From assembly GCA_007695055.1 (NCBI GenBank), contig REEM01000199.1, forward strand, positions 1-51,706: a stretch of DNA of 51,706 nt. Reading direction: 5' to 3'. Each line of letters begins with the position of its first letter. Position 1 is the first letter of the stretch. The position numbers and the translations under genes were made by a program. This document shows, piece by piece, positions 1 through 51,706 of the stretch. The notes beneath the pieces are model-generated. The model did not search any database. It was not told the DNA's origin and saw nothing but the letters and a program-made list of their open reading frames with translations. This DNA comes from Spirochaetaceae bacterium (GTDB lineage: Bacteria; Spirochaetota; Spirochaetia; DSM-27196; SLAA01).

Positions 1-368
1 TCTGCAATCGCTGGGATTCGCACCACGAACTGTTGCAAGGGCTCGGCAAAACCCACCGAGTAAAATCCAATGCTCACCGCCTGTGCAATGAAGAGCTGAA
101 TTCCAATAGAGCCGCCAAATGCTATGCCCAGGGAGTTCTTGGAGAGGGCGTACATCCCGCCCGCCCCGACATTGCGCACGTTGGTGGAGCTGTCGGCAAT
201 TGAAAACGCGGTTGCAAGGGTTGCTGAGTTTGCAAGCACCACAATGATCATGACGTTCCAAACGCCTACCGCGCCCACAAGCAACGGCAGAATGAGGAAT
301 AACACCGCACCAAGAATTGCTTCAAATGAGGGTACAAATACCCCGCCAAAGGTACCAAGCTTCTTCAC
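1..368 (-). CDS. SLC12-like cation-chloride cotransporter, N-terminal part (runs off window)
   Basis: Starts at GTG 368 behind GGAGG and runs off the left edge, so only about 122 residues are seen. The translation opens with KKLGTFGGVFVPSFEAILG, then hydrophobic segments, then GGMYALSKNSLG and FGGSIGIQLFIAQAVSIGFY. This is the N-terminal pattern of the SLC12 / Na-K-Cl cotransporter branch of the amino acid-polyamine-organocation superfamily: a GVF.P....ILG first helix, a GGxYxLIS-like loop and FGGSIG. An integral inner-membrane transporter is expected, but the substrate cannot be told. The GTG overlaps the TGA of the upstream gene (GTGA), so the two are probably translationally coupled. A general APC amino acid permease is the alternative. 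Confidence 0.75.
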   Translation of the reverse strand, partial: MKKLGTFGGVFVPSFEAILGAVLFLILPLLVGAVGVWNVMIIVVLANSATLATAFSIADSSTNVRNVGAGGMYALSKNSLGIAFGGSIGIQLFIAQAVSIGFYSVGFAEPLQQFVVRIPAIA

Positions 369-1450
369 GGTCTATCCTCCCTCAGGTTGCTACCGGCGCT
401 ATGCGCTGGGATTCCCGTTGCTTGGTGACGGGCACGACTGCGAGTTCGAGGTCGGGTGCGAGTTCGGGTGCGGGTCAGCCGCCTCAGCCAAACCACACAC
501 AATGCTGCGACCAATCGCGGAACTATCAAAATTACGACTCCAGCGCCCAGTGCGACGAAGAGTAGAGTATCCTCAAACAAGCTGTGCGAGACCGCCAAGT
601 GATGGTTCAGTAGATCCGCGTCTTCAAGCGAAAGCTCGCCACGTGCACGCTCTTCAAGAATAACCGCAGCTCCATAGGTTAAACCCAGAGTATTGCCGAC
701 AATCCACAAGAATGCCGTGCTCCTCGGCAAACCAAGCAAGACCACTACCGGCTCAAAGATCTGCGCTACACGCCGCAGCACTCCGCTACGCTCTAACAAA
801 CGCTGTCCAATCATGAGTAGCACAACAATGGTAACAATACGCAGCAGCGTATGTGCAGTTCCAACGAACCAACTGGAAAACGCAGCCAATGCTGGTGTCC
901 ATCCTGGAAAACCTATCTGGAACTCCGTGCTCAAGGATCTACCGGCGGCGGCCTCCAGTCCCATCAGACGCCCAACCACGACTCCAACCACAAGCGCAGT
1001 GAATACCCGAACAGCAACTATGCGCACCGGGTTTGACCCAACGCGTGCCTGCACCGCGGTTTCCACGAAAAGGTTATGGCATATAAGGATCATAAGCGCC
1101 ATGACCGTGATTTCGCTCGCTGAGAAACTCAGGGAGCTCATGACACCAATTGCAGGGTAGATAGTGATGAGCGCGCCGGTTGCAAAGACCAAGGCGGCTT
1201 CCCCGGGAAGACCGGCAAGTGCCATGACTGGGTCCAGCAACGCAGCAACAGGCGCAAGAAGACCTATGAGGTCCAACAGGAACACAAAAAGCCCGGCAGG
1301 TACCAATACCAACGACAGTCGCCACGACATCCGCAGACCAACTCGTAGGCCGTCATGAATACAAGCACCAATACCAGGGCGAGTCAGGCCAGGCCGACCG
1401 CCTTCCACTCTACTGTCCGTCGGCTGCGCCGGGAAGTTACTCAACGACAT
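365..1450 (-). CDS. Nucleoside-recognition (Gate) domain membrane protein
   Basis: 361 residues with about eight to nine hydrophobic segments. GLPGEAALVFATG, YPAIGVMSSL and the polar segment ALMILICHNLFVETAVQ match the repeated Gate/nucleoside-recognition family found in spore-maturation SpmA/SpmB-like and nucleoside-transporter proteins. The ligand is unknown. The last ~35 residues form an unusual Arg-Thr/Arg-Pro tail coded by a hexamer-like repeat, presumably cytoplasmic. The stop overlaps the GTG of the downstream transporter, so they form an operon. The ATG at 1450 has only a weak upstream purine run (GGAGTA), so the exact start is uncertain by some residues. Confidence 0.7.
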   Translation of the reverse strand: MSLSNFPAQPTDSRVEGGRPGLTRPGIGACIHDGLRVGLRMSWRLSLVLVPAGLFVFLLDLIGLLAPVAALLDPVMALAGLPGEAALVFATGALITIYPAIGVMSSLSFSASEITVMALMILICHNLFVETAVQARVGSNPVRIVAVRVFTALVVGVVVGRLMGLEAAAGRSLSTEFQIGFPGWTPALAAFSSWFVGTAHTLLRIVTIVVLLMIGQRLLERSGVLRRVAQIFEPVVVLLGLPRSTAFLWIVGNTLGLTYGAAVILEERARGELSLEDADLLNHHLAVSHSLFEDTLLFVALGAGVVILIVPRLVAALCVVWLRRLTRTRTRTRPRTRSRARHQATGIPAHSAGSNLREDRP

Positions 1451-1496
1451 AGGGCTGTAATCTACTCCGGAATCGGCCTAAGAACAAGATGGGATG

Positions 1497-2954
1497 CTAC
1501 TCCTTGTACGACAACACGTGAGCCTCTATCCAGTCAGCATACTCCCGCAACTCCAGCAAAATTCCTTTATGTGACGCGGGCGTATCCGACCGGGCGAGCA
1601 GATTCTCAACCTTGCGGCGGAAGCGCTTAAAGTCCATGGCATCTTCAATCTCCGGCATGAGAAGTCGGGCCGCACAGTGGCTCATCCAGCGACTCTTGTC
1701 CTCGGCGGGCAGGAGCTCGTAGTAGTTTCGCGCAAGATAGCGCCACAAGAGTTGGGAACCGCGGGAATCTCTAAAGGCCGGTGGTGAGCTAATGAGCTCC
1801 TGGGCCTCGGCCTGATGGACGTAATCAAAGGTACGCCGGTCTTCATCACCAAAGAAGCCACCCGAGTAGATCTGGAGGTCTGGATCTTTTGGATCGCGCC
1901 GTTGTTCATGTCCACCTGCGTAGACTTCACGGATCTTTTGCACGAGTCCCGGCTGTGTTCTCAGAAGCTCGGCATTCCGGAGGCACTCGGCGGTATCAAT
2001 CCCCAACGCAAGCGCCCGCTGCTCACTCAGTGTGTTGAGCGGAGCCAATGCCGGACACCTATTCAGATGCACCGAAACAAAGCGAACCCGTTCCGACTCA
2101 TCTATGTGATCCTTGGGCGCAAAGACCCTGTTTCGTATTTCCTCCGCAGGTAAATCCATCCAACTGCGAGGGTCGCTGCGAAGGTCATAGACCAGCACCG
2201 CATTTGCCGAGTCCGGGTGAGCACTGATAGGATAAACAATGCTACTGCAGGCTCCGGGCCGAGTATAGAGGGCCGAGCTATGGATAAGCGGCTGGGGCGA
2301 CTGCAAACTCAGAAGCTTGCGAACCTCGTCCTTCTTTCGCAGCTTATACAGAAACGCAAAAAGCTTCGGCTGCTGTTCATGTACCATTCGCGCCAGGGAG
2401 ATTGTTGCGTAGACGTCCGAGAGCGCGTCATGCGCTTTTTCGTGTGAGAGGCCGTTGGCCGCACTGAGCTGCTCAAGTTGAAATATCGGCTTGCCGTCTT
2501 CACCTTGCGGCCAGGAAATGCCCTCATGACGGAGGTCGTGCGTCATGCGCACAAGATCCACTATGTCCCAGCGACTGTTTCCGTCCGCGTACTCACGGCG
2601 GTATGGATCGTAGAAATTCCGGTAGAACAGGTTGCGAATAAACTCGTCGTCGAAACGCACAGTGTTGTAACCGACAACACAGGTTCCAGGAACCGACATT
2701 TCACGGTGCACCCGGCCAGCAAACTCGGCCTCGCTCAGGCCCTGCGACTTGACTCTCTGGGGTGTAAGTCCGGTCACAAGACAGGCCTCGGGTTCCGGCA
2801 GATACTCAGGGCTTGCCCGACAGTAGAGCACGGTAGGTTCCCCTACCGGTTCAAAGTCGGCCCCGGTTCGTACTGACGCGTACTGCGCAATACGGTCCCA
2901 CGCCGGGTTGCGGCCAAAGGTTTCAAGATCATACCAAAGAAGGGTTGCAGCCAT
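1497..2954 (-). CDS. sbcB: Exodeoxyribonuclease I
   Basis: 485 residues, the usual length for ExoI (E. coli 475). It digests single-stranded DNA 3' to 5' in recombination and mismatch repair. The DEDDh catalytic set is visible: D9 and E11 in YDLETFG, an Asp at 102/103 in RFDDEFIRN, then H175 and D180 in HDALSD. The rest follows the SH3-like and helical C-terminal parts of the family (for example FFGDEDRR and LLWRYLARNYYE). No strong Shine-Dalgarno precedes the ATG at 2954. It lies upstream of the Gate protein on the same strand with a 46-bp gap, so co-transcription is possible but there is no functional link. Confidence 0.93.
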   Translation of the reverse strand: MAATLLWYDLETFGRNPAWDRIAQYASVRTGADFEPVGEPTVLYCRASPEYLPEPEACLVTGLTPQRVKSQGLSEAEFAGRVHREMSVPGTCVVGYNTVRFDDEFIRNLFYRNFYDPYRREYADGNSRWDIVDLVRMTHDLRHEGISWPQGEDGKPIFQLEQLSAANGLSHEKAHDALSDVYATISLARMVHEQQPKLFAFLYKLRKKDEVRKLLSLQSPQPLIHSSALYTRPGACSSIVYPISAHPDSANAVLVYDLRSDPRSWMDLPAEEIRNRVFAPKDHIDESERVRFVSVHLNRCPALAPLNTLSEQRALALGIDTAECLRNAELLRTQPGLVQKIREVYAGGHEQRRDPKDPDLQIYSGGFFGDEDRRTFDYVHQAEAQELISSPPAFRDSRGSQLLWRYLARNYYELLPAEDKSRWMSHCAARLLMPEIEDAMDFKRFRRKVENLLARSDTPASHKGILLELREYADWIEAHVLSYKE

Positions 2955-3176
2955 GAATGCAGCTTACCCGGACAGCAAGCCCTATGCAACGTCCAACAAC
3001 AACGACCTGTACTCACCCTGTCCGAACTCGGACGTCTGCTGTTCTAAAGCAACTCTTCAGGCTTCTGTGTTGCTAACCGAATCAGTAATTTTATATTGAC
3101 TGAGTGTTATGCTCATGTTACGGTACGTCACAGTCCTTCCCAAACATTCGCGTACACTTTCACGCATAGCGTGCAG

Positions 3177-3204
3177 TTACAAGAAATCTGTACGGAATAG
3201 GATA
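3177..3204 (+). promoter_or_regulatory. Weak sigma-70-like promoter before the FMN-binding protein
   Basis: TTACAA (3177-3182), 16-bp spacer, TAGGAT (3199-3204), about 30 bp before the TTG start. The match is 4/6 at each element, so this is only a candidate. The rest of the gap from 2955 to 3233 shows nothing else I can support. Confidence 0.3.
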
Positions 3205-3233
3205 TACCAACATCACGGCTTAGGAGGCCACAA

Positions 3234-4124
3234 TTGAAGAAGCTCTACATGGTAGCACTCATCCTTGTACTGACCGGCGCGCTTGCATTTGCAGGCGGAC
3301 GTTCGGAAAACAACGCTACCGCAACCGCTACCAAGTTTTACGTTGCACACCAAGGTGCTTACATTGGTGAAGCAACCGTCACAATTAACGGAAACAATGA
3401 AGTCGTTGCCGCCAGCTTTGCTGAGTATCACGGGCCCGACGGCTGGGTAGTCAACCCCGGCGACGGTGCCGTTGTTCGTGTTCCAGACCCGCTTGCTAAC
3501 ACCGGACACTCCGATCCAGCAATTCGCGGATACATGTTCTACATCTACAATGAAGTGGGTGAGAACGGTGAGTACATGTGGTCACAGTACAGCCCCGGCG
3601 CCAACGGTTTTTCCCGACCAGGACGCCACTGGCAGCGTGACTTTGACGGAATGATGTCCAACCCAATTCGCTCCGCAGCATACGCTCAGGCAGTGAAGGA
3701 CGACACCCTTGTGACAGTTACCATTGACGGTCTCAATGTCACGGTTGGCCCTACAGCGAGCGAAACCGTTCGTTACGGTGGTCAAATGGACAAGGCACAT
3801 CCCGAGTCCACATACATGGCAGTACGTGCCAACAGCCTTGGGTACCGCTACAACCACGCACGAAACGTTGAGTTCTTTGCGAGCAACCCTATGGCTAACT
3901 ACGCGGCGGCAACCCAGCAGCGCCGGGAGGACCTTGAACTTGTTGCCGATCCCAGCATAGACGCCAACGCCGACGTATCGGTCTATGAAGGTGTAGGAAA
4001 CGAGTGGATGGTAGCCGATGTACGCACCGGCGCCACCTGGAGCGACTTTCAGCACTACACTGTTGAGATGCAGGAAGCCTACAAGCTCGCAGTAGCTCGC
4101 ATGGCCCTTGGCATGGTCGACTGA
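3234..4124 (+). CDS. Exported FMN-binding domain protein (possible flavinylated extracytoplasmic flavoprotein)
   Basis: 296 residues from a TTG start set by TAGGAGG six bases upstream. Residues 1-21 are a Sec signal peptide (KK, hydrophobic core, AFA-GG) with no lipobox Cys, so the product should be periplasmic or released. After the signal comes GAYIGEATVTINGNNEVVAA, the usual start of an FMN_bind domain (small Gly-rich strand, then I.V..D/N..I..V). Near the C-terminus DVRTGATWSD (T268) matches the D..(S/T)GAT(S/T) flavinylation motif, where FMN is joined to Thr by an ApbE-type transferase. A two-domain arrangement is likely. It is a single-gene unit ending at a strong terminator. No apbE is in the window. 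A flavin link is inferred from the motif only. Confidence 0.6.
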   Translation: MKKLYMVALILVLTGALAFAGGRSENNATATATKFYVAHQGAYIGEATVTINGNNEVVAASFAEYHGPDGWVVNPGDGAVVRVPDPLANTGHSDPAIRGYMFYIYNEVGENGEYMWSQYSPGANGFSRPGRHWQRDFDGMMSNPIRSAAYAQAVKDDTLVTVTIDGLNVTVGPTASETVRYGGQMDKAHPESTYMAVRANSLGYRYNHARNVEFFASNPMANYAAATQQRREDLELVADPSIDANADVSVYEGVGNEWMVADVRTGATWSDFQHYTVEMQEAYKLAVARMALGMVD

Positions 4125-4149
4125 TACTCGACTCATAGCTTACACACTC

Positions 4150-4184
4150 GGGCTGAGGCGGTTATCCGCTTCAGCCCTTTTTTT
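4150..4184 (+). terminator. Rho-independent terminator
   Basis: GGGCTGAGGCGG (4150-4161), loop TTAT, CCGCTTCAGCCC (4166-4177), then seven T. The 12-bp stem has one G-U pair. It closes the FMN-binding protein gene. Confidence 0.93.
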
Positions 4185-4303
4185 GTGTGGGTTTGTATCA
4201 GTGCGGGCCTGTATGCGTCCGGGTTTGTAAGCGTACCCGCAGGGTGCTCCCTGTACCGCGAACGTGTTTTCTTAGTACCATAGGGTATAGAGGAAAAAAA
4301 CCG

Positions 4304-4624
4304 ATGTCAGAGTTTACACCATCGCCAGTTGATGAAGGCGACCTGCTGGAACGCACAGACCAGAAAGTGAAACCACCCGAGATGTACAAGGTGGTACTGC
4401 TCAACGACGACTATACACCACGAGAATTCGTTACCGAGATTCTCATGCAGGTATTCCATAAGTCCCGCGAGGACGCCGGGCGGATCATGTTGAGTGCGCA
4501 CACCGGCGGCAAGGCAGTTGTGGGACTCTATACCTACGATATCGCTACAACCAAAGTGGCTCAGGCCCACAAACTCGCCAAACAGTTTGAGTTCCCATTA
4601 AAGCTTGTGGTCGAGGGCGCTTAG
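4304..4624 (+). CDS. clpS: ATP-dependent Clp protease adaptor ClpS
   Basis: 106 residues from ATG 4304, preceded by AGAGGAAA. ClpS binds the ClpA/ClpC N-domain and delivers N-degron substrates. The signature KVVLLNDDYTPREFVTEIL holds the Asn-Asp-Asp side-chain pocket, followed by FHKS..DA..IM...H..G and an AxxxA helix, all standard. Longer upstream reading (from 4187) crosses the terminator and is not used. No clpA follows; instead the esterase gene converges and overlaps its stop codon by a few bases (TTAG). Confidence 0.96.
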   Translation: MSEFTPSPVDEGDLLERTDQKVKPPEMYKVVLLNDDYTPREFVTEILMQVFHKSREDAGRIMLSAHTGGKAVVGLYTYDIATTKVAQAHKLAKQFEFPLKLVVEGA

Positions 4625-6177
4625 AAACTATACTCGACCGAGAGCAGCCAGCGCGGGTCGTAATTGAAACTACCGGAACTTCCTACCGGTCGCACTCCTT
4701 CAGCGCGGTGTTCCACCCGCCACAGGAAGGGAGAAGGCGCCCTGAGACCAACCCCCAACGACCAACCAAGTACATGATCCAGGCTTTTTACATACTCATT
4801 TCCCCAGGACGCTGGCTCGCGCTGCCGAGTAAAACTCCCAATCGAAGCGTCAAAGACCGCCCTCCTGCCGAGCCGAAAAAGATACTCAAGCTGCAAGTTC
4901 AACACATGTGAAGCACGCAATGGTAGTAAGGGAACGGGAAGGATATATCGCGCCGTAAGCAAGGAATCTAGCCTCCCATCACCCCGAAACCTCTCGCTCA
5001 CCACCGGCACATATCGTTCGCCCAGAAAACCAAGGACTTCCCAACGTCGCACGGCCGGGCCAGCATCCTGGAACTCACGCCACACATCACCACGAAGGCC
5101 CCCACCCCACAATGTTCGTCCCGCCCCATAGGCAAAGCCTATCTCTTGGGACACGACATGCAAACGATCATCATCGGCGGCCTGAAACGAGTCATAGCGA
5201 GTAACCGACCGCAACCAGTGCCGTGACCACAAGCCCTCAAGGCGCAACTGCAACTCGCGGTCCTTGGAACCCTGTATCCCACCCTCGCCAGCTTGATAAG
5301 GGAAACGCCATTTGAGCGCTATGCGGTCGCTTGTCTCATGTCGCAGGAGATACTCCAGGGTTTCTCCGGGAACTGGTTGCGTCCCGCCCGGCGCAGGCCG
5401 ATGTACCCCCGTGTTGCGTTGTGAGCCAGCCGGTGGTGCAGAAGGCCGGGGGGCGAGGCCAGCGGTAGACTCGCCAGAGATAAAGCTAATGTATTCGGTA
5501 TACATTGCCGGAGTCGGGCGCCGACTGTGGGAACCTGGATACTCACGGTACAGTGTTTCAACGCCAGCCGCCCTGACCCGCGCATGCGTCCGGTTAATTC
5601 CTTCGTAGCGCACCGCAGCCTCCTGGCTGCCTATAACAAACGCAGCTCGAAAGCCACGCTGCTGCATGCGTTCAAGGGAGTCCGGCGCGATAGGATAGCT
5701 GGTTCGAGTTCCCGAGATCACAGCACCCGAGATGAGCTCCGGATTCCGGGCCGCAAGGGCCCAACTCAGATCACCACCAAGCGAGTAACCCCCAACGTAC
5801 ACCCGAGCCCTGTCCGCCGGATACTCAGAAAAGACGCGTTCCAGATCCAGCAGAAGCCGTGCTTCGTACCAACGTACAAAAGCACGAAAGTCCGGTAGGT
5901 AGTCTTCTGACCGCGGGCGTCCTGCTGGCAATACCAGGATAAAGCTCTCCTGAATTGCCGGATCCAGACCGATTCGTGGAGCAAAGAGCTCAGCGGTGCC
6001 AAGAGTGGGTGGCAAAACAACAAATACTGGGTAGCTTCTACCCGGCTGTTGGTTCTGCGGCATAACGATACGAGCTGGCTCATCAAAGAAGGCCGGACGA
6101 AGCTGCGCGGAAAAGGCCGCTGGCGCGCTGAAGAAGACAAGAGCAAAGGCAATCAGCAGCCGCTCACCGCAAACCAC
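4621..6177 (-). CDS. Alpha/beta-hydrolase esterase fused to a C-terminal beta-barrel-like domain
   Basis: 518 residues from the GTG at 6177, chosen because it starts a signal peptide (VVCGERLL, hydrophobic core, AFSAQ). A longer in-frame reading reaches back over the tatD start and is less likely. Residues about 40-260 look like a polyhydroxybutyrate-depolymerase/feruloyl-esterase family hydrolase: PVFVVLPP, VYVGGYSLGGDLSW (nucleophile Ser in GYSLG) and YPGSHSRRP (likely catalytic His). A Pro/Gly-rich linker follows (about 265-305). The last ~230 residues are alternating polar/hydrophobic strands ending in LLSVEYSF, with the C-terminal Phe typical of outer-membrane barrels. This suggests an autotransporter-like surface esterase, in the style of EstA but with a different hydrolase fold. 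Substrate unknown. Confidence 0.65.
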   Translation of the reverse strand: MVCGERLLIAFALVFFSAPAAFSAQLRPAFFDEPARIVMPQNQQPGRSYPVFVVLPPTLGTAELFAPRIGLDPAIQESFILVLPAGRPRSEDYLPDFRAFVRWYEARLLLDLERVFSEYPADRARVYVGGYSLGGDLSWALAARNPELISGAVISGTRTSYPIAPDSLERMQQRGFRAAFVIGSQEAAVRYEGINRTHARVRAAGVETLYREYPGSHSRRPTPAMYTEYISFISGESTAGLAPRPSAPPAGSQRNTGVHRPAPGGTQPVPGETLEYLLRHETSDRIALKWRFPYQAGEGGIQGSKDRELQLRLEGLWSRHWLRSVTRYDSFQAADDDRLHVVSQEIGFAYGAGRTLWGGGLRGDVWREFQDAGPAVRRWEVLGFLGERYVPVVSERFRGDGRLDSLLTARYILPVPLLPLRASHVLNLQLEYLFRLGRRAVFDASIGSFTRQREPASWGNEYVKSLDHVLGWSLGVGLRAPSPFLWRVEHRAEGVRPVGSSGSFNYDPRWLLSVEYSF

Positions 6178-6227
6178 GCCCCGACGACGTCTTGACGCCC
6201 TATCTTGAACGTGGAAGACTAAGCCCA

Positions 6228-7052
6228 ATGCAGACACAAAGCACCCCAATTTCTGAACAAATTTCCTTCCCGCAAGGTACCACTGACAGCCATTTTCACC
6301 TACTGGAAATTGAGCGTCATGGAATTGACCCAGCGCTCCTGTTAAAAGCACTTTCAGACCACGGTTTTGGTTTCGGCCTGGAGATTGCCATAGACGAGCA
6401 AAACTTTGCCCGTCGCCTTGAATTAGCGGAACCCTACCCCGGATTGTATCTCACCGCCGGACTACATCCATCCGTTTCGGGATCTCCCCAGTTGGATCTT
6501 GGCGCGATCATAACCGAGCTCAGGAAGCAACTCCAACACCCCAAGGTGCGCGCCGCAGGCGAGATGGGTATTGACCTCTTTCGCAATTACGCGTCACTTG
6601 AGAAACAACGCGAGCTATTTGTAGCTCAACTCCGTTTAGCGTCGGAGCAAAGGCTACCGGTAGTTATTCACAACCGAGACGCAGACCTTGAAATTCTTAA
6701 GGTTCTCAAGGAGAACCCTCCTTCCGCTGGCGGCATTATGCATTGTTTTTCCTCAGGCTCTCATTTTGCGCATGCCTGCGTAGAGTTAGGGATGTACATT
6801 TCCTTTGCAGGCAACCTTAGTTTTCGCAAAGCAGAATCGCTACGCGGCATGGTTTCCCAACTACCCCGGGAACGCATTCTGGTAGAGACCGACGCCCCGT
6901 ACCTCACACCCCAGCCATTTCGCGGAAAAACCAACCACCCGGGCCGCATTGGCATCACACTGACAATCCTCGCAGAGTTGCTCCAGTTATCGGTGGAGGC
7001 GGCCGCTGAGCTCACCACCCAGAATCTGCACCGTCTGCTCCAGGTAGAGTGA
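6228..7052 (+). CDS. tatD: TatD-family metal-dependent DNase
   Basis: 274 residues from ATG 6228. The TatD metal ligands are in order: DSHFHL near residue 20 (HxH), GEMGID (Glu), PVVIHNRDA (His), MHCFS (His) and ETDAPYL (Asp). The family acts as a Mg-dependent 3'-5' exonuclease or deoxyribonuclease on DNA. A weak promoter candidate, TTGACG (6192-6197) with AAGACT (6215-6220), would put the transcript start at or next to the ATG. It diverges from the esterase gene, with about 50 bp between the two starts. Confidence 0.9.
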   Translation: MQTQSTPISEQISFPQGTTDSHFHLLEIERHGIDPALLLKALSDHGFGFGLEIAIDEQNFARRLELAEPYPGLYLTAGLHPSVSGSPQLDLGAIITELRKQLQHPKVRAAGEMGIDLFRNYASLEKQRELFVAQLRLASEQRLPVVIHNRDADLEILKVLKENPPSAGGIMHCFSSGSHFAHACVELGMYISFAGNLSFRKAESLRGMVSQLPRERILVETDAPYLTPQPFRGKTNHPGRIGITLTILAELLQLSVEAAAELTTQNLHRLLQVE

Positions 7053-7123
7053 ACACAGGCGCGGCATATAGCCTGCAGCAGCTGAGTCGCGGCAACTCTC
7101 CCGCCGCGCCCAACTCCCTGCGC

Positions 7124-7157
7124 AAAAAGACCCTCGCTCGTTATCGAGCGAGGGTCT
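7124..7157 (-). terminator. Terminator of the flaA-like operon
   Basis: 13-bp perfect stem (7128-7140 with 7145-7157), loop TTAT on the plus strand, and an A5 run at 7124-7128 that reads as a U-tract on the minus strand. It lies 44 bp past the stop of the second flaA-like gene. It could also stop tatD transcripts, but the U-tract is on the minus side. Confidence 0.9.
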
Positions 7158-7200
7158 GCATTCAATGCACAATGAGTAGAATCTTAGCAGGTCAAGCTAC

Positions 7201-7911
7201 TTACCAGCCGTCAACCATGTCGTCCGGATCCCGAGCCTCTTCTGCAAAGAGGTCCGTTACAGCACGCAGGTCGTCAAGGTATACGTAGTACTGTCCGTAG
7301 GTCTGCATTTGGTCAAGGTGTATTAAGAACCCGAGTACCTGCAGTCCAGACCTGTCAGAGTAGAAACTGTCCTGCTGTACAATAGTCGGTGGAATAGCCA
7401 CCGTCATCTGTCGCCACCCGGAGAAGTTCATGGTACCAAAGGGCAGAATATTCCTATTGCCGAAATAGTCCTCAACCACCAAACTAATCCGATGCTGGCG
7501 GTTACGACCAACCACCCATACCGAAAGGGTCTTTACAATTCCTGGTACAGCAAGTGGTCGGGAGGCTTCTACGAAAATGGTGCTCGCACCACGACGAAAG
7601 AACTCAGCCTTGACACCGAGTACGTACTCATCTGGTTCCTCTATTCCTAACTCGACCTCGACCTCAATAGGCTCTTTGTCCATTGGACCGCCAGCAAGTC
7701 TCCGATACGTGAGTACGCCTGTGTCTTGAGGCATATGCACGCGCCAGAAAGCCGGGTCCTCAAACCTGGAGACCGACACTTCCTGCAGACGTTGCTGCGC
7801 GGAGTCGACACCGAGCTGAGACGGATCAACCTCCTGCTGCTGGGCCCATACAGCAGGCCCCGAAACAAACAGGATCATTAACGCGAATAGGGTGTTGCGC
7901 AGGTATTTCAC
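7201..7911 (-). CDS. flaA: FlaA-type flagellar filament outer layer protein (second gene)
   Basis: 236 residues from GTG 7911, chosen because AAGGGGG precedes it and it overlaps the upstream TAG by one base (TAGTG). Signal peptide: VKYLRNTLF, hydrophobic core, VWAQ, so it is Sec-exported to the periplasm where spirochaete flagella lie. FlaA features: SRFEDPAFWRV near the start, FRRGASTIFVEA, LSVWVVGRNRQHRISLVVEDYFG, MNFSGWRQMTVAIP and YYVYLDDLRAVTDLFAEE. The same blocks occur in the upstream paralogue. FlaA proteins sheath the FlaB core. The acidic C-terminus ends in DDMVDGW. Confidence 0.88.
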   Translation of the reverse strand: MKYLRNTLFALMILFVSGPAVWAQQQEVDPSQLGVDSAQQRLQEVSVSRFEDPAFWRVHMPQDTGVLTYRRLAGGPMDKEPIEVEVELGIEEPDEYVLGVKAEFFRRGASTIFVEASRPLAVPGIVKTLSVWVVGRNRQHRISLVVEDYFGNRNILPFGTMNFSGWRQMTVAIPPTIVQQDSFYSDRSGLQVLGFLIHLDQMQTYGQYYVYLDDLRAVTDLFAEEARDPDDMVDGW

Positions 7912-8684
7912 TACAGTCCCCCTTCTTGGTTCCACAGTTCACGAATGGTCTCAGGATCACTTAACCCCTCGCCGTCAAACGGCATATCAAAGAGATCTGT
8001 GAAGACCTTAATTTCATCGAAGTACACGTAGAAGTTGTCGACCTTTTCGTTAGGACGAGTCCACAACACGAACTTCACGAGTTCCAAGCCTTGCGGGCCG
8101 GGAACATGGCGTGTAGTCTGGGGAATCCAGGTTGGAATTTGTACCCGGAGATTTCTCCACCCGAGGAAGTTAAGATCACCTACCCTTAGGGTATGCACCA
8201 TTCCTCTATGATCTCGAAGCATAATCTCAAGATAGTAGTCATGGTTTGACCCCCAAACCCAAAGGTTGAGCTCCTCGGCAAGACCGGGAATACGCATGCC
8301 GGTACGTTCTAGGTTCTCCTCGGCAGACCCCGGAATGATTCGTGGAACCAATTCTCCGTTGTCTCCCATTTGCGCCGGAAGAATCTCAAGATAATTGTAG
8401 CCGCGGCGGTTGAACTGGGCATGAACACCCAAGGAGCGAAGCTCCATTCCTTCCGGTTCACGTCGATACAAAGCGTCCGGCCACGTTCTCACGTGCTGGT
8501 AGCTCGGAAAATCCTCTCGAATGAACCTACTTGCCCTTACCATCCAAGGGCTGCCATCCGGGTCATTAAAATCCTCCAGAGTAAGCGTTTGATACGCTCT
8601 GGGGCGTTGCTGAGCCCAGATAGCGGAAGTAAGTAGCATTCCGAGCACAACCACACACACAATGAGCAGGCTGCTTCTCTTCAT
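7911..8684 (-). CDS. flaA: FlaA-type flagellar filament outer layer protein (first gene)
   Basis: 257 residues from an ATG behind AAGGAG. N-terminal signal peptide (KRSSLLIVCVVVLGMLLTS, cleaved after IWAQ). Shared FlaA blocks: LEDFNDPDGSPW, FNRRGYNYLEI, LNLWVWGSNHDYYLEIMLRD, LNFLGWRNLRVQIP and NFYVYFDEIKVFTDLFD. It is homologous to the next gene but clearly diverged, so these are two subunits and not a recent duplication. From memory, Treponema also carries such a pair near its flgK/flgL/fliW/csrA genes. Transcribed from the consensus promoter at 8745-8773 with a ~53-nt leader. Confidence 0.9.
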   Translation of the reverse strand: MKRSSLLIVCVVVLGMLLTSAIWAQQRPRAYQTLTLEDFNDPDGSPWMVRASRFIREDFPSYQHVRTWPDALYRREPEGMELRSLGVHAQFNRRGYNYLEILPAQMGDNGELVPRIIPGSAEENLERTGMRIPGLAEELNLWVWGSNHDYYLEIMLRDHRGMVHTLRVGDLNFLGWRNLRVQIPTWIPQTTRHVPGPQGLELVKFVLWTRPNEKVDNFYVYFDEIKVFTDLFDMPFDGEGLSDPETIRELWNQEGGL

Positions 8685-8744
8685 TACTCTACTCCTTAAC
8701 TGATTGCGAGACTGGTGAGCAGCTGCCGGCCCACGTCACGGTGA

Positions 8745-8773
8745 ATTATATTTCTCCCCTATCCCTTTGTCAA
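8745..8773 (-). promoter_or_regulatory. Perfect consensus sigma-70 promoter of the flaA-like operon
   Basis: On the minus strand TTGACA (8773-8768), a 17-bp spacer and TATAAT (8750-8745): 12/12 match with optimal spacing. Start of transcription is expected near 8738. The rest of the gap to 8913 shows no other clear element. Confidence 0.92.
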
Positions 8774-8913
8774 ACATCCCTTTACGAAAGCACCGAGATT
8801 ATCGTCGTTTGTTCAGGTTTTTTCCAGAGAACTCGTTCCTTTCTTGATTGTCGGAAGCTGGGCTACCAAACTACAGTATCGCTTTGCGCAATCCCCTACT
8901 CAAACGGCCCAGA

Positions 8914-9798
8914 TTATCGGGTGACCGACCGAGATGTTGAACCTATGACGGCCGGAACAACTGTTTCGCCTCTCACTGCGGCACCAAGAAGGCGGGCAAA
9001 GGGAAGATCAACACTATACATCACATGCTCGTATTCGGATCCGCCTCCCTCAAACACCGAGCGAAGTCCACGCTCCTTACTTATGCGCAAGGCAGCAGGC
9101 GCTGCCGCACCGAAAGCAAAGACTGTTACCGAGTTGGGCTCCGCCCACATCTCTATATCTCTTCGTACTCTCTCGTCATCCGGAACAGTATTGTACCATA
9201 GTTCCTCTATCTTGACTCTATCAGCAACTCCCACACCGAGCGAGTTTGCAGCGGCACGCGTCTCGGGAGTATCAATTGCAAAGAATAGAATCAACTCTAT
9301 GAGGTCTTTACCCTCGGAAGTTGCCTCCTCAGCGAGAAGCTCACCAAGCTGCCGATATGCTGGGTTGCGATCAAAAGCCACTCCACGTAGGCCGGTTGGG
9401 AGCCGACCTTCATCCACTCCGAGTACCACAATGTCGCCTTGGAGATGCTCGTCGCTCAACTCGGCCAGAAGCTCGGCCTCGCGCAGCAGAACTGGAGTAA
9501 CGAATACCAATTGATAGTCGTCTCGCAGCTCCAATGCAATGCGCATCTGGTCGAACAGGGTTCCCCCGTCGTCGGGTAGCTGCAGGTGAACAAGGTCAAG
9601 ACGCAAACCTTCGGATGAGGCATCTCGCTGCCAACGGGCAAACTCATCATCTGTGAGAACTCCAGACAGATACGGATCAATGAGTACCACACCCTGTGAC
9701 TTGGGCGAACAGCCCACGAGTAAGGCAGCAAACAAAGCTACACCAAGGCAGCAATTCATGGCCCGGACTACAGAGCACGCATGTAGTATGCACCTCAA
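8914..9798 (-). CDS. Lipoprotein, periplasmic-binding-protein-like, function unknown
   Basis: About 294 residues. The TTG at 9798 has a GGGAGG eight bases upstream; an ATG at 9759 has none, so TTG is preferred although either gives a usable signal peptide. The lipobox LLVGC makes it a lipoprotein. The body reads like a type 1 periplasmic binding fold: GVVLIDPYLSG, alternating strands LVFVTPVLL and DIVVLGVDE, and SVTVFAFGAAAPAALRIS, with no ABC transporter nearby. The mature domain resembles sugar-binding or LacI-type receptors only in outline. It is downstream of the membrane protein at 9840-10514 on the same strand and upstream of the flaA-like pair, which has its own promoter. Confidence 0.55.
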   Translation of the reverse strand: MRCILHACSVVRAMNCCLGVALFAALLVGCSPKSQGVVLIDPYLSGVLTDDEFARWQRDASSEGLRLDLVHLQLPDDGGTLFDQMRIALELRDDYQLVFVTPVLLREAELLAELSDEHLQGDIVVLGVDEGRLPTGLRGVAFDRNPAYRQLGELLAEEATSEGKDLIELILFFAIDTPETRAAANSLGVGVADRVKIEELWYNTVPDDERVRRDIEMWAEPNSVTVFAFGAAAPAALRISKERGLRSVFEGGGSEYEHVMYSVDLPFARLLGAAVRGETVVPAVIGSTSRSVTR

Positions 9799-9839
9799 TA
9801 TCGCCGCCTCCCTTTAAAATGAACGTCGTGCGGCTGAAA

Positions 9840-10514
9840 TTAGCGCCGAGAGGGCAAATTCTGCTTTCCAAGATACAGCAGAATGAGTCCGGCACTAACC
9901 GCTACCACCAGAGCACTAAACAGGGCCGGAATCTGGAAACTCAAATAGTAGAAGGTGGGTATCCAACTGAGCAAAGCAAGCGCTCCGATTCCTATGGCAA
10001 GTGCCAAATAGCGGGTGCCGTATTGCTCACGAAGCGCAATCAAGAACAGGAGTGGGCAAGCCACCAAGAAGGCAGTACGTACCAAGGGGAGCACAAAAAG
10101 GACCGCGGAATCAAAATGCTGGAGGTAACGCGCGATCTCAAAAAAGCTTAGCACACTTAGATATCCCGACAGGAAAGAGGTCAACCCAGTAAGCGCCGCG
10201 GATAGGTCGGTGTTCAAGGATTGCCGCTCCAACAACGCAATGCCTATCCCAGCAACCACGAAAGGAGCCAGCACCTCACCTACACCGTACATCAGATACA
10301 AACGTCCTGTGCTGAAGCCGCCTCCAATCAGAAAGCGAAGAATAGCGAGAATTCCAATTGCAGGAACTGCCCAGAGCGAGCCTCGAACCACCGCGAGCAG
10401 TGTGTGCTGGCGAGGCTGGTCACTCTGACCGGAAAACCCGAGGATAAAAAAGTATGTGAGCGGTATTGAAGCTAATAAAAACAGCACCATAAGCGTTGGA
10501 GTGGAAGCTATCAC
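9840..10514 (-). CDS. Polytopic membrane protein of unknown function
   Basis: 224 residues from a GTG at 10514, with no Shine-Dalgarno; an internal ATG (residue 9) is an alternative. About seven hydrophobic segments span most of the length, ending in a short basic tail (GKQNLPSRR). I recognise no family motif. It is followed by the lipoprotein gene with a 41-bp gap, so a membrane protein plus lipoprotein pair is possible. Confidence 0.6.
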   Translation of the reverse strand: MIASTPTLMVLFLLASIPLTYFFILGFSGQSDQPRQHTLLAVVRGSLWAVPAIGILAILRFLIGGGFSTGRLYLMYGVGEVLAPFVVAGIGIALLERQSLNTDLSAALTGLTSFLSGYLSVLSFFEIARYLQHFDSAVLFVLPLVRTAFLVACPLLFLIALREQYGTRYLALAIGIGALALLSWIPTFYYLSFQIPALFSALVVAVSAGLILLYLGKQNLPSRR

Positions 10515-10546
10515 AAAGCATGAAGCACAATCAAGCGGTAGCCGTA

Positions 10547-10576
10547 TTGACAGTTTGGTGGTAGGACGACTAGGAT
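10547..10576 (+). promoter_or_regulatory. Sigma-70 promoter of metX, predicted leaderless
   Basis: TTGACA (10547-10552), 18-bp spacer, TAGGAT (10571-10576), then seven bases to the metX ATG at 10584. The only Shine-Dalgarno-like bases (AGGA) are inside the -10 element itself. Confidence 0.75.
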
Positions 10577-10583
10577 TCCATTC

Positions 10584-11738
10584 ATGAGTTCAGAGTCCAG
10601 TCCCGTCGCCGAGTCGCTCGGCATAGTACAGGAACACACCTACACATTCGGCCCCCCAGGTGAGCCGATTATCCTGGAAAACGGTCGAGCGTTTGGACCA
10701 ATAGATGTACGGTACGAAACCTACGGTAACCTCAATGCTGAGCGCAGCAACGCCGTACTGATTCTCCATGCCTTTACCGGTGACGCTCACGCCGCCGGAT
10801 TCCACACAGCTGAAAGCAAGCACCCAGGCTGGTGGAACGACATGGTAGGCCCTGGAAAACCCTTCGACACCAATAAGTACTTTGTCATTTGTTCTAATGT
10901 ATTGGGTGGATGCAGAGGGACGACCGGTCCCGGCTCCATGGATCCGGAGACAGGCAAACCATTCGGCTTGTCCTTTCCGGTAATCACCATCCGAGACATG
11001 GTGAATGTACAGAAGCGCCTGGTTGATCATCTGGGTATACAGCGGCTCTTGGCCGTTGCTGGAGGCTCAATGGGCGGTATGCAAGCCCTTGAGTGGAGTG
11101 TTGCGTATCCGGAAATGGTGGCCTCAAGTATTGTGCTGGCCTCGACCGCGCGGCTTACGGCTCAAGGCATTGCATTTAACGCGGTTGGTCGGAATGCCAT
11201 CATGTCGGATCCACATTTCCAGTCAGGAAATTACTATTCCGACCAGATGCCAGCTCAAGGGCTGTCTATTGCGCGCATGGTTGGACACATTACCTACCTC
11301 TCGGACGAGTCCATGGGTATGAAGTTCGGCCGCAAACTCCAGGAAAGGGCTGCCTACGGCTTTGACTTTGCGGACCAGTTTCAGGTGGAGAGCTACCTTG
11401 AGTATCAAGGCGACAAGTTCGTCGACCGCTTTGACGCGAACTCATACATCTATCTTTCAAAAGCTATGGACTACTATGACCTTGGTGAACGCTACGGCGG
11501 GCTCGATTTCGCAGCATCGCGAATTACCGGTAAGGTACTGGTGATTTCCTTCACCTCCGACTGGCTGTACCCACCCTATCAGGCAAAGGAGGTTGTGTTT
11601 GCCCTCATGAAAGCGGAGAAAGATGTATCGTACACGGAGCTCAACAGCCCATACGGGCACGACTCGTTTTTGTTGGAAACCAAGCGTCAAGGGCGACTTA
11701 TCTCGTCTTTTCTAGGATCTGTTTATGGGCATGATTGA
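10584..11738 (+). CDS. metX: Homoserine O-acetyltransferase (MetX)
   Basis: 384 residues, the usual length. It moves an acetyl (or succinyl) group from CoA to homoserine, the entry step of methionine synthesis, in the cytoplasm. Alpha/beta-hydrolase fold: nucleophile S162 in AGGSMGGMQALEW, Asp in TSDWLYPP, His in YGHDSFLLE; the LGGCRGTTGPGS oxyanion-side loop is family-specific. Acetyl versus succinyl use cannot be settled by eye. It overlaps metW by 14 bp. No SAM riboswitch or other leader is present since transcription appears to start at the ATG. Confidence 0.94.
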   Translation: MSSESSPVAESLGIVQEHTYTFGPPGEPIILENGRAFGPIDVRYETYGNLNAERSNAVLILHAFTGDAHAAGFHTAESKHPGWWNDMVGPGKPFDTNKYFVICSNVLGGCRGTTGPGSMDPETGKPFGLSFPVITIRDMVNVQKRLVDHLGIQRLLAVAGGSMGGMQALEWSVAYPEMVASSIVLASTARLTAQGIAFNAVGRNAIMSDPHFQSGNYYSDQMPAQGLSIARMVGHITYLSDESMGMKFGRKLQERAAYGFDFADQFQVESYLEYQGDKFVDRFDANSYIYLSKAMDYYDLGERYGGLDFAASRITGKVLVISFTSDWLYPPYQAKEVVFALMKAEKDVSYTELNSPYGHDSFLLETKRQGRLISSFLGSVYGHD

Positions 11739-12357
11739 TCAACAGGCGAACCCGGAACACCGTGTTCACATTAGTTACGAACGCATAATTGAGTTGGTAG
11801 AAGCCGGGAGTAACGTCCTTGATCTCGGGTGCGGTGACGGCGAACTGCTGCTGCGACTCATGCGCGAAAAACAGGTGCGAGGTCGTGGGGTCGATATTGA
11901 AGAATCAATGATTCTCCAGTGCATTAGCAAGGGGTTGTCGGTTTTTCAGGGCAACCTTGAGGAGGGGCTCAAAGACTATCCAACCGGAAGCTACGACTAC
12001 GTAATTCTCAATCACACCTTACAAATGATCCATGACCCGGCAATGCTGATTCAGGAGATGGTTCGAGTTGGCCGTTACGCGGTAGTGAATTTTCCAAACT
12101 TTGCACATATCCTTAACCGCATACAGTTAGCATTTGGTGGTCGCATGCCGGTTAATAGAAATATTCCTTATGAATGGTACAATACACCGAATATCCATTT
12201 CTGCACGCGCAAGGACTTTGTAGAACTCTGCTCAACACTCAAGATAGATATAGTGCGGAGCATCGACATGACTCGGCGTCACACCGCACCTCCATTTTTG
12301 CATAACTGGCTTGCGACCGAAACATGTTTCGTGCTTACGAACACTCTTCGGACCTGA
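11725..12357 (+). CDS. metW: MetW-type methyltransferase-like protein
   Basis: 210 residues; ATG 11725 with AGGA eight bases upstream (ATG 11731 also possible). SAM-binding motif I is VLDLGCGDGELL; NFPNFAHILNRIQ, GGRMPV and PYEWYNTPNIHFCT are MetW hallmarks. MetW works with MetX in methionine synthesis; it has been described as a partner that activates MetX rather than a methyltransferase with a proven substrate. The overlap with metX implies coupled translation. Confidence 0.93.
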   Translation: MGMIDQQANPEHRVHISYERIIELVEAGSNVLDLGCGDGELLLRLMREKQVRGRGVDIEESMILQCISKGLSVFQGNLEEGLKDYPTGSYDYVILNHTLQMIHDPAMLIQEMVRVGRYAVVNFPNFAHILNRIQLAFGGRMPVNRNIPYEWYNTPNIHFCTRKDFVELCSTLKIDIVRSIDMTRRHTAPPFLHNWLATETCFVLTNTLRT

Positions 12358-12796
12358 AATTCTCAAGTTCTAGCCTGCTCCGTGCCAGCCAGAGGTGCTT
12401 TTCTTGATCGGCAGCGAGCCGACGGAAGATATCACGATGCTCCGTGCTCAGTACGATATGAAGCAAACTCTCATAAAAAGACTGAAGCCGTCCCTCCAGC
12501 TGAATAATCATGCAGAGAAAATCTCGGTACTCCATAGCTGCGTCAAAACTGCGTTCAACCTCGTAGGCGCTGGAGTCAAAAGCCTGCATGAGCGTCTCGT
12601 CTAGCTCTACCTCTCCAGCTCGGTGTTCTAAGAACCGGCTGAGAGCCTTTCTGTGAGTATCAATGCCGGTGCAGAGCGCCCGCAACAGTTGCATAAGTCC
12701 GAAATGATCGGTAATCTCGGAATAGATTTCGTATACTTCGGCGTTTTGCTCCTCAAGCTGTTTAGCCGTTGCGAGGAGTTTAAAAAAGTCATTCAT
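12335..12796 (-). CDS. Small all-helical, ferritin-like protein of unknown function
   Basis: 153 residues from ATG 12796, fixed by TAGGAGGT just upstream. The sequence is almost wholly amphipathic helix in about four segments: FFKLLATAKQLEEQNAEVYE, FGLMQLLRALCTGID, FDAAMEYRDFLCMIIQLE and AADQEKHLWLARSRLE. The E..YEIY, E..DFL and EKH spacing resembles ferritin-like four-helix bundles, but no complete ExxH iron-ligand set is clear. Converges with metW and overlaps its 3' end by 23 bp. Function unassigned. Confidence 0.6.
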   Translation of the reverse strand: MNDFFKLLATAKQLEEQNAEVYEIYSEITDHFGLMQLLRALCTGIDTHRKALSRFLEHRAGEVELDETLMQAFDSSAYEVERSFDAAMEYRDFLCMIIQLEGRLQSFYESLLHIVLSTEHRDIFRRLAADQEKHLWLARSRLELENFRSEECS

Positions 12797-12841
12797 GATA
12801 CCTCCTACCATGTTTGGGAGGGCCTTTGCTCGCGGAGCCAT

Positions 12842-12870
12842 TTGACTCTTTTTATGTCGGGTGCTATGGT
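12842..12870 (+). promoter_or_regulatory. Sigma-70 promoter of the infC-rpmI-rplT operon
   Basis: TTGACT (12842-12847), 17-bp spacer, TATGGT (12865-12870). Predicted start near 12877 leaves a ~40-nt leader with AAGGAGG before infC. I see no L20-type autoregulatory pseudoknot in so short a leader. Confidence 0.75.
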
Positions 12871-12915
12871 ATACGATCTATACAGGAATTTGCAAGGTGA
12901 CACTAAGGAGGCACA

Positions 12916-13434
12916 TTGGCCGGTAAGGAACTGCGAATCAACCAGATGATCCGCGTACGAGAAGTCAGGCTCATCGGAGACGACGGTGACCAACAGGGTA
13001 TTCTTCCAACAGCTGAGGCACTAAAGATGGCCGAGGAGCAAGGACTAGACTTAGTGGAGGTAGCTCCCAACTCAAGCCCTCCTGTTTGCAAGATCATTGA
13101 CTACGGTAAGTACAAGTTCGAACTTGAGAAAAAGAACCGTGAAGTGAAGCGCAAACAGAAGCTCGTGAAGCTTAAAGAGATCCGAATGCAACCGAAGATC
13201 GAGGATCACGATCTGCAGTTTAAAACCAAACACATCAAGGACTTCCTTGATGAAGGAAACAAGGTCAAAGTGACAATTCGGTTTCGTGGGCGTGAGTTAG
13301 CTCACACAGACCGCGGCCGCGTGTTATTGAACAAAATTCTAGAGTTGCTCGGAGAGGGATATCACGTTGACAAAGCTCCGGCCATGGAAGGTCGGTTCAT
13401 GTCAATGATTGTTGGACCAAACACGAAGAAGTAA
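12916..13434 (+). CDS. infC: Translation initiation factor IF-3
   Basis: 172 residues from TTG 12916 behind AAGGAGG. IF-3 binds the 30S subunit and checks start-codon pairing. N-domain begins [19 protein letters not shown], linker [19 protein letters not shown]-domain [26 protein letters not shown] rare start codon for infC is the known basis of its autoregulation (AUU in E. coli); TTG here may serve the same role, although TTG is not rare in this genome. Confidence 0.97.
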
Positions 13435-13493
13435 CGCGCCGTCACATCCCGAGCGCGCACACAGAACACCAGGCAGGTCGAGGAGATCACGTT

Positions 13494-13691
13494 ATGCCAA
13501 AGATGAAAACACGAAAGAGTGCGTCCAAGCGCTATTCACTAACCGGAAGTGGAAAGGTCAAGTACAAGAAACAGGGCTTGCGACACATTCTTACCAAGAA
13601 AAGTACCAAACGCAAAAGAAGCTTGCGCAAGAGCGGCATCCTAAGCGACCCTGAACAGAAGCGGGCAAAACAGCTTCTTCCCTACGGTTAA
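13494..13691 (+). CDS. rpmI: 50S ribosomal protein L35
   Basis: 65 residues, the standard length. [14 protein letters not shown] and [15 protein letters not shown] are typical L35. Second gene of the conserved infC-rpmI-rplT operon; GAGGAGA precedes the ATG. Confidence 0.97.
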
Positions 13692-13736
13692 TTACCGTCT
13701 ATTACGCAGAATACTCGAGTTTGAAGGAGAACTACT

Positions 13737-14093
13737 ATGCCTCGCGCAGTCGATGGAACACGCCGCAAAGATCGGCGAAAAAACATACTTAAACAGGCCA
13801 AGGGTTACTGGGGTCGACGCAGCAAGCTGTTTCGCACCGCCAAGGATGCAGTGGCCAAGGCCGACCTCTATGCATATCGCGATCGCCGCACCAAGAAGCG
13901 GGAGTTCCGTGCACTTTGGATCAGCCGGATTTCGGCCGCTCTGACTGATCACGACATCAACTATAGTCGGTTTATGCATGGACTCGACAAAGCCGGAATT
14001 GAGATCAACCGCAAGGCGCTCTCTAACATGGCTATTGAAGATCCGGCAGCTTTCACATCTATTGTGAATACCGCCAAGACCGCTCTCAAATAA
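13737..14093 (+). CDS. rplT: 50S ribosomal protein L20
   Basis: 118 residues. The basic N-terminal arm (RRKDRRKNILKQAKGYWGRR) and globular end (LWISRISAALTDHDINYSRF) are diagnostic; L20 is needed early in 50S assembly. GAAGGAG precedes the ATG. The next gene starts only 3 bp after the stop, extending the operon. Confidence 0.98.
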   Translation: MPRAVDGTRRKDRRKNILKQAKGYWGRRSKLFRTAKDAVAKADLYAYRDRRTKKREFRALWISRISAALTDHDINYSRFMHGLDKAGIEINRKALSNMAIEDPAAFTSIVNTAKTALK

Positions 14094-14096
14094 AGC

Positions 14097-14474
14097 ATGC
14101 TGAGCCTCGAGCAGATCCGCCGCCTGGAACAAAGGGTTAACGAAGCCGTCGAACGCATTAACGCGCTCGAAAATGACAAGCGTAGACTCAAAGAGCAACT
14201 TACCGAGTCACGTGCGCAGGCATCTAAGCTTGAGGCACGGCTTGAACAGCAGAGCAAAGATCAAGCTGCCATTGAGCGCGGAATTCTCGCCGCGCTGGAG
14301 CAGCTAGATAAACTTGAACATGAAATTGCAGACGGGGCCGTACCCGAGGCCACTGCTACGCCGGTTATGGCGAGTTCAGACGACAGCTTCGCGGGTGTGG
14401 AAGCTATACAAGATGCGGAGCCTCCGCAGCAGGAAGCTCCGCCACAACAAGACCAAGAACTTGATATATTCTAG
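14097..14474 (+). CDS. Small coiled-coil protein with C-terminal sliding-clamp-like motif, next to zapA
   Basis: 125 residues. Residues 1-75 are an unbroken heptad coiled coil (LEQRVNEAVERINALENDK and on), then an acidic Ala/Pro/Gln-rich tail (PPQQEAPPQQ). The protein ends in QELDIF, close to the beta-clamp-binding consensus QL(S/D)LF. It starts 3 bp after rplT and ends 11 bp before zapA, with no Shine-Dalgarno of its own, so it is probably coupled to rplT. In place and shape it resembles ZapB-like or cell-division coiled coils, but I see no proof of homology. Confidence 0.75.
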   Translation: MLSLEQIRRLEQRVNEAVERINALENDKRRLKEQLTESRAQASKLEARLEQQSKDQAAIERGILAALEQLDKLEHEIADGAVPEATATPVMASSDDSFAGVEAIQDAEPPQQEAPPQQDQELDIF

Positions 14475-14485
14475 GTGGCTCGGGC

Positions 14486-14851
14486 ATGCGCATTGAGCTT
14501 CTAGGACAGTCTTTCACTATCCGTTCCGACGAAGATCCCGAGTATCTCGGCGATCTAGTTGACTATTTCGCGACCAAACTTCAGGAAGTACGCGACTCGG
14601 TAGATACCATAGACCCGGTAAAACTTGCAATTCTTGCAGGTTTAATTACGGTAGACGAGTTATTCCAGGCTCGTGAAGAGGCAGGTATGTCGGTAGCAAC
14701 TCCTGAACGCGATCCTGAAGAGCAACAGGAACTTGAGCGAATTACCGAGCGCCTCATTACTCGCCTCAATGAAACACTTGACGCCACGCCGGAGCATCCT
14801 GAAAAAGCCGAGGACACAGAACCACCTCATATAGATGACGATGAGTCGTAA
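14486..14851 (+). CDS. zapA: Cell division protein ZapA
   Basis: 121 residues. N-terminal ZapA domain: MRIELLGQSFTIRSDEDPEYL, then VDYFATKLQEVR, LAILAGLITVDELFQAREE. ZapA bundles FtsZ protofilaments at the Z-ring. A longer acidic C-terminal tail (PEKAEDTEPPHIDDDES) than in E. coli. AGGTGG precedes the ATG. Last gene of the infC-rplT-zapA run; it converges with the PfkB gene with a 6-bp gap. Confidence 0.88.
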   Translation: MRIELLGQSFTIRSDEDPEYLGDLVDYFATKLQEVRDSVDTIDPVKLAILAGLITVDELFQAREEAGMSVATPERDPEEQQELERITERLITRLNETLDATPEHPEKAEDTEPPHIDDDES

Positions 14852-14857
14852 AGCTTA

Positions 14858-15916
14858 TTACTCGACGGTTCGACCCAACACACCACCAATTTTTTCCGCA
14901 ACCGCATCATAATCACATCCAATTACGGTTACCATGTTGCCCGCAAGCTGGTTCGCCATGCGTGCGCACACTGCTCTTGGCTCTCCCATCAGCCGGGCAA
15001 ACAAAAAGCCAGCAGCAAATGAGTCGCCAGCGCCATTCGTATCAATAGCGATAACCTCTTCGGCGGGTAGTAACACGGCGCCGTCGTCACCTCCAACAAT
15101 ACATCCTTGCGCACCTAACTTGAGAGCAACCTCGGGTACCATCTCAAGCGCCCGTTCAAAAAGTTGCTCCGGCTCTCCGTTCAGACCAGTCAATGCCGCC
15201 AGTTCGTCACGATTGGCGAACAAGGTATCAACCCGGCCCGGCAGCCAGCTAATGAGCTCATTCAGATGGCGTTCGATGACAAAGGAGTCCGATACATCAA
15301 AGGAGACCGTCCCACCCCGCGCCTTGACTTGTTCGACCGCCTTGGTGAGCGTTGCACGTTGGATATCGCTCTCAAAGAAGTAGCCCGTAGAGTGCAAGTG
15401 ATCACAACTGGCAAGCGCATCGACATCTATATCCTCCACACTCATACGCCCGGAGGCCCCCAAGTAGGTGCACATAGTACGCTCTGCATCGGGCGTAACC
15501 ATGACGGTAGCACAACCGGTAGGCACATCTTTCTCCGCCAAGGCGGCCACTACGCCCACCCTCCGCAGCGCTTCCCGGAACTCCTCGGCAGCCAGATCAG
15601 CCCCTACAGTACCCCCATATATCGTGCGGACGCTGCCGTCTGAACCGGATAGCCAGGCAATACCTCGCATGGTATTAGCGCAACTACCACCGGCAACCTT
15701 AGCGAGTACCGGCGGCGCATTAGCCCCAAAATCTGGCGGCTCATCCACAAGATTCATACTCCCGGGTACTAGCCCGCGTGTAGTCGGAAACTCCTGCTCA
15801 ACCTTATAGACAACATCCAAAAGTGGATTCCCTAAACCATACAATAGTGTTGTTTTCACCGTATCTACCCCAGCATTATTATTTCCATTGTTACCGTTGT
15901 TGACAGTATTCATCAC
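14858..15916 (-). CDS. PfkB-family carbohydrate/nucleoside kinase (adenosine kinase-like)
   Basis: 352 residues; either GTG 15916 or the adjoining ATG 15913 starts it. It has an Asn-rich N-terminus (NNGNNGNNN) before the ribokinase fold. PfkB signature 2 is DTNGAGDSFAAGF with the catalytic Asp; the N-terminal GNPLLDVVYKVEQEF and VAGGSCANTMRGIAWL resemble adenosine kinase and related sugar kinases. It should phosphorylate a sugar or nucleoside hydroxyl using ATP. A TATACT -10-like element sits 8 bases before the GTG, with a poor -35. Diverges from the PilZ gene. Confidence 0.85.
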   Translation of the reverse strand: MMNTVNNGNNGNNNAGVDTVKTTLLYGLGNPLLDVVYKVEQEFPTTRGLVPGSMNLVDEPPDFGANAPPVLAKVAGGSCANTMRGIAWLSGSDGSVRTIYGGTVGADLAAEEFREALRRVGVVAALAEKDVPTGCATVMVTPDAERTMCTYLGASGRMSVEDIDVDALASCDHLHSTGYFFESDIQRATLTKAVEQVKARGGTVSFDVSDSFVIERHLNELISWLPGRVDTLFANRDELAALTGLNGEPEQLFERALEMVPEVALKLGAQGCIVGGDDGAVLLPAEEVIAIDTNGAGDSFAAGFLFARLMGEPRAVCARMANQLAGNMVTVIGCDYDAVAEKIGGVLGRTVE

Positions 15917-15929
15917 AGCGTCATAGTAT
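15900..15929 (+). promoter_or_regulatory. Sigma-70 promoter of the PilZ-TPR operon
   Basis: TTGACA (15900-15905), 18-bp spacer, TAGTAT (15924-15929), giving a start near 15936 and a leader of only about 6 nt before ATG 15942. It overlaps the 5' end of the divergent kinase gene. Confidence 0.55.
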
Positions 15930-15941
15930 ATTATCAGTCAT

Positions 15942-16877
15942 ATGCCTGTAACCACCAGCCAACAGATTTCGCGTTATTATCAACAGTATCACGCGATTGA
16001 GGTGACCTTCACCAAAGAGGTAATAAAAGCAACCCATCTCTACTCAAAGCAGGTATATATCAAGTGCCTTGGTTACCACTGGCCGTGTATCGTGTACTCA
16101 AGCTCCATGGCTGGTGCAAAGGTCATTGTGAATATCACCAGCTCCCTAAGTGATGCACTTCGAAAATCCAACAACATGATCTCTCTCCGCTTCAGTTTTC
16201 TTCAGCCGGACAAATCGGATCCGCTTGCGTTCTTTGTCAGTGCAAAAATTGCTGGATCCAGCCCGTATGGTGAAAAGAATCCGGAGCTGTCGTTTGTTAC
16301 CATTAACTTCACTCAGCGTCCGCCTGACGACCTTATTGAGATTCTAGGTGAACTGCTAGATGCGAACGTTAATAGTCGCAAGCGCAGTGAGGAACGAATA
16401 GTGGTTACCTCGGACAGTCTCCGTAAACTCGGCCTTGGCACAAAAGGCGCTCTATTGACTATTGAGCAAGTACCTCGTAAGTGCATTATCCGCGATCTGT
16501 CATTCTCAGGCGCCAAAGTAATCATCGTTGGACTGGCGAAGTTTTTGGTCAATAGAAGCGCCGTTCTCCGTCTGCAGCTCGCCGATGACGAGGGCCAAAT
16601 AGAACTGGTAGGAACTGTCGTTCGTTTTGAGCCGGTTGAAGGCCGCACTGATATAGCGGCTTTTGCAATACAGTTTGACGAGGATAAGATTCCTATCAAG
16701 TACAAGATGAGAATCAATGCTTTTCTCAGAACGGTGAAGATCAAACCGGCGCGGGGAGCCAATGCTGCTGGCGCACAAATGCCATCCAACCTCAACAGCG
16801 CTCCTTCTGAAGTTTCCAGGAACGCGCCTCCTGCAGACAACTCCTCCCCAGACACCCCGAACACAGAGGAAAACTAA
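15942..16877 (+). CDS. PilZ-domain protein (c-di-GMP receptor candidate)
   Basis: 311 residues. Residues 1-145 form a domain I do not recognise (ISRYYQQYHAIEVTFTKEV...). Residues ~150-265 look like PilZ: RKRSEER for the arginine switch and IRDLSFSGAKV for the D-x-S-x-x-G motif, then a beta-barrel with VGTVVRFEPVEG. The C-terminal 45 residues are low-complexity Ala/Pro/Asn. PilZ domains bind c-di-GMP. The first arginine motif is imperfect (KRSEER rather than RxxxR with two clear Arg), so binding needs testing. One base separates its stop from the TPR gene. Confidence 0.75.
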   Translation: MPVTTSQQISRYYQQYHAIEVTFTKEVIKATHLYSKQVYIKCLGYHWPCIVYSSSMAGAKVIVNITSSLSDALRKSNNMISLRFSFLQPDKSDPLAFFVSAKIAGSSPYGEKNPELSFVTINFTQRPPDDLIEILGELLDANVNSRKRSEERIVVTSDSLRKLGLGTKGALLTIEQVPRKCIIRDLSFSGAKVIIVGLAKFLVNRSAVLRLQLADDEGQIELVGTVVRFEPVEGRTDIAAFAIQFDEDKIPIKYKMRINAFLRTVKIKPARGANAAGAQMPSNLNSAPSEVSRNAPPADNSSPDTPNTEEN

Positions 16878-16878
16878 C

Positions 16879-18033
16879 ATGGATACACAACAGAGTCCCG
16901 ACGCCAGCTCAGGCGACGGTGCCGAGCAACCGGACACGAGCCCTTTATCTGACATCATCTTCATTACCCTACCCCCGGACCTCGATAGAATGATCGGCGA
17001 CTTCAGCTTGGACCCAAGCATTCCGCTCCCGGTAGAAACCCGCGGTGAAGGAGATGCATGGGATGCCGGTGAACTACGCTGGGAAATGATTATTGCAGCA
17101 GTTCTCAAGCTACTCGCCTACAAGCCGGACCACGAAGATATCGCCTACTACCGTAACCTTACGCTTGCGGCAAAACCAGACCTTGCCGACGAGCTATCTC
17201 AAGCAGCAGTAAGCAAGGCGCAGAATGCAGATTTCGAGCCAGCGGAAGAGATTTTTCGTGCGCTCGGCGGTCTCCTCCCCAATAATCCTGCACCGCGGCT
17301 GAATCTTGCACTCCTCCATGAGCAGGTTGCGGACGCTGCTGAGGCGGCATCACGGCCCGAGGAAGCTGAGAAGAAGCGGGAACAGGCCTTCCTTATGTAC
17401 AAAGAGCTCCTTGCCGAGGACGATCCTCCAGCTGAGGTCTATCTCAACGCTGGTTATTTTGCCCTTAAGACACAGAGTTTTGACACTGCAGTCAGACACT
17501 TGTCGCATTATCTGCAAGCCGAGCCGGAATCGGAGCGTTCAGAGGAAGTTTCTAGGCTTATTGCTGAAATAGAGAAGCACAACTTGGTAGATAATCTGTT
17601 CAAAGAGGCCTACGACTTCATTCGACTTGGTAAAGAAGACGAAGGAATTGAACGAATCCGCGAGTTTCTGGCCAAACACCCAGATGTCTGGAATGCTTGG
17701 TTTATCCTGGGTTGGGGGCTTCGGCGTCTTGAGCGCTATGAGGATGCGGCCGCTGCTTTTGAGAAAGCCCTTGAACTAGGGCCACGCAAGCCAGACACCT
17801 TGAACGAGCTTGCAATATGCCGCATGGAAACTGGTGCGTTTTCTGAGAGTGAGAAGCTGCTCGTAGATGCACTGCGCCAGGAGCCAGATAACGTTAAATT
17901 TGTTTCAAATCTGGGGATTTTGGCACTCAAGCGTGAGGACCATGAGGAGGCTCGTGCCTACTTTCTTGCAGCCCTTGAAATTGAACCAAACGACGTACTT
18001 GCACTCCAATACCTGCAAAAGCTAGAGCATTAG
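16879..18033 (+). CDS. Tetratricopeptide-repeat protein
   Basis: 384 residues from ATG 16879 behind AGAGGAAA. No signal peptide, so cytoplasmic. Acidic N-terminus, then at least five TPR units, clearest in WNAWFILGWGLRRLERYEDA, DTLNELAICRMETGAFSESE and VKFVSNLGILALKREDHEEA. It probably scaffolds protein contacts; its partner may be the PilZ protein in the same operon, just upstream of the flagellin genes. No specific function can be assigned. Confidence 0.85.
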   Translation: MDTQQSPDASSGDGAEQPDTSPLSDIIFITLPPDLDRMIGDFSLDPSIPLPVETRGEGDAWDAGELRWEMIIAAVLKLLAYKPDHEDIAYYRNLTLAAKPDLADELSQAAVSKAQNADFEPAEEIFRALGGLLPNNPAPRLNLALLHEQVADAAEAASRPEEAEKKREQAFLMYKELLAEDDPPAEVYLNAGYFALKTQSFDTAVRHLSHYLQAEPESERSEEVSRLIAEIEKHNLVDNLFKEAYDFIRLGKEDEGIERIREFLAKHPDVWNAWFILGWGLRRLERYEDAAAAFEKALELGPRKPDTLNELAICRMETGAFSESEKLLVDALRQEPDNVKFVSNLGILALKREDHEEARAYFLAALEIEPNDVLALQYLQKLEH

Positions 18034-18094
18034 GACACGCGTACGCGCTCTGGTCAATGAACCGTAAAATTCTTTTTATTCTTCGCAATTTGGC

Positions 18095-18123
18095 TTAAGT
18101 TTTAGAGTACCCCCTGCCGATAG
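18095..18123 (+). promoter_or_regulatory. Sigma-28-like promoter of flaB1
   Basis: TTAAGTTT (18095-18102), 13-bp spacer, GCCGATAG (18116-18123). Consensus for FliA/sigma-28 is TAAAGTTT-N11-GCCGATAA, so 7/8 and 7/8 with a slightly long spacer. Predicted start near 18130 leaves a ~200-nt leader. Confidence 0.7.
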
Positions 18124-18224
18124 AGTGAATGCGGGAGGCCCTGTGCCGAGTGAATCGGACGGAGAATACTCCTTGCCCCTTATCGTAATCATCGGAGAAA
18201 TATCCGAGCGACCTGAGGGAATTC

Positions 18225-18333
18225 GAAAAAAAAGGAGGTATTTTTCCAACATTCGCGTGAAGACCCAAAAGGGTGCTCCGCAAAGACGAAACGGCAAGGA
18301 AGCCGTTCACAAGAACTTCAGGGAGGAAGTAGA
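18225..18333 (+). promoter_or_regulatory. flaB1 mRNA leader with CsrA-type hairpins
   Basis: Three GGA-bearing loops are visible. (1) A GAAAAA/TTTTTC stem (18225-18230 with 18241-18246) around AGGAGGT at 18233-18239. (2) AACGGC/GCCGTT (18290-18295 with 18302-18307) with loop AAGGAA. (3) ACTTC/GAAGT (18315-18319 with 18326-18330) with loop AGGGAG, which contains the Shine-Dalgarno. CsrA binds ANGGA in hairpin loops and blocks ribosomes when a site covers the Shine-Dalgarno. A frame from GTG 18257 stays open to a TGA that overlaps the flaB1 ATG. The remainder of the 18034-18333 gap holds the sigma-28 promoter. Confidence 0.65.
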
Positions 18334-19188
18334 ATGATCATTAATCACAACATGAGCGCAATGTTCGCTAACCGTCAGCTCGGTCAGACCGACCGATCGA
18401 CTCAGTCAACAATGGAAAAACTTGCATCGGGTATGAGGATTAATCGTGCCGGGGATGATGCATCCGGCCTCGCAGTGTCGGAAAAGATGAGAAGCCAGAT
18501 TCGTGGCTTGCAACAGGCATCACAGAACGCTTCCAACGGTATCTCTTTTATCCAGACGACAGAAGGCTACTTGCAGAGCACACAGGATGTACTCCAACGC
18601 CTGCGTGAACTTTCGGTACAGAGTGCCAACGGTATCTACTCAGCGGAAGATCGAATGCAGATTCAGGTTGAGGTCTCTCAGCTCGTTGCGGAGATCGACC
18701 GCGTAGCGTCGCACGCCCAGTTCAACGGGATGAACCTGCTCACCGGCCGATTTGCACAAGAAACTGGACAGAACGTCATTACCGCCTCCATGTACTTCCA
18801 CATTGGTGCGAACATGGATCAGCGCGAACGCGTCTTCATTGGTACAATGACCGCCACCGCCCTTGGTATGCGAACTGAACAGGACATACTGTCGCTTTCG
18901 ACCCCAGACACTGCCAACCGCTCCATTGGTATGATCGATACCGCATTGACAGTAGTAAGTAAGCAGCGTGCTGATCTTGGCGCATACCAGAACCGCTTGG
19001 AGATGGCCGTACGAGGAATTGACATTGGCGCGGAGAATCTTCAGGCTGCCGAGTCTCGCATTCGGGATGCAGATATGGCCTCGGAGATGGTCAATTTTAC
19101 CCGAGACCAGATTCTGATGCAGGCCAACACCGCTATGCTGGCACAAGCCAACATGCGCAGTCAGACTGTCTTGCAATTGTTGGGTTAG
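18334..19188 (+). CDS. flaB: FlaB flagellin, filament core (copy 1)
   Basis: 284 residues, normal for spirochaete Fla[18 protein letters not shown] and [20 protein letters not shown] are the conserved D0/D1 N-terminus; [19 protein letters not shown]-like sequence and [14 protein letters not shown] form the C-terminus. The D2/D3 domains are missing, as is usual in FlaB. It is exported by the flagellar type III system into the periplasmic filament. GGGAGGA precedes the ATG and lies within a hairpin. About two-thirds identical by eye to copy 2. Confidence 0.97.
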
Positions 19189-19204
19189 GGTAGTATCATG
19201 ATCG

Positions 19205-19231
19205 ATGGAGGGGTCTCTATGGCCTCTCCAT
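19205..19231 (+). terminator. Hairpin after flaB1, possible terminator or processing site
   Basis: ATGGAGGGG (19205-19213) pairs with CCTCTCCAT (19223-19231) with one G-U. A competing hairpin, CTATGG (19217-19222) with CCATAG (19228-19233), uses some of the same bases, so the two exclude each other. Only a short T-rich stretch (TTCTTTG) follows, so termination may be partial. Confidence 0.45.
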
Positions 19232-19267
19232 AGTTCTTTGAAAAACACTCTCTTTGAACGCTGAAAA

Positions 19268-19427
19268 CGGAGAGATTTCTCTACCTGTGAATAAACACAG
19301 GTGAAGCAAATCTCTCCGCTTGAGGAATAACCTCGGTGCGGAAGCGCGAAAGCCGCAACGAAGTCTCCTTTTGGCGGAGTCCGTGAAGGCAAGGAATGCC
19401 TTATCGAACACTATCAAGGAGGGTCAG
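19268..19427 (+). promoter_or_regulatory. flaB2 mRNA leader: long hairpin plus CsrA-type hairpin
   Basis: An 11-bp stem (19268-19278 with 19308-19318), a small internal loop, and a 7-bp stem (19283-19289 with 19296-19302) closed by AATAAA make a strong stem-loop. Downstream, AAGGCA/TGCCTT (19386-19391 with 19397-19402) shows AGGAA in its loop, 35 nt before the ATG, at the same place as the loop in the flaB1 leader. The Shine-Dalgarno AAGGAGGG is at 19416-19423. No clear sigma-28 promoter is seen; GCTGAAAA near 19260 is only 6/8. Confidence 0.65.
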
Positions 19428-20282
19428 ATGATCATTAATCACAACGCGAGCGCCGCATTTGCAAACCGGACGCTGGGTGTGAGAGCAACCGAGGCACATG
19501 GCAATATCGAGCGTTTAAGCTCCGGAATGCGGATAAACCGCGCTGGTGACGACGCCTCGGGCCTAGCGGTATCGGAAAAGCTACGCAGTCAGGTCCGCGG
19601 CCTGAATCAAGCTGAGCGGAACATTCAGAACGCAGTATCCTTTATCCAAACAACGGAAGGGTATCTGCAAAACACACAAGACATTCTTCATCGTGTCCGT
19701 GAGCTTTCAGTACAGTCTGCAAACGGTATCTATACCGCTGAAGACCGTATGCAAATTCAGGTCGAGGTCTCTCAGCTCGTCGATGAAGTCAATCGCATTG
19801 CATCGCATGCACAGTTCAACGGTATGAACATGCTAACCGGAGCTTTCGCAGTTGACAGTGAAGGCGGTCGAATCATGCAGTTCCAGGTAGGAGCGAACAT
19901 GGACCAGAACGAACGAGTATTCATCGGCACTATGACCGCAGCAGCGCTCGGCCTCAGCGATGCACAGGGTGAGAACGGCATCATTTCGATCTCGACCCCG
20001 GATTTTGCTAACCAAGCAATTGGTACAATTGACACCGCACTGCGACAAGTTTCTCAGCAGCGCGCGGACTTGGGAGCATACCAGAATCGTTTCGAAATGG
20101 CAGCTCGTGGAGTTGCTATTGCATCGGAAAACCTTGCAGCCGCCGAGTCACAGATTCGCGACTCTAATATTGCCTCCGAGATGGTGGACTTTGTTCGTAA
20201 TCAAATTTTGACACAGTCGAACACCGCTATGCTTGCACAGGCAAACCTTCAGTCGCAGGCTGTACTTCAGTTGCTTGGCTAA
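19428..20282 (+). CDS. flaB: FlaB flagellin, filament core (copy 2)
   Basis: 284 residues from ATG 19428. The frame is open for another 36 codons upstream, but homology begins at MIINHN and AAGGAGGG supports this start. Same D0/D1-only design as copy 1: [46 protein letters not shown] and [12 protein letters not shown]. The middle differs most from copy 1 ([26 protein letters not shown]). Multiple FlaB subunits in one filament are normal in spirochaetes. Confidence 0.97.
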
Positions 20283-20308
20283 GTTGGGGCATTTTCTCCG
20301 TTTTCCTG

Positions 20309-20374
20309 AAGAGATTTCTGGACGTCATCTCTTTGGGCGCTTACGACAGGGGGAGCTCGCGCTCTCCCTCTGTC
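20309..20374 (+). promoter_or_regulatory. flaG leader: GGA-loop hairpin and GC-rich hairpin
   Basis: AAGAGAT/ATCTCTT (20309-20315 with 20327-20333) encloses TTCTGGACGTC, so another GGA is in a loop. It is followed by an imperfect stem GACAGGGGGAGC with GCTCTCCCTCTGTC (20345-20374), then ACTTTCTT. The second could be a partial terminator that sets the flagellin to flaG-fliD ratio. The flaG Shine-Dalgarno GGAGGT lies after both. Confidence 0.5.
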
Positions 20375-20399
20375 ACTTTCTTACACGGAGGTAAGAAAT

Positions 20400-20771
20400 A
20401 TGTCTATTGACATGCCCGGTTTGCCGGGTTATAAGACCGCAGTCCTTCGCGACTCAGGGCTGCCACGGAAGGCAACAAACGATATCTCACTACAGGCTGC
20501 CCGAGCAGCCGCGAATGCAGCAGCCGAAAAGGTTGCAGCACAACAGCGGCAGGCAGCCCGTGAACCGTTATTGAGTGACTTAGAGCAAGTCTCTGGAGTG
20601 TTCAATCACAGACTCAAATTGTCGGTGAATAATGAGCTCGACCGGGTCATCGTCAAGATCATTGATCGTGACACCGATAAGGTTATTAAGGAGCTTCCGC
20701 CGGCCGAACTGCAGCGAGTCTATTCAAGAATTCGCGAGGCAATAGGACTTTTGGTGGACACCGAGATATAA
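20400..20771 (+). CDS. flaG: FlaG family protein
   Basis: 123 residues. The C-terminal FlaG domain is clear: LKLSVNNELDRVIVKIIDRDTDKVIKELPP and LQRVYSRIREAIGLLVD. The N-terminal half is Ala/Gln-rich helix. FlaG usually precedes fliD and affects filament length or stability; exact function is poorly known. CGGAGGT precedes the ATG. 38 bp to fliD. Confidence 0.9.
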   Translation: MSIDMPGLPGYKTAVLRDSGLPRKATNDISLQAARAAANAAAEKVAAQQRQAAREPLLSDLEQVSGVFNHRLKLSVNNELDRVIVKIIDRDTDKVIKELPPAELQRVYSRIREAIGLLVDTEI

Positions 20772-20809
20772 TTCGGAACTGGGCCATCTTTGGCCCCGAG
20801 GCGCACACC

Positions 20810-22819
20810 ATGTCCAACATTATTATACCTGGGGTATCAAACAGCCAGATGGACACTCGACGCATGGTCGACGAGCTCATGGAAGTAGAGCGTCGGCCCG
20901 TTGAACGTCTGGAAAACACCAGGGATCAGTATCAGGCACAACGCCTTGCCTGGCAGGATATCGGGCGACATCTTAATACATTTCGCACATCAGCGACTCG
21001 ACTGTACGGCTTTGAAAGTCCATTTGCAGCACGAATTGCACATTCATCAGATCCTGCCTCGCTAACGGCTGAAGCATCACGAACTGCGCAGGAAGACATA
21101 AATAGTATTGAGGTGCTTCAGATAGCGCGCGCCGATTCCTTTGCATCAAAACAACTACCCAGCGACTACCGCATTGAGGCTGGTCGCTACGGCTTTCAAG
21201 TTGGAGAGCAGCAACAGGCATTTGAGTTCCGCGGCGGTAATCTGTCCGACTTCGCTGCAGCGGTTAATCGTCATGCGGGCTCGCTCCTGAGAGCACGAGT
21301 CGTACGCGACACCGCTCAAACCCAGATTATTGCATTTGAGTCTCGGCACGAGGGCCTGGAAAACCGCTTGAGCTTTACTCACCGCAGCGAGCAAATGGCA
21401 TTAGACATGGGCGTTATCGCTCCAAGTGAACGAGCTGGTTTTGGGTTTGAGCTTGCGGGCGCATCTGCACTCCGGAATGCAGACGCTGTACACATTGATG
21501 AGGCGCAAATCCTTCTTGAAGCTCAGAGCGAGGCCGCCCTGCCTGCGCCAGCAGCAATGACTATACAGCCAGGCATGATTCTTGAGCTAGAGTTACGTTT
21601 CTCCGAACGCCCCGAAGGGCCTCCAGCTCCGCCTCCCCCACCCGGCCCATCCGTTCCCGACCTCGGTTCAGTGAGTCTGGAAGACGTGACGGTACTCAAC
21701 GCTCCTAGTAGAGCGCTATTGCCAGAGGCAACCGAGCCGGAGGAACCCCCGCGCGTCGATAGCAACGCAATCTTGTTTGCCCTCAGTGAAGGACGTCGCG
21801 TGCAGCTTCCTGAGCTACCTGAATCCGAGGAGTTTAGCACGGTACGCATCCCGGTCTCCGAGTATGTTCAGAACCTTGAGGGCCTCGAACTAGTAAACCG
21901 CAATACGCATCGAGATATCGAGATACGATCCGCACGGGTCTTTGATCCTGAAGCAATTGGTGAGTATGAGCCGCTAAACCCCTTACGAACGGCACAAGAT
22001 GCACGTCTACGCGTCGAGGGTATTGAAGTAACGCGCAGTAGTAATCGCATTGACGATATCATCCCGGGAACCACCTTGAATTTGCACCGACCAAGTGCTG
22101 GCCCCGTAGAGATTGCGGTTGAACCAGACCGCGAGTCCGCAAAAGATGCCGTCATTGAGTTTGTCGCTTACTACAATCAGCTTATTCGCGACATCAATAT
22201 CCTTACCCGTTCTGAGTCCGAGATAATCGACCAAATTGAGTACTTCTCCGATGAAGAGCGTGAACAGGCCCGTGAGCGACTTGGTCTCCTTCAAGGGGAT
22301 AGCACCCTCAATCAACTACGCACACGACTTCAAACCATTGTCATGAATGCCTATGATACCGGCCCGGACTCGGATCTTCGCCTGTTAGCACAGATCGGGA
22401 TATCCTCAAATGCTGGTGCTCCAGGACGTGGTTTTGACCCGGGACGACTCCGTGGATATCTGGAAATCAACGAGAACATCCTAGACAACGCTTTGGCCAA
22501 CAATTTTGAAGAAATCAGACGATTGTTTGGCTCCGACACCGACGGTGACCGTGTTATTGACAGTGGAGTCGGGTACACTGCGGGTGAATATATTCGCGGC
22601 TTTACTCAGATAGGCGGCGTTGTGGCAACCCGTACCAGTAGTATCGACACACGCATAACAAATACAGATCGCCAGATTGAGAACTATGGTGAACGCCTAG
22701 ATCGTCGTGAAGCCGAACTACGCCGCGAGTTCAGCCGCATGGAAGGGGCCCTGCAGGAACTCGAACAAAGCAGGAGCCAGATCGAGGGGATGAATCCTAA
22801 CTCGGGCGGTGGTCGTTAA
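20810..22819 (+). CDS. fliD: Flagellar hook-associated protein 2 (filament cap)
   Basis: 669 residues. FliD_N: MSNIIIPGVSNSQMDTRRMVDELMEVERRPVERLE; C-terminal FliD_C with LLAQIGISSNAGAPGRG, GYLEINENILDNAL and coiled-coil RQIENYGERLDRREAELRREF. A Pro-rich insert (GPPAPPPPPGPSVPD) near residues 265-285 separates the head domains. It caps the growing filament and folds flagellins, here in the periplasm. The end is 55 bp from the next gene. Confidence 0.95.
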   Translation: MSNIIIPGVSNSQMDTRRMVDELMEVERRPVERLENTRDQYQAQRLAWQDIGRHLNTFRTSATRLYGFESPFAARIAHSSDPASLTAEASRTAQEDINSIEVLQIARADSFASKQLPSDYRIEAGRYGFQVGEQQQAFEFRGGNLSDFAAAVNRHAGSLLRARVVRDTAQTQIIAFESRHEGLENRLSFTHRSEQMALDMGVIAPSERAGFGFELAGASALRNADAVHIDEAQILLEAQSEAALPAPAAMTIQPGMILELELRFSERPEGPPAPPPPPGPSVPDLGSVSLEDVTVLNAPSRALLPEATEPEEPPRVDSNAILFALSEGRRVQLPELPESEEFSTVRIPVSEYVQNLEGLELVNRNTHRDIEIRSARVFDPEAIGEYEPLNPLRTAQDARLRVEGIEVTRSSNRIDDIIPGTTLNLHRPSAGPVEIAVEPDRESAKDAVIEFVAYYNQLIRDINILTRSESEIIDQIEYFSDEEREQARERLGLLQGDSTLNQLRTRLQTIVMNAYDTGPDSDLRLLAQIGISSNAGAPGRGFDPGRLRGYLEINENILDNALANNFEEIRRLFGSDTDGDRVIDSGVGYTAGEYIRGFTQIGGVVATRTSSIDTRITNTDRQIENYGERLDRREAELRREFSRMEGALQELEQSRSQIEGMNPNSGGGR

Positions 22820-22874
22820 ACTGCGGTTCGCATGTAGATTTCGCATGTAGATACTGACATCAGAAGGAGTAAGG

Positions 22875-23777
22875 GTGGTTATTCTCATCGACAAAGAAGT
22901 CATTGATTTCACCATAGAGGCCGAAACAACGGTCGGTGAAGTTGTAGACGAGCTCAAGCAATTCTTATCTCAGCACCAACGTCGTGTGTCCGAGATTGTC
23001 ATAGATGATGCGCCAACAGCGTCCACAGATGAGTCCTGGAAGCAGAAAAATCTCGAAGAGGTAGGCTCTTTAAACATTCACACCATGCAGGTGGAAGAGG
23101 CAAGCACGGAGAAACCAAGTCTATCCATTCAGCACCTCTCAACTATCGTTGAGTATCTTGATCTCTACGTGCGAGCGGCTGAACAGGAGGAGAACTCAGC
23201 ATTACGTGACCTTGCTAGCGAATTTGAACACGTATCTCCTGCCCTACCTGAGCTCGTTGGGGTCAACCTGCCCTTAGACGACCCGTCCGCCCTGCATACA
23301 ATGACCGAGAAGTTCCTTGCTGCAGGTGAACCTGAGCGGCCCGAGCTGAAACATCATTTTGTGGCATTTCTTAAACAACTAAAGCTACTTGCGGAGGCCA
23401 GACTCCGGGAACACGAACGCCCAATTGAGGAAACAGTGTCGAGCCGTGAACTCATGCGAATGCTATTGCCGAAATTGAGTGATGTCTCGGTGCTACTCCA
23501 GGCTGGCAAAGATGCCGAGGCGATGCAGCATGTGGCGCATTTCACCGAACTTGCAGCTAAGCTTCTACGTCTTATTCCGCGCATATCCGCGGATATCGAC
23601 ACTGAAGGACTCCATGAGTTTGCAGTATCATACCACTCCGTACTTGGTGAGTTGATGAAGGCCTTTGGTTCGCATGACTCAGTCCTCATTGGAGACCTGC
23701 TTGAATACGAGATAACCCCCTACTCTGAGGAACTCATCCGGCGTCTTGATAGTCTTTCTGCTCCAGACAACAACTAG
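22875..23777 (+). CDS. Protein of unknown function in the flagellin operon
   Basis: 300 residues from GTG 22875 with GAAGGAG six bases upstream. No signal peptide. Residues 1-80 look like a small alpha/beta domain (MVILIDKEVIDFTIEAETTVGEVVDELKQFL, then a solvent-exposed IVIDDAPT), similar in feel to a ubiquitin-like fold. The rest is helical, with heptad-like stretches. From memory Treponema has an unnamed gene in the same place after fliD. A flagellin/FliD chaperone or assembly factor is a reasonable guess, not shown by the sequence. Confidence 0.75.
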   Translation: MVILIDKEVIDFTIEAETTVGEVVDELKQFLSQHQRRVSEIVIDDAPTASTDESWKQKNLEEVGSLNIHTMQVEEASTEKPSLSIQHLSTIVEYLDLYVRAAEQEENSALRDLASEFEHVSPALPELVGVNLPLDDPSALHTMTEKFLAAGEPERPELKHHFVAFLKQLKLLAEARLREHERPIEETVSSRELMRMLLPKLSDVSVLLQAGKDAEAMQHVAHFTELAAKLLRLIPRISADIDTEGLHEFAVSYHSVLGELMKAFGSHDSVLIGDLLEYEITPYSEELIRRLDSLSAPDNN

Positions 23778-23788
23778 GAGATCTATAG

Positions 23789-24913
23789 GTGGTGTACAAC
23801 TTGCCTTACCTGCTTTGGTCCTTGACGCCCCTCCAACAAAACAATCCGTTCGGTGAGTTTGGACAAACAGATCCGCGTGCCACACTCATTATGATGATAT
23901 TCATTGGCATTCTGGTGCTTGTCGGGGTCGTCTCCGCCATACTGGGTGGTGGTTCCAAGAGTTCCGGCACCGAGGCCCGGTTTTCAGCCCGCCGCTTTCG
24001 CCGCGAGGCAAAAAAAATCGGCTTGGACCGCGAACGCTGCAAGCTTATGCTGCACCTCATTAGGCGCTACAATACCAAGGTTCCAATGCGACTTCTACGC
24101 CACGCTGGGTATTTGGACTCTTTTATCCAACAGGCCTTGGAGGATGTGCGTGCCGCCAGCCTCCCGGATACAGTGCGAGAACACCGGGTATTTGAGATAT
24201 TTCAGCTCAAGCGCATTATAACCAACTCAATTGAGGCTAGTGGCGTTGCACGCTCTAGCAAGTCTTTGCGCATAGGTAGTGAGCTGACTTTGGGTATTGG
24301 TAATCAATGGTACGAGAGCGAACTCCTTACCTCGGTAGCCGCCCACTTGGCAGTCTCTGTACCGGAGACCGACAAAGGGGAACAACTCCGTATAGAAAAA
24401 GGCACCCCGGTCAAAGCGAAAGCTATTTCCGAACAGGGACAGGTGTATCAGTTTGCTTCCCGGGTATTAGGATATGGGGTCCATCGGAAGACACCAGTCA
24501 TGTACCTAGATCATACACAGAAGATGCAGAAGGTGCAGAACAGGCGCCATCAGCGCCGTGAACTTGATGCACCGGTGTACCTGTATCCGGTGTCGGTGGT
24601 TACAAGCGGGAAAGGAAAAAAGGCACGACGAAGCGCCGTTGTGAACAAGGAACAGCGGCGACTCGGTCGAATGATAGATCTTTCGGCTGGAGGATGCGCG
24701 GTACAGTCACGCATGCCCCTGGCGGCAAGCACCCTTGTCCGTGTAGACTTTCAAACGGAAGACCGCACTATGATCACTGTTTATGGTAAGGTTTTGCGTC
24801 TGGAACGAGCCGGGTATCAGGGTGGTATTATGCGTATTAAGTTCACCCGTGTATCGCGCGAGCATGTCAACCGGATCCAGTCCTTTGTGTATGGATATGA
24901 GGGCGAAGAATAG
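23789..24913 (+). CDS. YcgR-like PilZ protein with an N-terminal membrane anchor
   Basis: 374 residues from GTG 23789. A single TM helix at about 31-52 (TLIMMIFIGILVLVGVVSAIL) is followed by a basic helical region, then a YcgR-type N-domain (LRIGSELTLGIG, LRIEKGTPVKAKAI) and a PilZ domain: NRRHQRREL (RxxxR) and GRMIDLSAGGCAV (D-x-S-x-G-G). The full motif pair predicts c-di-GMP binding. YcgR slows the flagellar motor in enteric bacteria; placement in the flagellin operon supports a motility role here. A TM anchor is not part of classical YcgR. Confidence 0.85.
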   Translation: MVYNLPYLLWSLTPLQQNNPFGEFGQTDPRATLIMMIFIGILVLVGVVSAILGGGSKSSGTEARFSARRFRREAKKIGLDRERCKLMLHLIRRYNTKVPMRLLRHAGYLDSFIQQALEDVRAASLPDTVREHRVFEIFQLKRIITNSIEASGVARSSKSLRIGSELTLGIGNQWYESELLTSVAAHLAVSVPETDKGEQLRIEKGTPVKAKAISEQGQVYQFASRVLGYGVHRKTPVMYLDHTQKMQKVQNRRHQRRELDAPVYLYPVSVVTSGKGKKARRSAVVNKEQRRLGRMIDLSAGGCAVQSRMPLAASTLVRVDFQTEDRTMITVYGKVLRLERAGYQGGIMRIKFTRVSREHVNRIQSFVYGYEGEE

Positions 24914-24927
24914 TCCGTTCACAATAC

Positions 24928-24973
24928 TTCGTGCTTGTTTTTCGGACGATTTCGTGCTTGTTTTTCGGACGAT
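24928..24973 (+). repeat. Perfect 23-bp tandem repeat, two copies
   Basis: TTCGTGCTTGTTTTTCGGAC followed by GAT at 24928-24950 is repeated exactly at 24951-24973. It sits in the 120-bp gap between the PilZ gene and the 87-residue gene; the second copy ends 60 bp before the next start. No hairpin is obvious. Confidence 0.95.
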
Positions 24974-25033
24974 AAAGATGAACTATGTGTATCTTCACGC
25001 CACGGTAAAGGTACCTAAAAATGTTGAGGTAAT

Positions 25034-25297
25034 ATGAAAGTAGAACGAATAACCGACATTCAGCGGAAAGAGGCATACATCGACTATCGCCGGATGTACA
25101 CAGGAAATGCGACGCTAAGCCACAATCCCTCAGGCTCGGTTGAGGTGCCAATTGAGTTTGCCTTAGAACAAACGGCACTCGGGTCAATTGATATTAGTGT
25201 CAATCTACTGCAGAAAATTGAGTATCCGGTTCTGACTGTAATTGACAACCTTAAGGATTATATTCGCGAACTCTCAACCACGGGGCAGTTGAGCTGA
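25034..25297 (+). CDS. Small protein of unknown function upstream of tsaE
   Basis: 87 residues from ATG 25034 (AGGTAAT upstream). Not membrane-bound. VPIEFALEQTALGSIDISVNL and QKIEYPVLTVIDNLKDYIREL suggest two beta strands and a C-terminal helix. Its stop overlaps the probable CTG start of tsaE (CTGA). I recognise no family; it is likely a spirochaete-specific gene. Confidence 0.7.
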   Translation: MKVERITDIQRKEAYIDYRRMYTGNATLSHNPSGSVEVPIEFALEQTALGSIDISVNLLQKIEYPVLTVIDNLKDYIRELSTTGQLS

Positions 25298-25827
25298 CAA
25301 AGACGTATACCTCTCATACTCCGGACGAGACTCAAGAGATAGCCGCAGCGTTTGCGTCCAGTTTAAGGTCGGGCGATGTGGTTTGTCTGGAAGGTGAGCT
25401 TGGAGCTGGCAAGACGGTCTTCGCCGCTGGTGTCGCACGTGGGCTTGGCGTTGACGAACACGTTACCAGTCCAACCTACCCTATTGTAGCTGAGTATCGT
25501 GGTAGCATGCCACTCTTTCACCTGGACCTTTACCGCATCAAGGATAGCGCAGAAGCACGCGATACCGGTTTAGAAGACTATATAGGCAATGCCGGAGTCA
25601 CCCTCATTGAATGGCCCTCACGAGCTGAAGATATCCTCCCAGATGACTGCATAACCGTCAAGATTTCCGATAGTCGGGGTGCGACACGAGACATGGACTC
25701 GAACGCCGCGGAAACAGGTGCCGAGAACGTGGAACAGGAAGGTGCTTTGTGCAGGGGACTATCAACCCGCATTATTACTATTTGCTACCCAGACGCAGCT
25801 CAGGAAGGCGGGAGCGTAAGCCTATGA
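25294..25827 (+). CDS. tsaE: tRNA N6-threonylcarbamoyladenosine synthesis ATPase TsaE, probable CTG start
   Basis: 177 residues if it starts at CTG 25294. TsaE is the ATPase of the TsaB-TsaD-TsaE complex that makes t6A37 in ANN-decoding tRNAs. Walker A GELGAGKT, then HVTSPTYPIVAEY and LFHLDLYRI are TsaE hallmarks. The only conventional in-frame start (GTG 25378) would begin right at the strand before Walker A and drop the normal KTYTSHTPDETQEIA N-terminus; no ATG, GTG or TTG lies between that point and the upstream stop. CTG overlaps the previous stop. The C-terminal extension (after ITVKISD) is longer than usual. Overlaps tsaB by 4 bp (ATGA). Confidence 0.88.
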   Translation: MTKTYTSHTPDETQEIAAAFASSLRSGDVVCLEGELGAGKTVFAAGVARGLGVDEHVTSPTYPIVAEYRGSMPLFHLDLYRIKDSAEARDTGLEDYIGNAGVTLIEWPSRAEDILPDDCITVKISDSRGATRDMDSNAAETGAENVEQEGALCRGLSTRIITICYPDAAQEGGSVSL

Positions 25828-26561
25828 CGGTGCTTTCACTTGATACCTCCACCTCTCGTTTAAGTGTAGCACTAATGAAGTTTACGGACGCTGGTATCGT
25901 CACGGCCGATAGTGCAGTCTCACTTAACGACGGGATTCGTCACGCCGAGCAATTGCTCCCAGCCATTGCTCACCTGCTCACCAAGACCGCGCTGCGGGTT
26001 CCGGAAATTGACCTTGTCGTGGTTGCGGCGGGCCCGGGCTCATTCACCGGCTTACGCATAGGCTTTTCTACCGCCAAAGGGCTCTTAGCGGCCGGTGCTG
26101 CGGACTACCTTGCCGTCCCAGCGGCCGATTGCTATGCGGTGGGACTCTCTGTGTACCCTGGCCTTGTTGTTCCGGTTCTAGATGCACGGAAGAAACGCTG
26201 GTATGGGGCGGTCTATCAAACCGCTCAGCGGTTGACCACCTACCTTGACCTTGCGGCCGAGGATTTTGTGCGGCTCCTTGAAACCCACCAGCAGCACGCG
26301 GCGCCGCCGCTTATCACCGGGCCGGACGCGGCGATCTTTCTTGAGCAACTGAGTTCAAACATGGAAGGTGGCGCTCAAGAATACCGTTTAGATCCACGAC
26401 ACCTTGAAGGCATTGCCGCTGTTTTGGCCAAAGAGGGCAGACGGAGGTACCTGGAAGGGGAACGAACTCCGGAAGATGCCGGTCCCGACTACCTAAGAAT
26501 GAGTGAGGCCGAGATAGGGATTCGTCAACGCGGAAAGGATGACGCAGGCTTTAGGACTTGA
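25824..26561 (+). CDS. tsaB: tRNA threonylcarbamoyladenosine biosynthesis protein TsaB
   Basis: 245 residues from ATG 25824, which overlaps the tsa[21 protein letters not shown] is the ASKHA-fold phosphate-1-like start, and [18 protein letters not shown] is the family signature. TsaB is a scaffold for TsaD in t6A synthesis; no tsaD is in the window. Its 3' end overlaps csrA on the other strand by 11 bp. Confidence 0.93.
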
Positions 26562-26778
26562 ATAGATCTCCAAGGCCGTCCATGCGCGTCGGGTCGGTTT
26601 CGGCAGCAGCCTTGTTCTCACGCTGTATCGCGTCGTAGACTTCCTGCCTGTAGACCTTCACGTGACTTGGAGCGTCTATACCAATTTTGACATGTTCACC
26701 CTTGATCTCGATCACCGAGATCTCAATGCTGTCACCAATAAGAATCTTCTCGTTCAGCTTTCGTGCAAGTATCAACAT
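26551..26778 (-). CDS. csrA: Carbon storage regulator CsrA
   Basis: 75 residues. [22 protein letters not shown] and [23 protein letters not shown] are typical; the C-terminal tail is longer than in E. coli (61 residues) and acidic. CsrA dimers bind GGA in mRNA hairpin loops. It overlaps fliW by 7 bp, the standard arrangement when FliW sequesters CsrA until flagellin binds FliW. Likely targets are the flaB leaders in this window. Confidence 0.97.
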
Positions 26779-27224
26779 GCGTTGTCTCGCTTGCCATCTG
26801 CCTCACCAAGAATTCGGTGCCGTGTCTCCCAGTTCGGATCAAGATGAATGGACTGCCGCCCAAGGCTATCACGCCGATTAATGATGACCGGCCCCTGAAG
26901 GTTGGCCGTCATCTCACGAACGTCTTCCGGAACCGTCACAATGGCAAACACCAGAATGTCGTCTGGATCAGGCGCGCCAATCTCTTCAATGTCCGAGTCT
27001 GGCACCTCTAGAACGTAGTCCGAGCGAAACAGATATGGATTAATGAGTAGAAATGAAATATCGATATCGCGCAGGCTTTGTAACCAGTAAAAAGGACGTT
27101 GCATTGCGTCGAGTAATGCGAACTCGGTATGGCTTTCAAAGCCAAATAGACCGTTGGAGAAACGTATGAGCTGTTTTTCCTCAATCTCGCAGCTTCCGAG
27201 AGCCTTGCTTTGAATTTGTAGCAT
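26772..27224 (-). CDS. fliW: Flagellar assembly factor FliW (CsrA antagonist)
   Basis: 150 residues. [39 protein letters not shown] and [14 protein letters not shown] are conserved FliW blocks. FliW binds CsrA allosterically and is displaced by flagellin, giving feedback on flagellin translation. Directly downstream of flgL (gap 10 bp) and overlapping csrA. Confidence 0.95.
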
Positions 27225-27234
27225 CTGTCCCTAC

Positions 27235-28482
27235 CTACCTCAAGAAGTCAAGCAATGTGGGCTGCAATACCCGTGACGCGGCCGAGAGTGCTGCCCGATG
27301 GGTGTGTTCAAGCATCCGGAGGTCCGTTATTGCCCCAGCCAGGTCTATATCCAGTTCATTCGATTTTCGACGCGCAACCTCGGGTATATCGTACTGCTCG
27401 GTGCGCTGATAAATAAAGTCGAGTCGCTTAGATTGAGCGCCAAGATCACCAAGACGAGATAGCATGGTATTGAGTCCCGAGTCGACACCGCCGAGAGCGG
27501 CTCCACCAACGGCTTGCTGGTCGCCAGCGTACAACGAGTCGCGCAACGAGATAACAACATCAAACAGCGAACCACCAAAATGGTCAGCCGACGGTGCAAT
27601 ATTTGCAGGCGGTCGTTGGGAGCCGTCACTAATAACACCAAGATCCTGTAAGACCGACCCGGTGGAGTCTTCGAGCCACATTTGATGTGGTGTAGTCGTT
27701 TCTAATGAGAGCGAGTTCTGCACCGGATCAAGCCGTGCGCGCAGAGAAAGCCCTGAGTCGTTGATTTTTCCTATGACCGCGCCAATGGTATCCCCTTCAG
27801 TGAGGTTTATCTCACGGCCGTTTATGCGAACTACACTGTCCTGCTGCACCTGGTAGCCACCTGCGTCTACCGTAGAGATCAGGGTCTGGTTTTCTGCCCA
27901 GAAGACCTCGTTGCCGGGAAAGTTAAGCTGCATGTGCGAGTTCTCGGATACCTCGGTTGTTTTGACATTGATGTCGCCGACGTACTCTACACCGGTAATG
28001 CGAGAGCCCTGAGCGCCAGGTACATTTCCCTCCACAATCCGAAAGGGTTCGGTGCGGGTTCGTGTTCCTGCAAAAATCATGCTACCGTCACCGTTCTTAG
28101 AGTTACCAAGACTGACAAACTCCTTAAGCAACTCGTCGACCTCGGCCGCCATAGCGCGCATATCATCTGGGGTGTAGGTTCCATGCGCTCCCTGCACCGC
28201 AATCTCACGAATTCGCTGCAGCATGTCTACACCCTGCCGAACCTGACCCTCGGTGTATCTATGGTTACTCTGCGCAAACTCAATATTCGTGCTGTATCGC
28301 TCAAGCCGAGTCTGGAAGGACTTAAAGCGGGTTCCATGCGCTGCGGCTATGGGGTCGTCACGGAGAGATTGCACCTTACTCTGGGTACCAATCTGATCAC
28401 GAGTACGAGCCATTTCATACTCACGACGTCTCATGTGGAACTGCATGTTTTCATGCGTAAGATTATTACTTATGCGTTGCAT
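27235..28482 (-). CDS. flgL: Flagellar hook-associated protein 3
   Basis: 415 residues. The N-terminal flagellin-like D0/D1 is MQRISNNLTHENMQFHM, with GMLQRIREIAVQGAHGTY; the C-terminal helix has DLGAQSKRLDFIYQR and LDIDLAGAITDLRM. FlgL joins hook and filament after FlgK. 6 bp after flgK. Confidence 0.93.
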   Translation of the reverse strand: MQRISNNLTHENMQFHMRRREYEMARTRDQIGTQSKVQSLRDDPIAAAHGTRFKSFQTRLERYSTNIEFAQSNHRYTEGQVRQGVDMLQRIREIAVQGAHGTYTPDDMRAMAAEVDELLKEFVSLGNSKNGDGSMIFAGTRTRTEPFRIVEGNVPGAQGSRITGVEYVGDINVKTTEVSENSHMQLNFPGNEVFWAENQTLISTVDAGGYQVQQDSVVRINGREINLTEGDTIGAVIGKINDSGLSLRARLDPVQNSLSLETTTPHQMWLEDSTGSVLQDLGVISDGSQRPPANIAPSADHFGGSLFDVVISLRDSLYAGDQQAVGGAALGGVDSGLNTMLSRLGDLGAQSKRLDFIYQRTEQYDIPEVARRKSNELDIDLAGAITDLRMLEHTHRAALSAASRVLQPTLLDFLR

Positions 28483-28488
28483 AGCTTA

Positions 28489-30363
28489 TTAGACTCCCAT
28501 CCTGTTAATGATAACGTCGAGCATTTGGTCGACCTGGGCGATATATCTTGCAGCGGCATTGTACCCATGCTGGAAGCGAATCATGTCGGCCAGTTCCTCG
28601 TCTATATTGACCCCACTAATCGACTCTCGCATCTCCCGCAGGTCTTTCATGATCAGTTGCTGCGTTTCCAGGGCAATTCGAGCTTCTTTACCCTTAAGCC
28701 CAATCTCGGCCACGCTGTCTGCAAAGTAGTCGTCAAAGGTGGCGGTACGCCCCACCATAACCGGGTTGTTGCGCAGCGAAGCAATCTCGCGCGCGGCCAT
28801 TCCGTTGCCAGCCTCGCCCGGTCGACCGGCCTCGCCAAACGAGGCAGCCACTTTGCTAGGGTCACGCCGCAGGGTTTCGGTGACCTCGATCCAGGAGGAC
28901 GGTCGGGCGAGCGGAGCCACAGAAAAGTCCGCATCTGCCCGCAATGCGGTAACCTGGTCCGCGGCGTCAGAGCTAAAGGCTCCCGCCGCCCCACTTGCAA
29001 GCAAGACCCCAGAGTAACCTACCAGGAACTGCCCCGAGTCCTGCAATGACCGAATAACAAAGTCAGGGTTCTCGAGAGCCTCGGCCGGTGTTGCGCGTAA
29101 CTGAAGACGATCCTCTCGATTCAGGCGCGCAGTAACCTCAGCGCCGGAGTTGTTAATTCTGGCAATGAGATCTCCGACAGTATCGGTCGGGTTGTACTGC
29201 ACATCGACAGTTCCATCCGCACTTGGCAAGGTTATAACCCCGGATAGTCCTATTTGCTGCTCGTTCTGAAGGCGGTTGGCACCATTTATTCTGTGCAAGT
29301 AGGTCGAGTCAAAAGCCCCGTCGCCGGTAGAGTCATAGTTTCCCAAGGCATTAATGACTGCTTGGTGCTCTACAAAGAAGTCGTTGCCACTCGCTCCATC
29401 CAGCCCATAGCCATCTCTATGAATCTCGTTCACCAGATCGATAAAGGTAATGGTCATGGTGTCGAGTTTTTGCAACTCTTCCCGTACATCGCTATCGCGG
29501 AGTTCCTGGAGCGCAAACAACTTGCCTCCCCGGAAATCGGCCGTCTCGTCACTGTGTGACCAGCGCACTCGTGAGAAACCCTCGTTGGCGGGCTCAGCCT
29601 CAAGCTCAAAGGGTCGCGAAATTCCACCCTGCACAATATGAAAACCAGAGGTGTGGATATTGAACTCATCCGGGTCGCGTGTATCTGTCGTGATATTAAT
29701 GAGCTTAGAAAGGTCCTCTACTAAGACGTCACGTCGATCTAGTAGGTCGTTTGGGTTGTCGCCAGCCGCCTCGGACTTCACTATCTCCATGTTGATATCT
29801 GCGATATCCCGAATCAGGACATTCACGTCACGCACAGTTGCGCGGATCTCGTCGTCCAGCATTTCACGGAGTTCGTGAAGAGATCGACTCCGCTGGTGAA
29901 TGCCTTCTATGAGTGCCTCTCCGTTGCGAACGACTGCAGCACGAGATGCACCCTGCTCCGGCAGCATGGCGAGCTCCTGCCATCCGTCCCAGAACTGATC
30001 CATAAGAGACCGCACCGACAGGTTGGTGGGTTCGTTGTATACCTGCTCGAGCATCATTACGTACTTGTCGCGACTCTGCCAGTACCCCTCACCATTTGCC
30101 TGCGAGACAATGCGCCCCTCAAGTATCATGTCCTTCAGGCGCTCCACACGGGCCACCTGAACCCCCTGCCCTACCTGTCCCGGGCGCTCGGCACGGTTTA
30201 GTTGCGGCCGGTAAATTGGGTGAGTGGCCTCCATCTGCACGCGCTGCCTGCTGTAGCCACGAACCGAGGCGTTGCTGAGGTTGTGACCCGCAGTGGTTAA
30301 GGCACGATTATGTGCATTGAGACTGCGTTTGCCAATTTCTATGCCCGAAAAGGTAGACTGCAT
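28489..30363 (-). CDS. flgK: Flagellar hook-associated protein 1
   Basis: 624 residues. MQSTFSGIEIGKRSLNAHNR and NLSNASVRGYSRQRVQME are the FlgK N-terminus; SGVNIDEELADMIRFQHGYN and YIAQVDQMLDVIINRMGV the C-terminus. Together with FlgL it forms the hook-filament junction. GLKGKEARIALETQQL corresponds to the penultimate helix. It starts 9 bp after flgN. Confidence 0.95.
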   Translation of the reverse strand: MQSTFSGIEIGKRSLNAHNRALTTAGHNLSNASVRGYSRQRVQMEATHPIYRPQLNRAERPGQVGQGVQVARVERLKDMILEGRIVSQANGEGYWQSRDKYVMMLEQVYNEPTNLSVRSLMDQFWDGWQELAMLPEQGASRAAVVRNGEALIEGIHQRSRSLHELREMLDDEIRATVRDVNVLIRDIADINMEIVKSEAAGDNPNDLLDRRDVLVEDLSKLINITTDTRDPDEFNIHTSGFHIVQGGISRPFELEAEPANEGFSRVRWSHSDETADFRGGKLFALQELRDSDVREELQKLDTMTITFIDLVNEIHRDGYGLDGASGNDFFVEHQAVINALGNYDSTGDGAFDSTYLHRINGANRLQNEQQIGLSGVITLPSADGTVDVQYNPTDTVGDLIARINNSGAEVTARLNREDRLQLRATPAEALENPDFVIRSLQDSGQFLVGYSGVLLASGAAGAFSSDAADQVTALRADADFSVAPLARPSSWIEVTETLRRDPSKVAASFGEAGRPGEAGNGMAAREIASLRNNPVMVGRTATFDDYFADSVAEIGLKGKEARIALETQQLIMKDLREMRESISGVNIDEELADMIRFQHGYNAAARYIAQVDQMLDVIINRMGV

Positions 30364-30372
30364 TCCATTCCC

Positions 30373-30891
30373 CTACAGTTGATGATCCAGAACAAGAGCA
30401 CGACGATCGGCGCTTGCAGCACTGCCGTTACGCGAATAGTGCTTGCCCTTATGGCTTGGAAAGAGTTCTTCCAAGAAGGCCTGGGTCGTCTCAGCGGCCG
30501 CATTGACGTATGACTGCAGCCCATAAGTAGCCGACTGCACCGTCATGACAGCAATTTTCAGCTGCCGGTAAAGTTCGGTGAGTTCGGTACGGTCCGCAAA
30601 CGGGGCAAGTTGCAAAATGTCTAGCAAAGCGACCCCTACATCACTCTCGGACTCAGCAAGCTCCTCGGAGTATGAAGAATCTGCGAAATCAGCAAGGCAG
30701 TCTCGCCGCATTTCCTCGGCATCAATAACTCTGGAACTCCAGTAGTCGAGCTCATAGAGCTTTTTTTCCAACTGTGACCAGTCGCGTTCCATGACAGCAT
30801 TACGTATCAGACGCTCGAGCTCCGCTACCCTTTCCAGGGCCTCGATCTCGGCGCGGAGAGTCTTTTTAAGTGGTTCAACGGATAGTTTCAT
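30373..30891 (-). CDS. flgN: FlgN-like flagellar export chaperone
   Basis: 172 residues, no signal peptide, almost wholly helical (LKKTLRAEIEALERVAELER, DWSQLEKKLYELDYW, LYRQLKIAVMTVQSATYGLQ). FlgN proteins diverge, but size, helical content, the C-terminal segment QSATYGLQSYVNAA..TTQAF and the place directly upstream of flgK agree with the FlgK/FlgL chaperone. TGGAGGA precedes the ATG. First gene of the flgN-flgK-flgL-fliW-csrA operon. Confidence 0.82.
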   Translation of the reverse strand: MKLSVEPLKKTLRAEIEALERVAELERLIRNAVMERDWSQLEKKLYELDYWSSRVIDAEEMRRDCLADFADSSYSEELAESESDVGVALLDILQLAPFADRTELTELYRQLKIAVMTVQSATYGLQSYVNAAAETTQAFLEELFPSHKGKHYSRNGSAASADRRALVLDHQL

Positions 30892-30938
30892 CTATATCCT
30901 CCATAGTGGGCCGCAGATGGTACCGGCCGTCTTATTTA

Positions 30939-30966
30939 TTCTCGGCTGTATGGCGAGCGCGATTAA
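30939..30966 (-). promoter_or_regulatory. Sigma-28-like promoter of the flgN-flgK-flgL-fliW-csrA operon
   Basis: On the minus strand TTAA (30966-30963), 16-bp spacer, GCCGAGAA (30946-30939); consensus TAAA-N15-GCCGATAA. About 40 nt leader to flgN. The regulator genes fliW-csrA would then be in the same late class as flaB1. Confidence 0.7.
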
Positions 30967-30982
30967 GACGTTTCGTTGGACG

Positions 30983-31012
30983 ATGACAAATGGCGGTCGT
31001 TGCGTGTATACT
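30983..31012 (+). promoter_or_regulatory. Sigma-70 promoter of the GH3-GNAT-glgA run
   Basis: ATGACA (30983-30988), 18-bp spacer, TATACT (31007-31012), then AGAGGA at 31022-31027 before the start. Divergent to the flgN promoter. Confidence 0.65.
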
Positions 31013-31035
31013 TCGATCCACAGAGGAAAATGTAC

Positions 31036-32790
31036 ATGTTTCGATTCTCACACCCCATATTTAACGCATTACTCATACCAGCTGCAGGTTTTCTGCTGGT
31101 TCTGACCTTTGGTCTCTTGGTTTCGACGCCTGCCCTGGCCCAAGAGGCTCCATTCGGCGGTCTGAACATCCATGATGAGCCGATAGAAGATATCGTTGAA
31201 AGAATTCTGTCCGAACTCAGTTCCGAGGAGATGGTGGGCCAGGTATTTCTTTTAGGTTGGCAGGGAGAAGGCCCAAGCGCCACCATAATGGACTGGATCA
31301 GACGCCGCAATCTTGGTGGAGTCAAGATTTTCGGTTGGAATGCAGATCATATTCCTACCCTTGTGAACTCCATTCGCACAATGCAGGCTGCGGCACTTGG
31401 TAGAAATGGAATTCCTTTGTTTACCGCCACGGATCAGGAAGGCGGATGGGTTCGTCATGTGCGCGGCAACACCGCAATCACTCCCGGCAACATGGCAATT
31501 GGAGCTGGAGGGCTACCACAAGACGCATACCTGAGCGGATACCATATTGGTAAAGAACTCAACGCGCTTGGAATAAACATGAACTTTGCCCCAACTGTAG
31601 ACCTCTACACTAACCCGGAAGCTGTCGTTATTGGTCCGCGTGCCTTTTCAGATGATCCCGTTCAATCCGGCATATTGGGAGCAGCTTTCGCGAGGGGCCT
31701 ATCAGACACCGGGGTCCTGGCAACTGGGAAGCACTTCCCTGGACACGGAAATGCTGACGGTGACTCGCATGGGGTGCTTCCGGTACTGAATGAGACTCTT
31801 GAGGAGCTCCGAGACCGCGAACTGGTTCCTTTCCGCATAATGATCAGGGAGGGTGTTCCAGCACTTATGTCCGCCCACCTTGCTTTCCCCGCCATAGACC
31901 CTCGCGGGACTCCGGCCTCGCTCTCATCCCGTTTTCAACGTGATATTCTACGCGATGAGTTGGGCTTTGAAGGAATAATTATTACCGACGATCTCTACAT
32001 GGGGGGGGCCACAGTCTACCAGGCGCGCACAGGACGCAGCTTTGCTGAGATCTGCCTCGAGGCACTCATTGCTGGCAACGACATGATCATGCTGTCGCGC
32101 ACGCCCGCAATAAATGATGCAATCTGGCGTGTGGTACATGACCGTTACCTCACAGACCCCGAGTTTGCCACAACCATTCGAAACTCGGTACGCCGAATTC
32201 TGCGTGCCAAGATTACTATGTTGAAGGCTGATAACCCGGTGCCGGTATTTCCCACTATTGCCGAGGCCAACAGAGTACTGGGAAACCAGGATGGGCGCGA
32301 TTTCTTCTTTCAAAGCGCTGCCCGTGGTGTGACCGTACTTCGCAACGGGGCGCTACCAATAGATCCGGCCAACGGCAACCGCATTCTCCTCGTAGGTAAC
32401 AACCCACGATTTTTCTCTGTGGGACGACGATTTTACCCGAACGCGGCCGAGTTAAGACTGAACAATATAAATCCTGCCTTTTCCACCGCAGCAGACCGTG
32501 AAATGGTTCCGAGAGTAGCCTCCAACTATGACACCATTATTTTTAACGTTTCCAGCCTCAACACCTTTGAGGTCGTATCACAGCTCCGAGATATGGATGT
32601 TGAGGTGGTGGTTTTGTCGGTCTTAAGCCCAAGTCGTGTTCGCGATTTAGATTGGGTTGGGGCCAAGGTAGCCGTTTACGGCTGGGGTAATGAGTCATTT
32701 GAGAGTGGTTTCGCAGTCCTGCGTGGCGACTTCACCAGCGCTGGTACACTCCCGTTGAACTGGCATGAAACTCTTGATCAACTTGACTGA
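31036..32790 (+). CDS. Glycoside hydrolase family 3, beta-N-acetylhexosaminidase (NagZ-like), exported
   Basis: 584 residues from ATG 31036, set by AGAGGA eight bases upstream (ATG 31030 is too close). Signal peptide ends ALAQ-EA, so the enzyme is periplasmic, unlike cytoplasmic E. coli NagZ, and has an extra C-terminal domain of ~220 residues as in Gram-positive NagZ. GH3 motifs: KHFPGHGNADGDSH near residue 231 (with the NagZ His of D-x-H) and IITDDLYMGG near 317 (nucleophile Asp). It should trim GlcNAc from muropeptides. A G8 run codes MGGA just after the nucleophile. Confidence 0.88.
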   Translation: MFRFSHPIFNALLIPAAGFLLVLTFGLLVSTPALAQEAPFGGLNIHDEPIEDIVERILSELSSEEMVGQVFLLGWQGEGPSATIMDWIRRRNLGGVKIFGWNADHIPTLVNSIRTMQAAALGRNGIPLFTATDQEGGWVRHVRGNTAITPGNMAIGAGGLPQDAYLSGYHIGKELNALGINMNFAPTVDLYTNPEAVVIGPRAFSDDPVQSGILGAAFARGLSDTGVLATGKHFPGHGNADGDSHGVLPVLNETLEELRDRELVPFRIMIREGVPALMSAHLAFPAIDPRGTPASLSSRFQRDILRDELGFEGIIITDDLYMGGATVYQARTGRSFAEICLEALIAGNDMIMLSRTPAINDAIWRVVHDRYLTDPEFATTIRNSVRRILRAKITMLKADNPVPVFPTIAEANRVLGNQDGRDFFFQSAARGVTVLRNGALPIDPANGNRILLVGNNPRFFSVGRRFYPNAAELRLNNINPAFSTAADREMVPRVASNYDTIIFNVSSLNTFEVVSQLRDMDVEVVVLSVLSPSRVRDLDWVGAKVAVYGWGNESFESGFAVLRGDFTSAGTLPLNWHETLDQLD

Positions 32791-32814
32791 ACACCGGCTG
32801 GACGGAGCTACGTA

Positions 32815-33693
32815 GTGCCCTGGTTTGCTGCCCGAACCCCTTTGGCGCTTTCGCGGGTAGAAGAGTTTGTAAGATCCAACGAGTGGAGCTGTGCTTCCGT
32901 TGGGGCGCAGCTTCGCCAACGAACTCCACTCGACATGCTCAAAAGACACACGCATTTTGAGTACTTTACGTTGGATGGACAGCAGGGGCCAGTTCTGGCA
33001 ATTAACATGGAAAACAGTTTTGGTTTCCGGTATCCGGTGTTAAGCGAAACCGCAATTAGTGCCGGAGCTGCAATGGAACTCGGAGGGCGAAGCCCCACCT
33101 CCGGGCGACGTTCCATGACTGTTATGGGAAGAGAGCAGGCCGTCTGCGGCGTTGAGGCCTCCGTCCGACTCACATTTGGTCGAGAACCCAAATACCGTGT
33201 CGAGTACTATCTCATGACCCGGCAAGCAGGATCAGTAGTGGAAGGCAGAAGCCGAGTTGCCGAACAATGTCGTTTTCTGCGGGCCGATGCTCGACATACA
33301 GACCGGCTCCTGGCGATGCAGATTGCCTACGAAGAGGAAGAGGTTGTGGTTGACGGTAGGCGGGTTGATCCCCAAGCAACACGGTTTCATTTGCGAGATG
33401 ATCTGCGCGAGCAACTCGTGTATTTTGCAACCCACGACGGTCGTGCGGTAGCAAAGGCTGGCACCAACGCGCGCGGTTTCACCTACGACCAAATTGGTGG
33501 TGTCTATACCGAGCCCGCCCTTCGGGGGCACGGTATAAGCACCGCACTCATGCAGGTTCTCCTAAATAGCATCACCGAGTACAAAAAAAACGCGGTTCTT
33601 TTTGTAAAAAAGCCAAACAAATCGGCAATTGCGGTGTATGATCGACTAGGGTTTGAAACGAGAGATAGTTTTGTGATTTCCTACTATCAATAG
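32815..33693 (+). CDS. GNAT-family N-acetyltransferase domain protein
   Basis: 292 residues from GTG 32815 with GGAG upstream. Residues ~200-290 are a GNAT domain: IGGVYTEPALRGHGISTALM (the R/Q-x-x-G-x-G/A acetyl-CoA loop) and NKSAIAVYDRLGFE. The N-terminal ~195 residues are not recognisable and may be a second, degenerate GNAT fold (HFEYFTLDGQQGPVLAI). Acceptor unknown. 24 bp after the GH3 gene, 52 bp before glgA; an operon is likely. Confidence 0.8.
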   Translation: MPWFAARTPLALSRVEEFVRSNEWSCASVGAQLRQRTPLDMLKRHTHFEYFTLDGQQGPVLAINMENSFGFRYPVLSETAISAGAAMELGGRSPTSGRRSMTVMGREQAVCGVEASVRLTFGREPKYRVEYYLMTRQAGSVVEGRSRVAEQCRFLRADARHTDRLLAMQIAYEEEEVVVDGRRVDPQATRFHLRDDLREQLVYFATHDGRAVAKAGTNARGFTYDQIGGVYTEPALRGHGISTALMQVLLNSITEYKKNAVLFVKKPNKSAIAVYDRLGFETRDSFVISYYQ

Positions 33694-33745
33694 CTGGGTT
33701 AGGCCCAACCAACACCGCTGGAGAGGATCCATTAAAGAACAACCG

Positions 33746-35290
33746 TTGCGAATTCTAATGATCAGCAGTGAGTCAGTACCTTTTGCCAAGTCCGGCGGTC
33801 TCGCCGACGCTGTCTCGGCACTCGCAGCTACACTACGCCGACAGGGCCATGATGTACGTGTGCTGCTTCCCCGATACGGCCATATCAACACATCTATACT
33901 CCAGAAGCGCACCGAGTCCATACCTGTGCCTTGTGGCGAAAGTGGTGAACACTGGGTTGGCATGTACCAGGCGCTCCTTGATACCGGAGTTCCGGAACGC
34001 CCTCTTCCGGTCTACTTTGTTGACCACGAAGGGTTATTTGGACGCAGCGGCATTTACACTGACCCGAATAATGGTGACTACCCCGACAATTGCGCACGCT
34101 TTGCTTTGCTGTCACGCTCAGCCTTCCAGTTATGCCGCTTACTCGACTGGATCCCAGATATTATGCATGCACACGACTGGCCAGCCGCAACGAACGCGGT
34201 GTACCTGCGACATCTGGAAAACACCGGAGCTTTTGCCAACACGGCCTCGGTGCTGACTATTCATAATCTTGGGTACCAGGGTGTTTTTCCTCGCCATGAC
34301 TACTTGCAATTGGGCCTTACACCTGAACTCTACGAGGATGCAGAGTTTGAATTCTTTGGTCAGGTAAACTTTCTTAAGGCCGGGATCTACAACGCCGACA
34401 TGCTGGTGGCTGTTTCCAAGCGCTATGCGGAGGAAATTCAGCAGCCGGAGTTTGGCTTTGAGCTTGACGGGCTCCTGCGTCAACGTAGTGACCGGCTGCA
34501 TGGAATTCTCAACGGTATTGATGAACGCCTATGGGATCCAGAAGCCGATCCGTACCTCAGCCAACCATTCTCGGTAGACAACCTGTCAGGTAAACAGGTT
34601 GCAAAGCGCGAAGTTTGGGACTGGGCGGGATTTCCGGAGACGGAACTCAAGGCAAACCCACCGCTCATTGGCCTGGTTACCAGGCTTGTGCATCAAAAAG
34701 GCATGGCAGAGTTATTCCACCCCGAGCACCAGACGCTGGAACGCATTGTGAATGAGCTTGGTGCCTACTGTGTACTTATTGGCAACGGGGAACCCTACTT
34801 TGAACAAGCGGCACGAGAGCTGAGCGAGCGTAATCCACGGTTTTTTGCTCAGGTCGGGTTCGAAGACCGTTGGGCGCACCGAATAGAGGCCGGGTCCGAC
34901 TTCTTCCTCATGGCGTCGCGCTACGAGCCATGCGGTCTCAACCAAATGTACAGCCTACGCTACGGCAGCATTCCTATTGTTACCCGCACTGGTGGCCTTG
35001 CCGACAGCGTGCGCGATGCCAAGCAACACGACGGTACTGGCTTCTTCATTGAGCATCCGGAACCAACGGAAATTCTCAACGCAGTCGAACGAGCACTACG
35101 GTGTTATCGTGATGAACCGGAACGACTGAGTGCCATTCGCGAGCGCGGCATGCGACAGCGTTTTCACTGGGAAGACTCGGCCAAGGAATACGTCCGTGCC
35201 TATCGTTCAGCTATAGCTCGCAAACGCGCGGATCAGGAAGTCGTGCTGGATGAACTCACCGTAGGTACTGATGAACAAGAGGCGGGTTAG
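33746..35290 (+). CDS. glgA: Glycogen synthase (ADP-glucose)
   Basis: 514 residues from TTG 33746, needed to keep the N-terminal strand RILMISSESVPFAKSGGLAD with the K-x-G-G-L ADP-glucose motif. GT5 features: DIMHAHDWPAA, SVLTIHNLGYQGVFP, GIYNADMLVAVSKRYAEE, GLVTRLVHQKGM, RYEPCGLNQMYSLRYGSIPI. It elongates alpha-1,4-glucan with ADP-glucose made by GlgC, coded 4 kb away. The only Shine-Dalgarno candidate (GAGAGGA) is ~19 bases upstream; an ATT at 33731 is a less likely start. Confidence 0.95.
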   Translation: MRILMISSESVPFAKSGGLADAVSALAATLRRQGHDVRVLLPRYGHINTSILQKRTESIPVPCGESGEHWVGMYQALLDTGVPERPLPVYFVDHEGLFGRSGIYTDPNNGDYPDNCARFALLSRSAFQLCRLLDWIPDIMHAHDWPAATNAVYLRHLENTGAFANTASVLTIHNLGYQGVFPRHDYLQLGLTPELYEDAEFEFFGQVNFLKAGIYNADMLVAVSKRYAEEIQQPEFGFELDGLLRQRSDRLHGILNGIDERLWDPEADPYLSQPFSVDNLSGKQVAKREVWDWAGFPETELKANPPLIGLVTRLVHQKGMAELFHPEHQTLERIVNELGAYCVLIGNGEPYFEQAARELSERNPRFFAQVGFEDRWAHRIEAGSDFFLMASRYEPCGLNQMYSLRYGSIPIVTRTGGLADSVRDAKQHDGTGFFIEHPEPTEILNAVERALRCYRDEPERLSAIRERGMRQRFHWEDSAKEYVRAYRSAIARKRADQEVVLDELTVGTDEQEAG

Positions 35291-35324
35291 TTCTTCCCAC
35301 AGGCCTTAACTCACTTCACGGGCT

Positions 35325-36779
35325 TTAGCTCTCCCCTCGGGTGATCTTCCTTTCAAGACGAGCAAGCCGATGTCGGAGGGCCTCTGTAGATGTTCCTGCT
35401 CGGATCTGACTTCCGGTGCTGTCCTTGTGATTGGATCTATAACCACGGTTCCGACCGCTTTGAGAGCGGCGGAGCATTGCTCGAACAATTTCAGCAGCGT
35501 CACCCAGTCTTCCAAGGCGGTGCTCAAGGATCTTGGAGAGCTCAACACCGGCCGCCCTATCAGACAGCTCCGCATAGAGATACCGAAACACATCGTAAGC
35601 CTCACTCCAACTGCCGCACGAATTGTAGTAGCGGCCAAGCTCGAGTCCTGCCTCGCGTCGCTCAGCAGAATATATATTCCGGTCATACACAGCCTTTCTG
35701 AGCAAGACTTCCCCCTGGCTGCGGGCTGAAGCGTTGTCATAATGGACAACAGGCTCGCCAGAGTGGCTCCCGCCGTTCGCAACATATTCGGGGAGTTCAT
35801 GTGAAGCACCTCGCAGACCAGGTCGACGCTCCGAAAAAAGCAGCCGCCCGAGTGCCACTGGATCTGCGGGTGCCACATATCCTGCAGGTGCGGCTAATGA
35901 GTCAAGACGCTCCCCCTGTGCCGCACGGCCACATAGCTCCTCCAGATGCACCCACAGGAGAAACAGTCCGTAGATGTCCTGCATGTGATGAGCACAAACC
36001 TCACCGAGAATGTGTATATCTCCCTGTCGTAGATACTGGAAATAGCGCTCCGGGGCCCATGCGCCAGGCAGATCTACCGGCCGCTGCACACCCAACAGCT
36101 CCGCCTCCACCGTTGAGAGACTGCAGTTGCTGAGTCTGCGTCTATACAGCGAACGGACCGGATAAAGTAAATCGAACTGGCGTTCAAAGGCTCGGTGCTG
36201 GCCACTCATTGCAAAGCGGTCACGGAGCAGCGCACAGTCAAAGTTTATCCCGTTATAGCTCATGACCCAGTCCATGGGGCTGAGGCGAGTCTCAAGGTAG
36301 GCCAGGAGCTCCGGTTCACCGGGATAGTCCTGCAAGAGAACTTGTTCGATCTCAAGGGAATTACTGACAAGGCGCCCCAGCCCAACAAGAAACGCCATGT
36401 TCCCGGCACCGCCACCCAGGCCGGTCGTCTCCAGATCTAGAAATACGAGCTCACTCCTTCCGATATCGGCAGGAATGAAGTAGCGCCAGTCTTCGAGCGC
36501 AGGCAAAGCATAGGTGACAACTCGGCTCTGCACAAAGGGAGCAAGCTGCGTGAAGCCCACCGGGCCTGCCAGCGCAGCATCTGCTGGCACCCGCTCGAGC
36601 GTCGGGTAGTTTGTTGCCACTCCTACCGCCCGCTCCGTCGCCGGTTCCGACCCCTGGTCGGACCGTACCGCGCTGTGTGACGCCGCACTTGCTGGCTCGG
36701 AAGTGGAGACAGGATCGGGGGCCGCACTCCCGGGGCGAGGACGAGCTCGAATAGCGCGGAGCCGTTCATGGAGACTCAT
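35325..36779 (-). CDS. mrfB: MrfB/YprB-like DEDDh exonuclease
   Basis: 484 residues. N-terminal ~75 residues are low-complexity and Ser/Ala/Pro-rich. The RNase H-like 3'-5' exonuclease domain (about 110-280) shows FLDLETTGLGGGAGN (Asp, Glu), YNGINFDCALLRDR (Asp) and CAHHMQDIYGLF (His...Asp). The C-terminal part has TPR-like helices (GLELGRYYNSCGSWSEAYDV). In Bacillus YprB/MrfB works with helicase MrfA in repair of mitomycin C damage. It lies 16 bp after mrfA. GAGG precedes the ATG. A strong case for a conserved repair pair. Confidence 0.85.
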   Translation of the reverse strand: MSLHERLRAIRARPRPGSAAPDPVSTSEPASAASHSAVRSDQGSEPATERAVGVATNYPTLERVPADAALAGPVGFTQLAPFVQSRVVTYALPALEDWRYFIPADIGRSELVFLDLETTGLGGGAGNMAFLVGLGRLVSNSLEIEQVLLQDYPGEPELLAYLETRLSPMDWVMSYNGINFDCALLRDRFAMSGQHRAFERQFDLLYPVRSLYRRRLSNCSLSTVEAELLGVQRPVDLPGAWAPERYFQYLRQGDIHILGEVCAHHMQDIYGLFLLWVHLEELCGRAAQGERLDSLAAPAGYVAPADPVALGRLLFSERRPGLRGASHELPEYVANGGSHSGEPVVHYDNASARSQGEVLLRKAVYDRNIYSAERREAGLELGRYYNSCGSWSEAYDVFRYLYAELSDRAAGVELSKILEHRLGRLGDAAEIVRAMLRRSQSGRNRGYRSNHKDSTGSQIRAGTSTEALRHRLARLERKITRGES

Positions 36780-36795
36780 ATTGCCTCACCACGAC

Positions 36796-39114
36796 TCACG
36801 CAAGCCAAGCATCAAGCAAGCTGAGTACAGCTGCCTTGGGACTCGCGTCGATCTCTTCCTCGGGATTGCGTGGGCCAACACAGGAGGGGCAGCCCTCGGC
36901 ACAACTGCATCCGTGCACCAAGCTGCTGGCGGCTGCCAGAATCTCTGGCATACGCTCCAGAAAGGCCTCGGCTAGCCCTATGCCACCTGGGTAGTTGTCG
37001 TAGAGGTAGAGACAGGGCAGCTCAAAATGTGGATCACGCAGGCGCTCGGCAACCCCGATATCCTGGTGGTCACACAGCAGAAACACCGGAGCTACATTCT
37101 TAATGAGACCACCAATGCGAGCAACCGCGGGCATACGGAACTCAGGCGGTAGTGCAGCCAGGGCCGCACCACCAACCGTAGTCGGGTCAAAAAGCAAGGT
37201 CGCTGCGCGCGTGTGCATTTCCTCCTCCGGGAGGGATATCTCGCCGTAGCCGACGTTCTCATGCGTCTGGAAGCGAATTTTCTTGAACTTGGCGACCTGC
37301 ATGCGCACGAGCACGTCACCCAGGCTTGTCTCTACTCCGCACAGTGCTCGCCGTTCATCAACATGCAGCACCTTAAGATCACGCTTCACTACCGCGTCGG
37401 TGTAGTAGCCCGCATCCGACTCCTCAACGTAACAGCGCCGGTTGGCCAGGTCCAACTGCTTTACTACGTACTGAGTTCCACGGTGCAGGTATATGGCGTT
37501 GTCAAAGAGAAGCTCCTTGGCCGAGGGACGGTCGGTCTCGCCAATGACCTCATGCCGACCGCCGGTGGTGTCAACAATAACCACGTTGTCCGCCGTAGCA
37601 CTGCGGAGCGATATCTGCTCTGCCGGGTAGGAGCGGTCCGCCCAGTAGTAGGCGCCACCGGTGAAACGCAGAACCCCCTCTTCTTCAAGATAGGTGAGCG
37701 CGGCATCGGTTCCCTCGGCTCGGCCTGCTCCAGCGTAGTCTTCTCCGGCCCTAAGCGGCAGCTCAAATACCGCACACTTCAAATGATCAGTAAGAATATA
37801 CGGATTGTCAGGGTCGATGTAGGCAGCCTCGGGCGTCCGCCCCAAAAAGTACTCCGGGTTGCCCACCATGTACTGGTCAAGCGGCGCAGCCGAGGCAATA
37901 AGCACCGCAACCGACACCGACTGCGAGCGGCCTGCACGGCCCGCCTGCTGCAGACTGGAGGCGATACTCCCAGGAAACCCGGCCAGGATTGCGGCATCGA
38001 GCCCGCCAATATCGATCCCAAGCTCAAGCGCGTTGGTGGACACCACCCCTTGTATGCTCCCGTCCCGCAGTCCGCGCTCAATGGCCCGCCGTTCTGTGGG
38101 TAGGTAGCCCCCACGGTAACTCTCTACCCGAATGCGTTGGTTCTCGTTGTAGACATTGGCGAGACTCTTGTTGATGTACGAAGCAATGAGCTCGGTACGC
38201 ACCCGCGAACGGGCAAACACAATGGTTTTAATGCCGCCCTTAAGGAAGCGCAACGCCAACCGGCGTGACTCATGTACTGCTCCGCGCCGGATGCCCTGCA
38301 CCCTGTCCACAAAGGGCGGGTTGTAGAGAATGAGGTGCTTCTCTCCGGCCGGGGCTCCGTTGTTGTCTATGAGTTCCACAGGCCGTTCCAGAATGCTCTC
38401 TGCCAGTTTTCCGGGGTTGGCAATAGTAGCCGAACAGCAGATGAAGACCGGGTCAGCGCCGTAGAACTGGGCAATGCGCCGCAGTCTCCGAATGACGTTG
38501 GTCATGTGGGAGCCAAACACACCTCTATAGGTGTGAATCTCGTCAATGACCACGTAGCGCAATGCCCCGAGGAACTTAATCCACCGCGGATGGTTGGGGA
38601 GGATGCCGGAATGCAGCATGTCAGGGTTGGAAATAATGATCTGCCCGGTGTCGCGCGCCGAGGCTCGCAGCGACTGTGGAGTGTCACCGTCATAGGTGGC
38701 AATTTTTATGGGAACTCGTCTGCCCCCGTCCACCACGGTGTTCAACTCGGCCTGCTGGTCTTGTGAGAGCGCCTTGGTGGGGAACAAGTACAGCGCGCGG
38801 GCGTCTGGTTCCTCAAGTATGCGTTGCAGAACCGGCAGGTTATAACAGAGCGTCTTTCCACTTGCGGTGGGTGTCACCACCACTACATTGTGGCCCGCGC
38901 GCACCGCATCATAGGCCTGACGCTGGTGAGTGTAGAGGCGGTCTATCCCGCGAGTGCTCAGAGACTCTCGCAGTGCCGAGTGCATCTCAACCGGGATATC
39001 GGCATAGCTTCCCTCACGGGCCGGGATGTGTTCCCACCGCGTCACCGCCGCAGCAAAGTCTTTATCTTGCTCAAGTTGCGTGAGCACCGCCTGCAAACCG
39101 TCTCGTGTTTTCAT
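36796..39114 (-). CDS. mrfA: MrfA/YprA-like DEAD/DEAH-box helicase with DUF1998
   Basis: 772 residues from ATG 39114; a longer frame would reach past the glgC start and is rejected. Superfamily 2 motifs: Walker A TPTASGKT (81-88), DEIH (191-194), CCSAT, and VI QQAGRAGRS. The C-terminal DUF1998 region ends with four Cys in HGCSCAEGCPSCVG (metal site), then LLDAWLA. In Bacillus MrfA is a 3'-5' helicase for crosslink/mitomycin repair independent of UvrABC. TACTAT lies 10 bases before the ATG with a poor -35; no Shine-Dalgarno is seen. Confidence 0.9.
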   Translation of the reverse strand: MKTRDGLQAVLTQLEQDKDFAAAVTRWEHIPAREGSYADIPVEMHSALRESLSTRGIDRLYTHQRQAYDAVRAGHNVVVVTPTASGKTLCYNLPVLQRILEEPDARALYLFPTKALSQDQQAELNTVVDGGRRVPIKIATYDGDTPQSLRASARDTGQIIISNPDMLHSGILPNHPRWIKFLGALRYVVIDEIHTYRGVFGSHMTNVIRRLRRIAQFYGADPVFICCSATIANPGKLAESILERPVELIDNNGAPAGEKHLILYNPPFVDRVQGIRRGAVHESRRLALRFLKGGIKTIVFARSRVRTELIASYINKSLANVYNENQRIRVESYRGGYLPTERRAIERGLRDGSIQGVVSTNALELGIDIGGLDAAILAGFPGSIASSLQQAGRAGRSQSVSVAVLIASAAPLDQYMVGNPEYFLGRTPEAAYIDPDNPYILTDHLKCAVFELPLRAGEDYAGAGRAEGTDAALTYLEEEGVLRFTGGAYYWADRSYPAEQISLRSATADNVVIVDTTGGRHEVIGETDRPSAKELLFDNAIYLHRGTQYVVKQLDLANRRCYVEESDAGYYTDAVVKRDLKVLHVDERRALCGVETSLGDVLVRMQVAKFKKIRFQTHENVGYGEISLPEEEMHTRAATLLFDPTTVGGAALAALPPEFRMPAVARIGGLIKNVAPVFLLCDHQDIGVAERLRDPHFELPCLYLYDNYPGGIGLAEAFLERMPEILAAASSLVHGCSCAEGCPSCVGPRNPEEEIDASPKAAVLSLLDAWLA

Positions 39115-39262
39115 ATCTGGGAAGATAGTACCATGCACCGCACTGCTACGGAAATAGAAATGCCGCCGTGTCGGCGCCACCGGTGCAACGCCGTCGGCGA
39201 ACTCTGCCTCGCCCATGTCCCAGGGCCAACTCCCAAGTTGCTCAGCTTTCCTCGCCTTTTCC

Positions 39263-39291
39263 TTGACCGCCGCTGATTTCGAACGTAAAAT
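39263..39291 (+). promoter_or_regulatory. Sigma-70 promoter of glgC, predicted leaderless
   Basis: TTGACC (39263-39268), 17-bp spacer, TAAAAT (39286-39291), then seven bases to ATG 39299. The expected first transcribed base is at or next to the A of the start codon. Confidence 0.8.
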
Positions 39292-39298
39292 CGAGCAC

Positions 39299-40582
39299 AT
39301 GGATAATGTACTATCAATCGTCATGGGCGGTGGTAAAGGAACCCGGCTTTACCCACTCACAAAAGAACGCTCAAAACCCGCGGTACCATTTGGAGCACGA
39401 TATCGACTCGTTGATATCCCCCTTTCAAGCAGCATTAACAGTGGATTCAAAAAAATCTACGTTCTGACGCAGTTCAACTCCGCGTCATTGCATATGCATA
39501 TACTCAACACCTATATCTTTGACAGCTTCACTCGCGGCTTTGTTGAGATTTTGGCAGCTGAGCAGACCTTTGATCACGAAGGGTGGTACGAGGGCACGGC
39601 AGACGCAGTACGGAAAAACATGGGGCACTTTAGAACACAGGCGCCGTCACACTATCTCATTCTTTCTGGCGATCAGCTGTACCGCATGGACCTGGCTGCC
39701 TTTTACCAGAAGCATGTTGAAAGTGGTGCGGACGTCACGGTCGCGGCAACGCCATGTACGCGCGAAGCCGCGGTTGGTTTTGGCGTACTTGCAGCCGACA
39801 AGACGAACCGCATTTATGAGTTCACGGAAAAGCCGCCGATGTCGGTAGATATCGAGTCGCTGAAGATTCCAAAAGAGATCCACCCGGATGAGGCCGGTTT
39901 GAAGGAAGGCAAAGAATATCTCGGGAGCATGGGAATTTATTGCTTTAGCTCCAAAGCCCTAGAGATGGCCCTGGATAATGATCACGCAGACTTTGGCAAA
40001 GAGATCATTCCTATGATGATTGAAAAAGCCAAGGTGAACGCGTACATCTACACTGGCTTCTGGGAAGACATAGGAACCATAAAGTCCTTCTACGATACGA
40101 ACTTGAATCTGGCATCTATTTCACCGGACTTCAACTTTTACGATGAGAACATGCCTATTTATACACACCGGCGCGACCTTCCACCTTCAAAGTTCAACTA
40201 CTCCACCTTGTATCAGTCGGTCGCTGCCGACGGCTCCATCATCACCAATGCATCGCTCTCAAACTCGGTGATTGGTATCCGTACCCTCATTGAATCAGGG
40301 GCCAACCTGGACGGAGTCGTGTGCATGGGAGCCGACTACTACGAAACGCCTGAAGCGCGCGCCGAGAACGCTGTGAAGGGCATACCGAATATTGGTATTG
40401 GACGCGGCACTGTTGTTCGTCGTGCCATCATAGACAAGAATGCGCGGATTGGGGACGGATGTCGAATTGGCGTAGATGCGGACGAGCTGGTGGAAGGTGA
40501 CTATGACACTCACTATGTCCGTGAAGGGATAATAATCATTCCGAAAAACGGTGTTGTGCCGTCAGGAACCGTTATTCGATAA
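39299..40582 (+). CDS. glgC: Glucose-1-phosphate adenylyltransferase
   Basis: 427 residues from ATG 39299. It makes ADP-glucose from glucose-1-phosphate and ATP for GlgA. MGGGKGTRLYPLTKERSKPA is the nucleotide-binding loop; HYLILSGDQLYRMDL, GSMGIYCFSSKAL and GFWEDIGTIKSFYDTN are typical; the C-terminus is a left-handed beta-helix (VIGIRTLIESGANLDGVVCM, IDKNARIGDGCRI). No Shine-Dalgarno. Separated from glgA by the oppositely oriented mrfB-mrfA pair. Confidence 0.96.
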   Translation: MDNVLSIVMGGGKGTRLYPLTKERSKPAVPFGARYRLVDIPLSSSINSGFKKIYVLTQFNSASLHMHILNTYIFDSFTRGFVEILAAEQTFDHEGWYEGTADAVRKNMGHFRTQAPSHYLILSGDQLYRMDLAAFYQKHVESGADVTVAATPCTREAAVGFGVLAADKTNRIYEFTEKPPMSVDIESLKIPKEIHPDEAGLKEGKEYLGSMGIYCFSSKALEMALDNDHADFGKEIIPMMIEKAKVNAYIYTGFWEDIGTIKSFYDTNLNLASISPDFNFYDENMPIYTHRRDLPPSKFNYSTLYQSVAADGSIITNASLSNSVIGIRTLIESGANLDGVVCMGADYYETPEARAENAVKGIPNIGIGRGTVVRRAIIDKNARIGDGCRIGVDADELVEGDYDTHYVREGIIIIPKNGVVPSGTVIR

Positions 40583-40599
40583 GCGACTACTTGCCATGC

Positions 40600-40632
40600 C
40601 GCGCTGCGCGGTTATCCTAGGCGCGCAGCGCG
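40600..40632. terminator. GC-rich inverted repeat between converging genes
   Basis: CGCGCTGCGCG (40600-40610) and CGCGCAGCGCG (40622-40632) are exact complements with an 11-bp loop. It fills the 50-bp gap between glgC and the Nudix gene and touches the latter's stop. No T-tract on either side, so it may act as a Rho-independent end without U-run or as an RNA-stabilising stem. Confidence 0.65.
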
Positions 40633-41058
40633 TTATCGCTCACGTTCGAAAAGTATGCTTCGCAGCGCTGGCAGCAGGCCAGCATCGCTGGCCGCTAATT
40701 CGTCTTCAGGGATATCTTCCCATGCGAACCACCGCAGTTCGCTGTGTTCATGAAATACAAACTCTTCCGACCCTAAGGATATGAGGTATGCACAGAGTCT
40801 GAAAGCAGTACCGTTGTGCCGAAACCACCCCTCGGTAAGGAACTCACCGACCTCGATATCGACCTCAAGTTCTTCTCTGAACTCTCTAACCAAACACTGA
40901 GTTGGATTTTCTCCCGGCTCCACCTTGCCGCCGGGAAACTCCCATTTCTCACTGAGGGCCCCACCAGGGCGTCGTTTACCTAAGAGTAACTGATTGTCTT
41001 TGAGTGCAATGCCAGCGACCGAGAGAGCCTCGGACTGTGCTGTGTCCGCATCATTCAT
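40633..41058 (-). CDS. Nudix hydrolase (MutT-like)
   Basis: 141 residues from ATG 41058, set by CTGGAGC five bases upstream (a longer frame starts at 41103). The Nudix box GGKVEPGENPTQCLVREFREE(L) fits G-x5-E-x7-R-E-x2-E-E. ALSVAGIALKDNQLLLGKRR and LRWFAWEDIPEDELAASD agree with MutT/8-oxo-dGTPase-type members that clean the nucleotide pool, but substrate cannot be read from sequence. Downstream of the small membrane protein, possibly co-transcribed. Confidence 0.88.
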   Translation of the reverse strand: MNDADTAQSEALSVAGIALKDNQLLLGKRRPGGALSEKWEFPGGKVEPGENPTQCLVREFREELEVDIEVGEFLTEGWFRHNGTAFRLCAYLISLGSEEFVFHEHSELRWFAWEDIPEDELAASDAGLLPALRSILFERER

Positions 41059-41102
41059 ACATGCTCCAGGAGATCTGCCGCCGCGGTTCGCCGCGGTACT
41101 CA

Positions 41103-41540
41103 TTAGAGCAGAATAATGGCTGGGAAAAGGAAATGCAACAGCGCGGTAACCGCCCCAACAATGCCAATCACCGCAGCATGCGGGCCAAATATGCCGTCAA
41201 GTGTAGCAACTGCTTTGGGTGGTGCTGAGTTTTCCTCACAGTAGGCAGACGCGGCAAGAGTTAAGCCCATAACCATACCGACAATTGCCGGAATGAGGTC
41301 ACCAATAACTGGCGGATTGGGAGGTGTAACGATCACGAGCTTTGAAAAACCAACCACGAAGGCCACAACACCAAGGATAAGTCGAAATCGGCGGCTATGA
41401 AAAATCTCGGGCTGAAACACGTTACTCAGGCGCAGCCGTTCTTCAAGGATTGGAAAGCTCAGTGCAAGTCCTGCGAGGAGATTTACAAAAACTGATAAAA
41501 AGAATATCTGGGGGGCAATTGTAGCCATAACGTGTTCCAT
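41103..41540 (-). CDS. Small membrane protein of unknown function
   Basis: 145 residues from ATG 41540; ATG 41528 (141 residues) is spaced better behind CAAGGA. Four hydrophobic segments: FFLSVFVNLLAGLALSF, LILGVVAFVVGFSKLVIV, LIPAIVGMVMGLTLAAS and AAVIGIVGAVTALLHFLFP. I do not recognise the family. It has its own strong promoter at 41577-41604. Confidence 0.7.
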   Translation of the reverse strand: MEHVMATIAPQIFFLSVFVNLLAGLALSFPILEERLRLSNVFQPEIFHSRRFRLILGVVAFVVGFSKLVIVTPPNPPVIGDLIPAIVGMVMGLTLAASAYCEENSAPPKAVATLDGIFGPHAAVIGIVGAVTALLHFLFPAIILL

Positions 41541-41576
41541 CCTTGAGCTTGGGTATTTCTACATTCTCATATAAAA

Positions 41577-41604
41577 AGTATAGCACATAGACCCTTTGGG
41601 TCAA
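41577..41604 (-). promoter_or_regulatory. Sigma-70 promoter of the small membrane protein gene
   Basis: On the minus strand TTGACC (41604-41599), 16-bp spacer, TATACT (41582-41577). Predicted start is near 41570, giving a leader of about 30-40 nt. Confidence 0.75.
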
Positions 41605-41634
41605 CCAACAGTCACAGCCCAGCCTCGACAGTGC

Positions 41635-42171
41635 TTACTCTCGTGAAACTGATGCCCGCAACCGCACCTGAGCTTCGCCCAGCTGCACCTCCGCAAGGAT
41701 ACGCCCCTGCTCGCGCGGCGGCCTGTAGTCCGAGATAATCTCACGAATCACCCGCTCTCCACCGTGTTCGGGAGGTGTTTCTATCAGACGCAGAAGTTCC
41801 ACACCGTCTTGATCACTCAACACCACCTCTACTATCCCTTCCCCGGCAACGCTCGGAGTGCCAGCTTCGGCTAAGGATTCGACAGCAAGGGTCACCAGTA
41901 CATCATCTCCAAACTGCACAGCCCGGAGTCGAAACTCGAAGGAGCTCATCCGCGCCGTACTGGCATCTGGAGCAAGGAAAAATATGTAGAGGAAGTAGAT
42001 AAGCAGAATAACCGCTAGATCAATAAGAATGATTGCCAGAGATCTGTTCCGCTTAAAAATGCTTTCCGGCTTTTTCTTTTTCTCGGCCGCCGGATCGTAA
42101 CCGAGTCGCTCAGCGCGACTGTAGTGAAAGTGCGGTGCCCCGGTTGGGTCGTTAGTCTCGCGTGAACTCAT
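41635..42171 (-). CDS. Single-pass membrane protein of unknown function
   Basis: 178 residues. Residues 1-43 are cytoplasmic and charged (AEKKKKPESIFKRNR), one TM helix at about 46-67 (LAIILIDLAVILLIYFLYIF), then a ~110-residue outer domain of beta strands (FEFRLRAVQFGDDVLVTLAVE, GRILAEVQLGEAQVRLRASV). Its ATG overlaps the stop of the NAD(P)HX repair gene (ATGA). No family recognised; an envelope protein is likely from topology. Confidence 0.7.
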   Translation of the reverse strand: MSSRETNDPTGAPHFHYSRAERLGYDPAAEKKKKPESIFKRNRSLAIILIDLAVILLIYFLYIFFLAPDASTARMSSFEFRLRAVQFGDDVLVTLAVESLAEAGTPSVAGEGIVEVVLSDQDGVELLRLIETPPEHGGERVIREIISDYRPPREQGRILAEVQLGEAQVRLRASVSRE

Positions 42172-43826
42172 AGCATGTCCCGTTTCCCCACGTCGCTGTC
42201 ATTCTCAAACCGCAAACTCTTGGCGGCTGCGATCACCCGCCCTATCTCAGGTGGAAGATCCCCTGGGCTGAACACTCCGTAACGGTTACGCGCGGCTTGA
42301 GCCGCCGCCGCCAAGGTCAAAACGCCAGCGCACGCGGCCTCAAAGGCCTCTGCGCCCCCGGCGCGGAAGGAGCCAATGCATCCGCAGAGAATATCACCGC
42401 TCCCGCCTGCTGCCAGAAGCGGATCTGCACCGTCGTAGACCGCGCAACGCCCGTCGGGCGCCATGATCCAGGTAACCGGGCCTTTGAGTACCACAACCGC
42501 ACCGAGAGATGCGGAGCATTCAGCGAGCATGGCCCGGCGTGAGGCGGCGTCCGGCGGTACCGGCCCAAAGCCCAGTCGCTCGAACTCACCGTGATGTGGT
42601 GTGAGTATCCAGCCAGCTACCGGAGACTCGGAGCCAAAAGCACTCTCACCAAGGAGCCGCCCTAAAGCGAACAATCCGTCGGCATCTATCACACCGGGCG
42701 GCAGGGCTCTCAACAAGCGCTGCAGCTGCTCCACCCTATCATGAGCTCGTCCCCAACCAGGGCCAACGATGGCTGATTTGAAGGTGCGGAACTCTGCAGC
42801 TACCGGAGCCTTGTCCCCAACGCCGGAGTTTGAAGCAACGACGGCGGGATCAAGCGACGTCATCCGCTGCAGCGCAGCAGCCTCACTGAAAAGCTGCACG
42901 TACCCGGCCCGACTGCGCAGAGCGGCATTACACGCCATAACCGCCGCGCCCGGGTACTCCTCCGAACCGGCAAACACCGCCAGCGCACCCCGTTGATACT
43001 TGTGTGCATAGGCGTCGAAATCCGGGACAAAACCGGCAAGGTCCTTTGCCTCAAGCAGAACGGCTCGGCGGCCGTGGGTGCTGAGTTCCGCCCCCGTCAC
43101 CGCTTTGGCGCTGAGCTCTGCCTGTATGAGTGCCGGAGGGAAGCCAAGAGGAACCATGCGAATAGAACCACACAGTGGGCGCGCGAGCTCGGTGTAGTAA
43201 CAGAGTTTAGGGAGCTCAACCGCAAGGGTGAGCTGAGCAGCAACAGCGACGCGGTCACCCCGAAAGTCGTCAGATACGCCGCTCGGAATGTCTATGGAGA
43301 CACGGCAAGCCGGAGCACGGTTAATTCGTTCCAGTAATGACACCGCCGCAGGGTGGAGGCTACCTCGCAAACCGGTGCCAAACACGCCGTCCACAATCAC
43401 CTGCGCTGACTCCAAGGCCAAGCGTGCTGCCTCGCTTTCGGCCCCGGCTGGCACCTGCGCGGCTTCACTTTCCTGACCTGCGTCCCAATGAATGGGCACA
43501 CCGAGCCGTCGCAAGATTTCTAGGTGAACTGCAGATGAGGAGCCAGGTTTGGGTTCAGCGGTGAGGAGTAGCTGTGGGCTGCCGCCAGCAAGACACAGCC
43601 ACATGCGTGCAAGCGCAAGTGCGTCACCCCCATTGTTTCCGGGGCCAGCAACAAACATAATCCGCACGCTCTCCGGGGTGTATCCCTGCTCGCGGACAAA
43701 CTGCACGAGTCCTTCCAAAAGAGAACGAGCGGCGTTCTCCATGAGAAGCAAACCCGAGATACCGTATTTTTCTTGAGATTCAAGGTCGATGTCTGACATT
43801 TCAGCCGAGTCTGGAACTGCGTACAC
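42168..43826 (-). CDS. nnr: Bifunctional NAD(P)HX epimerase/dehydratase
   Basis: 552 residues from GTG 43826 behind AAGGGGG. The N-terminal YjeF_N epimerase domain has GLLLMENAARSLLEG, FVAGPGNNGGDALALARMW and VDGVFGTGLRG; the C-terminal ADP/ATP-dependent dehydratase (ribokinase-like) domain has HKYQRGALAVFAGS, PGWGR, DADGLFAL, TPHHGEFERL and LAAGGSGDILCG. It repairs hydrated NAD(P)H in the cytoplasm. 21 bp after the lipoprotein gene and overlapping the next gene. Confidence 0.93.
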   Translation of the reverse strand: MYAVPDSAEMSDIDLESQEKYGISGLLLMENAARSLLEGLVQFVREQGYTPESVRIMFVAGPGNNGGDALALARMWLCLAGGSPQLLLTAEPKPGSSSAVHLEILRRLGVPIHWDAGQESEAAQVPAGAESEAARLALESAQVIVDGVFGTGLRGSLHPAAVSLLERINRAPACRVSIDIPSGVSDDFRGDRVAVAAQLTLAVELPKLCYYTELARPLCGSIRMVPLGFPPALIQAELSAKAVTGAELSTHGRRAVLLEAKDLAGFVPDFDAYAHKYQRGALAVFAGSEEYPGAAVMACNAALRSRAGYVQLFSEAAALQRMTSLDPAVVASNSGVGDKAPVAAEFRTFKSAIVGPGWGRAHDRVEQLQRLLRALPPGVIDADGLFALGRLLGESAFGSESPVAGWILTPHHGEFERLGFGPVPPDAASRRAMLAECSASLGAVVVLKGPVTWIMAPDGRCAVYDGADPLLAAGGSGDILCGCIGSFRAGGAEAFEAACAGVLTLAAAAQAARNRYGVFSPGDLPPEIGRVIAAAKSLRFENDSDVGKRDML

Positions 43827-43847
43827 AATGCCCCCTTGCTGGCGACC

Positions 43848-45092
43848 TTACTGGATAAGACTACGCATGAGACGATCACTCCTCCACCAGACGACATTCG
43901 CACCGTCTCTATTTGCCAGTAGCGCGGTAAGAATGCCCTCCGGGGAAACATGGAATGTGCGATAAAACATGCCTTTGTCGTCCACCACTATATTTCGCCG
44001 TCCAAGAACTCGCCCGGAGCTGTTCATAACCAGGAGCTGTGAGCGGCGTTCGTCCTCCCTGCTCAGCAGAAGAAAATGCTCACCCGGGGCCACTCCGACC
44101 AGTTCGTAGAGATGGCGCACCTCTTCGCGTTCAAAGATACTACTTCCAACAACGTTGTGCACATTTTCGGGGACATCGACATACCCTTCATAACGCCCAC
44201 TCTCTAAGTCGAGCCAGTACACGCGCGAAGCAAAGATCTCTATACCGTAGCGAGCGCCTGTTTCCGGATCCTGAGACTGGTAGTAGTAGTTCAAACTCAG
44301 GTACAGACGCGGCAACTCTCTGTCGGGCAGTATAGTCTCAAGGGTAGGAATATAGTCACCACCATCGTCGGGAAAGGGAAGCCTGTCCATTGGGATCTCG
44401 ACTGTGTATAAGGGATCACCCGCTGCGTTGAACCAGAAGATGAGCCATGTATCGAGCGTACGCGAAATCACTACAATCTCATCACGATCGGTTGTGTGAA
44501 GACTCTCGATATAAGGAAAGGGGCTTCCGCCAACGCCCTCCTGCCCAAGGTAGTCAAGCAAGGTACCATCTCGTCCAAAACGCAGTACCAGTCGGTTTAA
44601 ACTGACCTGGAGATCCTCGTCGTAACTTGCTCGTTCGGAAGGAAGTCGGTCTTCCACCAGGAGCGTGTTATCGGAGCTCAGCGCAATCTCACCAAGCTGG
44701 GTGAAGTGATACGGTACGGCCCGCCGGTTGCTCACAGTCTCATCCCGCTGAGTACTTTGTACCAGCACCGGTCGTGGGTTGTCATCGGGGTTATACACCA
44801 TTGATACCAGATCGCCGAACGAGGTAAAGGTCATGATCTTGTTGGCACTGCCGTTGGCAATAGCAAACATACCGTCGCGCATCACAATACGGGTTTTTGC
44901 CTGCAGAGGAGATCCCGGTGCATGAAAAAGGTCGAGCTCACTTTCCATGCGACCAATTGCAAGTTCAAAAAGATCCTCGCGTTCGAGCGCAACGACCTGC
45001 GACCGACTACAGCTGCCAAGCAAGAGGAGGAGGATAATGGCTGCCGAGCCCCAAAAGGCCATGTAAAGGGGGGGGGGTGTTTTTCGTGTCAC
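43848..45092 (-). CDS. Lipoprotein with beta-propeller-like body; C10 tract near the start
   Basis: 414 residues from GTG 45092. The signal sequence YMAFWGSAAIILLLLLGSC ends in a lipobox (LGSC, Cys 28). The body (MFAIANGSANKIMTFTSFGDLV, LFELAIGRMESELDLF, YHFTQLGEIALSSDNTLLVED, VISRTLDTWLIFWFNAAGDPL) has repeated strands with turn motifs like NHL/6-bladed propellers. Codons 6-9 are coded by ten C in a row on this strand; an in-frame ATG (codon 11) follows the tract. The promoter ends only 8 bases before the GTG. Heads the operon with nnr and the 178-residue gene. Function unknown. Confidence 0.75.
   Translation of the reverse strand: MTRKTPPPLYMAFWGSAAIILLLLLGSCSRSQVVALEREDLFELAIGRMESELDLFHAPGSPLQAKTRIVMRDGMFAIANGSANKIMTFTSFGDLVSMVYNPDDNPRPVLVQSTQRDETVSNRRAVPYHFTQLGEIALSSDNTLLVEDRLPSERASYDEDLQVSLNRLVLRFGRDGTLLDYLGQEGVGGSPFPYIESLHTTDRDEIVVISRTLDTWLIFWFNAAGDPLYTVEIPMDRLPFPDDGGDYIPTLETILPDRELPRLYLSLNYYYQSQDPETGARYGIEIFASRVYWLDLESGRYEGYVDVPENVHNVVGSSIFEREEVRHLYELVGVAPGEHFLLLSREDERRSQLLVMNSSGRVLGRRNIVVDDKGMFYRTFHVSPEGILTALLANRDGANVVWWRSDRLMRSLIQ
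45068..45077. repeat. Homopolymer G10 (C10 on the coding strand)
   Basis: Ten G at 45068-45077, inside codons 6-9 of the lipoprotein gene, between its GTG and the next in-frame ATG. The longest homopolymer I noticed in the window. Confidence 0.95.
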
Positions 45093-45100
45093 AGCCTTGG

Positions 45101-45130
45101 ATAATACCTGTCGCCGCTATTATCTGTCAA
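45101..45130 (-). promoter_or_regulatory. Sigma-70 promoter of the lipoprotein-nnr operon, predicted near-leaderless
   Basis: On the minus strand TTGACA (45130-45125), 18-bp spacer, TATTAT (45106-45101), then eight bases to GTG 45092. The -35 element lies 2 bp from the secA -35 on the opposite strand, so the two promoters are back to back and polymerases may compete. Confidence 0.8.
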
Positions 45131-45132
45131 TC

Positions 45133-45162
45133 TTGACCCCGCTTTCCTAATTCGGCTACAGT
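45133..45162 (+). promoter_or_regulatory. Sigma-70 promoter of secA, predicted leaderless
   Basis: TTGACC (45133-45138), 18-bp spacer, TACAGT (45157-45162), then five bases to ATG 45168. No Shine-Dalgarno stands apart from the -10. A leaderless secA would have no secM-like control. Confidence 0.7.
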
Positions 45163-45167
45163 GAGTC

Positions 45168-47957
45168 ATGGTTCAAAAGCTAATCGATGTTGTTTTCGGC
45201 TCCAAAAGCGAGCACGATCTTAAAAGACTCTTACCAATTCTCCATGCAATAAATGCTCGTGAGAACTGGGCTTTATCTCTTCAGGAAGAAGACTTCCCTA
45301 AAGAAACCGACAAACTCCGTCAACGGTATGCCGACGGCGAGTCGTTGGACGATATGCTTCCCGACGCCTATGCGCTCGCACGCGAAGCTGCCCGTCGTGT
45401 TTTGGGCGAACGCCTGTACGACGTGCAGCTCCTGGGTGGTATTGTCTTGCATCAAGGCAAGATCATGGAAATGAAAACGGGTGAGGGAAAAACAGTGACC
45501 TCTGTCACTGCCGCCTATCTCAACGCGCTTTCGGGTAAGGGCGTGCACCTTATCACGGTCAATGACTACCTTGCCGAGCGTGATGCCGGATGGATGGGGC
45601 CCATTTACAACTACCTTGGGCTTAGTGTCGGTGCGATACTCTCGCAGATGGAGGTCTCAGCACGGCAAGCAGCCTACGGCTGCGACATTACCTACGGTAC
45701 CAACAACGAGTTTGGATTCGACTATCTGCGTGACAATATGCGCTTTGATTCGGGCAGTAAGGTACAGCGGCATCACAACTACTGTATTGTTGACGAAATC
45801 GACTCAATCCTCGTTGACGAGGCACGGACTCCACTTATTATCTCCGGGCAAACCGAGGACGATACGCGTAAATACTCCGAGGTAAACCGCATCATTGGCG
45901 ACTTGATCGAGTGCGCCAAGGACCCTGAGACCGGAGACTATCCCGATGAGCCCGAGGGTGACTTCAAACTTGATGAAAAGGGTAAGCGTGTAAGCTTCAC
46001 CGATGAAGGACTGAATCACCTTGAAGCCCTCCTCCAACGACGCAAGATAATTAATGGGTCGCTCTTTGACGAGGAGAACTTTGAATACATTCACCATGTA
46101 ACACAGGCTGTACGGGCACACAAGCTTTACCACCATGACACCGAGTACGTGGTAAAGGATGGGCTCGTGCAGATTGTCGACGAGTTTACCGGGCGTATTT
46201 TGCACGGACGACGCTACTCCGAAGGGCTGCACCAAGCAATTGAGGCCAAGGAAGGCATTCGCATTGCACAACGCAACCGCACCCTCGCTACCATTACCTT
46301 CCAGAACTTCTTCCGTATGTACAAGAAGCTCTCGGGAATGACCGGTACCGCCGAGACCGAGTCCAAGGAGTTTGGAAATATTTATGGTCTTGATGTTGTC
46401 GTAATTCCGACGAACCGCCCCTTGGCACGACTTGACCAGGACGACGTCATTTATGTTGGTGAGAATGAGAAGTTCACCGCCATTGCAGAAGAGGTAAAAC
46501 GGGCTACTGACAAGGGTCAGCCTATGCTGATTGGTACCGTCTCAATTGAACGCTCGGAAAAACTCGCACACATGCTCACACGGCGCGGCGTTCGCCACGA
46601 AGTGCTGAATGCCAAGAACCATGCACGTGAAGCCCTCATTATAGCGGAGGCAGGCGCCAAGGGGTCGGTTACGATTGCCACGAACATGGCAGGACGTGGA
46701 ACCGACATCAAGTTGGGTGGGAATCCGGAGTTCCGTGCCCGCCGCAAGGTCGGTACCGAGGCAAGTGAGGAGGAGTACCAGGCCGCTTATGAGAAGGAGT
46801 TTGCAGCTTGGCGCAAGGACTACGAGGAAGTACAGCAGGCTGGCGGCCTCTACGTGCTGGGTACCGAGCGCCACGAGTCGCGCCGTATTGACAATCAGCT
46901 GCGTGGTCGTTCCGGACGTCAAGGTGACCCGGGCGAGTCCCGATTCTTCCTCTCCATGGATGACGACCTTATGCGGCTCTTTGGTAAGGGTTCGGTCAAT
47001 CTCAAGTCGCTCATGGAGAAGGGCCTCCCCGAGGGAGAACCCCTCAATCACCGCCTCATTAACAGAAGCATAGAAAAGGCGCAGCAAAAGGTTGAGGAAC
47101 GAAACTTCGACATTCGTAAACACCTGCTTGAGTATGACGATGTACTCAACGAACAGCGCAAGGTCATATACAGGCAACGCGACGAAATACTAGATGCTCC
47201 CGATCTTGTCGGACGAGTGCTCAATACTGCAACGGAAATCCTTGAGTCTTCCGCAGCCGAGTATCTTTCGGACCGCGGCAAGAATGAGCCAGCCTTCCTG
47301 AACCTCCTTGAACAGCTGAAACAAGAGCTGTTCTTTGTGTCAGAGCGTGACCAGGAGGAACTGGCCAAACTACCACCACAGAAACTTGTAGAGAGTCTGA
47401 CTGCAGAAATGGAGCAGAACCTGCGGGAGAAGGCCGAAATTGCAGGCTCAGAACGCTTTAATGTGGCGGTACGCTTTGAATACCTTCGCAACATTGACAA
47501 CCGTTGGCAAGATCACCTGGAGAATCTTGAAGCCCTGCGAGAAGCGGTATACCTGCGGAGTTATGCACAGCAGAATCCACTGCTCGAGTACAAACTTGAA
47601 GGCTTTCAGATTTTTGACGAGCTTATTCACGGCATTCGTACCGCGGTGGCCAAGAAGCTCTTTGCAATTAAGGCAGAGACCTTACAGCCGCAACGGTTCC
47701 ACCGTGCTCCTGTCTCCCGAACGACAGAGGTGCATTCCGGTATGCAGATGATTGGTGGTGGTGCGGCAGCTGCCGCAGCGGCGGGCGCTGCTCCTGCTGG
47801 CGCTGGTGCGGCGACAGCAACAGCAACCGCCGAAGCGCCAGCCAGCGCTGCCCGACCGTCGGGCGTTGTCACCCGAGGGATGGAAAAGGTAGGCCGCAAC
47901 GACCCCTGCCCATGCGGGAGCGGCAAAAAGTACAAGCACTGTCACGGGCGGGGATAG
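45168..47957 (+). CDS. secA: Preprotein translocase ATPase SecA
   Basis: 929 residues. SecA drives export of unfolded preproteins through SecYEG. Walker A MKTGEGKTVTS, DEIDSILVDEARTPLIISG, MAGRGTDIKLGG and GRSGRQGDPGESRFFLS are all intact. The Ala/Gly-rich linker (GGGAAAAAAAGAAPAGAGAA) near 865-890 is followed by the SEC-C zinc motif CPCGSGKKYKHCHG, which binds SecB or lipid. Clients in this window include FlaA, FMN-binding protein, lipoproteins and LepB substrates. Confidence 0.98.
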   Translation: MVQKLIDVVFGSKSEHDLKRLLPILHAINARENWALSLQEEDFPKETDKLRQRYADGESLDDMLPDAYALAREAARRVLGERLYDVQLLGGIVLHQGKIMEMKTGEGKTVTSVTAAYLNALSGKGVHLITVNDYLAERDAGWMGPIYNYLGLSVGAILSQMEVSARQAAYGCDITYGTNNEFGFDYLRDNMRFDSGSKVQRHHNYCIVDEIDSILVDEARTPLIISGQTEDDTRKYSEVNRIIGDLIECAKDPETGDYPDEPEGDFKLDEKGKRVSFTDEGLNHLEALLQRRKIINGSLFDEENFEYIHHVTQAVRAHKLYHHDTEYVVKDGLVQIVDEFTGRILHGRRYSEGLHQAIEAKEGIRIAQRNRTLATITFQNFFRMYKKLSGMTGTAETESKEFGNIYGLDVVVIPTNRPLARLDQDDVIYVGENEKFTAIAEEVKRATDKGQPMLIGTVSIERSEKLAHMLTRRGVRHEVLNAKNHAREALIIAEAGAKGSVTIATNMAGRGTDIKLGGNPEFRARRKVGTEASEEEYQAAYEKEFAAWRKDYEEVQQAGGLYVLGTERHESRRIDNQLRGRSGRQGDPGESRFFLSMDDDLMRLFGKGSVNLKSLMEKGLPEGEPLNHRLINRSIEKAQQKVEERNFDIRKHLLEYDDVLNEQRKVIYRQRDEILDAPDLVGRVLNTATEILESSAAEYLSDRGKNEPAFLNLLEQLKQELFFVSERDQEELAKLPPQKLVESLTAEMEQNLREKAEIAGSERFNVAVRFEYLRNIDNRWQDHLENLEALREAVYLRSYAQQNPLLEYKLEGFQIFDELIHGIRTAVAKKLFAIKAETLQPQRFHRAPVSRTTEVHSGMQMIGGGAAAAAAAGAAPAGAGAATATATAEAPASAARPSGVVTRGMEKVGRNDPCPCGSGKKYKHCHGRG

Positions 47958-48033
47958 AAGCCAACGGCGCGAGAACCGGACGGGAGAGAACGTCGGTGCT
48001 GAGCCATAGAGACCATGCTGAGCCGCAGAGGGG

Positions 48034-48062
48034 CCGATGCGCTAGTTTAAGTAGCGCATCGG
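48034..48062. terminator. Inverted repeat spanning the 3' end of the M23 peptidase gene
   Basis: CCGATGCGCTA (48034-48044) with TAGCGCATCGG (48052-48062), 7-base loop; an 11-bp perfect stem that includes the stop codon of the minus-strand gene. No U-tract. Lies in the gap between secA and the converging peptidase and may end both transcripts. Otherwise 47958-48033 holds only two GCTGAGCC copies. Confidence 0.5.
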
Positions 48063-49517
48063 ATCTACAAAGGTTCCGTTTCGAATAATTGAGAAATGCA
48101 GGTGCGGACCGGTGCTGCGACCGGTATTTCCCATGTTACCAATGCGCTGGCCCTGGCTTACACGCTGCCCTACCCGAACACTCCACGAATCAAGATGTGC
48201 GTACAGAGTTTGATAGCCTTTATCATGTCGGATAATAACGAACCGTCCGTAGTTTCCTGGCTGGCTCTCAACATGAACCACAGTGCCCGACATAGCTGCC
48301 ACAACCGGTGTACCAGGAACATTTGCAAGATCTATACCGTTATGAAAACGGCGCACGCCGGTGAAGGGATCCCGCCGCATGCCGAATCCTGAGGTAAATC
48401 GGCCGCGTGCAGGCCACCTGAATGCGTCACCGAGTACTATCGCAAGCTCGGTTTGATTCATTCGCGCATCAGGTACAAAGAGCACCTCGCCGGTACGAAT
48501 ACTGGTGCTAAGCAGGTCATTTGCGTCCAGAATAGCAGTTGCCGATGTACCGTAGCTTAAAGCAATACTCTCTAAAGTATCGCCGCGCTTTACGGTATAG
48601 AGCAGTCCGTCGCGGTTGGGAATACGTAGCTCCTGCCCAATTTGCATACGCCGTACATCATCGAGCTGGTTGAAACTTACAAGCGTGTCCATTCGCAGAC
48701 CATGCCGTGATGCAATAGCGGACAGTGTATCACCGGAGACCATTCGGTAATCGCTCACTTCAAGCGCACTGAACTGTGCGGGATCTACCTGTATATGCTC
48801 ACCTATCACGTCGAAATCGCTACGAGGTTCGATATAGTTAGACAGTACACCTCGAATCTCTGCGGTTTGAGGAAGACCGTAGACCGAACGTGTAGTCAAA
48901 AGCTCATCCATGAGGCTCCCAGGACCCATGGTCTGGGCAATGAGAAAGGCAGAAAAGATAACAGCCATAAGGAAGGCAAGATCAAGATCTCGCCGCCTGT
49001 CGGAAATAGCACCTACAAGGTGATGTGCACCAAGACTCACAGCTCCACCAGCTCCGTTGAGGACTGCAGGTAGGCCCGAAAGCTGTACCTGCCCCAAGCC
49101 GAACGCGCGCGAGGCAGATGGCCGTGTGGCGAATGAGCGAGAAACGAATGAGCGCGGCGCCCCGTAGCCTAATGTGGCTTTTTTGGTTGCTGAGGTAGGC
49201 GAGACACGCCGTTTGCGCTGATACCGGGCGATCAAGGTGCCCCAATGAGCTCGAATATGCGCGACAATTCCGGTCTTTTCTCCTTCAAAGGAGTAAGAGG
49301 AGTTTAGCTGTTGCCGGGTAGCTACGGTCTTTCGACGCCGACGCCGCGCAGTAGTCCGTTGTTGGGCTACTGCCAAAAGGCCTTCAGTCCGATTAGTAGC
49401 CTTAAACCGCAGAATGCGATCTATCACATCTCCTCCACCGGAGAGAGGTTTCTTCATGCGCGACAAGGTCATGCGACCACGGCGTTTTATGGATTGTTCT
49501 TCAATTACCGATATCAT
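48042..49517 (-). CDS. LysM-M23 peptidoglycan endopeptidase with a long basic N-terminus
   Basis: 491 residues from ATG 49517 (ATG 49472 is possible). Residues 1-175 are strongly basic (TTARRRRRKTVATR; repeated RSFVSRSFATRPSASRAFG), then one TM helix near 180-200 (LAFLMAVIFSAFLIAQTMG). Two LysM domains follow: YRMVSGDTLSAIASRHG and YTVKRGDTLESIALSYG. The M23 domain has FHNGIDLANVPGTPV (H-x3-D), VIIRHDKGYQTLYAHL and HLHFSI, with all LytM zinc ligands present. The membrane-anchored periplasmic domain should cut peptidoglycan cross-links or activate amidases. The N-terminal part would be cytoplasmic, far longer than usual in the family. Confidence 0.88.
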   Translation of the reverse strand: MISVIEEQSIKRRGRMTLSRMKKPLSGGGDVIDRILRFKATNRTEGLLAVAQQRTTARRRRRKTVATRQQLNSSYSFEGEKTGIVAHIRAHWGTLIARYQRKRRVSPTSATKKATLGYGAPRSFVSRSFATRPSASRAFGLGQVQLSGLPAVLNGAGGAVSLGAHHLVGAISDRRRDLDLAFLMAVIFSAFLIAQTMGPGSLMDELLTTRSVYGLPQTAEIRGVLSNYIEPRSDFDVIGEHIQVDPAQFSALEVSDYRMVSGDTLSAIASRHGLRMDTLVSFNQLDDVRRMQIGQELRIPNRDGLLYTVKRGDTLESIALSYGTSATAILDANDLLSTSIRTGEVLFVPDARMNQTELAIVLGDAFRWPARGRFTSGFGMRRDPFTGVRRFHNGIDLANVPGTPVVAAMSGTVVHVESQPGNYGRFVIIRHDKGYQTLYAHLDSWSVRVGQRVSQGQRIGNMGNTGRSTGPHLHFSIIRNGTFVDPMRYLN

Positions 49518-49530
49518 AGTAGTCTACATA

Positions 49531-49559
49531 TCGACAATCTTACAAGCACATATTATAGT
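49531..49559 (+). promoter_or_regulatory. Sigma-70 promoter of lepB-PBP
   Basis: TCGACA (49531-49536), 17-bp spacer, TATAGT (49554-49559); start near 49566 leaves a leader of about 9 nt before ATG 49575. It overlaps the divergent peptidase promoter. Confidence 0.6.
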
Positions 49560-49581
49560 AAGCCGCGAAACTCGATGATAA
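49552..49581 (-). promoter_or_regulatory. Sigma-70 promoter of the M23 peptidase gene
   Basis: On the minus strand TTATCA (49581-49576), 18-bp spacer, TATAAT (49557-49552), about 30-nt leader. Shares bases with the lepB promoter and start codon, so the two cannot fire together on the same DNA. Confidence 0.6.
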
Positions 49582-50126
49582 CTCGAGCCGCAAAGAAAGG
49601 CCCAACCTGGACTCCCCTCCCTGCAATTCTCGTTGCTGTGGTAATGGCTATTCTATTTAGCGTTTTTATGTTTGAACCTATTTCGGTCGACGGTGCATCA
49701 ATGGAGCCGGGTATAGCACGCGGGCGCACGGTAATTGTGCTTCGGGTCGCATATGGTTTACGACTTCCGTTCTCCAAGCGGTATCTTATACAATGGAAGA
49801 GCCCGGAAAGAGATGCTATCATTGTGTTTAGAGCTCCCGACGGTAAACAGTGGCTCATGAAGCGCGTGGCTGTAGCAGTAGATGAAAGCATTCAGATCCA
49901 CGGGGACAAAATGACAGTGAACAATAACTCATTTCTGTTAGAACCAAGCATTGCGAGGGAACTGTCACGCTATGAAAGAATACCCACCGGCTTTGTCTTC
50001 GTTCTCGGCGATAATCTGCCGGTATCTAGAGACTCACGCCATTTTGGTTTGGTTCCACATTCAAGCGTCCTGGGGCGAGTTATTCTAGTGCCTCAGGCAG
50101 GCCTGCATGAAAGGGACAATCAGTAA
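49575..50126 (+). CDS. lepB: Signal peptidase I
   Basis: 183 residues from ATG 49575; a longer frame runs back through the divergent gene and is rejected. One TM helix (about 15-33), then box B SVDGASMEPG with nucleophile S42, box D DAIIVFRAPDG and KRVAV with general base K96, box E GDNLPVSRDSRHFGLVP. It cuts Sec signal peptides at the membrane. Short for LepB but with all catalytic boxes. Its stop overlaps the next ATG by one base (TAATG). Confidence 0.93.
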   Translation: MITRAAKKGPTWTPLPAILVAVVMAILFSVFMFEPISVDGASMEPGIARGRTVIVLRVAYGLRLPFSKRYLIQWKSPERDAIIVFRAPDGKQWLMKRVAVAVDESIQIHGDKMTVNNNSFLLEPSIARELSRYERIPTGFVFVLGDNLPVSRDSRHFGLVPHSSVLGRVILVPQAGLHERDNQ

Positions 50127-51706
50127 TGTCACGTCTGCGGTATCAAATAGTGTTTGTTCTTCTTGGTGTTATCAGCTTGGCACTTGTCTATGAATACGGC
50201 AAACTCATGCTCGGGAGTGGCCCGCGCGGCCAGGCTTCAGCCTCTCCAACACTACCTGAACGGGGGCCTATTCTAGACCGCAACGGAAGAGTCCTTGCGC
50301 TTCAGACCCAACTTGACACCGTCGCCGCCTGGACGCCCGACCTGCGAGATGTTGAAGAAACCTCACGCCTACTCGCGGAAATACTGGATACAAGCGCCCT
50401 AGACATTCGTCGACGACTCGACTCCTCGCTCAGTTACGTAATACTTCGACGTAATCTGACACCCGGACAGTCAGAGCAGATTCAGGCGCTCCGGCGAGAG
50501 GGGCTTCTGCGCGGAATCTCACTGCGTCCAGACAGCGGTAGGAGCTACCCTGAGCGAGAACTTGCGGCGGCCCTCCTTGGGTACGTAGGGGTAGATAACG
50601 TAGGGCTCGACGGGGTGGAATACTCCCTGAACGATGTACTCTCTCCGAGACCCGGAGGATCTCGTTTTGGGGATCAGGTGTTTCTCACAATTGACGTAGC
50701 AGTACAGGCCGAGGCGGAACGGATTGCCCGCGAAACTCGCGAGACGCATGACGCCGACTCAACCATGCTGTTGGTAATGGACTCCCGCAGTGGCGACATC
50801 CTTGCGTATGCCTCCTCTCCAAGTTTTGATCCCAACGAATTCCAACGCTATGACGCGGAACAACGCCGCAACCGCCCGGCCACCCGGGTGTACGAGCCTG
50901 GCTCGGTCTTTAAGGTATTCTCCGTTGCTTCATTTATGCACCTTGGAGGAGTATCGCCGCAGGATATGTTTCAGACCGCCGAGGGTTATAGCGACGCTTC
51001 GGGGTCCTTCCTTATACGGGATTTAGGCAACTATGGCACAATTAACGCTGAAGGGATTATTAAGTACTCGAGCAATGTTGGGGCGGCGTATGCCGCCGAT
51101 ACTGTGGACTCAGACTCCCTGTACCACATGCTCCGTCGCTTTGGTTTTGGCGAGCGAACAGGTCTGGAGCTCAGCGGTGAGGAACGTGGCTTGTTGCGCC
51201 GCCCCGAGCTATGGAGTGGACGATCTCGGCAGACGATCTCTATTGGCCAGGAAATTGGTGTGACCGCAATGCAGGTCATGGCTGCGGCCGGTGTGCTTGC
51301 AAACCAGGGTGTCTTGGTGAAGCCACAAATTGTTAAGCGCATTGTGAGCGCAGATGGACGAATTCAGTACGAAACCGAGCGTGAGCCAGTTCGCCAGGTT
51401 GTCTCTCAAGCCGTTGCTGAACGAATGCTCGAGTACATGTACAGCTCAACCGTTGGAGGTACGGCCCAACGGATTGCTGTGGACGGGGTGCAGATCGCTG
51501 CCAAAACCGGTACAGCCGAGGTTTTTGACCCTACTATTGGGCAGTATTCCGACACCGCTTTTGTCGCATCTACCCTGGCGATATTTCCTAAAAACAACCC
51601 CCGAATAGTAACCTATATGGTCATTGATAACCCAATGGCCGGGGAGTTCTACGGCGGCCGCATAGCCACTCCTCCGTTGAAGGAGTTGACCGAGTTCCTT
51701 GTTCCT
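50126..51706 (+). CDS. Class B penicillin-binding protein (FtsI/PBP2-like), 3' end off window
   Basis: 527 residues seen, open at the right edge. N-terminal TM (about 7-24), dimerisation domain start PTLPERGPILDRNGRVLA, then the transpeptidase: SxxK at S260-K263 (YEPGSVFKV), SxN at 315-317 (KYSSNVGAA) and KTG near 459 (AAKTGTAEV). It crosslinks peptidoglycan in the periplasm, either in division (FtsI) or elongation (PBP2); RGPILDRNGR is closer to the FtsI/SpoVD type. Overlaps lepB by one base, so coupled. C-terminal PASTA domains, if any, would be outside. Confidence 0.92.
   Translation, partial: MSRLRYQIVFVLLGVISLALVYEYGKLMLGSGPRGQASASPTLPERGPILDRNGRVLALQTQLDTVAAWTPDLRDVEETSRLLAEILDTSALDIRRRLDSSLSYVILRRNLTPGQSEQIQALRREGLLRGISLRPDSGRSYPERELAAALLGYVGVDNVGLDGVEYSLNDVLSPRPGGSRFGDQVFLTIDVAVQAEAERIARETRETHDADSTMLLVMDSRSGDILAYASSPSFDPNEFQRYDAEQRRNRPATRVYEPGSVFKVFSVASFMHLGGVSPQDMFQTAEGYSDASGSFLIRDLGNYGTINAEGIIKYSSNVGAAYAADTVDSDSLYHMLRRFGFGERTGLELSGEERGLLRRPELWSGRSRQTISIGQEIGVTAMQVMAAAGVLANQGVLVKPQIVKRIVSADGRIQYETEREPVRQVVSQAVAERMLEYMYSSTVGGTAQRIAVDGVQIAAKTGTAEVFDPTIGQYSDTAFVASTLAIFPKNNPRIVTYMVIDNPMAGEFYGGRIATPPLKELTEFLVP

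Follow-up and report, generated by a model that had tools for sequence, protein, structure and literature searches.

Control of flagellin synthesis by CsrA and FliW is already known, spirochaetes included. The best described examples are the leaders of Bacillus subtilis hag and Campylobacter jejuni flaA, in which a GGA in a leader hairpin is combined with a GGA in the Shine-Dalgarno sequence and csrA and fliW are encoded together (PMC4894983, PMC7652899), as we also found here. The RNA recognized by CsrA is described by the SELEX consensus RUACARGGAUGU, in which ACA and GGA are invariant, most loops have six nt, and the AC and GU flanks are paired (PMC7652899). Among spirochaetes, flaB was found to be under CsrA control in Borrelia burgdorferi (as cited in PMC8668096 and PMC9481697), and CsrA binds flaB leaders in Leptospira (PMC8668096). 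Treponema denticola possesses the same flgN-flgK-flgL-fliW-csrA cluster as the locus presented here, and CsrA sites were reported near the Shine-Dalgarno sequences of its flaB1 and flaB2 (PMC9481697). A further RNA, the motif Termite-flg (RF01729), was published in 2010 with a range given as 'Termite hind gut only' (Weinberg et al. 2010, PMC2864571).

The window, i.e. the whole stretch of 51.7 kb that was analysed, encoded two tandem flagellins, flaB1 and flaB2, followed by flaG, and on the opposite strand the run flgN-flgK-flgL-fliW-csrA, in which fliW overlaps the start of csrA (Table 1). The predicted CsrA retained L4, R6, V42 and R44 of E. coli CsrA and carried a C-terminal extension, its length being like that of the FliW-binding type. 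Its best solved relative was 5dmb_D, the CsrA chain of an entry that also contains FliW. A first-pass annotation of this DNA had placed csrA and fliW under a sigma-28-like promoter; the two genes are indeed adjacent, and the proposed promoter just before flgN is plausible. A search for TAA[AG]-N13-17-GCCGA[TA] gave a single match in the window, before flaB1, which implies a flaB1 leader of about 200 nt counted from this putative promoter. A short upstream ORF (18125-18337) ends at the flaB1 start, and the leader there changes fast within the genus. Of 148 genomes sampled from the class Spirochaetia, 124 encoded FlaB, and csrA and fliW were each found in 121 of these 148 relatives, in the same genomes for both. 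As nearly every genome with flaB also encodes csrA and fliW, their distribution cannot discriminate.

Table 1. Features of the flagellin and csrA-fliW loci in the window.
Feature	Position	Strand	Basis
Sigma-28-like promoter TAAG-N16-GCCGAT before flaB1	18096..18121	+	motif match
flaB1 CsrA-type hairpin 1, AACGGC-AAGGAA-GCCGTT	18290..18307	+	sequence; covariation in relatives
flaB1 hairpin 2, ACUUC-AGGGAG-GAAGU, Shine-Dalgarno in loop	18315..18330	+	window scan, folding; class-wide test
flaB1, flagellin	18334..19188	+	Pfam Flagellin_N and Flagellin_C
Termite-flg-like domain of flaB2 leader	19314..19379	+	Rfam match; GCGC-loop domain covaries in relatives
Helices of this domain, apical loop AAGCGCGAAAG	P1 19314-19320/19373-19379; P2 19322-19326/19366-19370; P3 ~19337-19341/19353-19357		
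flaB2 CsrA-type hairpin, AAGGCA-AGGAA-TGCCTT	19386..19402	+	sequence, Rfam alignment, covariation
flaB2 Shine-Dalgarno AAGGAGGG, second GGA	19416..19423	+	sequence
flaB2, second tandem flagellin	19428..20282	+	Pfam
flaG Shine-Dalgarno hairpin, UUUCUUAC-ACGGAG-GUAAGAAA	20377..20398	+	window scan; conserved in order
flaG	20400..20771	+	Pfam FlaG, 70.8 bits
csrA, 75 aa	26551..26778	-	Pfam CsrA, 86.8 bits
fliW	26772..27224	-	Pfam FliW, 129.3 bits; relatives 2aj7, 5dmb_A
Sigma-28-like promoter TAAT-N15-GCCGAGAA before flgN	30939..30965	-	sequence; one mismatch per element

Both flaB leaders contained a short hairpin with GGA in its loop, at 18298-18300 in flaB1, where the hexaloop is AAGGAA, and at 19393-19395 in flaB2. 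With the first G of GGA and the A of ATG (18334 and 19428, respectively) taken as reference points, the distances are 36 and 35 nt, which agrees in every point with what the first-pass annotation had read from the letters. Its further statement that core, loop and distance are kept between the two leaders held for GGA and distance and failed for loop length, which inside the closing C-G pair is 6 nt in flaB1 (C-AAGGAA-G) and 7 nt in flaB2 (C-AAGGAAU-G). Beyond the hairpin the two leaders are unlike each other because the flaB2 leader has an additional structured domain. Each hairpin folded alone was more stable than shuffled sequences (z -3.2 for flaB1 and -2.7 for flaB2). Five C-A..GGA..-G hairpins with 5 bp or more were found in the whole window versus 1.8 expected from shuffles, and four of the five were situated in leaders, namely two in flaB1, one in flaB2 and one in flaG. 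The same genome (3.43 Mb) further encoded an unlinked third flaB (G000:C220:23731), in whose leader the hairpin was present too. This gene, the flaG hairpin and the Termite-flg domain described below go beyond the earlier annotation.

We examined 192 distinct leaders of three FlaB types from the class, i.e. the two tandem genes and the unlinked third (flaB3-type). Strong-stemmed hairpins with GGA in the loop, at most 120 nt away from the start, occurred in 88 of 93 flaB1, 62 of 78 flaB2 and 20 of 21 unlinked leaders, compared to 5-7% of dinucleotide shuffles, and the spacing between GGA and ATG was mostly 29-41 nt. Pairing was assessed by anchoring on the loop motif only and then reading the flanks, with registers slid by one or two as control. 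Pairs 2-6 were formed in 88, 90 and 97% of cells for the three types versus 29-65% in the slid registers. Compensatory changes in relatives, proposed earlier as a check, were found by parsimony on the protein tree, with 46 two-sided pair-to-pair changes in flaB1 (pairs 2-5), 37 in flaB2 (pairs 2-6) and 13 in the unlinked type (pairs 3-6). While stem letters vary, the loop letters, A-N-GGA-N with a closing C-G, were the most conserved part. This loop matches the SELEX consensus (PMC7652899), which backs the designation as CsrA-type on the level of sequence, and several genomes had flaB3-type loops reading exactly ACARGGAUGU. Two properties count against a recognition by CsrA. SELEX ligands mostly have four or fewer stem pairs, whereas many spirochaete stems have 6-9, and the usual flaB2 loop has 7 nt instead of the preferred 6. 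Loop length was class-wide a property of the paralogue, with 6 nt in 82/82 flaB1 and 21/21 unlinked leaders and 7 nt in 51/62 flaB2 leaders. A Borrelia-like genome showed the hexaloop hairpin CGACAA-AUGGAU-UUGUCG within 60 nt before a flaB start at position 1501, with A-U as closing pair in place of C-G. For one main flaA gene inspected by eye, no such hairpin was seen right before the start.

The first-pass annotation had also proposed a second CsrA site at the Shine-Dalgarno sequence of both genes, as in the two-site hag leader. A GGA is present there in both leaders, and in flaB1, as in the unlinked type, it is situated in a hairpin loop. Class-wide, Shine-Dalgarno stems of at least 5 bp were found in 27 of 92 flaB1 leaders versus 6.4 with swapped strands, and the hairpin of the unlinked type in 10 of 21 versus 2.5. 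A conserved Shine-Dalgarno hairpin of flaB2 was ruled out (3/72 versus 1.6 with swapped strands). The comparison with hag therefore holds best for flaB1 and the unlinked paralogue, with the second GGA predicted to lie in a Shine-Dalgarno hairpin loop.

A hairpin over the Shine-Dalgarno sequence was also found for flaG. Most of the relatives examined within the order kept it, and its two strands changed in pairs, for instance UGUAC/GUACG and UAGUAC/GUACUA; it differs from the minimum-energy fold of its short context. We consider flaG a likely further candidate target of CsrA. Between flaB2 and flaG (20345-20374) the window contains another, GC-rich hairpin with a CUCGCG loop and no U run after it. 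Many relatives have a CGCG loop at this place, which resembles the GCGCG loop of the flaB2 leader.

A flaG message with its own CsrA-type hairpin is what one would expect if the flagellin leaders bound CsrA mainly to titrate it from other flagellar messages, and the C. jejuni precedent for such a decoy concerns exactly the flaA leader and flaG (PMC4894983). The GGA sites on the Shine-Dalgarno sequences of the flagellin genes, however, favour direct repression, with which a decoy function would be compatible. That titration is the main role of the leaders seems rather unlikely to us.

The additional domain of the flaB2 leader was recognized through the sole relevant Rfam match in the window, to Termite-flg (19304-19409, 29.4 bits versus a gathering cut-off of 40). 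By this score the window copy was rejected as a member of the family; as it is below the curated score, we call it a diverged homologue. The homology itself is clear, with the same gene position, the same predicted helices, a GGCGCGA apical loop and a 3' hairpin with GGA in a 7-nt loop, this hairpin being none other than the CsrA-type hairpin of flaB2. A search of 395 genomes of the class gave four matches above the cut-off, all of them directly before a flaB2-type gene, and the same position was found for 8 of 10 matches with E up to 0.1. Among twenty further flaB2-type loci, mostly from Treponema and Spirochaetaceae assemblies, 18 scored above the cut-off, each match ending just before the flaB2-type start. 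All 22 matches above threshold that were examined were thus directly upstream of a tandem second flaB, and so is the window copy. Two weak matches were not adjacent to any flaB, and one of these loci (L157) was instead a match to Flavo-1 RNA (RF01705; 1467-1555, 60.9 bits, above cut-off). Its occurrence in a Spirochaetia assembly may be due to contamination or to a wider range of that motif.

When whole flaB2 leaders were aligned with MAFFT, the helices were not in register, and RNAalifold recovered just 4 pairs of the 3' hairpin. We therefore tested pairing segment by segment, using as control a 3' strand swapped in from another genome. P3 was formed in 84% of native versus 31% of swapped combinations and P2 in 77% versus 35%. 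The apical GCGC motif was present in 73 of 75 flaB2 leaders of a first set and in 77 of 77 of a second, with some genomes in both sets, and RGCGCG was found in 64/78 flaB2 versus 6/93 flaB1 and 0/21 unlinked leaders. In a T. denticola-like genome, the second tandem flaB was likewise preceded by a hairpin with a GGCGC loop and by a GGA loop of 7 nt. In the window copy helices P1, P2 and P3 can form, and the minimum-energy fold of the lone 131-nt leader differs from the fold that covariation supports. Termite-flg appears to be the termite form of a flaB2 leader that is spread over the class.

Two further elements were noticed in this region. In flaB2 leaders of many families, the internal loop that separates P2 from P3 carries on its 5' strand a conserved AACGGAGC, which offers a further unpaired GGA and is possibly a third contact for CsrA or a partner of an upstream CUCC. 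A long inverted repeat, CGGAGAGATTT...AAATCTCTCCG, precedes flaB2 in the window (19268-19318). Its 3' arm overlaps P1 of the Termite-flg-like domain, and the two folds are therefore mutually exclusive; the repeat could be a switch or a product of chance.

In seven genomes of one family, comprising Alkalispirochaeta and its kin, the flaB2 hairpin was kept and its loop GGA was changed to UGA or CGA. In all seven genomes, a perfect hairpin with the hexaloop ANGGAN was situated 130-134 nt upstream of the flaB2 start; 1 of 71 other leaders had a similar hairpin at about this distance. This new GGA hairpin is located about 100 nt upstream of the GGA-less one. Loss and gain were confined to one clade, and we therefore count them as one event. 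From the sequences, loss and regain would be the pattern expected if the leader needs a GGA hairpin somewhere. In the corresponding hairpin of C. jejuni flaA, SL1, an engineered GGA-to-UGA change relieves repression by CsrA (PMC4894983). The Alkalispirochaeta group might represent a natural mutant which makes the proposed role of CsrA testable.

The same group retained the Termite-flg-like GCGC-loop domain despite the loss of GGA. The domain covaries and, judged by the RGCGCG counts, is essentially limited to flaB2 leaders, which might indicate that flaB2 is chiefly controlled by this domain in place of the CsrA hairpin, and that the domain responds to some protein, RNA or ligand. The regained GGA hairpin argues against this, since CsrA-type control seems to have been kept alongside the domain, and we hold such a dominant role of the domain to be unlikely.

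We propose, in line with the first-pass annotation, that the hairpins are CsrA sites in tandem flagellin leaders and part of a homeostasis loop of CsrA, FliW and flagellin, a reading to which we assign a probability of roughly 0.86. Binding by CsrA, repression and relief by FliW are inferred here from B. subtilis, C. jejuni, Borrelia and Leptospira. One face of a CsrA dimer would bind the GGA of the upstream loop and the other the GGA of the Shine-Dalgarno sequence about 24 nt further on, and the bridged leader would be blocked for translation. FliW, whose gene shares an operon with csrA, would remove CsrA from the leader unless FliW itself is held by unexported FlaB. As the sites are common to three flaB genes and flaG, the filament proteins might therefore be under one control.

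An effect of opposite sign, in which CsrA stabilises or activates flagellin mRNA and does not repress, could be invoked from Leptospira interrogans, where overexpression of CsrA raised flaB1, flaB2 and flaB4 transcripts (PMC8668096). The second GGA is, however, placed on the Shine-Dalgarno sequence, and in flaB1 and flaB3-type leaders in a hairpin loop, a geometry known from two leaders that CsrA represses, C. jejuni flaA (PMC4894983) and B. subtilis hag (PMC7652899), and CsrA of Borrelia represses FlaB (as cited in PMC9481697). We regard stabilisation or activation in place of repression as improbable. Short, stable hairpins often precede the ribosome site in strongly expressed genes, but it is hardly credible that the hairpin is a general stabiliser of the mRNA 5' end or a processing signal with an incidental GGA. 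For mere stabilisation GGA would be dispensable; conservation is highest in the loop letters, with changes in the stems, and a GGA hairpin reappears elsewhere after its loss in the Alkalispirochaeta group.

Under the proposed loop of CsrA, FliW and flagellin, Termite-flg would be the CsrA-controlled leader of flaB2 that sets the output of this gene apart from that of flaB1, and its upstream domain would take part in this. Tentatively, and with more doubt than confidence, we suggest a class-wide RNA with two inputs, in which the GCGC-loop domain, read by a partner or acting as a two-fold switch, tunes the access of CsrA and so provides for a fixed ratio of a minor FlaB. By its tandem position, flaB2 of the window is the counterpart of treponemal FlaB3, as judged from the tandem arrangement in a Treponema-family genome. 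In T. denticola, FlaB1, FlaB2 and FlaB3 occur at about 0.7:0.6:0.2, FlaB3 being the minor core subunit, which is increased about five-fold upon deletion of flaB1 (PMC9481697). A flaB2 leader with a different response to CsrA would fit the role of a minor subunit, although this is speculation.

Spirochaete filaments are composed of several FlaB proteins in fixed proportions, and a paralogue-specific leader would give a direct handle on how these proportions are set; if two inputs indeed act on the Termite-flg leader, it would control filament stoichiometry. For Termite-flg, an orphan motif since 2010, the results point to a likely function and to a range beyond termite guts that includes a Treponema genome and cultured Alkalispirochaeta. 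In the open-licence literature searched, we did not find descriptions of a class-wide hairpin with covariation, a paralogue-specific loop length, a spirochaete flaG hairpin, the loss and regain of GGA, or Termite-flg as the leader of the second tandem flaB, with a CsrA-type hairpin at the 3' end. Within that literature, the class-wide anatomy of the hairpin and its link to Termite-flg appear to be new.

Compared with published Termite-flg, whose taxon is given as termite hind gut, the window copy is sub-threshold, and CsrA is absent from the main text of PMC2864571. Among the experimentally characterized leaders, that of C. jejuni flaA is similar to flaB1 in that it forms a pair of GGA-loop hairpins, of which the downstream one covers the ribosome site, and shows compensatory changes (PMC4894983). 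In contrast to the hag and flaA systems, the sites described here are found on three flagellin paralogues and flaG, and one of these paralogues is distinguished by an extra structured domain and a loop of greater length. The reports on Borrelia, Leptospira and T. denticola each deal with one species, and the sites they describe are at or close to the Shine-Dalgarno sequence, whereas the hairpin described here is located upstream of it and occurs throughout the class.

Follow-up and report, generated by a model that had tools for sequence, protein, structure and literature searches.

A run of ten cytosines, read on the minus strand and called C10 here, is located close to the start of a lipoprotein gene in the window, i.e. 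the whole stretch of 51,706 nucleotides of a spirochaete contig that we have analysed. The locus raises the question of whether C10 is a switch that turns the lipoprotein on and off through changes of its own length, as a first-pass annotation of the stretch had proposed, or a homopolymer that has grown at this site by accident. From the comparison of the locus with sister species and with the rest of the genome, C10 is probably an incidental homopolymer of one spirochaete species, recent in origin and located where the signal peptide, in its n-region, is under weak constraint. The features that are discussed below are listed in Table 1.

Table 1. Features of the lipoprotein locus, with coordinates in the window.
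Feature	Coordinates	Strand	Basis or remark
178-aa gene, one apparent membrane segment (by eye)	41635..42171	-	4-nt overlap with nnr
nnr, bifunctional NAD(P)H-hydrate epimerase/dehydratase	42168..43826	-	21 nt downstream of the lipoprotein gene
Lipoprotein gene, 414 aa, LIC_12708 family (NF047780)	43848..45092	-	NCBIfam match, relatives
Lipobox cysteine, codon 28	45009..45011	-	invariant in the four genus members
In-frame ATG, codon 11 (proposed rescue start)	45060..45062	-	ATA or CTA in congeners
C10 homopolymer (G10 on the plus strand)	45068..45077	-	codons 6-9 of the lipoprotein gene
GTG start codon	45090..45092	-	conserved in all four genus members
-10 box TATTAT, lipoprotein promoter	45101..45106	-	ends 8 nt before the GTG
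-35 box TTGACA, lipoprotein promoter	45125..45130	-	promoter scan
Palindrome GTCAATCTTGAC (GTCAAgaTTGAC), two back-to-back -35 cores	45126..45137		common to the divergent secA and lipoprotein promoters
-35 box TTGACC, secA promoter	45133..45138	+	promoter scan
-10 box TACAGT, secA promoter	45157..45162	+	ends 5 nt before the secA ATG
secA, divergent neighbour of the lipoprotein gene	45168..47957	+	position, domain match

The lipoprotein gene, its neighbours and its start codon

The lipoprotein is a member of the LIC_12708 family: its match to the NCBIfam model NF047780 (“LIC_12708 family protein”) has a score of 437.4 bits, above the curated cut-off of 150, and covers most of the model (positions 6-390 of 391). 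With this family it shares the full-length match, the lipoprotein character and the adjacency to secA, while the Pro-Pro-Pro of its n-region, which among the four members of the genus is found only in the window's species, sets it apart. The signal peptide ends with LLGSC-SRS. Of the 61 spirochaete genomes of the same class, 54 contain a relative; each of these gives a single match, apart from one genome with two partial matches on different contigs. Such conservation would speak against a variable surface or accessory product. A search of the lipoprotein against Pfam has returned no match, and nothing was found in the literature on the function of LIC_12708. Comparison with the sequences of solved structures has given three matches and no more, all of them weak (E about 0.45) and to one protein, the GM2 activator, and a structure prediction from four close sequences has been left unused (pLDDT 40.5).

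Downstream of the lipoprotein gene, where the first-pass annotation had also placed them, nnr (domains YjeF_N, PF03853, and Carb_kinase, PF01256) and the 178-residue gene, for which Pfam gives no match, follow in this order on the same strand. Because the three genes are so closely spaced, with a gap of 21 nt and an overlap of 4 nt, polar effects on nnr and the 178-residue gene are plausible, should the frame of the lipoprotein be lost.

The promoter of the lipoprotein gene, TTGACA-18-TATTAT, follows a pattern that is common to this genome and to its three congeners, i.e. TTGACA-18-TAnTAT, with 8 nt between the end of the -10 box and the GTG. In an automated scan of 30 spirochaete loci, from the order and beyond, 22 have the lipoprotein start at a distance of 3-11 nt past the -10 box, including one (L033) where the scan has chosen a GTG at 3 nt and an ATG at 9 nt is equally likely; the starts in the 22 loci are mostly ATG, with GTG occurring again in L038, a locus of another genus. 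The proposal of a near-leaderless mRNA with a GTG at its 5′ end is well supported by the recurrence of this spacing and by the presence of the GTG in four out of four genus members, the start of the transcript being placed from the spacing of the promoter. The mRNA would begin at the GTG or a few bases before it, and its translation would proceed through CCC CCC CCC C, yielding the lipoprotein of 414 residues. Comparable transcripts are known from other bacteria: in Leptospira interrogans, transcripts commonly start 0-10 nt from the start codon (PMC5243855), and a 5′-terminal GTG is sufficient for the start of translation in mycobacteria (PMC4633059). The lipoprotein gene may resemble these leaderless cases, with the difference that its transcript start is deduced from the spacing of the promoter.

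Genome-wide, strong promoters that are followed by an RTG within 5-9 nt number 51, against 7 for the reversed pattern, and those with an RTG at 15-19 nt number 24, against 3. Judging from these counts, near-leaderless genes seem to be common in the window's spirochaete. Examples of such promoters in the window are located at 8737-8773 (minus strand), 10547-10586 (plus strand) and 45090-45130 (minus strand).

Translation might instead begin at the ATG of codon 11, an AUG being usually stronger than a GUG, and the product would retain the hydrophobic core and the lipobox; C10 would then be an element of the untranslated leader, with no effect of its length on the frame. We consider this very unlikely. 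The ATG occurs in none of the three congeners, against a GTG that is kept throughout the genus, and no Shine-Dalgarno sequence was found where it was looked for before this ATG, in CCCCCCUUUACAUG. A start at codon 11 would also remove both basic residues of the n-region, R3 and K4, the latter being invariant in the genus; furthermore, the start after the -10 box in the 22 loci and the second GTG, in L038, stand against it. Since the downstream ATG is not conserved, has no Shine-Dalgarno sequence and would cost the basic residues, we strongly infer that the GTG is the start of the lipoprotein, so that C10 would be translated. The same observations weaken the earlier suggestion that the codon-11 ATG could rescue part of the lipoprotein after a shift of the frame.

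The tract and its site in sister species

The 5′ end of the gene, on the minus strand, reads GTG ACA CGA AAA ACA CCC CCC CCC CTT TAC ATG GCC; C10 spans codons 6-8 and extends one base into codon 9. It begins 15 nt inside the GTG start and 23 nt past the -10 box, within the reading frame, and the plus-strand neighbours of G10 are AAA and TG. The coordinates of the run and the codon numbers, including that of the ATG, had been given correctly by the first-pass annotation; the tract, however, is not situated between the GTG and the signal peptide, as it had been described, but within the n-region of the signal peptide. The expectation that the gain or loss of one base throws the lipoprotein out of frame is borne out by translation, as a stop is met at codon 29 in the frame of C11 and at codon 70 in that of C9; with three bases more or less, the frame is kept. 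In one respect C10 resembles a translational phase-variable locus, as a simple repeat near the start of a coding sequence, where changes by one unit shift the frame. It encodes Pro-Pro-Pro and is also a CCC-C slip site; it is the sole G/C run longer than 8 in the window and the longest non-terminal G/C run of the assembly. Slippage at C10 is probably above average: any tract of this kind would slip more often than unique sequence, and rare cells with C9 or C11 and a truncated product would be expected. Genes for MutS and MutL are present in the genome, so slippage would be partly repaired.

The tract has no equivalent in the sister species. In the alignment, the site reads ACA CCC CCC CCC CTT here, and ACA, a gap of three bases and TCC CCC CTT in the closest congener, whose lipoprotein is 96% identical at the protein level; with the gap at the same place, the second congener has ATA and TCC CGC CTT, and the third has TTA and CTT CCG TTT. 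A tract at the start of the lipoprotein gene was thus sought in the three congeners and found in none of them (T+C6, TCCCG and CTTCCG, respectively), whereas close relatives would be expected to retain a phase-variable tract at various lengths. Relative to its counterpart in the closest congener, the site is longer by exactly three bases (+3), which leaves the frame intact, and it also has a T-to-C change. Between the two species, the 75-nt intergenic region and codons 1-5 show 100% identity, while only 48 of 66 positions agree from the tract up to the lipobox cysteine, and the remaining gene is about 87-93% identical; hence, the signal peptide is the fast-changing part of the locus.

From this comparison, the growth of the tract would have consisted of an in-frame gain of three C and a T-to-C change beside an older C6, and the fast-evolving n-region would be a natural site for such accidental growth of a homopolymer. 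C10, prone to slippage as it may be, would constitute a mutational liability, whose frame is kept by purifying selection and mismatch repair, and not a switch that has been selected for its variability.

Long G/C runs and the competing readings

In the 3.43-Mb assembly, the G/C runs of length 6, 7, 8, 9 and 10 number 360, 27, 5, 4 and 1, respectively, with a G47 that ends contig C204 excluded from the counts as an artefact. Under a second-order Markov model with the window as training sequence, 3.8 runs of at least 9 and 0.73 runs of at least 10 are expected, and five and one, respectively, are observed, i.e. there is no genome-wide excess of long G/C tracts over the Markov expectation, such as contingency loci would give. 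Runs of at least 7 are about 2.7 times rarer than in the model (37 observed, 100 expected), a deficit that may reflect mild selection against long runs of G in this genome; as runs of 7-8 are under-represented, the survival of C10 is mildly notable.

The other four runs of 9, at C2:30847, C113:4038, C123:950 and C225:37152, are GGG-GGG-GGG (Gly-Gly-Gly) codons inside genes. Among these genes, as named by eye, are those for an ABC permease, for a SulP-like permease and for a protein with a diacylglycerol-kinase-like GGGDG motif, and no second gene-start tract has been seen among the runs of at least 9 in the assembly. The idea that the poly-G runs form a contingency set has been rejected, the four 9-mers being internal Gly codons and G47 a contig-end artefact. 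G47 is located at the very end of its contig (G000:C204:12981-13027) and is attributed to assembly or sequencing; poly-G at contig starts also occurs in the relatives G026 and G031, and the counts of 9-runs in 46 genomes, which are inflated by contig-end poly-G in some of them, have not been used for comparison. A G8 run of the window (32001-32008), located in an open frame of 607 residues, corresponds to Met-Gly-Gly-Ala codons (ITDDLYMGGATV) and is ordinary.

The parallel with Treponema pallidum, which had been drawn for the tract, is a loose one. C10 shares with the T. pallidum tracts the spirochaete host, the poly-G/C composition with a similar length and the location at a gene for an envelope protein. 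However, the poly-G tracts of the tpr genes (tprE/G/J, tprL) and of TP0126 are located in promoters and alter transcription (PMC7864442), a type of regulation that calls for a tract upstream of the transcript start, whereas C10 is located in the coding frame; moreover, the length of the tprL tract is known to vary from 7 to 11 (PMC7864442), while C10 is known from one assembly. Closer in arrangement are the coding-frame loci of Neisseria, Campylobacter and Bordetella, with which C10 has in common a G/C tract longer than 8 that lies close to a gene start, such that the product is truncated by a change of one base. In Bordetella, G/C tracts longer than 8 bases were taken as candidates, 29 of 30 of them being polymorphic among species, and phase-variable tracts were recognised by an excess over a Markov-type model (PMC1891110); Neisseria is rich in such tracts (PMC5084427). 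Unlike Bordetella, where the tracts exceed chance, and unlike Neisseria, this genome presents no excess, and the congeners have no tract.

Translational phase variation would require C10 to slip at a high rate, moving the lipoprotein in and out of frame, with ON and OFF subpopulations being selected. The length of C10 is within the range that varies in the known systems, the tract is located at the start of the gene, where a leaderless GTG leaves no upstream alternative, and C9 and C11 would truncate the product at codons 70 and 29, respectively. These points are outweighed by the lack of the tract in all three congeners, by the lack of the genome-wide excess on which the Bordetella screen relied, by the position of C10 as the sole gene-start tract among the runs of at least 9, and by the conserved, nearly always single-copy character of a gene that is accompanied by mismatch repair genes; phase variation is therefore disfavoured as a reading of this locus, and we regard it as unlikely. 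There is a still smaller chance that a conserved lipoprotein gene has turned phase-variable in this one environmental species, in a leaderless frame, with +1 frameshifting at CCC-C leaving some protein to the C11 cells. A miscounted or collapsed homopolymer might also be suspected, as the metagenome assembly is a draft of 245 contigs and the G47 demonstrates that it contains poly-G artefacts; given that the site is well inside the 51.7-kb contig and that C10 preserves a 414-residue frame that is conserved with the relatives, and which C9 or C11 would break, we find an error of length highly improbable.

The least probable reading, in our judgement, attributes to CCC-CCC-CCC-C an effect on translation itself, as a Pro-Pro-Pro stall and a +1-frameshift-prone site that would lower the output of the gene and tie it to the activity of EF-P and TrmD. 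CCC-C next to the start codon causes up to 1% of +1 frameshifting in E. coli (PMC4519876), and the Pro-Pro-Pro that the tract has created is missing in the congeners. The effect, however, is largest at codon 2 (PMC4519876), and it would be expected to be smaller here because the site is at codons 6-9; in addition, CCC is a common Pro codon in this genome (143 of 587 Pro codons in long frames), and the tract is specific to the species and bears no sign of selection.

The account of C10 as an incidental homopolymer is not free of opposing evidence: C10 is the longest non-terminal run in a genome where runs of 7-8 are under-represented, and its distance of 15 nt from the start codon places it where the effect of slippage is greatest. 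In its favour are the congeners that have no tract, the agreement of the run numbers with the Markov expectation at the long end, the in-frame difference of +3, the divergence of the signal peptide, the wide presence of the gene in the class and the presence of MutS and MutL.

The divergent secA/lipoprotein promoter

Of 30 loci across the order, 21 carry exact GTCAAnnTTGAC at the secA/lipoprotein promoter site, and this genome has 12 copies of it, compared with 3 of the reversed pattern. In 26 of the 30 loci, the ATG of secA follows the -10 box by no more than 11 nt, mostly by 5-6 nt, i.e. it is leaderless. At 45101-45167, the secA and lipoprotein genes both start 5-8 nt from their -10 boxes, and the arrangement is conserved across the order; a search of the literature on divergent secA promoters in spirochaetes has found nothing. 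RNA polymerase could probably occupy the shared site in only one orientation at a time, in which case secA and the lipoprotein operon would compete for it.

If the tract were found to vary, an environmental spirochaete would have phase variation in a coding frame, that of an otherwise conserved gene, and poly-G switching would be extended beyond the host-associated species. As found, the locus offers a useful negative, where a homopolymer at the start of a gene appears ordinary after comparison with sister species and genome-wide counts. A stronger lead than C10 is the divergent secA/lipoprotein promoter, which is found order-wide and serves two near-leaderless genes.
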